This document shows positions 1-64,000 of a stretch of DNA of 64,000 nucleotides, in pieces; the stretch's first letter is position 1, and each line of letters starts with the position of its first letter. The translations under genes and the position numbers were made by a program. The notes under the pieces are model-generated. The model had not been told where the DNA came from. It saw only the letters and a list, made by a program, of their open reading frames with translations, and did not search any database. The DNA comes from Symmetrospora coprosmae. Lineage: Eukaryota; Basidiomycota; Cystobasidiomycetes; Symmetrosporaceae. The stretch covers positions 41,914 through 105,913 of the forward strand of contig VUYT01000044.1 of NCBI GenBank assembly GCA_008802785.1. Direction: 5' to 3'.

Positions 1-878
1 GCACGATCCCAGGTGAGTCTTCCCTGCTTGATGTTACAGCTCGATACTAATCCGGCCGTCTCGATCAGGCCTCTGGATTCTGATGCGCTTCGGCCGCCGA
101 AAGCCCTTGTACCTCGGTGGACTCTGGCAAGCTGCATGGCTTCTCATCTTCGCGACGATCGCGACAGCTCAGCCTCCGACTACCGACAACAACACGGGAA
201 CTGTCATGATTGTTGCTGGATGCATGTACATTGCCTCTTTTGCCGGTGAGCATGATAGACCAGTACATACTAGACTGTCCCATACTGATATTGTGCTTCC
301 ATCTCATCAGCCACTTGGGGACCTGCTTGCTGGGTCGTTATTGGAGAATCCTTCTCTCTCCGCACCCGAGCCAAGCAAGTCGCCCTTGCAACGGCGTCCA
401 ACTGGCTTGCAAATTGTGAGTCCCTCGAAAGCCATGTCTGAACAGAGGCTGATTTCCTCCAATCGATATCAACCTCAGTCATGATCTCTTTCCTGACGCC
501 ACTGGCGGACGCTGGCATTTCCTATGCCTACGGTTATGTTTTGTACGTACTCCATTCACATACAACCTGACACATCTAATAAAACTAATATGCATCCACA
601 GCGTCGGCATGAATCTCTTCGGCGCAGCCCTCGTCTACTTCTTCCTCTACGAGACCGAGGGACTGACACTCGAAGCTGTCGACATCATGTACTCGGACCC
701 GAAAGTCAACGCCCGCAACAGCAAAGATTGGATTCCAGCAGGATACCGCGACCGCAAGACACGCATCGACGAGTACTTTGCAGACGATGCGACCCGCGTT
801 GGGAGCGAAGACATGCCCAGGGGCAAGCCAGTGGTCAAGCCCACAAAGGGCAATGGCGGGCATGTCGAGAAGGTTTGA
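1..878 (+). CDS. MFS sugar transporter, C-terminal part (5' end outside window)
   Basis: This is the last third of a sugar/H+ symporter of the major facilitator superfamily, a plasma-membrane hexose or disaccharide importer. The first visible exon (from about 70) reads LWILMRFGRRKPLYLGG, the conserved RFGRR loop between transmembrane helices. It is followed by hydrophobic helices and, across an intron, by TWGPACWVVIGESFSLRTRA, which matches the PESPR-type region before helix 11. The last exon (from about 602) gives FFLYETEGLTLEAVD, the classic ETEG.LEE signature after helix 12, then a hydrophilic tail ending at the TGA at 876-878. Introns lie near 247-307, 417-476 and 545-601. The family is certain from these motifs. 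The substrate cannot be read from the fragment; the lactose/hexose permease branch is likely because of the ETEGLTLE form. Confidence 0.85.
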
Positions 879-1051
879 TCTGCAACCCATTCGCTTTAGG
901 AATTGGAAAAATGAATTGCATCTGCTGCGAATGGCTCGTACCCATGTATCGACTAGCTCGCAGTCATGGACTAGCTCATGTACACATCCCGTCACAGTAC
1001 GCAAAGCAGTTTCCGAAAGCCCCCCTTTATGCAGATTCTAGGTGGGAGCAC

Positions 1052-2619
1052 CTACCCGTCCCGGACGCCGGAGGGAGTGGTGCGGAACAGTGCGCCTTGC
1101 CCCTTCTTGCTTGTACCTGGACAGACTGTGACCGTAGCGACTCTGAAAGACTTGCATCCGTCAGCGATGTCCTCTGGACGACCAGACTCGCAGCTGCTCA
1201 CCTCACGCCCGTCTTTCCTGCTGACAGAAGTATCTGCGTCGCGTAAGGTGGATGCCAGAAGTTCGCTGGCGATGCAGAGTCGGGTCAGTACGGTACCGGG
1301 TGTGATCATGCGGAGCAGCCTTACTGAAATGCTGGACGGCGAATGAATGCCGAGCATCCTTGAGTGTCGTGTGCTCGCCGAACTCGTCCGTGAGCTTGGT
1401 CTTGCTCTGAGTGGTCACGATGGCCTTGGAAAGGAAACGACCATGCTCAGGCTACGTTCGGCGACATCGCGCGCTTTACTACTCACAGCCACATTCCTGG
1501 TGGACAGGTTCAGGAGCGTCTCTTTGACAGCTGTCGAGAGGAGCTGGCGAATGATGGAGTGGTTGGCCTCAACCTTTGGGTCCAGCTTGGCAGTTGTACG
1601 GCGCCGCTTGGAGGTCGAGTTTCGCCGATTCTCTTTGCTTGCTTCGAGATTGCTGTAGACGGAAGACGACAGTGCAGGGACGACGTGCGCATGGAGGGCC
1701 GAGGAGAGCGAGTCGATGATAACGAGGCGGATCTGCAAGAGCGATGTGACAGATTGAGCTGGCTATCTCTAGACATGCGTTTCAAAGGAATCACTTACGC
1801 TTGGATGCGCCTGGACGTGGTTCGAGACGTGATAGAGCGCTGCCAGTATGTCGTCGGTCTCCGTACATGGCCACAGCTGCATCCGGTCCAGCAGAGTGGC
1901 GGCCCTTCCTGCATGCGTAAAGGAGAGTCAGCTCGCCAGCCTAAACATTCGCGATTTCGTCTAAGTGATGCGCACCCGTGTCGCCCTGACACAGCTCGAG
2001 AGCACCTTGATGCAGAGCGGAGAGGCCCAGACCACCTTGCGTATCTGTAGCGACAGCGGGACACTCAGCAGTTGCAGTGATGCGCATTGCGCAAGATCCG
2101 AGTACGCACCAATGATCAATACTCTCGGACCACGTTCAGGCCCGTCTTCAGGAGAGGACAGACACGCCTGAAGTGCGTAGGACAGGCAGAGACGTGTCTT
2201 GCCCTCGCCGGGGCATCCAGTGAGTTCGAGCACCTGACCAGCGGAGAGGCTGCCTCCTGCATCATCGTCCCCGGTAGCGATCAAGGCATCCAGCCCAGGG
2301 CTTCCACTCGAGAAGCGGACTGCATGCGTCTTGGCTTGGAGCAGCGCGGTGGCCGACAGGGTTTGTATAGCCAGAGCGGAATGGTGAGGATCGATGCTCG
2401 ACGAGTCTGCTGCGAGGAATTGGCGTTGGCTGACGCTGCCGCTCACAGGCGTGTATGCAGGGGTGGAGGAGATGCGGGCGACGGAGGCGAGGAGGGGGTC
2501 TTTGAGAAGAGGAAGTCGTAGCGATTTGCGTCAGCAGGCGCGCTAGGCGATGCACGTCTGTTTCGGCTGCACCTACCCTCCCTGAGCAGCGCAAGCTGTT
2601 CCTCGATATTCGCCGCCAT
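1052..2619 (-). CDS. RAD51 paralogue, RAD51C-like recombinase
   Basis: This is a RecA/RAD51-fold ATPase, most like RAD51C, a partner in homologous recombination and crosslink repair. Exon 1 (2619-2577) encodes MAANIEEQLALLRE. An intron to 2500 leads into DPLLASVARISSTPAYTPVS. The Walker A motif GCPGEGKT lies near 2197-2221. After two introns comes IRLVIIDSLSSALHAHV (near 1690-1740), a Walker B strand. VTTQSKTKLTDEF near 1400 matches the VLTNQMTTK region of RAD51C, and the last exon has GALFRTTPSGVRDG, which resembles the RAD51C C-terminus ECTVLFQIKPQGFRD. The frame between the VTTQ exon and the C-terminal exon changes near 1320-1360 and I could not resolve that junction, so an unrecognised intron or a small frameshift is possible. 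It is transcribed divergently from MSH6 across 305 bp. Rad57/XRCC3-type identity is the main alternative. Confidence 0.65.
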
Positions 2620-2643
2620 GCCCAGGCAGCTCACGCAGAGACG

Positions 2644-2649
2644 ACGCGT
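2644..2649. promoter_or_regulatory. MluI cell-cycle box (ACGCGT) in RAD51C/MSH6 promoter
   Basis: This palindromic ACGCGT lies 25 bp upstream of the RAD51C-like start codon, in the divergent interval shared with MSH6. In fungi ACGCGT is the core site of MBF (Mbp1/Swi6), which drives G1/S transcription of DNA repair and replication genes. The motif is directly visible; its function is inferred from position and gene class. Confidence 0.5.
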
Positions 2650-2847
2650 CTTCTAGCCGGGGCGCTGCGGAGAGCCAGTGGGAGACATCTGCGGATGAAT
2701 GCGATGCGAGGAGCTGCACAATATACGCTGTCGCTCAATTCTCCTGAGGGATGATGTACAAGTCCTTGCGGGTGCTGTTGCTGTTCTCTGGATGTTCAAG
2801 TTGTCCCTTCTCCGCCTGTTTGTTGCCCTGCCAGTTGCTCCTCGTCA

Positions 2848-2853
2848 ACGCGT
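2848..2853. promoter_or_regulatory. Second MluI cell-cycle box (ACGCGT), 72 bp before MSH6 start
   Basis: This is a second exact ACGCGT in the same 305-bp interval. One six-base palindrome is expected about once per several kilobases, so two copies here support MBF-type cell-cycle control of both divergent genes. This copy could lie in the MSH6 5' leader rather than upstream of the transcription start. Confidence 0.45.
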
Positions 2854-2900
2854 CTCTCCTTCCTTTCTCCCTCGCTTGCTGTCACTCTGTTCCCTTCATA

Positions 2901-2920
2901 GCAGCAGCAGCAGCAGCAGC
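2901..2920 (+). repeat. GCA trinucleotide microsatellite in the MSH6 leader
   Basis: Six to seven GCA units stand immediately before the MSH6 start codon at 2925. The reading frame is open through the repeat, so an upstream start cannot be excluded by frame alone. I chose the ATG at 2925 because the PIP box follows it directly. Confidence 0.8.
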
Positions 2921-2924
2921 AACG

Positions 2925-5900
2925 ATGAGCAGGCCTCCCAATAGCAACAGCAACAGCAACAAGCAGTCGACCCTCTTTGGCTACTTCAACAAGAAGTCTG
3001 CGGGAGGAGAGCCATCCTCGTCCTCGTCGCCCGCTGCTGCAGGACCGAGCAGGAGCGCGAGTGCGAACGGCTCAAGCAGCAACAGCAAGGCCAAGAGCAG
3101 TGATGGAGCAAGCACGAGCAAGACCAACGGTAGCAAGAAAGCTCCTGCCTCTGCTGCCGAGACACCCTCTGCCTCGCGTCCATCCGCGAGAACACCCCTG
3201 TCGGAGAGCGAGACGATAGACCTCAGCTCAGAAGGGCCAAATGGAGACGAAGACGAGGACGACAACAACCTCCCAGAAGCTCCGACTACCAAGACCCCCC
3301 TCACCGCATTCACGTCTCAGCAATCGTCTGCCAAGAGTGGGCCATCCGCAAGCTCGCTCAAGGACAAGGCGACGAAAGGTACTTCCAAGAGCAGGACGGC
3401 ATCGGCATCCGAAAGCGAGGGTGGTCGCGATGGCGACGCCAGCATGAGTGCTGGTGAAGGGCTCAGCGGCGTCTCTGGAAGCGAGATGGATCTCGACGAG
3501 GCGGGTGACGTAGAGGAAGAAGAAGAGGGCAGTCGGCCAAAGAGGAAGGCCTCGCAGGTATGTCGAGGGAAATAACAGACCTCGCTCGTCCGGCTCTGAC
3601 GCGTATCTCCTCCTCGTCTCCGGCAGTCGCGCGCCAACAAGCGACAGATTGTCCTCTCTGACGAAGAGAACGAAGACGAGGATGAAGCAGGCAGCGCGTT
3701 CGATGATGCGGGCTCCTCAGCTTCAGGGTCAGCTCCGCCGAAGAAGAAGAGCAAAGGCGCTGTGTCTGGCAAAGCTAAATCGAACAAGCGAGCCAAGTCC
3801 GAATCACCGCTCATGCTGTCCAGCGAGGACGAAGAGGAGGATTTCGATGACGATGCTGTAGACTGGGATGCAGCCGCTGAGCTCAGTGACGCATCAGGCG
3901 GAGGTCGAGCGGGCAAGGCAAGCAAGGGGAAAGGGCGGGCTGCTCCTGTCGCAAAGAAGGCGGCTGGCAGCTCGGCAGGTGCAGCAAAAGACAAAGCTGT
4001 GCAGAAGAAGCTGCCAGGCGGACGGCCTGCTCCTGTGAGGCCGATGACTTCGACATGAGCGAGCATGGACGCTACTTACCACGCGTTCCTATTTCCTCTA
4101 ATGCAGAAGAGCCAAGGCTCTACAGACAGTTTCAAGACGGTGGCGGACCTTGAGCGTGCTGTGAGTCTTTGGCATCTTCGGCTCCCGTGTTGATTTGTTC
4201 TAATATCGTGCTCGGCAAGCAGAAGCGGCAGAAGGCGTATATCGAGGAAGGCGGCGAGACTTTCGATTTTCTCCGCGAGGATATCATTCGGGACGCAAGC
4301 AAGAAGCGCCCTGGTACGTACACTACCAGCAAGACTCGCTTGCACGTGTACGCGACCGCTGACTGCTCCTTTCACGCACACATCCTGCACAGACGACCCC
4401 GAATATGACCCACGCACCCTCTACATCCCCAAGAAAGCTGAAGATTCCTTCACGCCGTTCGAGCAGCAGTTTTGGGACATCAAGAGGAATCGTGAGTCGG
4501 GGTGTGTATGCGACGCCAGCTCCAATTGTGGTCTCGCTAAGGCATCGATGCTCGCAGACATGGACACGGTCCTTTTCTTCCAGAAGGGCAAATTCTTCGA
4601 GCTATACGAGCAGGATGCCGACATTGGAAGCCAGGTCTTTGACCTCAAGGTGCGTGTTTCTGCTTCAGCGTGTGGCTGTTCCTGCGATCTGGCGGATGGA
4701 TGATTGATGTTACCATCTCACATCTCCAGCTCACTGGCAGAGTCAAGATGCGTATGGTGGGTGTACCGGAGGCGTCCATCGACTATTGGGTGGCCAAGTT
4801 CCTCGGGCAAGGATACAAGGTTGGCCGGGTCGAGCAGGCCGAGACGGCCCTGGGAGCAGATCTGCGGAGGAAAGACGCGAAGGGAAGCAAGACGTCCAAA
4901 GCGAAAGCTGGTCCGAACATTGTGAATCGCGAGCTCAAGACCGTCCTCACCACCGGCACGGTAGTCGATGGCGAGCTCATGACGGACGACCTGAGCGTGC
5001 ACTGCATAGCCATCAAGGAGAGCTTTGTCGAGGGTAATACCAATCCGACATTCGGTATCGTCGTAGCGGACTGCTCTACCGCCGAGTTCCAGCTCTGCAC
5101 GTTCCAGGTAAGATTGTACGCGTCTGTAGCGGATACTCCAGGCGGTCTAATCACCTTGCATTTCATCGCGCTGCAGGACGACGCTTGTCGCACACAACTC
5201 GAGACAATTATCCGTCAGCACCGGCCGCGCGATCTCGTTTACGAGCGAGGCAATCTCTCCGGGCCGACTACTCGGTTGCTACGCGCAGCGGGCGGCCTGG
5301 CCTGCCAGTGGACAGGCCTCAAGCCTGGTACCGAGTTCCCAGCTGCAGAAGACGCGCTCGGCCAGATTCGAGAGCTGTTCAACGGCAAGGATGCCGATGG
5401 CGAAGACGCGGAGATGGACCTGGACGCAGAGGGCGACGAGCGGGTCCCTCAGCAGATCAAGGAATTGTACGGGAGTGCAGAGACGATGTCCGCGCTGGGA
5501 GGCATGCTCTACTATCTGAAAGGGGTGGGTGGCTGTCAGTGCACAAATGTCGGCTTCTTCCGGCTGACCCTATCCCCACAGCTCAATCTCGACAAGGATC
5601 TCCTCACCGTCAACAACTTCAGTGAGTGTGCGATGCGCACTGAGGTAGTCGAGTTCTTGCTGAGCGCTTTTATCATCCAGACATTTTCGACCCCATTCGC
5701 GATGGGCAATCGCTTATCCTCGACGGCCAAACCCTGGCGCACATCGAGATCCTCCAGAACTCCGACGGAACGGACGAAGGCACCCTCTTCAAGCTGCTGT
5801 GCAGGTGCAGCACGCCCTTTGGCAAGAGACTTTTCAAGATCTGGGTCTGTCAACCTTTGCGGAAAGCCAAGGACATCAATGCGAGGTGGGCTAGTTCGGT

Positions 5901-8111
5901 ATGCCGCGTGACACGAGCATCGTCTTGCTCATTGGTACTGCCATCTCAACGCAGATTGGACGCCGTCGAGGACATTATGGACGCGCCCGCCTTCCTCAAG
6001 GCCTTTGATGAAGAATGCAAGCGCATGCCCGACCTCGAGAGGCTTCTGAGCAGGATTCACGCTGGCAGTTGCCGCATCAAGGACTTGTGTGTTAGAAATA
6101 CTGCTTGATCTATGAATGACGCTAAGGCTTTACGTCCATGCGCAGCCTGAAGGTCCTCGACACCTTCGAGAAACTGGGCCTGCTCAACGAAAAGCTCATT
6201 CAAGCCACAAAGGACTTCAAGTCAAAGACCTTGCCTGCGCTGCTGCGCTCATCGCCCGACCTCAACTCCATCGTCGCGGAACTTCGTCAAATGTTCACAC
6301 CCAAAGACGGTGAGTTTGGTCGCCTATGACGTACACGCTGCTCGGCTTATGCTTAGCTTTATCCAACAGACGAACTCACGCCTACAAAGGGTGTCGATCC
6401 AGAGTACGACGTGAGGATCATCACTACCGGACCTTTTCTGCCGTGCGCTGACGTATTCGTCTCACTACTCTCAGGCCACTCGCGAGGCAGTTGCGGAGGT
6501 TGAGGAGCAACTCGATGAAATACTCGCAGGGTATCGCAAGATGTACAAGTCCGTCAACTCTGCAGACGTGAAGGCTGAGCGTTAGACTGACTCCACCATG
6601 TCGCAGGGAGAAATCGATCGAGTACCGGGATATCGGCACCAAAGACATTTTCCAGATCCAGTGTCCCGTCAAGCTGAAGGTGCCAAAGAACTGGACGAAG
6701 GTGTCTGGCACGCAGCAGGTCACGAGGTACTACTCGCCAGAGGTCCTAACGCTAGTGAAGCAGCTCAAGGAGGTCAGAGAGAGGCGAGACCAAGCCAGCA
6801 AGATCTTCCAGTTCAAGGTGGGCGTCGTGCCAACCTGTCGCGTAAGGCCGTACTTACTCAAGCGGAGTACAGGTCTACGAGAAGTTTAGCGAGGACTACG
6901 CGACATGGCTCAAGGCCGTCAAGCTCGTAGCCGAGATTGACTGCCTTGTCAGCCTGGCCCGCTCGTCAATGGCTCTTGGCGAACCTGCTGTTCGACCCGA
7001 GATTATCGAGAGCCCCGAAGCATTTGTCGAATTTGAGGAGCTTCGCCACCCATGCGTCTTCAGCGCTACTGTCGACTTCATCCCAAACGATGTCAAGCTC
7101 GGAGGAAGCGACGAGCGCAAGATGGTCCTTCTTACCGGTCCCAATGTGAGTCCCGCCGGTTTCCCTAACCATGACGCTGCTGATTGCGTCCTCATGTAAC
7201 AGATGGCCGGAAAGTCGACACTGCTTCGCATGAGTTGCGTCGGCCTGATCATGGCGCAGCTCGGTTGCTACGTGCCCGCCAAATCTGCGCGTATTTCGCC
7301 TTGCGACCGTATTGTCTCGCGAATGGGTGCTGCCGACAACATGCTGGCCGGGCAGTCGACTTTTAGAGTAGAGATGGAGGATTGCAGAAAGATTCTGGTG
7401 GAAGCCACGCCAAAGACGCTGGTCATCCTGGACGAGCTCGGTCGCGGGTGGGGCAGTTCCTCTTGATGCAGCGGGCAAGGCTGACTCCGTGTCTACAGCA
7501 CGAGCACACATGATGGCCTCAGCATTGCCTATGCTGTCCTGCACCAGCTGGCCGGGCATCTCGGCTGCATTGGCTTCTTCGCAACGCACTTTACATCGCT
7601 GGTCGACGATTACGCCATGCATCCACAGATTGCGCTCAAGCACATGAAGACGTTCGTCAATGAGGAAAGTCGTGAGGTGACTTTTCTGTATCGACTGGCA
7701 GATGGCTGCTCGCCCAAGTCCTACGGTCCGCATGTGGCTTCTAGTGAGTCTGGCGAATAGCGTCTGCATCCGCTCTAGCTGACGATTATCGTACGCAGTG
7801 GCCGGCGTGCCCCGTGATATCGTCGAGCGGGCTATTGGTGTCTCGAAAGAGTTCGAGGACCGCACTCGTGCCCACGAAGCCAGCAAGAGGAAGGATCAGG
7901 TCGCGCCTCTGGACCATCAGGCGAATGTGTCGTACCGTGAGTGCCGTCATTCCGTGAGTGTGAGCCCTGCTGAGCGTTCCCAGCCGCAGTCCTCAAGCTC
8001 GCGAGTCAGGACTCGGTGCCGTTCACCCAGCAGCTCGTTCCCGTGCTCAAGCTTATTCGTAGCAAGGTCAGGTGCGCCAAAGATGAGAAGATCGAGGAGA
8101 TGGAGGAGTAA
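2925..8111 (+). CDS. MSH6: DNA mismatch repair protein MSH6 (MutS homologue)
   Basis: This is the MSH6 subunit of MutS-alpha, which with MSH2 recognises base mismatches and small loops in nuclear DNA. Residues 14-21, QSTLFGYF, form a canonical PCNA-binding PIP box. A long acidic, Ser/Lys-rich linker follows, as in other MSH6 proteins. The mismatch-binding domain contains KGKFFELYE near 4590-4616, giving the Phe-x-Glu pair that stacks on mismatches. The ATPase domain has LTGPN (end of exon near 7143) joined across an intron to MAGKSTLLR (from 7204), so the Walker A loop is split by an intron. The Walker B motif [11 protein letters not shown] lies near 7420-7448, followed across another intron by [11 protein letters not shown] and by FFATHFTSL. 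The C-terminus VPRDIVERA leads to the helical dimerisation tail and the TAA at 8109-8111. There are at least 15 short introns. All catalytic motifs are intact. Confidence 0.95.
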
Positions 8112-8449
8112 CTGTCGTTGTAGCTAGATGCAGAAGTGCCAGGTATGTGTAGCAACGAAGAAGCGTTCGCGCCTTCCTGAAGTGCCTGAAACGCGTTTTT
8201 TGTCGCGTGAGCAGTCCGACACATGACAGTCCGGACTGCATCGACACCCGAAGAGACTGCAGAGGACCAGGGGAATCTGCGAGCTCTTATAGCAATGAAG
8301 TGATGCTTCTGTGAGCTCTCCGCATCTGCTGCTCGGCCGCGCCGCCACCGAAAAAGTTGGGCATTTCTCCGTTTTTCGTGAAACTGCGGGAATCGCTCTA
8401 GAATCGCAAAAAGAAATTCTCGACATCCGGAGAGATGCAGGACACAGCT
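8112..8449. other. Intergenic between MSH6 3' end and tRNA-Leu 3' end
   Basis: This is the MSH6 downstream region. I see no conserved coding frame or repeat in it; it should hold the MSH6 polyadenylation site. Confidence 0.5.
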
Positions 8450-8456
8450 AAAAAAA
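8450..8456 (-). terminator. RNA polymerase III terminator of tRNA-Leu
   Basis: Seven consecutive T residues on the minus strand begin one base after the tRNA discriminator base (8458). A T-run of this length is a strong Pol III stop signal. It supports the assigned 3' end and suggests the gene is active. Confidence 0.8.
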
Positions 8457-8457
8457 T

Positions 8458-8635
8458 TGACGAGAAGGAGATTCGAACTCCTGCTCTTTCGAACCACGGA
8501 ATCACTGGTGTGATGTTGAATCAAGGGAGAACCTTAACGTGGCGCCTTAGACCGCTGTCGTTAGGGTGGGGCACAGGTCAGATACGCTAACCGGGGATAC
8601 TGATCGAAAAGGAGACGTACCTCGGCCATCTCGCC
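8458..8635 (-). tRNA. tRNA-Leu (anticodon AAG) with two introns, one in the D-loop
   Basis: The tRNA is read in three pieces: 8635-8621, 8554-8532 and 8499-8458 (80 nt in total). Piece 1 is GGCGAGA TG GCC GAG: acceptor 5' strand, D-stem and start of the D-loop. Piece 2 starts CGGTCTAAGGC and completes the D-arm; it then gives CCACG, TT, the anticodon AAG (8535-8533) and G37. Piece 3 gives base 38, CGTGG, an 11-nt variable arm, the T-arm AGGAG-TTCGAAT-CTCCT, the acceptor strand TCTCGTC and discriminator A. All stems pair: acceptor 7 bp with one G-U, D-stem 3 bp, anticodon stem 5 bp, T-stem 5 bp. The second intron (8531-8500, 32 nt) sits at the canonical position between bases 37 and 38. The first (8620-8555, 66 nt) interrupts the D-loop; it begins GTACGT, has CCCTAAC near its end and finishes in CAG, like a spliceosomal intron. 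A T7 terminator follows. Confidence 0.85.
8555..8620 (-). other. Intron-like insertion in the tRNA-Leu D-loop (GT...CTAAC...AG)
   Basis: These 66 nt separate tRNA bases 15 and 16. Ends are GTACGT and CGACAG, with a CTAAC branch-like motif whose A is 6 nt before the end. The motifs match the protein-gene introns in this window rather than a tRNA-endonuclease bulge-helix-bulge. Removing the 66 nt restores a standard leucine D-arm (TGGCCGAG followed by CGGTCTAAGG). The insertion also splits the internal A box. That it is removed by the spliceosome is inference. Confidence 0.75.
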
Positions 8636-8701
8636 TGCTATGTGCCTTGGAAAACATAAATTTATATAATGTTTGGCGTTCGTCTTTCTGGAAGCTCCGC
8701 T

Positions 8702-10543
8702 CTATCGCGGGGCCTTCTTGGAGCGCTTGGCCTTGCTCTGCTCCGCCGCCTCCCGCTCTCGCTTCTTCTCGGCCATGAGTGCGCGGTGCTTAGCTGCAGC
8801 TGACTGCGTGTTCGCCGTCCATCGATCCTTGTTAACTGCGGCAATGTTGGAAGGCTGCTGCGGGATGGGGAGGGAGCTGGCCTTGAGGACTTCCTCCTCG
8901 GTAGCAGCCCTCCTGCTGACGCGCACATTCGAATGATTGGTGATGTTGGTGATCTTCCTGTTGGTGAGTCGCATAGAGTTGTGGCCATCCGGCTTCTCCT
9001 GGGGCCTCACGGCGGCGGCCTTTTGGTGCGGGGCAAGGCCACCGTAAACCTGAGAAGGCTCTCCGAGGAAGGCATCGTCGTGAGGACGGGGTAGAAGGTC
9101 GGTGAAGTTGGTGCGGTGGTAGCCGTAGGCAAGGTTTGCCATAGCGCAGCCTGGGAGTCCGCTCGCGTGTCCAAAGCGCGCTTCCCAGCCGGCTTTGTCG
9201 TCGTAGACAGGGAAACGGAGAAGGGCCCCGGTTTCATCGTCGACAGTAACAGACTCGACGCATAGCTGCAGCCAGAACGACAGAATATCGAGCTTCGAAT
9301 AGAGCGTCTTGAAGCCGGCGGCGTCAAAGTAGTTGATGTTGAAATGCTCCGCGCCTGTAAAGTCACCGAGCGCGATGCAAGCGGCTTCCAGGATGCTCCG
9401 GAACTCCTTGGGCCAAGACTCGTCGATTTTGACCAAGGCGAATTTGGTCCAGTTGACGAGGCTGTTCGCCTTCCGATCCTTGCCTGCGAAAGTGGGGAAA
9501 CCTGTCAGGCCGCGTACATTGTACTTCATGCCATGCGAGAGAGAGACGCGCGACCTACCGACGAACTCGCGGACGTAGTAGTTGACTCCTGTTGACTTCT
9601 CGTGCTCCTTCATTCGGCGCTTGAAGAGATCTGTGTACCCGAGATATCCCTTCTCCTTGTGTATACCGGGAGCGCGAAGCGCGTAGAAACCCGCGCTGTT
9701 TCCCGGGAAGCGTGACGAGCCGAAGCGGTGGCGCTTGCGAACAAAGGTGCGGAGCGCCACAGGCTTCCCGGACTGGGCCGAGCTGCGCGGGATGAATGCA
9801 ATCACCGTGATGAGACCGGAAGCAAATCAGCGCGGCTCGTCCCCCTAATTGTGTACTGGTGAGTTGCGAGCCTGATGAACACCTCTGCTATACACCTACC
9901 TGATGAAGTCATCCATCCAGTCTTTCTCCTGCATGAGGAGAACGGCCACAAGCACGTGGAAGTTCTGGAGACCAGGAAGCCCGCCCACAGCGGCAGAGAC
10001 GGCGGCAGACGGAAGATTGAGAGCCCATCGGGGCAGAGAAGATCTCGCTCTATCGATGTATCGAAGCAGCCCTTGGTCGCCGACGAGGCTGCGATGCAAC
10101 AGGCGTATTGTCAGCCAAAGTGTTTCCTCAGCGGCGAGAAGCCCAGCACAACGCACTGGAGCAAGGGATCCCGGTTGAATTGCATCTTGACGTACTCTCC
10201 GACGCAGAACAGCTGCGTGATGGACGTACTCTCGTCAGTGCGCGCCCGTCTGGACTAATGCTTTGCAGCCCACCTTCTCCATGTCAGCGGCAGTGAGTCC
10301 AACCGCCACGAGGACGCGCAGCAGCTCCTGGTCGAGTTCGTCGTCCGTCAAGCGGCGATGCGTGTGCCGAGCCTTGCGAGAGGTCTGACTGCCATGCTGA
10401 ATGTCGCCTTCAATGTCGGCCAACGCGTTGAGGAGCTCCTGGAACTGCCCAAGCTCCCGGAACGCCTGGGCCTCCATGGCTCGGATGACGCGCTCCTGCC
10501 AGCTGAGCGGCGCAGCTGGGGGCGTCTCTGCATTGTCAGACAT
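8702..10543 (-). CDS. GIY-YIG-like domain protein of unknown role
   Basis: The long exon (9782-8702) encodes GFYALR, then KGYLGYTDLFKRRMKEHEK, which resembles the GIY-YIG nuclease core (G[IF]Y...GYTD/GQT...R...H). The C-terminus is basic (KAKRSKKAPR), which suggests nuclear location. That exon has no in-frame ATG near its 5' end; only a GTG is open. I therefore join it, through a 117-nt intron (9899-9783) and a 45-nt intron (10273-10229), to the exon that begins MSDNAETPPAAPLSWQERV at 10543. Both junctions keep frame. The N-terminal part is helical, and MQEKDWMDDFI ends exon 2. The joined model is inferred: two separate genes are possible, and the 45-nt intron is short. I know no characterised protein of this architecture; the GIY-YIG assignment rests on motif spacing alone. 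Confidence 0.5.
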
Positions 10544-10765
10544 GACCGCTGTGCTATGCTGATGCGACTGGGAAGCTGTGTGTGTTTGCCGTGCTGCGAT
10601 GCAAGTGGAGTGATCCAATTGGCGCGTTGCAGCTCCCGAAGCGCCGCCACCATTGACCTCTGAGGAGACTGACGCGCCGCTTTGCTTTGGTCTCTCACCC
10701 ACTACCACTGCATCAGACACCTGATTCCACTAGTACAGCAGCATCACCTTATACATCTCATCACC

Positions 10766-12458
10766 ATGTCCAACGTTGTGTTCCCTCCTCCCGGCGAGCC
10801 TGTTCCCATCCCCGAGGGGGGATTGAAGAGGCGCAAGCAGTCGCTGGCCAACCGCTACTACGACGCGTTCATGGCGAGCCAGCAAGGCGGCAGCCAGCCC
10901 GCTCCGCACGATGTCTTCACCGAGCTGGTCGAGGACATCTGCTTCGCCATCGACCTGCCCACGGACACGGTCGACGGCAATGTTCTCATCCGCCACTTAC
11001 TCTACCATCTACCGACCCAGAACACTCCTATCGTTGCTCAGGCTGTACAGCTGGCGTTCGGCGAGTGATAGCACAGCGCCACTTGCACGTCAGACTGCGC
11101 ATCTGCACAATCAGCTGAGGCAATGCTCGCGCTGTTCCCCGGTCCTACAGGTGCCTGTCTCCCTCACCTCGATTTGCGAAATGTCGCCGTGCACAAGGGT
11201 CGCCTGGCGTACCACAAGCACGTCAAGTACGGGAGCTTGCCTGAATCCTATCAGTCTCGCGGAGACACTCTGTACGGCAACTTCAGAGCATCGCTGTCTA
11301 CGTCGACCTACCAGCAGCGTGAGCCGTACCGCTCGCCCCGCAACTTGATCTCCATGGGAGAGGCTCTGGCAGCAATCTCTGAATTCTGCGAGATCGAGGC
11401 GGAGGAGTTCTATGAGGTGTCGCGCGGCACGATCGACAAGGACGTGCATCAGGCCAGCACCCTCCTGCGCGCGGCCATCACCGTGCGAACGCTGCGCGAG
11501 CTGCAGGACGTGACGACCTTCATCGAGCAGTGCCTTGACACTGTCGAGGACTTTGCGGCAGGGGCCGGGCTCAACGACCATCACAACTCGAAGAGCAAGA
11601 TCAAGGTCACTACTGGATCCTACAGGCGTCCCGGACTCCAAGCGGGCAAATGGGCCAAACGCGCCCCAGACTGGGTGAAGGACGCGCAGGACGTGAGTCG
11701 CCGCTATTCGTGGCTCCGCATACCTTCACGATACTGACACGATGCCAACAAACTCTTACAGTACGCGCGAGGTCCGGACACGACGGAGGACGAGGTCAGA
11801 GCCCTCCTGCGCCGGCCATTCCCCCACGAGGAGAATGAGGAGCTGCGCCGCCGCTTCCATGCGAAGCTGAAGGAGGTGTCGAAGGATGCGGGCTATCCCA
11901 GGCCTTCGTTCATTCTTCAGGCAATCTATCGTACGTACGACCCGTATGCCGGGAACTCTTTCGGCCGCAGCCTTGTTGAGGTGGAGAAGGAGGCCATTCT
12001 CTGGCACATGGGCAAGGAGGACTACCAGGAGTCATTCGCAGGCGCTCTGCGCATTACATGCGAGGAGGTCGCTCTTGCTCACAGGAAGATTCTGCGGTGC
12101 GTACAGGGTCTAGCTGCAATTAGGCGATTTTCGGAAGTCTGCTGACTCGCGCTTCACTTCCCATCCTCGCAGATGTCTCGCATCCTACAAGAACCTGGGT
12201 GCGGCCATCGCCGCCGTCCTGCTCAAGTACCCCAACGCGCCTCCCGCTCGCCTAACCGGCCAGGAGATCCAGGCCCTCCTCCAGGAGGCACGCAACGAGA
12301 AGAAGAGGCAGAGGCTCAACGGGCCTGGAGCTGCCGCCGAGGCCAGCACTTCCGCAGCTTCGACCTCAAGCAGCAAGGCTTCTGGCGGCAAGAAAGGCAG
12401 GAGATCGGGCGATGCAGGGAACGACGCGGGCAAGAAGAAGCAGAAGCGCCAGAAGTAG
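10766..12458 (+). CDS. Conserved-looking protein of unknown function with Lys-rich tail
   Basis: I do not recognise this protein. The first exon (from ATG 10766) encodes MSNVVFPPPGEPVPIPEGG and runs to a stop at 11066-11068. A second open segment from about 11123 encodes a basic stretch with HKGRLAYHKHVKYG, then helical segments (GEALAAISEFCEIEAEEFYE). It continues across introns near 11695-11760 and 12096-12173 to a tail ending GKKKQKRQK, a likely nuclear or nucleolar signal. The stop is the TAG at 12456-12458. I could not find a splice pair joining the first exon in frame without using the weak donor GTACAG near 11042, so the first exon may instead be a separate small protein, with the main gene starting at 11123. 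No catalytic motif is visible. It is transcribed divergently from the GIY-YIG-like gene across about 220 bp. Confidence 0.5.
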
Positions 12459-12552
12459 GGCGGTATGCAATTGTAGCGGAATTGTGCGGGTTGTCTGGGC
12501 CGCGCTGGTGTAACTCCAGTATTGAGATACAGCCTTGATGCAAGAAGTAATT

Positions 12553-12705
12553 GGAGGAATGGCCGAGGTTTACCTCCTTTCAGTTCAGCATTCAGCAGCG
12601 GGCGTCGTCTAACCGTGTTCCTGCCCCCGACCACAGCGGTCTAAGGCGCCACGTTAAGGTTATCTTGATACAGCATCACAATAGTGAGCTCGAATGTCGT
12701 AGGGA
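12553..12705 (+). pseudogene. Degenerate tRNA-Leu(AAG) copy with a D-loop intron
   Basis: Bases 12553-12567 give GGAGGAA TG GCC GAG. After a 69-nt insertion (12568-12636), a block (12637-12659) identical over 23 nt to piece 2 of the tRNA at 8458-8635 completes the D-arm and anticodon arm with anticodon AAG. The insertion sits at exactly the same D-loop position and again begins with GT (GTTTAC), contains TCTAAC and ends CACAG. The next segment resembles the other gene's 32-nt anticodon intron (both contain CATCACA), but after it the T-arm and 3' acceptor strand cannot be found. The 3' strand of the anticodon stem (near CGTAGG) has a mismatch and no T-run follows. I read this as a 3'-decayed paralogue. 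A third intron hiding the T-arm was looked for within 250 bp and not found. Confidence 0.65.
12568..12636 (+). other. Second D-loop intron-like insertion (GT...CTAAC...AG)
   Basis: This is a 69-nt insertion at the same tRNA-Leu position as the 66-nt one at 8555-8620. The two share the GT/AG ends, a CTAAC motif and a short CTCCTTT segment near the 5' end, but are otherwise diverged. Conservation of the position while the interior has diverged suggests the insertion predates the duplication of the two loci. Confidence 0.65.
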
Positions 12706-12769
12706 ACTTTGTTCCCAATGTGCACCACAACAAGTAAGCCCTGATGCAACATCAACGCGTTGTGCGCGG

Positions 12770-14770
12770 CTAGCCACCAAGATTGATTGGCTTGTGCTCT
12801 CGCAAGACGAAGGGGACAGACAAGACGGGGACAATGGCAGTCTCGGTGACGACGGCAGTGACGTCTTCTGGGCGGGAGACGTCGTAGAGGAAGTTGAGGA
12901 CGCCAAGATTGGGGTTGTCGTTGCTGGAGGGGAGGATAGCGGCGGTGGAAGCTAAAGGGGGGGGGGGGGGATATGGAGAAGCGACAGCGGTCAGCGAAGC
13001 GCACGACAGGTTGGAATCCATTGGAGATAAGACACACCCAGCTCGTTGCCGACAATGCTGTCGAGCATAATCCGATCGCTGAACTTGTACGTCTCGCAGC
13101 AGCAGACGACTGGGATACCAGCCTCCTTGGACATCATGGCTACCATTGCCGTACCCGCTCGCGAGAACATGGCGCCGTTGGACAGCATGGCTCCTGTGCC
13201 CAGCAGCGTCAAAGAGACGGTGGAGAGGACAGAGCCGATGGATGACAGCAGAACATACGTGCACGGAATGCCGTGCGCCAGCAGCGAGCGGAGGAGATTC
13301 TTGCCTGTTGTAATGATGTCAACGGATGTCTTGCTTACTTGGGGTGTTCGCGGTGGGACTCACCTTCATGCATAGGCCGCGCATCGACAATCACGACAGT
13401 AAAGTCCTTCCCTTGATCCTTTGCGGCTTTCAAGCCACCTTCCACGAGAGACGACCTCGCGAAGGTCAAGACCGTATCTCCATTCTTGATCTTGCTGATG
13501 GCGAGTTCTTCTATCACCTTTCCTGCGAGCGTGATACGGTCCCGGATAAAGTGGTCTATCCGCTCGCAGAGAAGGTCGCGAGCCTGGCAGAGGAAGGCAG
13601 AGCGTGAGCGGCCTTTCACAACGAGGTCGAACGCAAAAACTCACATCATCGTCGGGCATGTCTAGCGGGATGTGCTGAATCTCCCACTTGAGATACCGGA
13701 TCGCGTTGCCCATGCTAATAGCCATCGGTCTCGCGCGGACGAGATGAGTGATTTGCGGGGAGAGGTACGTAGGCAGATGCCGTGTTAATGCCTTGCCAGG
13801 CGGGACGACATAGGAGGAGATGACCTGGAGGAGCGGCGGGTCAGCCAGGTCCGTTCTGTCTGCCTCACGGCAAGCCAGGAACGCACATCCTTGAATGCTT
13901 CGAGCATGGCAACACAACGCGCATTGGCGCCAACAATCTTGAAGTCGGCATATTGCAGTGCGAGTCGCAACACGCTAGGGTGAATCTGGTCGCGATGCAC
14001 CTTGGCATTCAACGACTTTGCTGATCTCGGAGGGTCGAGGTGGAGGAAGAGGCTCAGTGGAGAGGCTGCAGAGTGCAACGACGAGGCTGCCGGTGCGTCA
14101 TGGGCAGCCTGTCCTGCGCCACTCGTGCCCGTCGCGGTGCCAGAGGTCCCGGAAGCGGCGCCGCCTTGTCGTCCTGAGGGGCCAGAACCACCTGCTGCAC
14201 TGGAAGCTGACGCAGTAGCTGCTTTGCCGTTCCCCTGACTCTGCTGTGATTTGCCAGCACCTCCGCCCTGCTGACCAGGCTTCTTTGCCGAACTCGAGGC
14301 CTCCTTCGCCGCCTTCTCCTTGGCCTTTGCTTCGCGCTGCTTCTCCTGCGGTGTATGCACAGAGGGCGCGTCAGTACGATATATCCGTGCATCCGTACGC
14401 GCCGCATGCGCACTCACCTGGATCTCGCGTCGCTCAGCTGGATTTCGGGGATGCACAAGCGTGACCGCCGCAGATTTACGGCGTCAGCGTCACGCGGTTC
14501 GCGCATAGTAGCAGGCACTCCCGGCTCACCTTTCGTCAGCTCCTTTGCAGGCTTCTTGGGCGGTGCCCTGCTACTGCTGGCTGACCCCTCTGCTGCATCG
14601 TTGCTCTGCTGCTGCTGCTGGTGCTGCTGCTGGACGGCTCCTCCCTTCTGACGCTGCTGCTTCCCGCCTGCAGGCGCGTCGGCCGAGGCAGCTCCTAATG
14701 CGCCTGCGCCTGCGCCTTCCGCTTCCTTTCCCGCTTGCGCTGCAGCTGTGACTGCCGGTGGTACAGACAT
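12770..14770 (-). CDS. GCD2: Translation initiation factor eIF2B subunit delta
   Basis: This is the regulatory delta subunit of eIF2B, the guanine-nucleotide exchange factor for eIF2, a cytoplasmic control point of translation. The N-terminus (MSVPPAVTAAAQAGKE) is low-complexity and rich in Ala, Gln and Lys, as in other delta subunits. The Rossmann-like C-terminal domain is well conserved: GDTVLTFARSSLVE, then VVIVDARP, then LLGTGAMLSNGAMFSRAGTA, then TYKFSDRIMLDSIVGNELG. The last exon reads NPNLGVLNFLYDVSRPEDV and TAVVTETAIVPV, the diagnostic delta-subunit C-terminus, and stops at 12770. Introns are frequent. The last one has a run of 14 C residues before its acceptor. GCD7 (beta) is excluded by the long N-terminus and the C-terminal pattern. 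Confidence 0.92.
12957..12970. repeat. Homopolymer of 14 G (C on the coding strand) in the last eIF2B-delta intron
   Basis: On the minus strand this C-run ends 3 nt before the acceptor TTAG of the last GCD2 intron, so it occupies the place of the usual U-rich polypyrimidine tract. Its length may be variable or affected by sequencing error. Confidence 0.8.
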
Positions 14771-15004
14771 CTCGGTGCGGGTTGTTCAAACTGGTCAATG
14801 CGGTCTCCTGACAAGCTCTGACGGGAATCTTGCTCGGCGAGTCATCCGAAGCAAAACGCCCGAAGCGACAGAAGTGCAGAAAAGCGCGAATTCGCACGAA
14901 ACGGCATGCATTTACAGCATTGCATTGATCATTTTTGGCATTGCTGGAATGATGCGGACACGCGTCTAAAGAGGCAGGACGGGCCTGCTGAACAAACCAC
15001 ACAT

Positions 15005-17996
15005 CTAGTCGACATCCATGTCTGGCTTCTTTGCCTCTGCCTCATCGTCGAGCTCGGTAATCTCGGCGTCGCCGTTGGCTTCCGGCTCCTTTTCTGACTG
15101 CTGCTGCTGCTGCTTCTTGGGCTCCTCCTTCTTGGGCGCCTCGGTCGTCGCGGCCTTTGGCTTTGGCTTGTTAAGGATGGGTCGGCAGAAGCTGCGGAAG
15201 AGGTTCCAAGCTGCATCAGCGCGGACTCGTTGCAAGGACGACCGGGGTCCACCCATCCACTCACTACTGGACCTCCTCGGCACGCTTCCTAATCTCGGTC
15301 GAGGTGAAAGCAGGCGCCTCGTCCTTCCTCCTCTCTGCCTGCTTCGCCCCCTGGTCATCGAGCCACTTTTGCGTGTTTGCGCACTTCTCAATGACGGACT
15401 GGAGGTCCTGCTCGCTGAGGTGCGCGTACTTTTCATCGCCAGACGTCGCCTTGCTCATGAAGTCCACCACTGCCTCGCGAATGACTTTAAGAGCCCGAGG
15501 GCGCTCTTCGGTCTCTCGAAACCGAAAGGCCACCGGGTCGCCAACCTTCTTGAGGCCATCGAGCTTGGCAACGTACGCCGACTTGCTCGCATCCTCGCCC
15601 TCCTCCGAGTACAGCCAGTCCTCAGCCGCCGTCAGGTCGGACCGGAAGCTGTCCTTGTCGGCAGCAGGCATGTAAGCTGACCACTGGCCGTCAATCTTAT
15701 CGCGCGCCTCGTAAATGTACTCCTCAAGAGCGTTCTTGCGGTCCTGTTGATTAGAAGGCATCGCTCAAAGCATCAGCGCAGGCCCGCGTTGGACAATGTC
15801 GTCATCGAACCCACCTCAGTCTCGGCGACGAGCTTGTCCGAAGCAAACATCTGTCCCTCCTGCTCGCGCAGGCTGGCGACGACCGACGAGTCAAGTCCGG
15901 ATGCGCCAAAGACACCTGGCACCTCCTTCTTGACGACCTTCTTCTGCTTCTTGGTCGGTGCCGGGGCAGCCTCGGCACCATCTGCTGGTGCGTCGGCCGG
16001 GGTGGTGTCCATGGGGACCTCCTCCTCCTGCTCAGACTCCTCAAGCACGTAAGGCGAGCCGAAAGTGAAGATGCCGTGGATATCGAGGCGTGCCTTGACC
16101 TTGACGGTCGAGTGCTCGCCGTTCTTGTCCGGCTTGACGTTCTTGACCGTGTACTTGGCGATCCAAGGGTTGGTGCCGGCAGGGATGTCGGCGCCCTCGG
16201 CGTAGCGCGCCTCCAGGTCAAAGGCGTCCTTCCTGCGGAGGGTGATGGTCCGGTTCGCGGGGATGGCAGTGCCCTTCTCGAGGACACGGATCGACGTCTC
16301 GTTGTCAACATCGTTCTTCTCCCAGCAGATGTCGATCGGGTAGGCGTTGATGTCGGTGACGGCAAAGTCTCGGACTCGGAAGACGGGCGAAAGGATGGCG
16401 CAGGCGAGGGTAGCACCGCGGGCGATGGCCTCGTCTTGGTTGGTGGTGAAGGAAAGCGTCTTGCCGAAGAAATCCTGGATGCGGTTCTTGAGCGCTGGGA
16501 TACGGGTCGAGCCTCCGACGAGCTCGATCGAGTCAATCTCCTCCTTTGACAACCCAGCCTCTGCAAGCGCCTTCTCGAGAGGCTGAACAGTCTTCTCGAG
16601 CAGAGGAGCAATGAGCTCCTCGAACTGCTCTCGGCTGAGCGAGCCAGACGCATCGACATCGTTCATGATGCTCTCAACCGAGATGGGTGCGTTGGCGTTG
16701 GCCGAGAGGATCTTCTTGAGCTTCTCGACGGCGGTTGCCAAGCGGAAGGTCGCCTTGGGATTGCTGAGCACATCGATCTTGTACTTTGCCTTGAACTCTT
16801 CGGCAAAGTGGTTGACGAGGGCCCGGTCAAAGTCTCGTCCTCCAAAATTCTTGTCCCACGTGGTGGACTTGACTACGAGCTTGCCCTTGTTCATGGCGGC
16901 AATGGTGACCTGGAAGTCAGAGTACCCAATGTCGACAAAGGCGACGTGGCGGGGCGGAGTCTCGATCTCGGGGAGGTCGGTCTTGGTGATACCGTAGCCA
17001 AGGGCTGTCGCAGTCGTGTCGTTGATGAGGCGGAGAGGATTCAGACCAGCAATCTCGGCGGCGTCAAGAACGGCCCGGCGTTGCGTGTCGGTGTAGTACG
17101 CTGGGACCGAGATGACGACATCGTTGATGAGGCCGCCGTGCTCTTTGGCTGCAATCTCTCGGAGGTGGCCGAGGTACATGCCGTAGAGCTGCGTGGCGGA
17201 GAAGACCTGCTCCTCGCCAAGGTAGTTGACCTGTCGAAGAGAACAACGTGTCGAGCGCGTCAGCTGCCTGCCTGGAACGCGGACCGAGGAAGGCCATGAG
17301 AAGTGCAAGAGTCAGACTCACCTTGACGCCAATGGTGCCCTTCGCATCGACGAGCTCGGGAATGATGAACTTCTTCTCGTACTCGCTGATTTCCGGGTCT
17401 GACAGGCTCCTGCCGATGAGGCGCTTGAGCGAGCCGACCGTGTTGCGGAAGTTGCTGGTCTCCTGCGACTTTGCTGCCTCTCCTGCGCATCGGTTCCTTG
17501 GGCCAAAGCCGACGAGCGTAGGAGTGAGACGGTTCGAGCTGTCTGAGGTCGCGCAACACTCCCGCGTCAGCGTCGTTGTCGCCGCCACGTCTTCGCCCTC
17601 GACGAAATTGTCGAGAGCTCACCATTAAGGATGACATCGACACCTATGAAGGCAGGCAGGCGACAGGAGCAGAATGCAGTCCGTCAGCATCATATCCCTA
17701 GCAGCCGCGTTACAGCCGCTCCTGCTCTGCCTCTCTGGCTGACCTCTGTTGCGCGCAAGTCCAATCTGCACGACACAAGGGGAATACGGTTCAGCTTGCC
17801 AGCATCACTCATGGCTCGCTTGGCTACATGCATGCACACACCTTGCTGCTCATAGAGCCGAAATCGATACCGACGACAGAAGTCCTGCATTGCGTCGTGA
17901 ATGCGTGTGAGCCGTCCATCATCAGCGTCTGACGCGCTCGAGTGCTCTGCAAGGCCCATGGCTTCGGGCCTGCGCTCTAGGTCAGGGAACTCACAT
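15005..17996 (-). CDS. SSE1: Hsp110-type chaperone of the HSP70 superfamily (SSE1-like)
   Basis: This is a cytosolic Hsp110, the nucleotide-exchange factor and holdase for Hsp70. The N-terminus is assembled from short exons as VVGIDFGSMSSK, IGLARNRG and VDVILN, followed by the actin-like ATPase (NDVVISVPAYYTDTQRRAVL, LINDTTATALGYGI, FVDIGYSDFQVTI, IELVGGSTRIPALK). An acidic loop and extended helical domain follow, typical of Hsp110 and longer than in canonical Hsp70. The protein ends AKKPDMDVD instead of the Hsp70 EEVD. The start codon appears to be split: AT at 17996-17995, an intron 17994-17885 (GTGAGT...GCAG), then G ACT TCT GTC GTC, giving MTSVVGIDFGSMSSK. A perfect three-unit heat-shock element lies 155 bp upstream. 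Identity is firm; the split start is inferred from frame and splice consensus. Confidence 0.93.
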
Positions 17997-18150
17997 GATG
18001 ACTGCAGATGGGCGGTGTGTATTGGAGATCTGACCAAGTAGAATGTGCGGACGAAGCGAAGTCTGCTATGTCCTTGTTTGGGTGGGCGTCTGGAGCTGGA
18101 GGAGGGCATCCACCCTTCTGCCTGCGCTCGCTCAGTCGGGCTCGTGCTTT

Positions 18151-18163
18151 CGAGAAATTTCGC
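18151..18163. promoter_or_regulatory. Heat-shock element (TTCnnGAAnnTTC) upstream of SSE1-like gene
   Basis: TTC at 18151, GAA at 18156 and TTC at 18161 form three perfectly spaced inverted pentamers, the binding site of trimeric Hsf1. It lies about 155 bp upstream of the Hsp110 start codon at 17996. The motif is seen directly; heat or Hsf1 control follows from known Hsp110 regulation. Confidence 0.7.
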
Positions 18164-18280
18164 TGCAGAGGGCTCGCCACCGCGCGTTTTCACCATTCAA
18201 CGGCACTATGATAGCTAGGAAGAGGTCGAGAGCGATATCTAGACAACAACACGTAAAGAGAATTACTGCCACGCGTTCAA

Positions 18281-20123
18281 TCAGCTACTGTTGAGCCGCC
18301 CGCGTTCGGCCTTTTCCTCCCGCTCCTGATCGTACAGAATGGGCGAGAGCTCTCCGACAAAGCTGCCGAATTCGTCGTCTTTGCCAGTCCGCCCGTCCAG
18401 CTTTGGCCTCTGGAGCCGACCTTTTGTGTCGCCGTCGTCGGAGACGCTGCTCCTGTCGCTGTCCAAGCTGTCCTTGGCCATGCTCCATCCGTTTGCTTCA
18501 TCATTGAAGCCTGACCGCTCCTGCTGCTCCGCTTTCCGCCCCTGCCTGTTCAGCGTGGGCAAGGAAAAGGTCTCGACGCCGTCGTCTTCTTCTCCCGGTT
18601 TCCGCGGGCCGCCCACCATCTCCTCCTCGTCCTCGCCAAAGTCGGCTTTCTGCTTTATTGGCACTTCAGGCTTCTTGGACGACAGCACGGCAACTCCGAG
18701 GATGAGGACGATGATGCTGAGCCAGATCATGGCAAATACCCAGCTCTTGAAGTTGTCATACTGGTCCAAGTAAGTGAGTGAGTTGAGGAAGCCCGATGCC
18801 GTGTAGGTCTGCTTATGAGATGAGTCAGCCAGAAACCAAGTGTAGAAGCAGGAAGAGCCTGGACTGCTTACGGCAAAGAAGAGCGGCACGACCAAGGTGG
18901 ACTCGTAGACCTTCAGACCTGCGGAAGTGACGGACGGAAGCCTGGACGTCAGTCAGGCCGCACAGTCACATAGCCAGGCCTGGCCAGACTCACCCTTGTT
19001 GAGACAGTAGATCTGGGCGATGGCGGCCACAATCAGGAGGAGGACGATGAAGATGGATAGTGGATGCGCGAGTTGGTTCCCTTCGGACCCGCCAGAGGAC
19101 GAGATGAGCTTGACGGCGGATTTGGCGAATACCAGTGTTTGTCCGGCGAGGAGACCGCCCGTTGTCGCCCATGCCACGCCAGACAGCTTTCTCAGGACAA
19201 TGTCGGGTTTGGAGACGGTCCACCGCTCGATGCTCTGCTTGATGCCAAAGCGGATCATCCTGCCCCATCTGTCTGCCTTCTGGAGGAAGGTCTCGTTGCT
19301 GGGCGCTCGTGCAGAACTGAGGCGCGCGTCCGGATCGGCCTCGTTCTCGAGCGCCTCTCGCTCGGTCCACACGCGGCCGATGATGCTGCTCATGCGAAAC
19401 GCGAGGAGTGTGACGAGCTCGAGGGCGACAAAGTACAGAATCCAGCCCCAGCGCGCCCACAGACCCTTGATGGTCTCGAGGTTCAGGTTGTTCTCGACGT
19501 CCTGGGCTGTCGATACGCGCAGGTTGCCAAAGCCAACGATTCCACATACGCCCAGGATGATGACGAGGGTGCCGGCAATGTCCATGCGAGTGATGCACGT
19601 CCCGATGAAGATCTTTGTAAATATGACGTTGAAGATCAAGGAGGTCGAGCCGAGCGGCGCGACGCTACATGCGTGACGACAGAGCGGGGTAGTCAGCGCA
19701 CTGATCATCACAGTTCAAGCAGGCGAGCCGCACTTACTATGCAGCCTCCATGTATTCGAGCGCGAGCGTGCTGCCGACGAGCTGGCTGATGACATACAAG
19801 CCGAGACCAAGCAGCCAGAGCGGTCTGAGCCAGTCGCGCCGGCGCTGCGCTGGAGGAATCTTCTCATTGCGGGTATGATCCAGCTTTGTGATGGCGACGC
19901 CTGCTGCGTTGGCGACGGATGCGCCTGTGTGGTGGAGCAATCATTCAATTGCAGTGTCAGCTCTCATCAATCTAGGGTCGAGGTCGCCACTAAAGGCACG
20001 CGCACCCAGGCAGATGAAGAGGCCTATCAAGAAGTCTGTCGCAGTGTATGTCTTGTAGACTGTCGGGAGATCTTGTACGGGTGTGCTGCCCACGTCGGGG
20101 ACATCCGTCACGGTCGAGTTCAT
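18281..20123 (-). CDS. NIPA-like magnesium transporter
   Basis: This is a multi-pass membrane protein of the NIPA family (DUF803) in the drug/metabolite transporter superfamily, thought to move Mg2+. The first exon begins MNSTVTDVPDVG and then enters a helix with FLIGLFICLG. The next exon contains NAAGVAITKLDHTRNEK and GLGLYVISQLVGSTLALEYM. Then come APLGSTSLIFNVIFTKIFIG and MDIAGTLVIILGVCGIVGFG, the most conserved NIPA signature. Further helices include SIFIVLLLIVAAIAQIYCLN and WVFAMIWLSIIVLILGVAVL. The cytosolic tail is long, acidic and Ser-rich (EDEEEMVGGPRK), which is typical of fungal members and a possible phosphoregulatory region. The acceptor and donor signals between exons are standard. 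Confidence 0.88.
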
Positions 20124-20810
20124 CGTCTTGAAGGCGGACGCAGCATGATGAAGTCAAGGGGGGAAAGGGCAGCAAGAGCAGCAGGCCTCGTCCACTTCTG
20201 GCCGGGTTGATTCAGGTTCAACAGCCGGGAAAGGGCAAGAGATGACCATGAAGAGGGGAGGCAGTATATTGTGTGAGGTGTGAAGCGTGCGAAGCGCTGT
20301 GTGTTTGGCTATCCAGCTCCGAGGCTCCTCGGGCGTCTCTCTTCAGCGGTCGCAGTGCAGGCTGGCCTCCGTCAACCAGAGCCAGAGAAGGCAGCCAGCA
20401 TCGAACAGACACACTGCAAGGCAGAGCGAACGCACGGGCCACGCGAGGCGGCGAAATGGGCAGACTGATAGGATGCGCATTTGCCTATAACTGACGTGCT
20501 GCCTGGACCCTCCTGAGGGAGTCCGGGCAGAGGCGTCTGAGGAGGTTCGAGAATCATGCATGCATCCCACATAGTCCCGGCACCGAAGCATTGAGCTGCC
20601 ATACATGGTCTACCTTCCCCTGCCACCAGGTAACTCCTTCATCTCCTTCATAATCCCTCCCAGCGCACAACAATATCCTGGCTACCTTCGCTCTCGGTGG
20701 TACGACTGCCTGCCCTTGTCTGGCACTTCGCCCGCCCCGGACATTGCCGGGTATACCGCCCGACGGAGGCCGCATCGGACAGACGCGTTTCGGCTCACTG
20801 CTGTAACACC

Positions 20811-20834
20811 AAGCAAGCAAGCAAGCAAGCAAGC
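20811..20834 (+). repeat. AAGC tetranucleotide microsatellite, six units
   Basis: Six perfect AAGC units. The tract is intergenic and probably length-variable. Confidence 0.9.
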
Positions 20835-21019
20835 ACGGTGTGCTGCATCCACACCGCACACCGTCCTGCCCATCCTCAACCCGCACAAAGGACAATGACG
20901 GAGAGGCGCAAATACAGTGCCCCTTCCCTCCCGATATCGGACAGTCGTCGTCCGCGGTGGTGCGACCACTCGATGCATTGGTGAGATGGCCATTCGTCCG
21001 TTTAAAGAGCCAGGCGCGT

Positions 21020-21070
21020 CTCTCCTCTCTCCTCTCTCCTCTCTCCTCTCTCCTCTCTCCTCTCTCCTCT
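21020..21070 (+). repeat. CTCTCCT heptanucleotide tandem repeat, about seven units
   Basis: A near-perfect pyrimidine-only repeat about 90 bp before the start codon of the NDUFA4-like gene. CT-rich tracts are common just upstream of transcription starts in fungal promoters, so it may be a core promoter element as well as a microsatellite. Confidence 0.85.
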
Positions 21071-21157
21071 TCCCTCTTCACACCATCTTCCACACCATCC
21101 GCCTCACACGGAAGCGCACCTCACACCCCTCTTTAAAGCCCAACCCGCACAACCTCT

Positions 21158-21764
21158 ATGTCTTGCACCAAAGCCTGTGGCCGAGCCTGCAGCAAGGCCA
21201 TGCTTGGCGCCACCAGGTCCACCGCCCCTGCCATAGCGGCCCTGCACTTGCCTCCCAGCATGCAAGCAGCCCGCCTTCAGACCAACGCCGCAACCTCGGG
21301 TGTGAGTGACTGTCCAGGGAACTCGCCCATAGACTCGGTCCTGAATCTTCTCCCCAATGGCAGCACGCCAAGTCAGACCAACACTCGCATGGCTCGGGCC
21401 GCCAGAGCATGTTCGACCTCGAGCCAGAGGTGTACCCGCTCATCGCAATCGTCGTCCTCGCCTGCTCCGGCGGGACGTACATGGCGCTCAACAAGATTGC
21501 CAAGGACCAGGATCTCCGGCTCATGCGCACCGACCCGCACAAGCCCGTCCACGAGCCGCTCAACTGGGACAAGAAAGACAAGTTCGGCGTGCAGCGCGGC
21601 GGCGAGACGTTCAAAGACCACCAAGGTGCGCCGAAATTCCGGCTGCGATTGGAAGGTGCGCGCCGTGGCAGAACAGTCTTTGACGGAAGCTTCACTCGGT
21701 TTCAGGCTGGACGATGATTCGCGCCAAGGCGGAGCAGGAGGCTGCTCAGCGGGAACAGGAGTGA
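21158..21764 (+). CDS. NDUFA4/B12D-like mitochondrial inner-membrane protein
   Basis: This is a small single-helix mitochondrial protein of the NDUFA4 (MLRQ)/B12D family, which in animals is a respiratory-chain accessory subunit. The first exon gives a presequence rich in Arg, Ala and Ser (MSCTKACGRACSKAMLGATR). After an intron (GTGAGT at about 21304 to 21363) comes MFDLEPEVYPLIAIVV, then a helix with LACSGGTYMALNKIAKDQDL. The motif PEVYP...helix...Y....K....D..L is the family signature. A last intron (donor GTGCGC, acceptor TTTCAG) leads to GWTMIRAKAEQEAAQREQE and the TGA at 21762. Using that intron restores a typical hydrophilic C-terminus. Which respiratory complex it joins here is unknown. 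Confidence 0.8.
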
Positions 21765-22140
21765 TGCTCCAGTCCCTGCTTCAGCTGGCTTTGTCTAGCC
21801 ATTCACCAATACTGTCACTTTGCTGCCCTCGATACTCTGCGTGATCCGTTGCTTGTTGTACTAGACCTTCTTATACAGCACGCGCACTTCCGTTAAGAGC
21901 ATTCCGTCTTCTAGAGCTAAGAAAGCAACAGACAGGCCTCCAGATGACCATCAGATTGACCGTGCCGTTTCCTACGCACCCATCTTTAGCGTCGCCAGGT
22001 CGGGCATGGTGCCATTGCTCATAGCGAGGCTTGCGACGTTGGCATCTTTGCCCTGAAGGGACTGCGAAGGTGCTGATGCTGGGAAAAGGTCCGGCCTCGT
22101 CTCTGCCGTTTGAAGGGGCGGCGTCCTCTCGCTGTAACGC
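21765..22140. other. Intergenic between convergent NDUFA4-like and AMP deaminase genes
   Basis: No coding pattern, repeat or structured RNA is visible; it should hold the 3' ends of both genes. Confidence 0.5.
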
Positions 22141-25100
22141 CTAGAGCTGTACCGGCGAATCTGCGGGTGGGCGCATCGGCCTCATGTGAGCTTCGCGCTG
22201 AGGGGAGGAGCGCGGCCTCTGCAGCCGACCCACCATCGTCTTCTCCTCCATGAGCGTATTGTAGCGGAATGCGACTCGGACATTGGGCACGTTGGTCTTG
22301 TCAACGACGTTGCCTTCTGCGCCGGGCTTGTACCACTCGTGCCCGAGCCAGTGTCGCTTGATTTCCATTTCGAAACCGCTCTGGATCACACTGTTTCGCG
22401 CAAGCTCGCACATGTCGGCAGGCGAGAGCTTGTAGATCTGCGCGGCGACGCTGTATTCTTCCATGAGTGGCTCCTGAAAATCACCACGCCAAGCGTCAGC
22501 TCGACAGCCGCTCTGCAGGCGCGAAGCCGGGGGCGGTCGCTCGCTAGTCTCACTTTGGTGTAGTGCAGCTGTAGCGGATCGTCGGTCGACAGCGAGATGT
22601 TGAGACCTAGCCGGAAGTACTGTGGGAAGGGGTTCCGCTCGTACGTGAGGAAGAGGGCGTTGTTGGACAAAGGTGACATGGCGATCCCGATTTGCTCGAG
22701 ATAGAACAGGTAGCACAATGCCGGGACCTTTCGTAGCAGGATGCCGTGCGAGATCGAGTGCGAGGTCAGGAAAGCCGAGGTGAGGTGGTCCGTATCTCCT
22801 GCCTCTCCTGCATGTGGTCGCAGCACGAAGGTATCTACCAGGAAAGACTCTGGTCAATATTGCGGTCATGCTCTTTGCGGAGACGCACTGCCTCACTGAA
22901 TCCTCTCTGTTTGCGGAAGTTGTTGAGGGTTGCCATGTTGGCAAAGAGGTAGCTGCGAATGAATGGCAAATCTCAGCGATGCTTCAGAGCCGGGCTGTAG
23001 TACAAACTCTCTCACAATAGCCAATAGTTGTATGGCGGGTTCTGCTTTGTATCCCAATCTTTCGGGAACGGATACTCTGTTGGAAGTCGGCAGGTCGTAA
23101 GGCTTAGCTTCTGTAACTATGACTGCCTCACATTCCGGGCTGCCCAATCCTTACTCCGATAGAGACGCCGCTCGACCTTGCTCTCGTCGTCGACACTATC
23201 GAGTCCGATGACGCGCTGCAGGAAGACGTGGAGCTCCGGGTGCGATTTGGGATCCTTCGTCACTTCAAACAGCGGTCCAAAGATGTCTTTGATAGAGTGT
23301 CTCGAGCATCAGCACGAGCGAGCGAAAGCCTGTCGGCAAGCAAGTTTCGCTCACTCTGGATGACATCGCCAAAGCTGTTGACGGTCCCGCTGGCCTTGAA
23401 AACCTCGTATAGGCGCGGAATCTGGATGAGCCAGCGCACGTTGTCCGAGAAGAGCTTGTTGTTGACGACCCATTTGGCCAGCTTGTCCCACTCCCCACGA
23501 GAGCGCCCATAGATCGAAATACGGTATTCTGCCATCTGGTACTTTGTCGCGTGCAGATCCTCAAACACCTCTTGTGTAACTTCAGCAAGGTAGAGCCCCT
23601 TGATATGGTTATCGGTCTTGAGGAAGATTTCCCTCAGTCTGCTCTCGCCAATAGGGTCTGCGTGCAACCCGTCAGATTCTGTATTGCTCTGTACTAACTA
23701 CCAAGGATGATCAGGCGACGCACTGTACTTTGCATTGAAGCGGTCAAAGCGATGGAATGCATCTCTGTGCGCGTGCATATCCAGCGTGTCGATCGAGAGA
23801 TCGTACGCCGTCAGATTCAGAGATTCGAAGACCTGCCGCAGGGTGAGGTACCGCTCGTCTCGGAAGGTGACGACATCGTCTGCGCTTCTCTTCATCTTTG
23901 ACTTGATGAATCGCAGGAGGTGTTTCTGGTTCATGCAGGCCGAGTGGTGTACGTGGGTATCAACCTTTCGCACGTTGTAGAAGTCGCTGTAGGTAATGGA
24001 GTGGTGTCAATCTGTGTTTTGTGCTGACCTGCCCGCGCATGCTGCCACGACTTACCGATGGGGCACGCGCTAAAGGAAATTATGCGAAGATTAGCCATAA
24101 TCCGGCGACCTTCTCTTCAAACCCGGTCCCTTACCTTCATCTCCGCCAGTTCCTGGTACTCGTTCAGCAAACAATACAGATTCCACCGACTCTCGAGATA
24201 CTTGATCCTGCGATATGCGAACGACTTTGCGGGACCATCTGAAATCACACTCAGGATGTACTCCAGATCCTGGAAGTACTCCTTGAGGTTGGGCACACGA
24301 TAGGCCACATTGTCGGGCGTCTTCTCTGCAAGTGCCAGTTTGGCGCGTTAGCGTGTGCTCCTCTAGAAGTCTGAACGGGCCGCGCGCTTTTGACGCACCG
24401 ATTTCTGGGCTGGTGTAGACCTGGTATACACCTTGGCTGTCGAGCTCGAAGACATAAGGGTGCTCCCCCGGAATCTCGCACTCGTCCATCTGGAACTCGT
24501 ATTGCTTCGCGGGCTCCGCAGAGGGTGCAGCCTGCTCAAAGGGATCTCTGCTCTCCCAGTGCGGTTTGGGCGGAGGCGGGTAGATCTTCCATGGCTTGCG
24601 CTCTCCGTCCTCTTCATCCGCAGGTACGGCGGGCTCGTCTGTCGTGTTGACATACACCGAGGAGGATGAGGAAGAGGATGGCAGGCCGCTGGAACCCGTC
24701 CGAGCGAGAGGGGCGGATTTGCGCCGCTCCGGCGAGGCTGGTCTGGATGCCGATGTGGAGGTCGACCCGACACGAGGAGCAAATTCTCCATCATAGTTGA
24801 TGGGATTGTCCTCGAGACGCTGACACGATAGCGCAATGTACTTGTCACGTAGCTCGATGCAGTTCTGCGGGTATCGGATAGAAGGCCGAGTGTCAGACCC
24901 TTAGCCATCCAGTGAAGTCCCATGAAGGTAGACTCACCTGGAAGGAGGTATATAGTTCTTGCAGCTCCGCCGAGACTGCTTCGTCTTCGACATGCAGGCC
25001 CAGCTCGATTTCCTCATCCTGGTCGGGATCGATGTGCGTCCGGTCAAAAGCTGGACCTTCGCGATAATGGAAGTTTGGCACGCCTGACGGCATCTCGACG

Positions 25101-25896
25101 CGGGATGGCGATCTACTGTTGGGGCTGGGCGAGGCGAACTCTGCCTTCCTCCTCGAGATGGACGATTCTGCCTTTGTCTTGCTTTGCGAGCGCGGCTTGT
25201 GCCCCGCATCAGGTGCAGCTCTGCCCTCCTGAGCGCCTCCAGCGGAGACAGAGCCATCGTGTCCAGGAAGACTGTGATTGGCAGCGGACGTAGGCGAGCG
25301 GACAGTCGCTCCTGCTGTGGGCATAGAGGGGCCCGTCGCGGCCGAAACGAGAGACGCGAGGTTTGGCATCATGCTGTTCGAAGGGGTCGCTGCGAGCTTG
25401 GAGTGCCCGTCGGCAGGGTACGTAGCGTAGAACTTGGAGTCGGCCTGTGTGCATATGGCAAGCAGGATGAGCGACGAACACATTTTGGGAGACGAAAGGA
25501 ACGCGCGAGGTGACGACTGACCATGGCCGACTTTTTCTGTTCAGACTCGTCGAAGAAAGGGTGATTCGAAGGGTTGGGCGTTCCTGGCGGAGATAGCCAG
25601 TCCTGTCCGACTTCTTGCCCATCCTGTCCTGCCGGGGCAGCTGCTATCCTGCCTGCATCGCCCTCCTCCGCATGTCGACCTCCACCGCCGCTGCTGCTGG
25701 CCTCGTGCTGTTCCGCGTCAGGCATATAGACCTCCACTCCTGGGATGCTGCCCTGCCTCTCGACGACTGTTGGTCTGCGTCTCTGCGGCGACGATGTCGC
25801 GCTTGCTGCTCCTCCCGGTCCTGCACCGTGTCGTGGGCACATTGCGGCTTGCTCGCCTGACTTGACTAGGCTAGCTGCCTTATCGCCTGGGGACAA
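22141..25896 (-). CDS. AMD1: AMP deaminase
   Basis: This enzyme converts AMP to IMP and ammonia in the cytosol, in the purine nucleotide cycle. The N-terminal 250 or so residues are Ser/Pro-rich and poorly conserved (start [16 protein letters not shown] at 25896). The catalytic barrel begins with [20 protein letters not shown], which supplies the two metal-binding histidines and is near-invariant in AMP deaminases. [18 protein letters not shown] and [20 protein letters not shown] follow. The signature [14 protein letters not shown] occurs near 22560-22600; across the next intron it continues [20 protein letters not shown]. The C-terminus [12 protein letters not shown] and [14 protein letters not shown] is also conserved. 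Zinc ligands and catalytic Asp residues appear intact, so the gene is expected to be functional. Several introns of 60-100 nt interrupt it. Confidence 0.95.
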
Positions 25897-26274
25897 AGGG
25901 CGGCGTGTACGCTTCTAAGCGTGCGCGTATTGAGCGAGCACCTTGTTGCGGATATGTGAGTGGAAGTCTCTGTCGGCGAGGGCTATTCAAGCAAGCTTGC
26001 TCGTTGAGCGAAGTCGAGGAGTCTACAAGCTCGTCGCGCCCGAAGATAGGCACCGCTCGCGGTCACGCGCATCAAGGCTGGCTTTCGGACACGTTCGACA
26101 GATCTAGACGAGGGTAGACTGGAATATGCGTCTAGACAGCATGCATGCTCAACGACACCCGTACCGTCTCTGATATTGCTCGACTGTCGGTGAGAGGCAC
26201 CACATCGCGTGCCTGCCTGCTCCTGCGCTCCTGCATGGCCCATCTTTCCGCCACATTCGGCAAAAGAGGAAGCC
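25897..26274. other. Intergenic: AMP deaminase promoter and MDE1 3' flank
   Basis: I see no gene, repeat or recognisable regulatory motif here. Confidence 0.5.
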
Positions 26275-27448
26275 TCACAAACCTTCGGTCGGCAGACCTG
26301 CCTGACGCATCTTCACCGCAACCTCAAGAAGGTAGTCAAGGCACTCGGCCTGCCCCTTGGCCTTTTCCCAAGTCGGACCCCAGCTGTATGTGCCTGTGGA
26401 CGTAATGCATTGGGTTGGCTTGGTCCGGTCGTGCAGGCATGCCTAGGGTGCAAACACTTACCATGCCGCCGCACGAGTACCGCAGGTCTGTATCGCGATT
26501 TGATTCGCCTTGTCAGCTTTCGCTGCCCAGATGATCGGAAGGAGGCAGCTAGAGCTCCACTCACGCCTCCGGGTACTCTTTCAGGGCCTTTTCCATGTCG
26601 AAGCGGAGGTCTTCCTCGTCTGGTGTGTTCTCGATGATAGGTATGGTGAGAGTGTCCAGGTCTGTGCGAGGCGGTGCCTTCAAGTCAGCTCAGTGCAGAA
26701 GCGCGCCTGAGCCGGCAAGTGTCCTGGAAACTCACAGCTCAGAGCATTCCCCATCCCGCCCACTCGCATCCCCTTGATCATTTCCAGGTGAGAGATCTTG
26801 AACTCCTTACCCGGCCAAAGCAAGGTAGCCATGACGGCGTGCTGGCTGTGCGTGTGAATGCACGCGCCGGCATCGCGCTGCTCGTACGCGTTGAAGAAGA
26901 GTGGGGTGCATGCAGACTGCTTGAGAGGCTTTTCCGGCGAGCGCAGGTGCTGTCGTGTCGAGCGGAGAAGGACAAATATGTCTTCTGGAAGGATGCGCTC
27001 CTTTTGCACTCCTGATGAGATGGGTAGAGATGGCAAATTGGTCTGGCAAAGTCGCGAGCATTTCTGCGAAAGCATCAGAGCGAGCTCGTACCGGAAGGCG
27101 CGATGTATACTAGGTCCCTGCAGCAGCGTACAATTGGTCGATAGTGATCAAGTGTGAGCACGCTGTTTGTCTCACCCTTTGGAGTAAGTGTCAAACAACC
27201 CACCCATCGCGGAGCGAGATGCCTCCCCCTGTCCCGGTAACCCAACCGAGCTGATAGAAAAGGCGGCACAATCTGGGAGAACACGCTGATTAGATACGGG
27301 GCAGTTAAGCGTTCCGAGTGTCGCTCCGGAGTCCTCACTCTGGGATCAAGTTCGCCGGGTGCAATGGATCGGAGCTCTGCACAAGCGAGTGGTCATTCGT
27401 GCCCTCTGCGTTGCACGGCGAAATTTGCAGTTCTTGCGCGGTGGACAT
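26275..27448 (-). CDS. MDE1: Methylthioribulose-1-phosphate dehydratase
   Basis: This is the MtnB-type zinc enzyme of the methionine salvage pathway, which dehydrates 5-methylthioribulose-1-phosphate in the cytosol. The start is the ATG at 27448 ([16 protein letters not shown]). Exon 1 ends at 27339 within a Glu codon; joining gives HPANLIPE then [20 protein letters not shown], the family N-terminus. DLVYIAPSG and [14 protein letters not shown] follow. The exon near 26750-26950 reads [20 protein letters not shown] then [19 protein letters not shown], containing the HxH zinc ligands. Next come [20 protein letters not shown] and, in the last exon, [20 protein letters not shown]. The stop is at 26275. 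All key motifs are present. Confidence 0.95.
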
Positions 27449-28246
27449 CTCCCTTCAGTCTTATGGAGAAGGCTGCTCGGGATCAAGCGTCAGTCAGAAG
27501 CCCAGTGAAGCAGAAAGCGAAGATGTGACGAACTTGAGGAAGTGTCGTCGGATGACATCCGGTTGCCCTCCTGGAGCCTCCCCTCCTGACGTCCATCCGA
27601 TGGCCAGACAGGCGGGGTATCTGACACGACACTGCACAACGATGCTCTACTTTGGCAATGGTACAGCTCCAATGTGGCTCGCTGATACTGACGCGCGACC
27701 TTGCAGCAGCTCGCCTGGTCAGCCACTGGCGGCGGCGGACAGAGCGGCAACCCGTTCTCCGACCCTGTTTGGACGTTGCGGTCGCACTTGCATCGGAAAA
27801 GGGGTTGCGACGGGCAAAGCGGAGCGAGCGGACTGGGGCAGAAGCGGATGTTGAAAGGGCTCGTGCGTGACCGGAGCGACCGAGAGTCGACAGTTCCTTC
27901 TCGAGCACTCGAGCATTTCTCCTGCCTTCGCACACGAGGGAGAAGGGGAACAAGTACGCGAGGACTCCGACAGCTGGAACCCCGTAGTCTCTCTACGCGT
28001 CCTTGCACAAGAAGGACGCGACTCTCGACTGTTTACCTTCGAAACGGGCCCCTTGAAGCTGGTCGCAGGTCCCTCGATACCGTTTTACAACTCCGTCACA
28101 CGCCTGTCACACGCGCAGTTGGCACCAGCAGCAGGGCAGTCTGCTCGATATCCTCCTCTCACCCTCCTTTGTCACACTTTGTCCTGCATCCAAAAGAGCC
28201 GCCCCATCGCAAAGTCCCCCGTCAGCGCATCCCGGTTTTCAGCACC
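27449..28246. other. Intergenic, divergent promoters of MDE1 and the Ser-rich gene
   Basis: About 800 bp. Open frames cross it but show no protein-like composition; I see no conserved motif I can name. Confidence 0.45.
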
Positions 28247-29891
28247 ATGGCACGCCCTCGACCCTCGCGCGCATCGTCGGTCTCAAGCTTCATCAGCTCG
28301 GCAGCGCACTTCTCGCTGTCGCCCACACCAGCATCATCATCGCCCACGTCACCCACCTCGTCGACATTCTCGTCATCACGCGCGGGTCTTAACGGCCTGC
28401 CCCTGCCTCCTGTCCCGTCCGAGCCAAGTCGCGCACCCGCCGGCAAGCGCAGCCTGCGGAACCTGCTTTCTTTCGCATGGTCCTCTAATGTCAAGAAGCA
28501 GAGCAAGGCTGCTGCTGCATCGGCTGCAAAGACGACGCGCTCTCGCCATGACGACGATCTCGACTTCGGCTGCTCCGGTCTGCAGGACGACGAGGCCGAG
28601 GACTTGGTCCTGGCAGACGAGGTGGACATGATGCTCGAGCTCCAGGGCTATCAGGATGGCACAAAGGGCACAGAGCATACAATGCAATACGCACCTCGGG
28701 CCAAGACGTCTGCACAGGCACGCAACGGACGAGACAGGAGCGACTCGCGAACGGCTCTCGACATCCCTGGGAATCGCTTCGCCCGCCTCAACATCCAATA
28801 CACCAGGCCTACCATCGACACATCCAGGCGAATCACCAAGGTGAGTGTCATGTCACCCTTTTTTTGCCTGTTCCTCCGTCAAGTCGCACTTAGGGGTGTT
28901 GGACCGGAACTGATCCCTGCCTGCTCCCGCCTTTCGCTCCAATTTCCCGCTCCGCTGAAACAAGCAGCCTCACTGCACGCCACACGACCTCTCGCAATCT
29001 TCGTCCTCCGCGTCGTCATCGTCGACCTGTTTCTCCGTCCCCTCGTCAACGCGCTCCTCGGCGTCCTACTCGAGCGGGTCGAGCGGTACCTCCTTCATGC
29101 ACGTCCGCAGCACAGGATGCACCGACTCCGACAGCGACGACCATACCACCACGCTACTCGATTCACTCAACAATACACCCGTTACATCGACGTTCCCACA
29201 CTCGGCCTGCGGCAGTGATGCCGTCCTGTCCAGCCCCTCTGCGCCATCTGCCACTTCATCGAGCAGTCAAGCAGTACCTCTCGCAGCTGTACTCGAGTGG
29301 CATCCAGACGAGACAGAGGAGCAGGCCGCGGCTCGCCGAGCGCAGGAAGAGCAAGCGGCGATTGAGGCGCTAGAGGCTTACTTCGAGATACAGGCGAGCT
29401 CTGCTATCGTCGACGGCCGCCGGGGGTCTTCTCCTACCCACTCTCTCAAGGACCCCGCCATGATGGTCGCCGTGCAACCGCGCCGTGGTAGTGCACCGCA
29501 CATCCCGCTCAGAAACAAGCGCAGCGAGGGCAGTCTGCGCCCAATGGCTGGCACTCCGACGGGCAAGTTCCGCGAGAACGTCTCGGCGGTGAGGAGGCCT
29601 CACTTTGGCGGGATGGCGGGCAGATACAGATCGCACACGACAGCTTCCATCACGAGCCCGCTGGCTGTCAATACCTCAGGGCTGGCGAGCTCCAGCTCCA
29701 CCTCCATTCTGGCCGGCTCTTCCTCCACGACGCTTCTCCCCTCGATCCCTTCATCGCCTAGCTCTTCAATGATCAGCTTCCTCGACATGGATGACCTCAG
29801 CCCTTCGCTTCCACAGTTTCCCAAGCCGCCAACGTCCACCGCCAGCTCGCGTCGAGGATCGGTTACCGCCCCAACCTACGAGTACATCTGA
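28247..29891 (+). CDS. Ser-rich low-complexity protein of unknown function
   Basis: I do not recognise this protein. The start is the ATG at 28247 (MARPRPSRASSVSSFISSAA). Exon 1 is Ser/Pro/Ala-rich with a basic patch (GKRSLRNLLSFAWSSNVKKQ) and an acidic patch (DDEAEDLVLADEVDMMLEL). It ends at the donor near 28839 after RPTIDTSRRITK. The acceptor near 28966 opens an exon with PHCTPHDLSQSSSSASSSSS in frame with the rest. A short predicted helix rich in Ala, Glu and Gln (DETEEQAAARRAQEEQAAIE) is the only ordered-looking part. RRGS motifs and Ser clusters suggest phosphorylation. The protein ends APTYEYI. It is probably a disordered regulatory or scaffold protein; no catalytic motif is visible. 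Confidence 0.6.
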
Positions 29892-30237
29892 CTCGTTCGC
29901 TTCTTCGCGCCTACGCTCATACGATCACACGCTCTCTCATTGCTCGCGCCACGTTGTCCTCTTCTCCCGTACGCGGCGCGCCGCCCGTCTCTGCTGTTAT
30001 TCGAAAGTGTTCTCCTGCCAGATGCTAGACTCCCGCGGAGCGGCCTGGTCTCACTCTCCTTCCTCGGTCATACGTATTATCATTGGGTTGTTGTGGAATG
30101 CAAAGCTGTATCAGTTTGTTCGAGTCATGGGCATGCTGCGTCGTGGTGCGCTAGGGCAAGATGATACGGGAGGCCATTGCATCGCTACACTGGTTGCGCT
30201 GCACCTTCGGACGACATCTGAATGTTACAGTAGAGAA
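29892..30237. other. Intergenic between convergent Ser-rich and LtrA-like genes
   Basis: I see no gene or repeat here. Confidence 0.5.
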
Positions 30238-32565
30238 TTACCGCTCGGAGGCATCGCTGCTTTCGACCATACTCTTCGCTTCGGGCGACGCCGAATCGTA
30301 GCTGACGGGCCGCTTGCCGTCGCTGACCTTGAACAAGAAGGCGGCCTGAAATTCCAAGTAATCAGGGAGGAGTGAAGGTCAGAGACAAGGAGGTTGCCGA
30401 CAAGCCGCAAAGGAGGGCGGGAGGCACTTACGCCGTCGAAGAGCAGCACTACGGCAGCAGCAGCCAGCAGAACAGGGACGAGCCAATTATTGTCGAGAAG
30501 ATTGTCCATTGGACTTTGTGAAGTATACGAAGTCGTCCCGATGCTGTTAATGACGCAGTTGCGTCAGCATGCTGATGTTCGCTCTGGGCGAACGGCTAGT
30601 ACGTACTTGAGTAAAGTACAGAATAGAAGAATAGTGCCAATGATGGCTCGTCCGGCCACTCTCAGCCAGGTATACTTATCCCTTGTCTTTGTCTGCAGCG
30701 CTGACAGTGCCGCGAGCGTCACAAGGAAACCGCCCTTGCATGTAGTAATTCATGTCTGTCAGATGAGCCTCTCTTCAGGTGATGCAGACGATCTCACCAT
30801 GACTGTTAGCGCGCCTTGCGAGGAGATGTACAGAACCGAGACAAGCTTGTCGAAAGCATCATTAATGAGCTCGTCGTTGTATTCGGCCTCGTTGATATAT
30901 TGATTGAGCTTGTCGTACACCTCTCGCTGCGGAGGCAATCTGGCGTCAGATGGCACACATTCGCACGTTTCTCGTGCACACCACTGGCATCCGCTTATGC
31001 GACAACTTACCGGCGGATCAAACTTGTTGCTTGAGAAGAGACGCAGAAGCAGTGAATAGGACTCGGCTTGTGCGAGGTTACCGAAAGTTGTGATGTTTTC
31101 CCCGGCTGTGGTGCTGTACAGCCGGATCTGCGCGGCCCTGTCGATTCCGAGGGCGGATGAGTACCGGTTCAAGCAAATGCCAGAGTCGGAGTTGATGAGC
31201 AAGTTGGAGTACTGGGCGACTGTGATTGTATCCGAGCTCGTCAAGTCTGAAGAAGCCTGGTCTAGTGTTGTGAGACATCGCGACCACCGGTCTAGCGAGT
31301 ACCAGATGTTGATGCTCCGGACGTTGCGGACGACGGCTGGAGAGGATACGCCTGCCAATTAGCTGTTCTGATGTGGAGAAGCACGGCTATCGTGGTCCGT
31401 CACGCACTCTGTGTCAGCAGCAGCAGCGAGAGCGACATTGGCAGATGGAGAAAGCCCGATCCGAGATGATGCAGGGTAATGCCACGCAATGTGTGGCTGA
31501 AGTCGCCGAAATACAGATCTATAGATGACCAGATTGATCAGTGAATGATGATCGCTGGGTATCTTCTTCTATTCAGGAGGAACACTCACAGAAAAGTACA
31601 CGATATAGTGCGACGGCTGCAATCACGATGGCAATGATGGCAGGCCGATAGCCTCCGAGCGGTCCGACAAAGGAAGTCCGGTAGCTCTCGACGATGCCGA
31701 GCACACCCTCTCCCAGAACGACAAGCGTCAGGGCCGCAAAGCGTTCCGTCCAGTAGTGCTGTTCGAGCATGACTGCTCCAGATGACATGGCAGAAAAAGT
31801 TGAAGAGGCGTACTCGATGATCCAGCCGGCCGACCAGAGGATGACTCGCGCAATGCCAGAGCCGCGCGTTTCACCGAAAGCGCCCCATGAAACGGCCATT
31901 GCGGCAAAGAAGAGGCAACCGCTGATGAAGAGACCGGCTAGCGCATAGACCGCCGGCCGCTTGTTGCGCCCGGCCTTCTTGGCCTGGACGAGGACGATGA
32001 GATACTGGAAGATGAGGAGGAAGCGCGAGATTGCGTATACTCCCGAGGCTACCTTGAGCGCTCGCTTGACGGCTGAAGGGGCGTCGAGAATCGGTTGCAC
32101 GGGCGAGCTCCACTGAGGGATATCTTCGTCCAGATCTTCGTCGAGACGCGGGTCGGTATAAGTGCCAAGGTTGAAGCCGACATGAAAGGCGCCTGCTATC
32201 GCTCCGAGGATCCCATACTGGCACAGCAGCAGCAGGTTCCAGAGGAGGCCGAGGGCATCGTCCCCTCCATACCGGACGTCAAAGACGACCTGGCTCCACC
32301 AGATGCTCCAGATGGCGATGAAGAAGATGACGTATGAGCCAATCTTCTCGCCATCCGACAGGTCTGTCTCTGAGGTAAAGACGCCCAGAGCCGCGACCAA
32401 GAAGAGGTCGTTGAAGAGGTTCAGGAAGCCGACCCGCCGGTCCCTTCGCCGAGCCTTGCCATCATCCTCGTACGCGAGATTGCCGTGTCGAAAGAGGTTC
32501 CAGATGAACGGCGGCGAGGTCTGGTTGCGAACGTAGCGGCGTATGTAGGCGGAGCTGTGACACAT
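30238..32565 (-). CDS. LtrA-like multi-pass membrane protein
   Basis: This is a polytopic membrane protein of the LtrA (low-temperature requirement A) family; the biochemical role of fungal members is not established. The first exon (from ATG 32565) is soluble, then reads LFNDLFLVAALGVFTSETDL and further helices. It contains YWTERFAALTLVVLGEGVLG, the family hallmark [EQ]RF...V..GE.. that defines LtrA. Later short exons encode DLYFGDFSHTLRGITLHHLG and the helix MSLSLLLLTQS, then a soluble stretch with NIWYSLDRWSRCLTTLDQAS. More helices follow, ending with MDNLLDNNWLVPVLLAAAAV. The last exon, LEFQAAFLFKVSDGKRPVSY, ends in a Ser/Glu-rich tail at the TAA (30238-30240). About ten helices are predicted. 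Exon joins in the 30.5-31.5 kb part are approximate. Confidence 0.8.
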
Positions 32566-33020
32566 GCGGAAGAGCCAGCTCTCTCAGAATAGGCCAAGTT
32601 GCGACTCGCAGAAACGGTTGGAGATCCCTCACACGTTGGTCAGAGGCATCTCCGCCAGCGGCTGATGTGCATCAGGAATGCGCAAACTAGTCGTTGTGCG
32701 ATTGCCGTATTGCACGCTGGCCAACGTTGTCGTGTCTCTTCGGCTGCGATCACACTCTGCAAGTGTGGCGTGGCTGTGCCGGCGGGCGAGGGCGTCAGTC
32801 GGAGTTGCTGGACCTCCCCCATCGTTGCAACCCTGCACCCACCCACTCACTCGGCTTGCTTTCAATCTTCTTTTCGTGTGTGTTGCCTCTCTTGTTTCAA
32901 TCGCTTCCATATCCGCTTTACGCAGCAGGTTTATCCATCCACATTCGGCTGGCTTTCCTCGTCTCAGGCGCTATCTCCACCGGTGCTGTCCCACCAGCCC
33001 CATCACAACAGCACTGCGCC
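32566..33020. other. Intergenic, divergent promoters of LtrA-like and KEN-box genes
   Basis: 455 bp with CT-rich stretches near 32860-32900; no gene is seen. Confidence 0.5.
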
Positions 33021-34190
33021 ATGACGTCCAGGGCACCCAAGCAGCCCTCCGTCTCAGGGTAAGAAGGCGCAAGCTGTGCTATAGGCATGTACGCTTCCTG
33101 ACGCCGCCCTCCCCGCATCCAGGTTCAGCGTGTTTGTGGACAAGCCACAAAGTAGTCGCGCCTCGATGAGTGCTTTCGACCCCCGGACCAAGGCAGCGAC
33201 TGGGCGTCTGCCCAGCAAGGCCAGCTCTAGCAACACCTCGTCTACCGCTTCTGGTGCGCTCTCTCGCAAGGCGATGCTGCTGCCCAGCTCGGAGGACAAG
33301 GAGAACGATGATCCTTCGGGTCGGGCGGGCAAGAAAGGCAAGACGGCAAAGTCCAGCGCACTGTCGGCCAAACCAGCGAACGACAAAGCCAGCACGATGA
33401 CCACGCGCACCTTTGACGAGAAACTGTCACGCGCCAAGTTTGCCCGCGCTCCCTGCAGCAGCAGCACAGACAGTCTCTGGGCAGGCAAGCAGCCCTTTGC
33501 AGCAGCCAGTCCTGAGCGGGAGCGGCCTGGCCGCACGTGCGCGAACAACAAGGCATCGGCCGAAGGGACCATCTACGACCTGCCAGGCACAGCTGCACTG
33601 CCGCAAGCCACGGCTGTCCCTCTGCGCGCACCGAGCAGCAAGGTTCGCTGCGTTGGCGGCCGGCCAGTCTCGCGCCCGAACAAGGCTGGCTCGTCTGCGC
33701 CTTTGCGCATCTTCCGCGATCCCCAGGAGCAGCATAGCACGGGAGTTGCCGCATCCCCTCAGATGGGTGCTGCGAGGACAGAGAGAAGGATGAAGGAGCT
33801 CACGGAGAGCCCGCTTGCGGACGTGACTCGGGCTTACACGGGCGCCGGGTCCTTCCAGGCCTCGCCAGCGGTAGGCCACCCTCTTCCAGTACGCAGCACG
33901 AGCTCTAGCGCTGATGCATCATCTCAACCTCGCAGATGAATGTTGGCGAGCAGATGCATCCCACGGCCCCTCCTGCCTCGCCCCTTCCGACCAGGAGCAG
34001 CTCCTCGCTGTCTGCCGATATCGATTTCGACCTCTTGTCCATGCGCTCGCAGGAAGAGGAGACAGGAGAATCGTGTTGGCCGCACGTACCAACAAGCTCA
34101 ATCCCTCCTGTCAAGCGGCGCCTGTACGACAACGTACGAGGACCCTCAGATGTCAAGGCCCGCGGCCGCACGACGGGCTTGCGCATATGA
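33021..34190 (+). CDS. Disordered KEN-box protein, possible cell-cycle regulator
   Basis: Three exons are supported: ATG 33021 (MTSRAPKQPSVSG), then from about 33122 FSVFVDKPQSSRASMSAFDP, then from 33936 MNVGEQMHPTAPP. Both introns have consensus ends (GTAAGA/CCAG; GTAGGC/GCAG) and keep frame. The protein is Ser/Ala/Lys-rich and mostly disordered. It carries SSEDKENDDPSG, a KEN box of the kind recognised by the anaphase-promoting complex with Cdh1. The N-terminal (F)VDKPQSSR and an acidic C-terminal patch (DIDFDLLSMRSQEEE) loosely recall securins, whose N-terminus carries VDKEN and whose C-terminal half binds separase. Fungal securins diverge so far that this is only a hypothesis. No enzymatic motif is seen. 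Confidence 0.55.
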
Positions 34191-34580
34191 CGCAGTGACC
34201 CTTTCTTGACCACAACTTCGACATTTCTTGCGGCACCTTGCTGCCCTGCCCTATTTTTATGTGCAGTCCCTTGTCAATTTCATCATATGTATATGGTAGT
34301 AGTAGCATCTTAGCAGCACCTCATTATTGGCGAGTCAATCATCTTGGATTACCAGCAGGCTAGAGCTATATTAGGCGGGACTGCATATGCGTGCGGAGGG
34401 GAGAGGGTATACATGCGCGATGTGTGGAGGAGACAGTTAAGTCGTGCGGCTGATTACGGGTGGCGATAGATGCGGAGGTGTTTGACCGGACTGATGCAGG
34501 GCGGATCGAGCGAGCGAGGAAGTGACGAAGGGCCGAACAGGTAGAGACGCAGGCAGTGACTGCCGGAACGAGACGCCACA
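34191..34580. other. Intergenic between convergent KEN-box and Ubl-AN1 genes
   Basis: A/T-richer than its surroundings, as expected for two facing 3' ends; I see no gene here. Confidence 0.5.
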
Positions 34581-35419
34581 TCAGAAGGCCGAAATCTTGC
34601 TGGCAATAGTCGCCTCCTTGGCGAGCTTCTGCCTGTTCTCCTCAAAGGCCGCCCGCTTGAACATCGAGAGTGCAGGGCAGGCGTGGTCCTCCGGCAGTCG
34701 ATGTGCGCCACAGAAGTTGTTCTCGCAACGGGGGCACTCTCCAACCATGCGCTGTAGGAATGGCAAGGGCAAGCAGCGGCGATTTAGCTCGGATGGTGGC
34801 ATACCGCCACCTGCTCGTGGAAGGAGCGAGAACGAGGGAGGCACTCACCAGAGCAGCGGAACTGCATCGCTCCATGGCAGGCTGCGCAGCGGCAGTGGGA
34901 GCAGCTGCCTCCTCGACAACCTGCACAGTGGCATCTCCTTCCTCCTTCTCGCTGTCGCCCTCCTTCTGCTCGGCGCCGGCGCTCGTGCCTGCGCTCGCTT
35001 CTGTCGATGACGCGGCAGAGGCAGGGGCCGGGGCGACGGGCGTGGCAGCGCCACTGGGGCTGGCGGAGGTGGCAGCGGAGCCTGGCTTGACGAAGACGTG
35101 CGCACACCTCTTCTTGGGTCCTCCACCTGGTAGACGCAGCGAGAGGTCGAGCGTGGCGTTGTTGGGTATCGTGGAGTCGTCCGAAACGGGCCGGCTGGCG
35201 TACGACAGACGGGCTGACGCGGCTGGAAGGTCGAAGGCGGCGTGAACCTGGTCAATGAGCTCTGACGTGGATGAGACGGCTGTTGAGATGTAGAGGACAG
35301 CGATTTGTAGCTCTCTAGTCAGCAGCTGTCATCCCTAGAAAGGAGTGCCTGCCCTGCACGGTGCGCCACCCACTGAACGAGCGCGAGTGCCCAGCGAGGT
35401 CCCTGACAAAGAGCTGCAT
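34581..35419 (-). CDS. Ubiquitin-like domain plus AN1-type zinc-finger protein
   Basis: Exon 1 (start 35419) reads MQLFVRDLAGHSRSFS, like the first strands of ubiquitin (MQIFVKTLTGKT). After the intron the domain continues LQIAVLYISTAV, SELIDQVHAAFDLPAASARL and DSTIPNNATLDLSLRLPGGG, matching the ubiquitin fold and ending in a ubiquitin-type LRLPGG. PKKRC follows immediately. A low-complexity acidic linker (EQKEGDSEKEEGD) leads to the zinc finger: CPRCENNFCGAHRLPEDHAC provides the AN1 C-x2-C...C-x2-H...H-x-C ligands. The protein ends SKISAF at 34581. AN1 proteins with ubiquitin-like folds act with p97/Cdc48 and the proteasome in protein quality control; assignment to a specific yeast protein (Tmc1/Cuz1 type) is not possible from the sequence alone. 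Confidence 0.8.
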
Positions 35420-35764
35420 GCTGTTTGTGGTGTGCGTGATGGTGTACGATGTGATCCTGATGATATAAAGACGCTGAGCTGTGGCTATTGTACTTGGAGT
35501 ATTGGGAGCAGAGCAGAGCAGTGCCCGGTCCTCCCTTATCGGTGATCCCTCGTCAGGGTCCGCCACCACCGACGGCTCGCTGACACACACGGCGCGCGGA
35601 GGCCAAAGCGGCGCGCAGAACTAGATTGCAGAGAGAACGCAGAGGGCGATGCAGATGCAGTGCAGTGCTGTAGAACAGGCAGACGCTAGACTGTATACAG
35701 AGCAACCGGGTAGCCTGCCAGCGGCACCACCAAGCAAGGGCCGCGCTGTGGGTCCAGATCCGGG
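35420..35764. other. Intergenic between Ubl-AN1 promoter and coiled-coil gene 3' end
   Basis: No gene is visible, and the exact 3' end of the coiled-coil gene is uncertain, so part of this stretch could be transcribed from it. Confidence 0.4.
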
Positions 35765-38131
35765 TCAGGGCGTCATCCAAATTGATGACCGTCCGCGGCG
35801 CGCGGTATATGGGTGCATATAGTCCACCTTGACCGCACGCACCGCTCAGTAGTAGAACTGATAGGATAATCACATCAGCATTATCACTAGCACTCGAGCT
35901 TCCACATTCCCTCACCTTGTCCAGGTCCTTGCCGTTCCCGAAGAGGCCCCAGAAGGGCTCTGAGCAGTCCGAGCCCGTCGACGACCGTCGACGACCCATG
36001 GATGGCCGTCTCCGTGTAACTGCTTGGCAGACGACCGTCTCGCCGCCCGCAAAGAAATCGTACTCGCCAGTTTCAGGGTCCTGAACGGGCTGATATGTCG
36101 TCGCCTTGAGGATGGCGTTGCAGCCTTTGAGGGCCACGCGACGCGCAAGAGCCCTCAGCGCCTCGCCTCGACCCTCAATCTGCCAAAGCTCGATCTCTTC
36201 TGGCGCGGCGTTCCCTGGCAATGCTGAAGAGTAACACGCCCTCAACCGCCCGCCCACTTGCGTTATCGCTTTTCCAGGAACTAAGGGGTGGGGAACTCGC
36301 TTCAGCCGAGCGAACGATGGCACGACGCCGAAGCCGACCCACCCAAGCCGTTCAAGCTCATATATACGGCCTCGCCGTTGCTGAGAGGGTCGACACTGAA
36401 GGTCTGCTTGCCGTGCGGCTGGAAGAATTCATACAGTACACTCCCCGTCGTGCGCACCTTGTCCGGTTCTGGACTAGGGGTATGTCGAGGGCGTCGTCGA
36501 GTCGTAGCTATGGTATTGTTTCGTCGCAGAGTCTTGTCGTAAGGAGCGCTCTCGTCAGAGTAGCCGTAGTATGGTGTGTCGGGCATGCGCCCGCCTGCGC
36601 TCAAAGGAACGCGGGCTCGAGAACCCTCTGCGGTGCCGCCCGTGGGGTACCCTGAGGTGTCCGCCGTCGTCTGTTCGTCATGATCAAGTGGGAGCGAGAG
36701 AGTAGGGTACCTGGTTGGCCTGTCATGCTGCTGCTCCTGCACATGATCGACAGGCTCAGCAGTTGCAAGGCGGACTGACCCTTCGTATGATTCGGCCATC
36801 GGCGAGATGCCCTGCGCAGCAGCAATGCTCTCTTCCCGCTCTTTTCGCAACTCGGTCCGGCTATTGTTGATAAGCTCCATTAGACGGCCATGAATGGCAG
36901 CCGCCAGCTCGGAATCTTCTGGCGACCGCTGCGACTCTGGCGTGGCGTCGAGAGCCCGATACCGCTGCAGTAAGGCTGCATATCCCGCAGGCATGTGCGA
37001 TGCCTGTGTCTGCGACCGCTCATAGTGAGCACTAAGGGGCTCAGGTTCCCTCGCAGCATACGTGGCGGGCGATGCCAAACGAGCGCCATGCGGGTGCGTT
37101 GCGGATACGCGCGCACCATCGGCGGTGGCTCTGCGAGGAAGCGCCTAGTTCAGGTCTCGCACGTTCACCGTAAAGAGCGGACCGGAATGTCTTACCGTAG
37201 AGTCTGCATGCGAATCTGACGTAGTTTCTGCGTGTGGTCGTCCCGGCAAGGTTATTAGAGGTCCGCAAGCTGGGCTATAGCAGCGGTAGGACAAGTCAAG
37301 CAAACCTCGTCGACCTTCGCCTTCTCTGCCTTCTCCCTTGCGATTTTCTCCTCGACCGCCTTGAGAGCAGCTTCCTCCTGCTGCACTCTGGTCTTGCGGG
37401 CGATCTCTGCTTCAAGAGCGAGCTCTTGACGTTTCTGCGGCGCAATACACGTAGCTTAGTCGGATTGCGTCATGGAACAAAAGTCTCGGCACCGACCTGT
37501 TCGAAGGCCTGCTTCTGGGCTGCGGCCAGCTCTTGCTGAGCCGCGATTTTGGCGTTTCGGGCGAGAACTTGATTTCGTACCGCCTCCTGTCGCTCAAGAA
37601 TCTGTACAGTACCAGAACAGCTTCAGCGGCGAGGAAACGACATGGAGGATTTGCTCAAGCTTTCAGACTAGATGAACGTACTTTGCGCGCGCGCTCTTCG
37701 GCCTGCTGAGCCTGCTGCTCTGCCTTGCGCTTAGCCTTCTCAATGGCCTCCTCGCGCTGTCTGGCCTGCTTCTCTGCCTTTTCCTCAAGCGCCTTGACGC
37801 GCTTCTCCTCCTTCAGCACGGCTGCCTGCTCTTTTGCGAGTTCGGCCTCCTTCTTCTTGAGCTCGTCCACGGCCTGCTTCTCCTTCGCGCGCTCCTCCTT
37901 GAGCGCCTTGAGCGCCGCTGCGGAGGCTTCGCGCTGCGCTCGGTCGGCCTCTGCGCGCGCTGCGATTTCGCTCACCTCGCGGTCGTGCCGCGCCTGCAGC
38001 TGCGCAAGGTAGCCGGCCTTGTCCTCGTCTGACATGTTGGACGCGAACCACGGCTTGGCCTGGATGCGCATTTTGGTTCGTGTGAGCTCATCGAGCCCGC
38101 GCATCGGGTCTGAGAGGAAGTAGGGGAGCAT
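35765..38131 (-). CDS. Long coiled-coil protein of unknown function
   Basis: I do not recognise the protein. The start at 38131 encodes MLPYFLSDPMRGLDELTRTK, then NMSDEDKAGYLAQLQARHD. A continuous highly charged coiled coil follows (KALKEERAKEKQAVDELKKK and on), spread over three exons to about 37300. The middle exon (37078-36330) is disordered with a helical segment (SELAAAIHGRLMELINNSRT) and a phosphorylatable RRRPRHTPSPEPDK. Next is a folded-looking part: VLYEFFQPHGKQTFSVDPLS, then EIELWQIEGRGEALRALARR and KGCNAILKATTYQPVQDPET and FFAGGETVVCQAV. This last part recalls YbjQ-like small domains but is not a firm match. The end WGLFGNGKDLDK plus a final short exon to the stop at 35765 is inferred; the unspliced frame would run further. 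Tropomyosin-like or trafficking scaffolds are possible. Confidence 0.5.
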
Positions 38132-38674
38132 TGCGTAAGGGCGGAGCGCAGCGCGGGGATCGATGTGAAGAGAAGAGAGGCAAGGGACATGATGAGGGAG
38201 TGGGAGCGAGGTGAGAGCAGGACAAGGGCGCTAACGTCAGCTTGGTGGCTCACTGCTGCACGGACAGCACGTCCGGCTCACGCGCGACTAGCGCGGCAGC
38301 CAGGTAAAAGCATTGTTTCGCTCACCCATGATCACAGCACGGGCGGCGTAGGGCAAAGAGTCCGAAGGCAGATAGACCGCCCGATCGGGCGCAAGTCACG
38401 GAACACCTGGTCTGCAGCGCTCAGGTCAAAGTGTGCGCAAGCCAGGGAGGATGGTCGACACAGATCGTGCGCTGAGCAGCGGGTGGCACCGGGAGAGAAG
38501 GTCAGGGATGTCAGCGTTGTTCAACGGAAGCGAAAGCAGTCAAGGCGCCGTTGATAGTCGCTCACCTCGACCCTCCGGAACCCTTCCGGTTCCCCGTCTT
38601 TGGCACAGGACGCGGATGCGGACGCTCGACGGCGGACGCTCGCCACCGGTGCCGCCGAGGCTTGACGAAGCTTG
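38132..38674. other. Intergenic: promoter of coiled-coil gene, 3' flank of SET gene
   Basis: About 540 bp; the open frame on the plus strand here is Arg-rich and without protein-like features. Confidence 0.5.
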
Positions 38675-39745
38675 CTACGACCTAAGCGCGCTCACATCGT
38701 GGACTTCGGGACTATCTGGGCCATACCGGATGGACAGCTCCGATACAGCTCTGTCTGTCCACTCTCGCATCACTGTGCCCGCGACGTCGCATTGTGAGCA
38801 GATGCTGACCGCTAGCCTGCTCAGAGTCGCCAGTCCGGGAAGGAGACCTTCCTCCTCATGAAGAAGCATGATCTTCTCGATAGTGCCCAGATCTCCTTCT
38901 ATGTACCCTAACTTGTCGAACAACGCGACAGACAGCCTTTGTATCCTCTGGCGTCTGTCGTTGCTGGCCTGGACATCGCCCAGCCGGCATACCTCACACG
39001 CGCATACAAAGCCGCGGTGCTCGGAGATGGCCAATCTCCTGTCCTTCCTTGGCAAGAGAAGGACGTCCAGAGGGTAGTAGGAGATGGTCACCTCGGCGCC
39101 ATGCGGAATGTCTTTCATAGCTGTGAGCGTGAAGGCGAGACGAGTCGGGTCGAAGCAATGTACGGCGTTTGGGGAGCAGGAGTGGCTGAGGCGAGAGGAG
39201 AGGTCAAAGATGGCAGAGTGGCTACTCCCTGCGATTGAGATCGAATGGGCGTTCGTGTCGTAGATGGCTTGCAGGGGATCTCTACCAGACGTCAGGCCGC
39301 CATCGTCCAAGCCGAAGAAGACGCGTTGCTGCTTGGAAGGGAGCAAATCTTCTACGATGGCGGCATGAATATCGAGATTCTGTTCCAAAGCGCGGTGGAG
39401 TAGGTAGAGAGGTCGCTCCTCGAGTATCGTATCTCCTCGCTGAAAGTCGCGCCCGGCCACGAGAGTGGCTCCCTTGACTGCGTCTTCCTGAATAGCGACC
39501 CGAAGCTCGGGTAGCTCGGATAGAGGAGGGAGGACGGAGCCAGTACTGGGAAGGATGTGCAAGATGCCAGCATCGACAACGCAGACGATGGAAGCTTCAG
39601 ATTGTGTCGGGCTTTCCTGTGCATCGATGCGATACTGGAGCACGTGACAGGGCTCTGTCCCGGATGGCGATGACGCTGCCGCTTCCTGGACGAGCTGGTG
39701 CAAAGCAGCCGTCCTGTCGTGGCCATGCGAGCAGGCGATGTTCAT
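38675..39745 (-). CDS. SET-domain protein (putative lysine methyltransferase)
   Basis: A single-exon gene of 356 residues starting MNIACSHGHDRTAALHQLVQ. The SET domain begins with GATLVAGRDFQRGDTILEER, the beta strand in which SET proteins start (R....G..I..E.P). The core motif is RLSHSCSPNAVHCFD, the N/S-H-S-C-x-P-N cofactor-binding loop, then DIPHGAEVTISYYPLD with the E[VI]xISY catalytic tyrosine. A Cys-rich post-SET-like GFVCACEVC follows. No MYND finger is visible between the SET halves, so it resembles the SMYD-like/SET5-SET6 fungal class rather than histone H3K4 or H3K36 enzymes. The tail is helical. The substrate cannot be predicted. That it is intronless among intron-rich neighbours is unusual but not suspicious. 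Confidence 0.85.
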   Translation of the reverse strand: MNIACSHGHDRTAALHQLVQEAAASSPSGTEPCHVLQYRIDAQESPTQSEASIVCVVDAGILHILPSTGSVLPPLSELPELRVAIQEDAVKGATLVAGRDFQRGDTILEERPLYLLHRALEQNLDIHAAIVEDLLPSKQQRVFFGLDDGGLTSGRDPLQAIYDTNAHSISIAGSSHSAIFDLSSRLSHSCSPNAVHCFDPTRLAFTLTAMKDIPHGAEVTISYYPLDVLLLPRKDRRLAISEHRGFVCACEVCRLGDVQASNDRRQRIQRLSVALFDKLGYIEGDLGTIEKIMLLHEEEGLLPGLATLSRLAVSICSQCDVAGTVMREWTDRAVSELSIRYGPDSPEVHDVSALRS

Positions 39746-39846
39746 GACTGGACTGTACTTTAAGCAGTAGTCGTGAGAGGCCCCTCGTTCCGCCGCCGCG
39801 CCTGATTGCCGGATAGGGCCACTCTCTCCTTCTCCCCTGCCGGCCG

Positions 39847-39853
39847 ATAAAAG
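39847..39853 (+). promoter_or_regulatory. TATA-like element upstream of the carboxypeptidase gene
   Basis: ATAAAAG within a GC-rich context, about 137 bp before the ATG at 39990. It fits a TATA element by sequence and distance only. Confidence 0.35.
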
Positions 39854-39989
39854 GGGACGGAGACAAGAAGCACGCGGTTCCTGATGCAGATGCCGCCAGC
39901 ACGCCTCTTGACTCTCTTCCTCTCGTGTCGCATTTGACGTGGCCTATACCGCAGAGATCAGCACTCACACTCGTGGTGACCCCAGCACA

Positions 39990-42191
39990 ATGCTCACCTC
40001 TCTCGCAGCGTCGCTGCTCCTCCTGGCCGCCTCGCCGCTCGCAGCCGGCGCCATGCGCACGTCAGCGCAGCTGCCCATCCTGCCAGGCTTCGACAGCGAG
40101 CTCGATGACTACACCATCTTCAAGCACGCCTCAATGCCCAACCAGCAGCTCCGCTTCAAGCAGAACGACGGCTGGTGCACCGGCGCCGACACAAGGTCCT
40201 GGAGCGGGTACCTCGATAGCGAAGACAGCCACTACTTCTTCTACTACTACGAAAGCCGCAGCAAGCCAGAGGAGGATCCCGTGATGCTGTGGATCAACGG
40301 CGGGCCGTAGGTTCTCTCCTCCTTCATCACAAGACATTGCCGGTCGAGCGCTGATGCCAGACTTGCCGGTCTGGTCTTGCCACAGAGGATGCTCCTCGTC
40401 AATGGGGTGAGCATGCGCAGTGGCAGCCCCTTCTGACAACACATGAGCCGGAGCAGCTGACACGTCTTAACTGCACAGCATGCTCATGGAGCTCGGGCCT
40501 TGCCAGATATCCGAGGAGGGCCCCGTCAACGGAACCGCTTCGACCTACCGAAACCCTCACTCGTGGAACACGAACGCAAACCTGCTGTTCCTCGACCAGC
40601 CGGTTGGCGTCGGGTTCTCGTACGCTGACCACCACAAGCACGTCGGGACAACCGAGAAGTAAGCTCAGGAAGGTCCCGATCTCCATTTCTCACGATACCT
40701 GCTGAGCCATGGGCTCGCCTGCAGGGCTGCCAAGGATGTGCAGGCCTTTGTGGCCCTCTTCTTCGAGACCTTTTCGGAACTCAAGGGCCGCCCGCTCCAC
40801 TTTGCCGGAGAGTCTTACGGTGGACGGTACATCCCGCTGTTCGCCGCATCCATTCTCGACCATAACTCCAAGGCGGTCGCCGGCGGTCACACGCCCATCA
40901 ATCTGCAGAGCGTCATGATCGGGAACGGCCTCACGGACGAGCTCACGGCCATCCCGACGTACTACGACCAGGCCTGCACCAACGTCTCGGGCGCCCCCAC
41001 CGGGCCCGTGCTCGACATCCACACCTGCGCACTCATGCAGTCTTACGTGCCACGATGCCAGAGCTGGCTCAACAAGGCCTGCCTCGAGACGCACGACGTG
41101 ACCAGTTGCGAGGCGGCGCAGGAGTACTGCTCGGACAAGTTCATGGGCCCCTTCATGCAGGCGCTGTGGAACCCGGTGCGCGAGCAAGTGCTAGGCGCGT
41201 TGCGGTTTAGCTGCTGACTCGACATTATCCGCCTCGTAGTACGACGTCTCCAAGCCGTGCCCTACGCTGCACGAGAACCTATGCTACAGCGCCACGGACC
41301 GCATCAAGAGCTTGCTCGACGACCGCAAGACGCGCAAGAAGCTAGGTGTGCCCGAGGACCGTCCCGAGTTTGTCGGCTGCAGCAATGCGGTGCGTGCCAT
41401 GACCGCGCCAGGCGCGCCTCGCGACCATGCACAGGACACGTGGTTGACGCGATTCTTCAAATGGCAGGTCGGGTCTCGCTTTCACAAGAACCACGACAGC
41501 ACGCCTGTTCAGGGTACCTACGTGAGTCTCCTCCTCGTACACTGTAGCTTCTCGAGCCCGGCTGATGCAAGAGGTCTCAATCAGCTCTACGTGACTGCTC
41601 TCGTCGAGCGCGGCGTCGATGTCCTCATCTAGTACGTCTAATACACTGCCAGAATCGGCGGGATCGAACGATCGCAGGTGGTACTGACAAACCCCGACTG
41701 GCCCGTCTTTCAGCAACGGAAAGTACGACTGGATTTGCAACTGGGTCTCAAACAAGGCTTGGCTCGACCGGCTTGAGTGCGCTCATTGATCCTTCTCAAT
41801 TTCATTACGCTGGTAGCTGACTCTGCCTTGATGCTCCCGCAGCTGGTCTGGCTCGAGCAGCTATCTCGAGAAGGAGATGGAAGAGTGGTCTGCCACAGTT
41901 GGCGGCAAGAGCATTAGGGCGGGTGACACCAAGACGGCCTACAGTCTGGGTGGAGGGAAACTCAGTAAGCCTGTTGCCGCTACGATGCTTGGCACTCTTG
42001 TCAAAGCTAACGACATGCGCCTCTCGCAGCCTTCGCTACCATCGAGAAGGCCGGTCACATGGTGAGTTCGATGCATCGAACACAGCATGAGTCTGCGTCT
42101 CTGACGTAATGCGTCGGAACAGGTCCCCTACGATCAGCCGGAGGTGGCTCTGGAGATGGTTCAGAAGTGGATCGCTGGCAAGAATCTCTGA
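39990..42191 (+). CDS. Secreted or vacuolar serine carboxypeptidase (S10)
   Basis: This is a serine carboxypeptidase of the CPY/Kex1 type that trims C-terminal residues in the vacuole, secretory pathway or medium. The signal peptide is [20 protein letters not shown]. The oxyanion motif NGGP-GCSSSMG is split over three exons: NGGP ends exon 1, a 21-nt microexon (40386-40406) encodes GCSSSMG, and [18 protein letters not shown] follows. [12 protein letters not shown] is conserved. The catalytic serine is in [16 protein letters not shown]. The catalytic Asp lies in [11 protein letters not shown] near 41710-41740, and the His in KAGHMVPYDQP. All three are present, so the enzyme should be active. 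At least eight short introns occur. No C-terminal membrane helix follows the last motif ([10 protein letters not shown]), so it is CPY-like rather than Kex1-like. Confidence 0.93.
40386..40406 (+). other. 21-nt microexon encoding the carboxypeptidase oxyanion loop
   Basis: The exon is bounded by CACAG at 40381-40385 and the donor GTGAGC from 40407. With flanking split codons it encodes P-G-C-S-S-S-M-G, the invariant GCSS motif. Without it, exons 1 and 3 would still join in frame but lose the motif. Confidence 0.8.
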
Positions 42192-42311
42192 ACTCGCATA
42201 GATACAGACCCGACGTCATTATGCATACCGTCGATGACTTGTTGCACCGCAAAGCATGTCTCGTTGTTGCTTGCATCGGTATTGTGGAAGGCACATATAA
42301 GTACCGTCGAA

Positions 42312-44245
42312 TTACCAGTCGAAATCGCCTCCGGTATCGCCACCGCCGCCTCCGCCGCCGAACAGGCCACCGAACAGGCCTCCTCCCCCTTCGCCATCTG
42401 TCTGCTGTGACTGACCGGACCAAGGGTCCTGCATGACTTCGCCGTCACCCCACCCGCCGCCGGTGCCGTCCATGTCGAAACCTCCAGCAGAAGGGAGTTC
42501 TGCCCCTGGGCTGTCCCCGTACTCCGGCGAAGCGACTGGCCCATCATAGCCGCCTCCTCCTCCACCACCCTCCGGCAGGTTCTCGCCGCTGGGCGGTATA
42601 CTTCCCTCGGCTGGAGGTACCTCTGCTCCGCTGCCTCCTCCACCCATCCCCGGCAGAGGCATCCATAGCATTGGCATGTGCAGGCTGGCGCGAGAACGAG
42701 AAATTCAGCCCTGTTCTGCCTGATCTTTGTGCATGCCGACTCACCCTCCCCCGCTGTGCCGTGAGAAGTAGTCGATGTCGATAGTAACGGCAGTAGCGAG
42801 CAGGATGGCTCGCTGGTCCAGCGTAAGACCGGCCCCATTCCCGCTCGCGCTCGGCACCAAGGCCGTCTCTTTTGCAGCATTGGGACTCTCCTCCGCCACC
42901 TTCTTGAGCTCGTCGTTGATCCCTACACCCTTGTCGATCCGCTCGTCCACCTCCTGCTGCGCGACCCCCTTGTCGAAGCGCAGGACATACTGTCCCGTGT
43001 CGGTGAAGAGCTCTCTGCCGAACCCTGAGAAGTTCCTATTCACGCTACCGAGAATCTCGCCCTGCTCGCCCTGCAGGAAGAAGTCCCATGCAAGCAAGCG
43101 CGAGTCGATGTTGGCGAACTGGGTGTATCCCTCGTCCGACGGAGCGTCCTTTTGTACCGCCAACGCTCTTGTGGACGTGTTCTCTGAAGGGTGCGTGCTT
43201 GCGTCCTCTGGGCGGTACCGGTGGAAGAGAGCGTACTTGCGCCGATACGGGTGCCAGATCTGCTGGCACTCGCCGATCTTGTTCCTGTCTGCAGGCGCCT
43301 CGTCGCCTCTGTAGATGGAGATTTTCGAATTGATGAAGGAGAAGGGCCGGTTGACGCGCAGGACAACCTCGCCAGAAGTATTCATGATGACGCAGTTGAA
43401 CGCTGAGGTGGGGGAGGGGGGGGGGGCGTGTCAGGAAGAAGCGGACCGAAAGAAGAGATATGTGAGGGCGCTCACGCCTGTGCCCTCGCATGAGCTGCCT
43501 GCCGATCGAAGTGCCAAAGCCTCCTTCCTGCTCTGCCAGAAAGCCAACGTCTTCTCCCTTCGCGTTAACCAGTCTATACCGATTCGCCTGCTCGAAGCCC
43601 AGAAAGACTGAAAGGGCGTCATTGAGCGTCAGCGCACGTTGACCGCTTCGGACTTTCATCCAGATCAAGAGCTAGACTCACCATTCATCATCTCGAGCTG
43701 GCGACAGACGACCAAGCTCGGCTGCGACAGGATGGTGGCTGCACCGTGGTCGAGTCCAAGGAGGTCTCCCTTCGCCACCGGCGGCGGCGCGAGGTTGGTC
43801 TCTTCTGCGACGGAGCCATCGGGAACATAGGTATCGATGGATGATAGAAAAGAGGTGTTTCTCGGAGGGGGAGCAGTCCCAGCAGCAGCTGTCGGCGCTC
43901 GCCCCGATGGACCAGCTTGAGCGAGGGAGACCTCTTGAGGGCGCGCCGGGCCTGGCGTGTTCCCGGTACTGCGACGTCGAGGAAGGCGCCTTGCTGCGAC
44001 GGATGGGAGTGAGAGATTATCAGGGGCTATCGTCGAGTGTACAGCAGGCCAGTTTGCGCACCCAAGCGGTCTTGATCGCGGTATCGAGAAAGTGCGTAAC
44101 CTCGTGTGGCAACGGCAGCACCTCCAGCAGCCTCAGGTACGGCGAGGCGACCAGGGGGAAGCAGAAGAGGCGACGGCGAGGATGAGGCCGTCCATGGCGC
44201 TCTTGCCGTTACTGTCCCTGCTGCTCTCGCTGCCGCCCTCCTCAT
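42312..44245 (-). CDS. Phospholipid scramblase family protein, probably mitochondrial
   Basis: A member of the PLSCR/LOR family. The core runs ILSQPSLVVCRQLEMMN, NDALSVFLGFEQANRYRLVN, EDVGFLAEQEGGFGTSIGRQ, VIMNTSGEVVLRVNRPFSFI and EILGSVNRNFSGFGRELFTD, then TGQYVLRFD, the conserved VNRNWSGF..ELFTDTG.Y..RFD signature. RAILLATAVTIDIDYFSRHS is the C-terminal hydrophobic segment. A Gly-rich tail ends GGDFDW at 42312. The proposed first exon (from 44245) begins MRRAAARAAGTVTARAPW, an Arg/Ala-rich presequence like that of the mitochondrial AIM25 and PLSCR3 proteins. The intron joining it (donor in GGAG/GTGCTG near 44128, acceptor GATAG at 44022) is inferred from frame only, so the N-terminus is tentative. 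Confidence 0.85.
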
Positions 44246-44370
44246 TTGGCTTTCCCAAGTGCTCTGAGAGGATGGACGCGTCAGAAGGACAAGAGACGTT
44301 GACGGGGCGTGATGCCTTCGGCAGCAATCTCTAGACTGGAGATATACAACAACAGGCTTCGAACCAAGCT

Positions 44371-45316
44371 TCATCTCCTCCTGCGATCTGCATCTCTGTC
44401 ATCGTCACGCCTCCGTGAAGGGCGCACATCCTCCTGACTACCGCTGCGGGGCCTGCCCTCGCTCCGGCGCGGTCTGTCGCTGTCTCGTTCGCGCTCTCGT
44501 TCGCTGCGCCTGGGTGGACTCCGGCTTCTGCTCCTACTCCTGCTCCTGCTCCTTCGCCTACCACTGTCGTGCGAGCTGCGTCTGCGCCTGTCGTGGTGCT
44601 CTCGTTCGCTGTCCGAGTCCTCCTTGCTGTCGCGCCGCCGACCCTGGCTCTTCCTCTCAGCACGACGCTGCTCCTTCTCCAGTCGCCTTTCCTCCCTTGC
44701 TCGCGCCCTGCCATTCTTGCGTGCCTCCTTCTCGAGCCTGCGCTGCTCCTTCTCCATTCGCCGCTGCTCTTGCTGCTCGGGCGTCTCCTCCTCCTTCCCT
44801 CCAGCATCATCCTCGTCATCCGTGAGCGGCCGGTTCGAGGGTGGGTACCCACTGGCAGCAGCGGAGGCAGACTGTCAGCTTGCGCACAGCGCTCTCTCTC
44901 CACATAGAATACGCCGTGCTCACAGTGCTACAGCCAGCGCATCCTCCTCGGCCCGCTTGATCTTCTTGATCTCCTTCCGCCGCGCCTCTGCCGCATCCTC
45001 ACTTTTGTCCTTGTTGTACCAATTGACATCCTTGTTCTTCTGCCATCGTCCGGTCGGCGCAAACACAGAGTGCCCGAGGTAGTTCTCCCTGTCCTTGTCC
45101 TCTGCCACGTCTGTCCACTTGAAGTCGCCCTGTCCTCCGCGCGTCTGCGTGCGGGCGGGTCCGAGGTCAGTCTGTGCACGCAAGGCTCGCTTTCCTCGTC
45201 TCTCCTTCCACTCACTCCGCCTGTAACGTGGCAGAGGATCAGCACAATGCAGGGGGATTCCCTCATACTCAAGAAGTGCACTCACCTCGAATCGGCTCCC
45301 CTCTGATTCCAGCCAT
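44371..45316 (-). CDS. MMTAG2-like nuclear RNA-associated protein with RS-rich tail
   Basis: The family signature is GGQGDFKWTDVAEDKDRENY then LGHSVFAPTGRWQKNKDVNW and YNKDK, which matches the kinase-phosphorylation/MMTAG2 domain of nuclear, splicing-associated proteins. The start is the ATG at 45316 (MAGIRGEPIRG). Joining exon 1 (45316-45286) to the domain exon (from 45144) requires a 5-nt microexon GCGGA at 45220-45216, which yields IRGGTRGGQGDFKW, the expected RGG.RGGQ family start. After a coiled Glu/Lys/Arg-rich region (MEKEQRRLEKEARKNGRARA), the tail is a serine/arginine-rich domain (RRRSRSRSRSRSRSPPRRSE) typical of splicing factors. It ends with Asp/Arg repeats at 44371. The RS tail is longer than in animal MMTAG2. 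Confidence 0.85.
45216..45220 (-). other. Inferred 5-nt microexon (GCGGA) of the MMTAG2-like gene
   Basis: It is flanked on the minus strand by acceptor GTTACAG and donor GTGAGT. The introns on either side are 65 nt (45285-45221) and 71 nt (45215-45145). Without the 5 nt, exon 1 joins the domain exon out of frame; with it the family-typical RGGTRGGQ is produced. Inferred from frame, splice consensus and family conservation. Confidence 0.7.
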
Positions 45317-45510
45317 GGTGCCAACGTTGCGAAACGGAGACAAGAAGAATAGGCGCGAGAACGGCTTCAAGAAGGGATGTCGAAATGGCAAGGCGAATGG
45401 CAAGGGGAAGCAGGGCAAGGTTCTAGCCGCGGACGCAGACCATATGGCTGTATGCATTACGTGCAGCGATAAGACTGACAGGGTATGTCTACGCCCTGCT
45501 CCGACACGGG

Positions 45511-47659
45511 TCACCTCCACTCCAGACCCTGCTGCGCAAGGTAGCCAGACAGCGCTTTTGCCAGCTCGATCTGGTCCTGCGTGCTCAAGCTCGACACGAT
45601 GGTCTGCATCACTGCTCCGACCGTAATGTGGTTGTCTCGCACAATGGACGAGTAGTAGACGTAGGCAAAGAGGCCCATCATGAATCTGCAGGGGGATAAG
45701 CAGTCAGCTCGCCGCCCTTGTCGAATCGGGAAGCTCGCAGAGTACACCCACTGGCAGTCCATCCTGTCAGTCATGCCACCGTGGCCCGGAATCGAGTCGC
45801 CAAAGTCCTTGATGTTAAACGCCCGCTTGAAGCCGCTGGCGAAGAAGCCGCCGAACGGCGCAACGAGCGACGCAAAGATGGCCATCGCAACGGCGTGGAT
45901 TTGGAATGGCGCCCACGCGATCTGGTGATCCGTCCTCCACACGAACGCGTCGTTTGGCGTGCAGGTGAGGTTGGAGAAAGCGGTGGTGCCGAGATCCGTG
46001 GCAGGGCAGATCATGTAGCTGAACCGCATGAAGAAGGTGGCCCAAGCGTATCCAAAGACGACGGTCGTGAAGAAGGCTCCGACGAATCCTTCGACCGTCT
46101 TCTTGGGCGACAGCTTGATGAGCTGGGTCCGGCCGAAGAGCATTCCCCAGACGTACGCCGCAATGTCGTTCATGACCACCAAGCTCGCCGGGACCCAGAA
46201 CCAGATGATGCCCTCGAGGATATTGTTGACGATGAAGTGGCTGCTGACCACAATGAGGAGCAGGCTCATGTGGATCCAGCAGAAGAGACCAAACTGCCGC
46301 CGCAGCTGGTTCCGCTTCAGGTTGGTCACAAAGCCGACGAATCCGAGCACGTAGAGCATGAACGAGATGAAGCGGTGGTGCCTCGCAAAAGGGATGAAGT
46401 AGGCGTCCACGAAGACAATGTGCTTGAAGTAGTAAATGATCGTCTCGCCATGCAAGAAGTAGTTGGTCGCAGCGAAGAAGTACCTGCGGATAGGCGGCAA
46501 TGTCAGACGTGTGGGCGGCGGGTACTCCTGAGCAGCCGCACTCACCAGCTGAGAAGCTTGCTCCAGCGTTCCCGCTCGGCCCTGGCTCGTGCATCTCTCG
46601 CGACCCGGTTCGCCGAGTGCTGATGCTGTGGGTGATGGCTTGAGTGGATGGGCTTGGCAGCGACGTCGAACAGTGCCGAAATCTCCTTAAAAACGAGTGC
46701 CTGGCAGACAATGACCAAGATGATGAGGTAGACGGGACCCATGAGGACGAGGCCTGTAGCAGGACGGGATGTTAGCAACTCCGAAGCGTAACCTGCGGGA
46801 TTGGAAAGACCCACCACAGAACCCGCCGATCATGACGAGCGTCCACACCGTCCGCGTGATGATTGCTTTCCACTTCTTGGTCGGGTCATGATCCGCGCCG
46901 TGGTTCAGCGGCTTTTGCGAGGCACCCGCTGCAGCGGCCTCCTTCTCGTCCTGCTCTGTAGCTTTGGCGCCTTTCGCCGCCTGCTTGTTGACAGAATCAG
47001 GCACGGCTCCGCTTTGTGCTCCACTAAGGAGCGCATCGTGCGCTGTCGACTGCACTGCTGCCCCGAGATCGCCATCATTGCCCTCCTCCTGCTCGCCTGC
47101 ATCTTCGTCGTCCTCGCTCTCCACGTCACTTTCCGACGCCGAGTCGACCAGCAGCGTCGCATCTTCTTCGTCCTCGGAGCTGCAGGTATCGGCCCCTAGC
47201 GAACGTGACTGCGACATACCTTGCGACTGTGGGTGGGACTGCGCCTGTGCCTGCACCTGCACCTGTGCCTGTGCCTGTGCCTGTGGTGTAGGCGCCTGGC
47301 TGTTCGGCGTCTCATCGACGAAAGTCGGTGGGGCCGGTATCGTCGCGGGAGCTGACGCTGCGATTGCAGAGGGCTTTGACGGCGGTGCAGAGCTCGCGGA
47401 TGTCGATGAAGTCACTGGTGGTGTCAGAGGTCCCTGCCTGGCCTGCTTCCTGTCCTTTGCGGCTGCCCTCTTGCGGGCCCGCTTGCTCTGCGGCGAGAGG
47501 ACGGACGCTGGACCCGACTCGGATACGACCTCCTCCTCCTCATCGTCGCTTGGCGGCTCGTCGACCGCGACTGAGTGATGATGAGAGCCAGTGTCAGTGC
47601 GCGCGTATATGCATTGCTGATACGCTGAGCTGCTCACGAAGCTTCCAGTTTGTAGCCAT
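45511..47659 (-). CDS. CDS1: Phosphatidate cytidylyltransferase (CDP-diacylglycerol synthase)
   Basis: This multi-pass ER (and possibly mitochondrial-contact) enzyme makes CDP-diacylglycerol from phosphatidic acid and CTP, feeding PI, PG and PS synthesis. Exon 1 is tiny (ATG at 47659, MATNWKL). Exon 2 encodes a long disordered acidic and Gln/Ala-rich N-terminus (AQAQAQVQVQ). The membrane part includes TKKWKAIITRTVWTLVMIGG, NDIAAYVWGMLFGRTQLIKL then SPKKTVEGFVGAFFTTVVFG. The catalytic signature is SGFKRAFNIKDFGDSIPGHG then GMTDRMD, the family pattern S-x-x-K-R-x4-KD-x-[GSA]-x2-[IL]-P-x-HGG-x-x-DR. The C-terminus has further helices and ends YLAQQGLEWR. All signature residues are intact. Confidence 0.96.
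47241..47286 (-). repeat. Hexanucleotide-type Ala-Gln/Val-Gln coding repeat in CDS1
   Basis: Repeated GCACAGGC-like units on the minus strand give alternating Gln with Ala or Val in the disordered N-terminus of CDS1. Probably length-polymorphic. Confidence 0.75.
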
Positions 47660-47840
47660 TTTGACGCTGCTTTGGGCTGACGCAAAGGGCACCACGGGCT
47701 GACAGCCTCTGACGAAATCATGCGCAAAGAGCCGCGGGGGCGTGCGAGCTGCCGATCCAGGTCGGAGGCACTTGAATGCGAGGTTGCCATACAGTATGGG
47801 CATCTATAGACAAGCATGCTATATCCAGATGATGCTACTT

Positions 47841-48998
47841 CTACGCGCGCTTACCCTTCGCCTGCAGCTTCGCCTTTATGACGTTCTTGCCGAGCAGACT
47901 GTCAACGGCAAAGTGGATGCTATTCGCAGTGTGGAACAGCACGATGACGACCATCGCTGCCACACCGTAGAAGGCGGCGCGCTGTCTCGGTGTCATGTCG
48001 TTGAAGAATGGATATGGGACTAGGCCAGACGAAAGGTCAGCTTGAGCGGTGCGATACACCTCGGTGTGGTACTTACAAGTCCCGTTCTTTCGAGCGCAGC
48101 TCTCCATCCACATCGTGTATGCCGAAGTCAGAACGCCTGCAGGAGCAGTGCGTCAGCATCGGGTTATCCTAAGGCGGGCTATTCGTTGCTTACTCGACAG
48201 AAGCACAGGCTTCGACTTCTCTGAGAAGGGCGGGCTGAGGAAGAGGAAGTCAAGCCAAAGGAGAGCAGCGGGAATCGCGTGTCTGTATGAGAGCGAAAAT
48301 TCTCAGCTGCAGGTGCCGTGGTAGATTGAGGGTACGCCGCCACGAACAGGCTCAGGTCCAGAGCCAGCGGGATCTGGTACCGCGGGTCCGGTGGCATCAG
48401 GAGCGAAGGGTCGTAGGCCCTCATGCTCCAGTAAAGAACCGAGATCACGCCTTCGGTGGGCACGCTGACGATCCCAACGGCGTTCTTCAGGTTGTCGATG
48501 ACTTTTGGTATGTACAGTGGCCTCGTCAGCAGGCGGAGTCAGAGAGTGTTGGATGAGGGTGCGCGACGCACACCGCAGCGAAGGAAAGATGTCTTTGATG
48601 AGAGCCAGCGACATCGTTAGGATGGCCGAGCATAGTCTGTTCCAGTTCGATGGCACCGCGCCACAATCGTTTGTCAGTGTCGGGACCCGGATGGCTCGGC
48701 GTCCGGCTCGCGCTCACCCCAACACGGTCAGAAACTGGTACCAGCTCCCGGCCTGCTTTTCGATGTAGTTGCCAAGTGGAGCTGTTGGAAGCGGCCATGG
48801 ACATCCCGTCAGCGCCGCTTCGAAGGGATCCTCCGCCAGTCGCAAACGAGGCTCACAAGGAGCTTTCAGCGTCTGGAACGCATTGATGAGAATCGCAAGG
48901 GACGCGGCATGGAAGATGAGGGCCTTCCAGGTCGCGGGCGACGTGTGCGGAACGGCCTTCGCAGGCATCCTCGCAATCTTATCAGTTGATCTCCGCAA
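47841..48998 (-). CDS. AIG1/FAR-17a family membrane hydrolase
   Basis: This is a six-helix membrane protein of the AIG1/ADTRP (FAR-17a) family; animal members hydrolyse fatty-acid esters of hydroxy fatty acids. The N-terminus reads MPAKAVPHTSPATWKALIFH then ILINAFQTLKAP. QFLTVLG supplies the conserved threonine region. The exon near 48300-48460 has EGVISVLYWSMRAYDPSLLM and ALDLSL. Across an intron it continues HAIPAALLWLDFLFLSPPFS, giving the conserved D-L-x-L-H histidine of the catalytic pair. Then come YTMWMESCARKNG and YPYPFF-type FNDMTPRQRAAFYGVAAMVV. The intron before HAIPAALL uses the unusual donor GTTCGT. The start could be the ATG at 48998 or the in-frame one at 48968. The tail ends KAKLQAKGKRA, a possible ER-retention lysine cluster. 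Confidence 0.8.
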
Positions 48999-49311
48999 GA
49001 ACCCGTTGTCTCCGCCGGTTGGCGACGGTCGCTGTCCCAGCCTTCACGACCTCTTCCCCGACCTCGTGCAGCCTCTCGACCATGTCTCCTGACCTCCTCA
49101 GCTAGAAAATTCGGCTATCTCTCCCTCTTCTCTTTCTCCCTTGATATCCAGCTTCCATCTTCTCTTTCAATCACTACTGCCCACTTCTCTCAAATATAAT
49201 GCCGAACGACGTACACGCCGATGCATCTTTCCTGGAGGCATGTCGCTCCATTCTCATCTTCTAGATTGACTGGCCAGTACGCTTGTCTGATAGTCTCTTG
49301 TCCACGGACAG

Positions 49312-50537
49312 CTCTGCTCTCTGGGCGAGCTCACTCCAGGGATGCCGGGAGTTGTCGGGGCCGAGATGCACCGTCGCGTTATGGAGATGCTGCAGGCCTT
49401 CTTCCCTGGCAGGGAGAAGTGAGTGGGCCTTCGCTCACCTTCGGGCAATTCAGCCAATGAAACACTCACATGCACCGTCGGGCAGGGACGTGCTTGCCCA
49501 GCTGAATGCGCTGGGGGTCTCCATCTCGGGTTCGTCGATGGTCCGCATCCTGGCGCCGGCGGCACCTCTCGCAGCTATGCCAATTACAGATCTCGACCTG
49601 TTCGCCCCCATGGCATCCGAGGTAGCTACTCGCGACCTTCTGGAGCGACTCGGATATGTTGCACAGAAACGCTTACCCGGACCTCGCTTTTACAGCGGGA
49701 ATGGGGACGCGGGCACGCAGCCGGTGCAGACTTGCCTACCCGGAACCCGCTATTACAGTGGGTACGGGCCGAGCACCTGCATCGAGGCTGCCGCGAGGCA
49801 CGGCCACGACAGCTCCAGCTCTTGGCACAAGGTATCATCCGGGGATGAGGAAGCATACAGTAATAAAATCCCCGGAACTCTGACCAGCGCCCACAAGGGC
49901 TACGGCAGCGTGGACCGGACAGCTCGAGCCAAGAACCGCTCGTTCAGTCCCGGCGTCTGCGGGGTCATTAAGTTCATGCATTCAGCGACGGGCCGATGGA
50001 TCGACCTCGTCGGATGCTCGCTCGACGTGAGCTACAGGCTTTCTCATTAGCGAGCTCGCTCCCTTGCAATAGGCGCTTACGCATATCTCCCGGTAGGCCC
50101 GAACGGTGGTCTCCCATTTCCACTCTACTGCGGTGCAGAACTGGATCAGCAATGGCAAGGTCTCGAGCAACTACCCCGAACATCTCCACGATGGCACAAC
50201 CATCTTTGCGATAAGTCACTACGATCAGTACCACGGGTCTGGACTGGTCAAGCTGAAACGAAAGTGGGAAAAGTACGGCTCCGCATACCGCGAGGGTCCG
50301 GCTGAACAGGCCCACACTCGGTGAGTGACCCTCGTTTTGGGGCGTATCACATCTTTGAAAGCGTTGCAGTGAGTCTGACATATCGCGATTATTCGCAGGG
50401 AGCTACATTTTGACGCTCCGGCCCTCTCTGTCGCGCCTTCCGAGCAGTCAGCAACCCCGCAAATCGAGGCGGCGTCTGGCAGGACTTGCCGATACGGTCG
50501 CCGGATCCGTGCCAGGCCTCCTTACGACCGATGCTGA
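49312..50537 (+). CDS. F-box-like/nucleotidyltransferase-fold paralogue A (5' exon unresolved)
   Basis: This gene is paralogous to its downstream neighbour. The exon from 49312 encodes LCSLGELTPGMPGVVGAE and MLQAFFPGRE, aligning with LCGVRILGKGWAELVRIE and LMERFFPGAGE of paralogue B. Next is VSISGSSMVRIL then PITDLDLFAP: a GS motif followed by DxD, as in the nucleotidyltransferase fold. A third Asp occurs in GRWIDLVGC. Relative to B it carries an insertion with an internal repeat (LPGPRFYSGNG and LPGTRYYSGYG). The next exon reads VVSHFHSTAVQNWISNGKVS, again matching B, and the last ends at 50537. The first exon that should carry the F-box-like start was not found: candidates near 48990-49090 overlap the AIG1 gene on the other strand. 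It may be a degrading copy. Confidence 0.55.
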
Positions 50538-50881
50538 GGGCGATCCAGGCCACCACGGCCGTATCTCCAGAACAGGAGCATGCCTGCTTCCACTCACGCA
50601 AAGGCCGCGACCCATATCCCACATACCCTGACCTCACCGGTCTTATCCGAACACAGACTTTCCGTTGTCAGATCGCAATAGCTGCAAACTCATCTTCTTT
50701 CAGCGCCTGACCTGCTATCCCCTTTGAGCCTGACTCCGCGTCTTCCGAAAGCATCTCGTGACGGAGCCGTGGAGGGCTCGTCCTGTTCGTCATCGGCGTC
50801 AGTTATTGTCTGACCGTGCCGTCTATACTTCGCTTCTCGCCAACAGCTGAGCAGTGATAGACACACCTCGAAGCAGAAGCG
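50538..50881. other. Intergenic between the tandem paralogues
   Basis: Holds the promoter of paralogue B; I see no conserved motif. Confidence 0.4.
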
Positions 50882-52035
50882 ATGCCCAAGAAGGACAAGC
50901 TCAAACGCCCAAGACGTGTGTCACTTTCACCCGAGGTCTGGGGTGCAGTCATCACTCACCTCGACTTTCATGATGTGAGTGTGCGACAAGGGGGCCGCAG
51001 ATCCGAATAAGCTGACGGAGAGGCTCTGTCCATCAGCTGTGCGGTGTGCGGATCCTGGGGAAGGGCTGGGCAGAACTGGTCCGCATCGAGGTCAAGGAGA
51101 GGGTGCTGGGCTTAATGGAGCGCTTCTTTCCCGGTGCCGGAGAGTGAGTCTGTGTGTCAAGTTCCTCGAGAGCAAGAATACGTTGTGAAAGGCTGTTTGG
51201 CATCTCTACAGAAAAGTCCTCGATGAGATGAACTCGCTTGGCCTGATCGTCTCCGGTTCGTCAATCGTCCGTGTCATCGCCGACACCTCAAGTCCCATTC
51301 ACAACGAGCCTGTCACCGATCTGGACATCTACGTTCCCGGCGCTAATCGAGTTCCTGCTCAGGCCATGCTTCAAGACCAAGGTTATCGGGTCTCCGAGGG
51401 CGATGCGATCAATCTGATGATGGCGGACATGAGGGTCGACGAAATGCACCACTACGGGCAGCGCGGCATAGCCTCTGTTGCCAAGTTCACCCATCCCGAG
51501 ACCGGCAGACGCCTCGATTTTGTCGTGTGTGCCAGTATCGGAGTGAGTATGCTGCGCGATTCGCCGCACGCACGCACGGAGCGTATTCTGCTGACCCCTC
51601 CGCTCCAGCCTCTCCAGGTCATCCGCGGATTCCACTCAACGGTTGTGCAGAACTGGGTCAAGCAGGGAAAGCTAGTCTGCCGATACCCGAAAGCTCTCAA
51701 TACTGTCGGCACTTTCCTCACCGGGCAAAATCCGTACGAGTACCACGAGGACAGTGAGGAGAAGCTGCGAGCCCTCAAGGAGAAATGGGCGCGATATGGA
51801 TTCCCGTTCATGACCGGTGCACCTGGTCCAGCTCAACCGCAGTGAGTTGTGCGGGGTCCTTTGGTTGTTGAAAGGCGCATGACGTGTATCGCTCTCCTGC
51901 AGACAGCTAACCTTCGCGGAGAGGAAGGATAAGCCCGCCAGGATGGTCAACATTGCAAGGGCTCAAGCTGAACTCCGTGACCGAGAACTCCGTGACCGAG
52001 AACGATTCCAAAAGCTCTTCGGACGCTCTCTATAG
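50882..52035 (+). CDS. F-box-like/nucleotidyltransferase-fold paralogue B
   Basis: Exon 1 (ATG 50882) reads MPKKDKLKRPRRVSLSPEVW then GAVITHLDFHD, resembling an F-box (LPxEVWxxIxxHLDFxD). After an intron comes LCGVRILGKGWAELVRIEVK then VLGLMERFFPGAGE. The main exon encodes KVLDEMNSLGLIVSGSSIVR, then EPVTDLDIYVPGA, then THPETGRRLDFVVC. The order GS, DxD and a later lone Asp on a hydrophobic strand is the active-site pattern of the nucleotidyltransferase (Pol-beta-like) superfamily. FHSTVVQNWVKQGKLVCRYP and KLRALKEKWARYGFPF follow, then a charged coil (LRDRELRDRERFQKLFGRSL). The last exon begins inside the PQ/QQLTF codons and stops at 52035. Activity and substrate are unknown. The F-box match is weak, and the nucleotidyltransferase call rests on motif order. 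Confidence 0.6.
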
Positions 52036-52408
52036 CGATCCAGTTGCATGAGCGGGAACCGGCTGGTTGCGCCTGGACAATCTCGACATTGACGCAGAGG
52101 AGGTCCCGTCATCAGCTGTGGGCGTCCAAGCCAAGTGCTAGGTATTGCGTCGGGCGCGGGCTGGAGCACAAGAAAAGGCAGAGATACTCCAAAGAGAGCT
52201 ACGAATGGATGTAGATTTAGGTGTTTCGTGGTCTTAGGAGCGAGAGCCGTGTCCGCCTCAAGGTCTCTGAACTCCCCGCATCCGCCTTGACGTCCGCAAC
52301 GGGCCGTCCGCCCTTCTCCTCCCGACCGTCTCGACCGCTTCATGACCATCTGAATGCACTTTTAGCAACCATACTACTTCAGCAGCTGTCTACACGTCCC
52401 ACATTGCC
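52036..52408. other. Intergenic between paralogue B and the F-box/LRR-like gene
   Basis: No open frame with protein-like composition; it may include the 3' end of paralogue B and the promoter of the next gene. Confidence 0.4.
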
Positions 52409-54082
52409 ATGATCAACCGCATTTGGCTCAACGAAGACATCTTCGCGCACATCGCGACCCACCTCACCCATCGACAGCTGCTCAGCTTCAGCCGCGCGAG
52501 TAAGGCTATGCGGCGTGCGAGCGTTAGTCTACAGTCTAAATTGCAACTCGTTCGCTCGCAGTAGGCACCTAACTGACCGTGTCCCTTCGCAGCTGCCGCA
52601 CCTGCTCCGCACAGTCAGAATCACATCGGCCGACCTGCTCGCGGGTCTGCTGCTGCGTACCGACCTCCTGGAATGCGTCCGACACCTGCACATCTCACGA
52701 GGCGCACTTGGCACCGATAACGAGTGCAAAATTGCGAGTGACCTTGGCAGCAAAGTACATTCGCTCGCCCAGCTCTCATCGCTCACAGTAGTGGTCCGGC
52801 GGGGTATCGCCGACCGAGATTTCCTGGCAGCACTTATCCAATCCTGTGAAGCTCTGGGCAAACTACCAAGGCACCTTACTCTGCGCGTCGTCAACTACGT
52901 CGTCACTGCTGGCATGAAGCAAATCCTCCCGACACTGCAGGAGACCTCCGTCACTGCGCTGGAGTGCCGTGGCATCGTAATGTGCAGGGCAGGCACGGCT
53001 CCTCCTGGGTTCACCACTGATCTTACCCTTACGGACCTCAACAACAATGTCGTATCGCTCCATCTAGCAAGTCGTATCTTCGAGCACGTGGCTCGTCCAT
53101 CGGCAGCGCCTCTACACCTCCGCCACCTCTCTATCGAGTGCCGCTCGCAGCTTTTTCGCAGGGCTGTCGAAGTCTTTGAGCAATGCAGAGGGACCCTTAC
53201 CACTGGGGTGCTCTCCGTCAGTGGGAATGTGACCCCCCACCTCTCCCAGAGTCGTCAGGCACCACCTTCGGCCACCTCACAACCCTCGAGCTCAGCATCA
53301 AAGCCCTGCCCCTACTAGCATAGGCAAACTTCCCGGCACTTGAGAGCCTCACCATCGCCGATAATAAAGTAACCCTAGCCCTCGCTGAAATGGCCGACGA
53401 GGTCACCCTTGACAGCTTTCCGGCTTTGGGCGCGATGACCGTGCGCCCGCCGATGACAGCCATCAGTAGCCTGCTGGAGAGTGCAAACTTTGATCCCGAC
53501 TTCATCATTGAATACCAGCGATACCGACGTGATCTCGATGAGAGAGGCATTGCCCTGAGATTGGAGCTGTGCCTCCCTGCCAACCCGCCCTCCAGCATGG
53601 CACTCCCGGCTCTCCTCGATCACTTGGCTACCGACATCGCCCATCTGACTCTCGTTATTGCGCCAGAGAAGGAGCCGTGCAGATCCTTTTCCCTGCCCGT
53701 CCATCTCCCGCATATCGAGCTGCTCATCCTCCAGTCTCCCGGCGAATCTCAACCGGCTTCGACACCCTACGGGGCAGACGCGCCATGCGTCCAGCTGTTT
53801 GCTTTGCTTTCTTCTATCAGGTCGCCTTCTCTTCGAAGCCTGCAACTCGATCTCTCGTATAGCGCGTGGGATGCAGCAACCCTCGATGGTCTGTCGAAGC
53901 TCGTGGTGGCGGGCAGCTGCTTCCCGAGCCTGCAGGAGATGATTGGGACGATTCGACTGGATGGAAGGACTTGCCAAGACGCGCACACCTCGCACAGGCT
54001 GAAGGCAGCATGCACAAAGAGCAGCGTGGATAGTACCGCGCTGTTGATTATCGACTCTGGGACGGAGGAGATTCTGGCTTGA
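52409..54082 (+). CDS. F-box/leucine-rich-repeat-like protein
   Basis: The ATG at 52409 opens MINRIWLNEDIFAHIATHLT then HRQLLSFSRAS, a recognisable F-box (predicted SCF adaptor). The main exon has irregular Leu-rich strands: LLRTVRITSADLLAGLLLRT, LSSLTVVVRR and HLTLRVVNYVV. After position 53228 the frame must change. A 95-nt intron (GTGACC at 53229 to ATAG at 53323) restores frame and removes an in-frame TAG, giving SVSGN-ANFPALESLTIADN. The final part contains HLPHIELLILQS and PSLRSLQLDLS and stops at 54082. The junction of the F-box exon with the next exon (near 52500-52560) could not be made to keep frame with consensus sites, so the model there is uncertain. Its neighbours also start with an F-box-like segment. 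Confidence 0.55.
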
Positions 54083-54899
54083 AGAGGCGGCCGGGGCCAG
54101 CTGATGCGCACTGTACTAGCGGCATCTTCTGATCCGGAAGCATCGAAGGAAGAGGAAAGCGGCGCTGCGCAGACAAGGTGGTTGGCATGATACGAAGGTG
54201 CTTGTGGCGCAAGGCGGCCGGTGCGCAATGGCCGGCGGAGCCAATGCAAGGAGCAGCTACAGCATGGGATCATATCCTTGTGTACGTCTGCTCCTCTGCC
54301 GCTCACGTACTGTACGCTCGCCCCGCTTGCCAGGTTGTCGAGGCTCTCCCGCTGTTCTCTACAATTGCCACACATGCGAACAAAGGAGAGCGCGTGCAGC
54401 CGATTTCAGCTTGATCTCTGGGCGTGCTGCTTTGCCGACAACTTGCTCAGAACGAGGTGGACGACCATGTGTGCACTCTCATAGCACTTTCATACAGCTA
54501 GCCAGTCACTGCCCTCGACACACCACTGGCGTTGGCTCTGACGCGACGGCTCCCTGCCGCCTCTGCGCCGGCGTCGACCAAGCGTTTGGGCGCGCCATTC
54601 AGCAGGAGAGAAAGGGTTTCCACTGCAGGTCGCCAACGCGAGGAGCCACAAGAGACCCTTGACAACGGCGTGTAATCGCTTCCAGCTGCTGGAGCTGCTG
54701 CTGCCACTCGCCTTCCTCAAGCAGTCGGGCGCGGGCAAGTGCTGAGCGCGTCGAGCCTCGCAGGAGCGCACTGCACGCCGCGAGACCGGCGCCCGGGGAG
54801 CATAGCAGGAGGAGCGATATCGACACTGCAGCTTGCATATCAGGCGGCCATCTGCTGCTGCCAACCGCTGGGCTCGCATAGCTCCAACACCCTCCCGCA
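54083..54899. other. Intergenic upstream of the Sec7 gene
   Basis: About 800 bp. The longest open frames are on the minus strand, are Arg/Ser-rich and have no conserved features, so I annotate no gene. Confidence 0.45.
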
Positions 54900-56501
54900 A
54901 TGCAAGACCATGGCGGTGCAGGCGCGCCGCTTGATCACCAAGAGGTCAATGGCCACGCCGACGATGGTTACGACCAGCATGAAGCTGCCTCGCCGCTCAA
55001 TCTGGTGCTACCTTCCACGCCGGAGCGACCGCAGCGCAGCCAGCATCGCGTACCGTCTCCCGTCACCCCTCTGTCTCCGGCGAGTGGGCAGGACTCGCCC
55101 TTGTCGCCACGCGTACTTGCGGTCCAAGCTCTGCGGAGAGCCGCCTCATTGCGAGAGGGCAATTCAGGCAGTCCAATGTCAAGCCCTCGCATAGCCAACC
55201 TAGGCTTGGAGCGAAGTGCAAGTGATGCGGCAAGGAGGATGGCAATGGCCAAGCTGACCGGCGAGAAGATCACCGCGTAAGTCGTGCAGGCACTTCCGTG
55301 TACATCGTCAACGACTGACTGTTCCTCTCCTGCAGCCCCCCCGAGTACACGCAGCCCAACGCACCATTACCTGCAGGGCCGCCGCCATCGCTCGCCGACC
55401 TGCAGGCTCGCGCCGAACAACGCCTAGCTCTGGCCTCGCCTGAAATGCCAACGCAGACCTCGCTCTATTCGCCGTCCCACTCTTCTCCTGGTCTGTCACG
55501 GAATCCATCAATCGGCTCCACAGCCTTATCGCGCAGCGCGTCGGCCGCCTCGAGCGCCGCCTTGTCTCGTAATGCGTCACTCGCACGCTCGAGAGGGGCC
55601 ATGTCGCCCATTAGCTCGAATGGCGAGATGGCTCAGGAGATTGGGAATGAGGACGATGGGCAACAGAAGAAGACTGACGAGAGGCAGGAGGCGCGGAGTA
55701 ATTTGATTCGCAAGCTGTCTAGGGGTAGACTGGCTCAGGGTGCAGCAGCGGGAGCTAGGGAACGCGCAGGCCTTGCGGGAGGAGATGCATCAGCAGGCGA
55801 AGGAGCGGCAACGCCCTCTCCGACGGCGTTGTCTGGCTCAGGCTTACAGAGACGCCCGTCACTAGCGGAAGTCATGGCTAGAGCGGCCGAATCACGCCGG
55901 ATACAGCAGCAGAATCTTGCTGCTCCCCCTCCGAGCCCCATGCCAGTACCAACAGATGCCCACTTTACGAGCATAGATCGACAAATGACCGTCCAGACTG
56001 CGCTACCAGCATCTGCGCAGCCATCACCATTCTCGTTCACTCCTTCTACGGACGCGTCTTCTCCTGCTGTTGCACCATCATCTGCTGCATCGACGGTGGA
56101 TCCGATGCAACTGCACCACCTGCAGAGCGAAGTCCTCTCGCCACCCCTCTCGGCCTCGTCACCCTCGACACACAACAATCCGCTGTCGGCCACCTCATCG
56201 AGCAGAGGCAGGGGACTCTACGATCACATTCCCATTCCACCAGTCCCAGAAACTCCGGCTTCCTCGACAGGATCACCTAATGTCAATTTGCGGACTCTCC
56301 CGTCGCACGAAAGCATCTATAGCGCCGTCTCCAACTTCAGACCATATCGACATACCGTCGAGCGAGACCGAGATATGGACATGGCTATGCAGCGCATGGA
56401 CACCGAGGACAATTTCGAATTTGAGATGGGGACAGAGGCGGGTCCGCACGAGCGGCATCCTCTGTCCGAAGACGAAGAGGAGCTGAATGAGCCAGAGCGG
56501 C

Positions 56502-56536
<35 letters not shown>

Positions 56537-59500
56537 GCGGATCCCACCAGTGGGAATCAGCTTGTCCCACCAGCTTTACCCTTCAACGAAGCTTACAGCA
56601 GCCATCGCGGCAACAGCGCAACCTCCGCCATTTTCTCGCCACCCGACAGTCCGCTAGATGCCAGAATGATCCGGCCGTTAGCCACACAGCACCCCGATCA
56701 TACCGTGCTCGAGCACGCTGGTCAGATGACGCTATCCCCACTCGCAGCTCAGAGCAATCCCAGCCCGGTCCCTTCTGTATCGCCCATTGAGCGGACGGCA
56801 ACCTCCATGCCTGAGACGCCGGAGGCGGCCTCGCCTATCTCGCCATTCTCCTTCACACCGGCACCACTTCACAGGGGTCTTGCACCGACCTTTACATTGG
56901 CGCAGATGGCAAATGGCCCATTACCGCAAGAAGCCGTGCAGGATACCGCGGCCGTTCCCCCGTCACCTCCTCGCGCCGCTCCTTTCAGCTTCATGAAGCA
57001 GCACAATTCCAACATGTCCACAGACAGCTTCCCAGTTAGCGTAGCAGGAAGTCACTCTTCTCGGCATCCGCAATCTCTTGCGTTTGCCTTCGGAAGTGCT
57101 CCTGCGATGCCTGGGTCTGCGGAACCTCCGCTGCCTGGAAATGAGGTTTTGCCAGAGGCTCAGCCTTCATTGGAACATCGGCCAGTCACGGAGATAGAGC
57201 GAGCTCCTGCTCAGTCATGGTCACCGTCCGGACCAGCTTCTTCAGTCAAATCTCCAATGACCGCAACTGGCACACCCACGTTTCCTGTCGCGCCACTGGA
57301 TACTGGCAGAGCGAGAGTGCAGCCGATCCCGGTCGCCGAATACCGTTTCCCGACTGCAGGTTCAGGGCGTCGCGATGGCTCGGTAAGCTTGCTCTCAAAT
57401 AGCTTCGACGTGCCTGACATGACGATTGATGAGCGATATGCCTCTCTCACAGCGGCCGGCTTCTTTGGCTTCGAACGATGGTCTGGACCGACGAATGGAC
57501 AGGATGATCGATCAGCTCGAAGCTCTGCAAGCAGAGACGCCAGCTTCGCCAAAGCCACACAAGCAGACGTGAGGAGCTCTGTGGTCTTTGGCCTGTCAGT
57601 GAACTAAAGCTGACATAACCCGCGCACAGTGGCGGTAGGCCTGGACTCGCCGCCGCTCTCGATATCTTCGCCGCACAGGCGCAAGAGGATAATAAGCACA
57701 TCTCGTCGACTGCTATGGAGCCGCAGGACTCAGCTACTGCGCTGCATGAATTCCATGCATCGCACGAAGAGCCTGCTCTGCATGTTCCGCACGAAATCCC
57801 TAGACCTCCGCTGAACACGCAGCAAAGTTCGACCCTGCCGATACCACCAGCCAGCCCTGCTGACTATGCCAAGTACTCGAATACGAAGCTCGCTCCTTTC
57901 CCTGGCATACACGACCTGGAGAAGCAGCGTTCAATACCGGGATCTCCTAAGCCGGTAGGCCATCTGCCTGCAGGCCCTGGACTCGCTCGTCAGCCAAGTA
58001 CCGACCGGCCCGCGTACCAGGGGTCGTCGAAGCTAGCCCAGGCTATACACGCGCATCACCAGAAACTACCTCCTGCGCCCTCAACTGGCCTTCCGCCCGT
58101 GCCATCAGCAGCTGTCAGCAGGGCACCGGAACAGCCTCTAGCTGTGCCACCCACACGCCCGCCGCACCACGAACGTCAGAACTCGGACGCCTCCGGACAA
58201 CATGACAGTGCACCTAGTCTTGCACGTACAGGCTCGTCATCGTCTGGCGACTCGAACGGTTCCGATGCTCTTCCTCCCGTTCCACCACGGCAGTCTTCCG
58301 TCAGCAAGGAACAGGTCATGCAACGACTAACCGACCTTCTGTCGCCTTATTCGAGACCGGAGGAGCCTACTGCTCTCGACGTGCCACCTCGGCAGCTATT
58401 GCTCCACTCACCCGTCCTGCAGGTCGTGAACGCCAACACCGTCAAGGACCGATATCTCTTCCTCTTCACCGACATTCTCGTAATCGCCAAGCCGCTCATC
58501 GAGGAGGATGCCGCGGGCGAGCCCATTCCGCCTACTCTCGCTACCCGATACCTTGTCAAGAGCATTGTCGAGCTACCGAAGCTCAAGCTCACCGCGCAAG
58601 CGAACGAATCGACCGAAGAGCCGGTACAGAAGCGCAAGCACCCTCTTCTCTTGACCTTTGTCGACCGCTTCGCCAACGACCCGAGAAAGGCAGTCTCGGC
58701 GCTCATCGCAAAAGCAGGCTTGTCGAATGATGCTGCGACAATCGCAAACCTCCTGTTCCGCAACCCGGAGCTGAATCGGTCCCAGCTCGGCGCGTACCTC
58801 TCCATGCGAGAGCACAAGCCTGTTCTCAAGGCCTACTGCGACAGGTTCAGGATGGCAGGAGTGCGGATCGAGGATGCCCTACGAGTGTTCATCACCTCGA
58901 TGCGCCTGCCGAACGACTACGCAGCAGCAGAGTACCTGCTCAGCGTCTTCGCTAGCCAGTGGCTCGCCAATAACCCAGGCACTGGCATGACGAACGACAG
59001 CGTCTTTGCCTCAAAGCTAGTCATCTCGATCATGGAGCTTAACGACGCTCTACATTCGGGGATTGACGACGAGACGGCTGCTGCAGGTAATCTCTTTAGT
59101 TTCCCCAACCACGCAATCACGGTGGACGACTTTATCGCGGCATTCCGCCTGAAGGATCCGCATGGTGCCTTGCCGGACGAACATCTAACCCGGATTTACC
59201 TCTCCATCCGAAAGGACAGAGTGCAGCAGGCAGCTGACAACTCCATCGCCGCGCTGACGCCCGAGATAGAGGTAGTCATGCATCCAACAAAGCTGCCAAG
59301 TCGACTCACGTATCGAAGTGCATCCGAGAACATCTCGCTCACGCTTCCCCAGCCGGATCCAAAGCTCTCCATCCGATTGGTAGGGCAGGACCTCCGCTTC
59401 GAGCCCTCGGTCCTCACCTTCGCACGCAGCCGGACCGCGAGCTTCCGCATTACGCCTACCTCGCTCGGCAACAAGTCTATGCTGTTCGTAAAGCTCGGCG

Positions 59501-60243
59501 CAACGTCCACCTTCTACCGCAACGTGCCCGTCAACAAGACTTTCTCAGTCGAGCGCGCCTTTATGAATCACACCTTCCAAATCGCCTTTGTGAACCATTT
59601 AGGCGTCAAGCGGAAGTACCTCTTCAGTATGGGAGGCGCAGACGCCAAATTTACCTGGGTCGAGACGCTGCGCAAGCAGATCGAGACTGCACCCCTCGTG
59701 CAGGAGGATACGCCGCGAGCCACCAAGGTGACGGATGCGGTATCCCTGCAGGTCTTGCGGGACGCTCTCATCGCTCCGGAGGAGCCCGTCCCCGTGCTGG
59801 TCAATACAAAGCCTACCGCGCCAAATTATCGACCAGGCTTTGTCACCCCGCCTGCCTCGCGCAACGGACTTCGCTCGGCGGCCGGCTTGCAGCGGTCGAA
59901 CTCGATCTCAAAGACGTATGCTCATGGTCTCGGCCGGGCAGAAGCCGACCTTGGCGAGGGTCGTCGGCCTTCGGGAACGCTCCTTCCCGGCGCAGGAGCG
60001 CAGGCTTCAACGGCCCTCGGTCGTCGTGGGAGCCGAGACGAGAACGTTGTGGTGCAGAGTCGCTCAGGCACCGAGATCATTACCATGGTCCAGCAGAACT
60101 CGCTTCTACCGCTGGTCCTCGGCTTGGCGAGTGCAGGCGCCGGCATCGATGCAATGCCTCGGAAGCCGGTCCTCCCCGCTGCACCCCCGACGCATGCGTC
60201 CCCTCAGATGGCAAGAGGAACAGGGAGGTTCAGAAACCTGTAA
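54900..60243 (+). CDS. Sec7-domain Arf guanine-nucleotide exchange factor
   Basis: This large ArfGEF (about 1,700 residues) activates Arf GTPases on membranes. Exons are 54900-55276, about 55336-57383, about 57454-57568 and about 57616-60243, all with standard splice sites that keep frame. The N-terminal 900 residues are Ser/Pro-rich and disordered and carry 11 glutamines. A PH-like segment (LLLHSPVLQVVNANTVKDRY then LFLFTDILVIAKPL) precedes the Sec7 domain: FRNPELNRSQLGAYLSMREH, DALRVFITSMRLPNDYAAAE and KLVISIMELNDALHSG. NPELN supplies the Glu finger position; the second motif is LNDALH instead of the usual NTDLHN. A second PH-like stretch (FQIAFVNHLGVKRKYLFSMG then WVETLRKQIE) follows. The order suggests the Syt1/EFA6/IQSEC group, acting at the plasma membrane or endosomes; the exact orthologue is not assigned. 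Confidence 0.88.
56504..56536 (+). repeat. CAG repeat encoding 11 glutamines in the Sec7 protein
   Basis: Ten CAG codons and one CAA in the disordered N-terminal part of the ArfGEF. Likely length-polymorphic. Confidence 0.95.
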
Positions 60244-60386
60244 ATAACGAGCGCACGCGTAGTTCTCACGAGTAGTGCCCATGCGCATCCTTGACGACGC
60301 AGTATCACGCCCGTCGGTTCCATGTACAGGTCGTCCGTCTGCGCGGCTGCAAAATGCATTATGTTGTTCTCGCTAAGGCTGCAATC

Positions 60387-63300
60387 CTATCGCAACTCGT
60401 CTTCCCCATTGGTCATCTGGACGTCAGGCAGGGCAATGTATTGCTCCTTGAGCTTGTCCACGATGAAGAGCTTCAGCTCATCGAACTGTGAGCTCAGGGC
60501 GTGTGTCGGCCTCGGATCATTCGAGATGATGACTGCGACAACTAGAGGCATAAGCATCGCGATTCGGCCGCTTCGCAATTGGTGTCCTTGCTCACCCTTT
60601 TCGTAACGTTTGCCTACTCTTTCTTCGTCAGCAATGACCAGATGCTCCGCGGGATAGATGCCAAGGGAGAGTCTCTTGAACCAGTCTCGAAGAAGGCGAC
60701 TCTCATTGCTTGGCGCGAGCCGTGGCGGGACGTGCGTGTCGAATACGAGGACAGTTGCTTCGACCCTCTTCATGCATGTCGATGCTGAAAAAAAGGGGAT
60801 AGGGTTAGCATAAAAGGCAAAAGATGGGAAGCAGCGGGTCTAGCTTACTGCGCTCGTTCAGCAGCTGCACCATGGCGTTACAGCCGATGCTCTGTCCAAT
60901 CAGCACTACTTTCTTGATGTTTGGAGCGAGACTGTAGTGCTTGGAGATTCAGTCAGGTTCATTGCCGCTTCAAGCACGTCGGCCTACAGAACGATGTTGT
61001 CCCAGACATGCAGCAGGAGCTCCTTTTCGAGGCGCTTGCTTTCAGGCTGGGATGGCAAAATCGATTCAGGCATTGGATGGTGGGCTGTGCTCATACGGCG
61101 ACCTACAGTAGTGCCCGTGCCGGAGTGCGCAAGAATGTTGACGTCGAGCAGCGCCCAATTCCGAGCGCTGACCCAATCGAGGACCTTGCCGCTCGTGTCG
61201 AGCTGGAGACGAGTACGTCACTCAGCCCAACGCGCGCAGACCTTGCAGAACTGCCTTGACGTACCAAGAAGCTGTTCTCCTGATGGACATCCGCTGCCAA
61301 TGCATTGAGCTCGGCTCGAATGTTGCCCCTGTATAGCAAAAGGCTGCTTAGAGGCCGCCGTGCTGAACCCTGCTGGAAGGACGACTCACATATCGTGCAC
61401 ATATAGAACTAGCGTGTCTGACTTGAAGAGCTTGTCTCTGCTGGGGTTGCGAGACCGGGTCAGACGAGAACGGCCGGCGAGCAATCACTCTAGAAGGACA
61501 TACGTGACGAGCACCTGGTTCTTGAACGCTTGCTCTAGCGCAGGATTGCTCAGCGGCAGGTTGTACATTTTGTACGTCTCCCACAGGTGATGCGTCCGAT
61601 GTGCTTTGAGTATCTCTGCGAACAGCGAACAGCGGGAGGTCAGCGTCGAGGAGCCCAGGACTCGCGGCCGGACGTATGCATAGAGCAGACTGACCCGTTA
61701 CAGGGATGGTGTTGGCTGCCTTCTCCATTTCTGCGTGGAAAGAGACAGAGGAGTCAGCACGACTATCTCTGCGCTACGGCATGACCACTTTGACAGTCTC
61801 AACAACAAACCTTCTCGACCTTCGTATGTCGGCGTCATGCAGTCCCAGTACCGACTCTGCGTCTGCGTGACGAGATGCACGGTCCGCGTGCCAGCAGAAG
61901 ACGCATGCAGCGACGGCATCGGGGGCGGCGTCTCCCCCAACAGGACCTTGACGCATTCTAGCGACGAGTTGGCTATCGCATCGACATTGTATCCGCCCTA
62001 CATGAAGGGTCGAGGGCTTGCTCAGCTGCGTCTGAGGTGTTGAAGTACAGCAATCATCGCGACTCACCTCGAGGGCTACAACGAGCTTGCCTCCTGCTAG
62101 AGAGGACAGCATGTGCGTCATGTGCGCATACCCGGCCGGGCTGACGTGGCATTCGCCGAGCTGGTCGCCCTCTGCTGCATCGAACCCGGCGGACACTTGC
62201 ATTGCAGCACAGGCACGAGAGCACCACATCAGTCGCACGACAACGCGAAGTCACTCTCTGCAGCCGGCGCACTCACCGAGCACGAAGTCCGGAGCGAACT
62301 CGTACGCTATTGGCATGACTACCCTCTGGAAGGCTAGCAGGTAGTCTGCATCGGTCATGCCCGCCCCAGGCCAGGGAATGTTGACGCATCTGCCGGGAAT
62401 ACGCATCTTGCTCGGTCTGCAGTCCACGGGTACGCGACCCTGCTGTTCGATACACGTACCTCCCGACGCCCGGTGCGGCTCCCACCATATCTGCGGCTCC
62501 GTAGCCGCCTGAAGGGTAGAACTCGCCGTTGTCGTATCGATGCAGGGAGATGTATAGGACGTTCGGGTCGTCCCAGAACGCTTTCTGCGTTCCATTGCCT
62601 GCGAGGGCACGGTGGCTTTATGAGGCTCGCGCTTTGAGATGGAGCCTAGGGAAGGCCCGGCTTACCGTGATGCACGTCCCTGCATACAGATTTCAGTCAG
62701 TGTGTAAGATCGCTAGAGACTCTTCTGGAAGGTGAGCCAATGCTTACCAGTCTAGAATGAGGATCTTGTTGATGCCTTTATTGCGATACACGGTCTTCAA
62801 GTATGCGGCCGCTACCGCAACATTGTTCTGCGATTACTGAGTGTCAGAGCTTTATGTGCTGGTCATGTGCGTCTCGCTTAACCCACGTAGAAGCAGAAAC
62901 CCATGGCGCGCTCGGGCTCGGCGTGGTGACCCGGAGGTCTGATGTCTCAAGCTGTAAGTGACGCTCATACTCGATGGCGGAGCGAGAGGTGGTGCTCACC
63001 GCACGATAGCAAAAGCATTGGCGACACGCCCCTCTGCTACGGCCCGACACGTCTCGATGACGCCCCCTAGGGACAGCCTGGCGCAGAGTGCCGTCTTTTC
63101 GTTGACGTAGAGCGAGATGCGGGTGAAGAAGGTCTTGTTGAGCGTGTAAAACTCCGGAGGCTGCACCTCGAAGCTGTTGATCTTCTCCCAGAGCTCGGCT
63201 GCGTGTACGAGGTTGGCTTCTTCTCGGACAGCCTCGCGCACTTTTATTCGCTCCATGCGCGCCAGAACTTTTGCGTCTGCGAAGGGCGTGCGTCGTTGAC

Positions 63301-63907
63301 GATCAGTTTAGTATCTGGCATGAATTGGCTGGGGGTGCGTATCGATGGCATACCCTGCAGCCGTTCAAAGATGCGCTTCAGCCGCTCTGGTCTTTCCGGA
63401 TGCTCGTCTTCCCCTTCTTCCAGGGGCTTGCTATGGAGGAGCATCTTCGTGTCGTAGCAATATCCTGAAAGCCATTGTTATGGCATCACAGCATTAGCGG
63501 GAGCGCCGCTCTAGAGTCTGCCTAATGAACATGTCCAAGCCAGGGCTCGACGGACCTGTCCGAGACTGGCCGCTCATCGACCGGACCACAATGCCGTTCT
63601 CGCTGTTCAGGAGCAGGCTGTGTTTCTTGCTCTTGCGCCTGCGGGTACGAGATATGTCGCCCTGTTGTGACCCCGCTTCCAGCTTCAAGTCGTCTGCCTG
63701 CGCGTGCGCATGAGCGTGACCGTTCCCATTTGGCAGTACTTCGAGCATTGCTGCATCCCCCCCATTCGTAGATGTGTCATTGCGAGCTCTGACGCGCTCC
63801 TGCTCCTGCTCCAGCTGCTGCTGCAATAGCTGTCGGGCCTGGCTTGTTGGCGAAGTGACTGCAGCATGAGGGTAGCCTGAAGGGCCGGCTGTCGCCTGGG
63901 CGTCCAT
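60387..63907 (-). CDS. HDA1: Class II histone deacetylase with C-terminal Arb2 domain (HDA1/Clr3)
   Basis: A zinc-dependent class II histone deacetylase for transcriptional silencing in the nucleus. The N-terminus (start 63907, [20 protein letters not shown]) is disordered with [11 protein letters not shown], a nuclear signal. The catalytic domain reads [38 protein letters not shown], then [20 protein letters not shown] and [38 protein letters not shown], then [18 protein letters not shown] and VVALEGGYN complete the zinc ligands, His dyad and catalytic Tyr, all intact. The C-terminal Arb2 domain includes [50 protein letters not shown] and [20 protein letters not shown], an alpha/beta-hydrolase-like elbow. 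It ends at 60387. This architecture is that of fungal Hda1/Clr3. Confidence 0.94.
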
Positions 63908-63920
63908 CCTTGTCTGCGCC

Positions 63921-63932
63921 GGGGGGGGAGGG

Positions 63933-63965
<33 letters not shown>
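63921..63965 (+). repeat. 45-nt G-rich tract near the window end
   Basis: Almost pure G, beginning 14 bp upstream of the HDA1 start codon. It can form G-quadruplexes, or it may be an assembly or sequencing artefact at a contig end. Confidence 0.85.
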
Positions 63966-63966
<1 letters not shown>

Positions 63967-64000
63967 AAGGATCTTTTCTTTGAGGTCGTAGGTGCTTTTT

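Follow-up and report, generated by a model that had tools for sequence, protein, structure and literature searches.

Probable spliceosomal introns in the nuclear tRNA genes of a basidiomycete

In the classical scheme, nuclear tRNA introns occupy position 37/38, and a protein endonuclease and a ligase take them out. A tRNA-Leu(AAG) gene in the window (the whole 64,000-nt stretch of DNA analysed, located on contig C38 of a 20.05-Mb, 77-contig basidiomycete genome) carries an intron at that canonical site and, unlike it, an additional insert in the D-loop, at position 15/16. This raises the question of what the second insert is and how a mature tRNA could be made from such a gene. Our reading, to which we assign a probability of roughly 0.9, identifies the D-loop insert as a U2-type spliceosomal intron. 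Its host would be a nuclear tRNA gene of the Pol III type, and 21 tRNA genes would together hold at least 28 introns of this kind.

A leucine tRNA gene with two inserts

Delineated from the sequence together with a cloverleaf scan and ARAGORN, the gene occupies 178 nt of the minus strand (8635-8458) and comprises three exons. Exon 1 (8635-8621, GGCGAGATGGCCGAG) extends from the 5′ strand of the acceptor stem to D-loop position 15, and is followed by the 66-nt insert of spliceosomal type (8620-8555), which reads GTACGT...CCCTAACGACAG with a GACAG end. Exon 2 (8554-8532) supplies the remainder of the D-arm and continues through the anticodon AAG to G37; beyond a 32-nt intron at the canonical 37/38 site (8531-8500, placed by ARAGORN and not of the GT-AG type), exon 3 (8499-8458) contains the 3′ strand of the anticodon arm, the variable arm, the T-arm, the 3′ strand of the acceptor and A73. 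This structure agrees with the first-pass annotation of the locus, which had proposed a D-arm made complete by removal of 66 nt, a separated 5′ piece pairing with the 3′ acceptor strand (7/7 acceptor pairs, one of them G-U) and a second, 32-nt intron after G37. Three registers of deletion of the D-loop insert leave an identical product, and a single one of them reads GT...AG. Flanking the gene are a T7 run (8456-8450, minus strand), a putative terminator of the Pol III type, and TATATAAA (8668-8661, minus strand), whose start lies 33 nt ahead of the mature 5′ end. The D-loop intron divides the A box.

When both inserts are removed, ARAGORN calls the resulting 80-nt RNA as tRNA-Leu(aag) with a score of 122.1 (class II, with a long variable arm), the outcome that a check on the insert-deleted sequence, suggested at first pass, was meant to find; with only the D-loop insert removed and the 37/38 intron left in, the score is 110.0 (introns allowed). 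If the D-loop insert is instead retained, ARAGORN calls no tRNA at this gene, and with introns allowed it returns a Thr(ggt) with a 109-nt intron, which we rejected as a false call. Across the window, ARAGORN with bacterial settings reports no tRNA and Rfam at gathering scores gives no hit. The cloverleaf score of the real gene is 30.8, and that of 100 shuffles with the acceptor ends held fixed is at most 23.7.

A second Leu(AAG) copy lies 4 kb away on the opposite strand (12553-12659, plus strand). It is diverged, retains its 5′ part only, with the 3′ half unrecognisable, and is probably a pseudogene, yet it has kept a 69-nt insert (12568-12636, GTTTAC...TCTAACC...CACAG) at the same D-loop position; its donor, GTTTAC, lacks G at +5, as expected of a dead copy. 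Alignment of the two inserts sets the CTAAC of this copy opposite CTGAC at 8581-8577 in the window gene, which is the likely branch site and has its A 23 nt short of the intron's 3′ end. The CCCTAAC noted at first pass is indeed present, but as a branch site its CTAAC (8564-8560) is the weaker candidate, since its A lies just 6 nt from that end.

Looking for the insertion in other Leu(AAG) genes, as had also been recommended, gave a divided answer: the second window copy has it, but a Leu(AAG) gene at C76:195131-195243 is uninterrupted, and differs from the window gene in acceptor and T-stem by compensated pairs (judged by eye). Because this uninterrupted gene exists, the need for a Leu(AAG) tRNA does not by itself exclude that the window gene is dead. 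As far as sequence features can tell, the intact cloverleaf, the terminator, the TATA element and the interrupted families in which no other gene was found argue against a dead gene.

Downstream of the window gene (8338-8397, minus strand) we also observed the motif AGCGATTCCYGCARTYTCACGA followed by an ACTTTT stretch. It recurs downstream of a Val(CAC) gene (locus L070, 448) and of a tRNA-like site (locus L042, 1376), and is possibly a dispersed element near tRNA genes. The tRNA-like site itself (C6:1287) has a perfect T-arm, CGGCGTTCGACTCGCCG, with TTTT nearby; the 800 nt upstream of it contain no acceptor partner that pairs fully and is followed by T8.

Interrupted tRNA genes across the genome

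Candidate genes were collected with T-arm patterns, the Rfam tRNA model RF00005 and one pattern for the initiator-Met anticodon arm. Contig C77 was excluded from all counts; it bears many mitochondrial-type tRNAs, including one with anticodon TCA (labelled SeC by ARAGORN), which suggests that TGA is read as Trp on that contig. Our parser fits a cloverleaf and allows each gene at most two GT-AG introns and, where needed, one at 37/38, GT and AG being the sole intron features imposed, and the cloverleaf scan, restricted to introns, scores the T-arm and acceptor as well.

After this procedure, 21 nuclear tRNA genes with GT-AG inserts, carrying 28 introns, were identified. One GT-AG intron each is present in the genes for Leu(AAG) (C38), Leu(UAG) (C44), Ala(UGC) (C7), Cys(GCA) (C2), Glu(UUC) (C16), Gln(CUG) (C33), Gly(UCC) (C49), Pro(UGG) (C8), Ala(AGC) (C65), Ile(AAU) (C14), Gly(CCC) (C74), Val(AAC) (C29), Thr(CGU) (C11) and Phe(GAA) (C44:23516-23650); the remaining seven genes carry two each, namely Ser(UGA) (C41), both Lys(CUU) genes (C3 and C65), Lys(UUU) (C39), both Asp(GUC) genes (C2 and C14) and initiator Met (C11; 59 and 63 nt), and six of these seven also have a 37/38 intron. 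The inserts fall in the D-loop, at other D-arm positions, at about 25/26, and in the anticodon arm, variable loop and T-arm. A short 37/38 intron is additionally found in 15 of the 21 genes (14 among the first 18, plus Thr), and the 14 in those 18 genes are 11-32 nt long and never GT-AG. Once the introns are removed, Ala(AGC) and Gly(UCC) each retain one mismatched stem pair. Two further candidates, at C20:230k (score 7.1) and at locus L098 (22.8), were rejected as tRNAs.

Uninterrupted nuclear genes number 19 (16 called by ARAGORN, Ser(CGA) from the scan, and Val(CAC) and Ala(AGC) recognised by eye among RF00005 matches), and about half of the nuclear tRNA genes found are interrupted, both counts being lower bounds, since 63 of the 188 RF00005 candidates were scored. 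His, Trp and elongator Met are among the isoacceptors not found in any form by the pattern, RF00005 (63/188 scored) and ARAGORN searches.

For Cys (1 gene), Asp (2), Lys (3), Glu (1), Pro (1) and initiator Met (1), every nuclear gene found in this possibly incomplete assembly is interrupted, and for this reason the inserts are probably removed. The initiator-Met gene was located without use of introns or the T-arm, and an exact-match search for its anticodon arm, GGGCTCATAACCC, gives a single occurrence genome-wide. When 11 joined mature tRNAs were used as queries, matches were obtained solely at the 11 interrupted loci, although this search would miss diverged genes, because it returned neither the Lys loci nor an uninterrupted Gln(CUG) gene at C33:103k.

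These observations bear on the view that insertions have turned the interrupted genes into pseudogenes, with the tRNAs supplied by other genes, some of them undetected. The degraded second Leu(AAG) copy fits this view, uninterrupted genes do stand alongside interrupted ones for Leu(AAG), Ile(AAU), Ala(AGC), Gln(CUG) and Phe(GAA), and diverged uninterrupted genes could escape the searches used; yet the six families listed above have only interrupted members, and the two Lys(CUU) genes are identical in their exons (73/73) though their introns match at just 39/69 and 53/72 positions. We consider it highly improbable that the set as a whole consists of pseudogenes. The spliced Ile sequence is likewise identical to its uninterrupted relative (75/75), with differing flanks. 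The Asp pair (exons 72/72, introns 59/63 and 57/61, upstream flank 91/101) carries little weight because it is a recent duplication. Duplication within the Asp and Lys(CUU) pairs accounts for four introns, which should not be counted as independent.

Splice signals and controls

That the D-loop insert is of spliceosomal type and the 37/38 intron of Sen type had been proposed from the window gene alone, and the proposal gains support from features of the 28 inserts in 21 genes that the parser does not impose. G occupies +5 in all 28 inserts (27/27, plus Phe), compared with 367 of 1723 (21%) in a shuffled control, and C or T occupies -3 in 26/28 (25/27; T in Phe); +3 is T in 8 of 27 introns. A CTRAY motif lies 12-30 nt from the 3′ end in 21/27 introns, the corresponding number in 5000 shuffles having a mean of 2.4 and a maximum of 8, and is absent from that interval in the other 6/27. 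Of the 21 introns with such a branch site, 19 end at the first AG that lies 6 nt or more past the branch A. Shared splice signals of this kind would be unexpected from random insertions into pseudogenes.

Insert length (58-106 nt, median 63, n = 27) resembles that of mRNA introns in the window, of which protein alignment with a GT-AG-only aligner gave eight of 61-100 nt, six in Hsp110 and two in CDS1, with donors GTGAGT, GTGAGC or GTGGGT in 6/8; a further, 54-nt CDS1 intron from the aligner was discarded as an artefact of a weakly conserved region. The best named relatives of Hsp110 are from Mixia (64%) and Microbotryum (62%), with unnamed proteins reaching 84%, and those of CDS1 are from Agaricomycetes and Tremellomycetes (e.g. 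Cyathus and Kwoniella, 63-67%); on these matches, placement of the fungus in Pucciniomycotina would be no more than a guess. The single U6 gene found (47 of 980 candidates scored; C22, locus L112, about 1425-1620) also has a GT-AG intron, AAAATTGG^GTTAGT...AATCAG^AACGATACAGAG, which we take to directly precede the ACAGAG box; this gene has an upstream TATA and lies less than 250 nt from a contig end bearing short tandem repeats. The one full-length 5S rRNA match is uninterrupted (47 of 1070 candidates scored).

Several controls address whether the parser would build cloverleaves from arbitrary sequence. In a first shuffle of 300 upstream sequences the maximum score was 21.9, and because only 24 of the 300 retained an acceptor partner, we added shuffles that kept it: among 1600 such shuffles of 16 genes with fixed acceptor ends none reached 28 (maximum 27.6), whereas the real genes score 28.3-33.3. 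Of 34 T-arm sites scanned, 20 score at least 28.5 (14 with GT-AG introns, 6 without), one scores 22.8 and 13 have no acceptor partner. When other dinucleotide pairs were allowed in place of GT-AG, for 16 of the 21 genes, GT-AG gave 28 or more in 16/16 and the next-best pair in 10/16, although in 4 of the 16 another pair gave a better cloverleaf than GT-AG, by a margin of up to 1.7.

Three parses involved a choice. For Glu we took the second-best (29.5, against 30.5) because with it the anticodon is UUC and the arm is of class I; for Gln the choice was between ties at 28.5, and for initiator Met between ties at 30.9, the discarded tie having A at +5. A single-deletion brute-force search over nine genes was set aside: it did not handle genes with two extra introns, and it failed to place the boundary of the Leu D-loop insert exactly because longer D-loops scored equally. 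An introner-like burst as a recent common source of the introns was also rejected, likeness between introns being confined to true duplicates.

Introns of the endonuclease type at ectopic sites, with a bulge-helix-bulge (BHB) cut by a relaxed Sen enzyme as in Cyanidioschyzon merolae and crenarchaea, would offer another route of removal. BHB introns are known at non-canonical positions such as 25/26, 45/46 and 53/54 (available text of PMC4090602), PF01974 domain matches occur in this genome at two loci, some introns form 3 or 4 central pairs in one register, and relaxed half-BHB forms may occur among them; set against this, a strict BHB, defined by a 4/4 central helix and 2/3 or more in each flank, is found in 0 of 24 introns over all equivalent registers, and a BHB gives no reason for the GT start, the +5 G in 28/28, the CTRAY or the YAG end. 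We regard endonuclease removal of these inserts as improbable, and prefer to read them as U2-type spliceosomal introns.

Transcription, processing and relation to known systems

The internal A and B boxes are interrupted by the introns of the D-arm and T-arm (in the Lys and initiator-Met genes both boxes are affected), and for this reason transcription would presumably start from an upstream TATA element. TATA or ATAT begins 25-50 nt upstream of 17 of 18 interrupted genes (Glu being the exception), of 9 of 15 uninterrupted genes and of 4.8% of random window points, the contrast between the first and last figures arguing further against pseudogenes; in Thr(CGU) the TATA-like element lies farther upstream than this interval. 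TTTT occurs within 25 nt downstream of 17/18 interrupted genes, although many of these genes were found with a pattern that itself contained TTTT.

If the inserts are spliceosomal, the tRNAs could also be made by Pol II, for instance within neighbouring transcripts, which would explain how they gain access to the spliceosome. The position of the window gene fits this: an open frame on the same strand (8702-9826) has its stop codon 66 nt ahead of the tRNA start. The TATA-like element in the -50 to -25 interval of 17/18 genes does not, nor does the downstream TTTT with the qualification just given, nor the upstream TATA of U6 in the same genome, and we judge a Pol II origin unlikely.

On the Pol III reading, the upstream TATA element would drive a precursor from which the spliceosome would excise the GT-AG introns, as suggested by their sequence features and the need for the tRNAs, and from which Sen endonuclease and tRNA ligase, the established pathway for 37/38 introns, would excise the canonical one. 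It is likely, judging from sequence, that spliceosomal introns have spread in this basidiomycete lineage to roughly one nuclear tRNA gene in two, the sole initiator-Met and Cys genes found being among them. All translation would then need both the spliceosome and Sen, and the broken A and B boxes would have given way to an upstream TATA promoter. Essential tRNAs, initiator Met among them, would require the spliceosome in addition to the Sen enzyme, and one precursor would pass through both splicing machines, a dual-mechanism pre-tRNA of which we found no description. Such genes make several questions testable: how Pol III transcripts gain access to the spliceosome, in which order the two splicing steps occur, how a tRNA gene functions with split A and B boxes, and whether reverse splicing spreads introns into non-coding RNA. 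There is also a practical consequence, in that standard finders miss essential tRNA genes in such genomes: among 42 genome-wide RF00005 rows only 5 of the 21 interrupted genes appear (Cys, Ala(AGC), Ile, Ala(UGC) and Phe), three of them below the cut-off.

The first-pass annotation knew of no described fungal case, and our literature search concurs: among the matches listed, titles and the starts of abstracts describe no spliceosomal introns in nuclear tRNA genes, with subscription papers and preprints mostly outside its coverage. The string "spliceosom" is absent from the available part of PMC4090602 and from the tRNAscan-SE 2.0 paper (PMC8450103), and the available part of PMC3978253 mentions spliceosomal introns once, in relation to protein genes.

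Among known systems, the canonical 37/38 Sen introns coexist with the GT-AG inserts here, in 15 of the 21 genes, and the inserts differ from them in position, length and signals. Ascomycete nuclear rDNA carries spliceosomal introns, which likewise interrupt a non-coding RNA, but one that is a Pol I rRNA and not a tRNA. Several introns per tRNA gene, in the D-, anticodon- and T-arms, occur in C. merolae, cryptomonad nucleomorphs and crenarchaea (PMC4090602, PMC3978253, PMC9602550), and in the portions of PMC4090602 and PMC3978253 available, non-canonical eukaryotic tRNA introns are described solely in algal nuclei and nucleomorphs. Multiple introns at such arm positions are common to those systems, as far as these portions describe them, and to this fungus; there, however, the introns are interpreted as substrates of a BHB endonuclease or, for nucleomorphs, are given no mechanism, whereas here they show GT-AG ends, +5 G, a branch site and YAG, with no strict BHB. 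The closest parallel is the mRNA-type intron in the U6 gene of S. pombe and others, which is thought to have arisen by reverse splicing (available part of PMC10484740), and gain by the same route may account for the tRNA introns. Like the tRNA inserts, U6 introns are GT-AG spliceosomal introns in Pol III RNA genes; U6 is itself a part of the spliceosome, whereas the hosts here are at least 21 tRNA genes. In themselves the introns would be ordinary spliceosomal introns, with U6 as precedent; viewed as tRNA introns, they would constitute a separate class.
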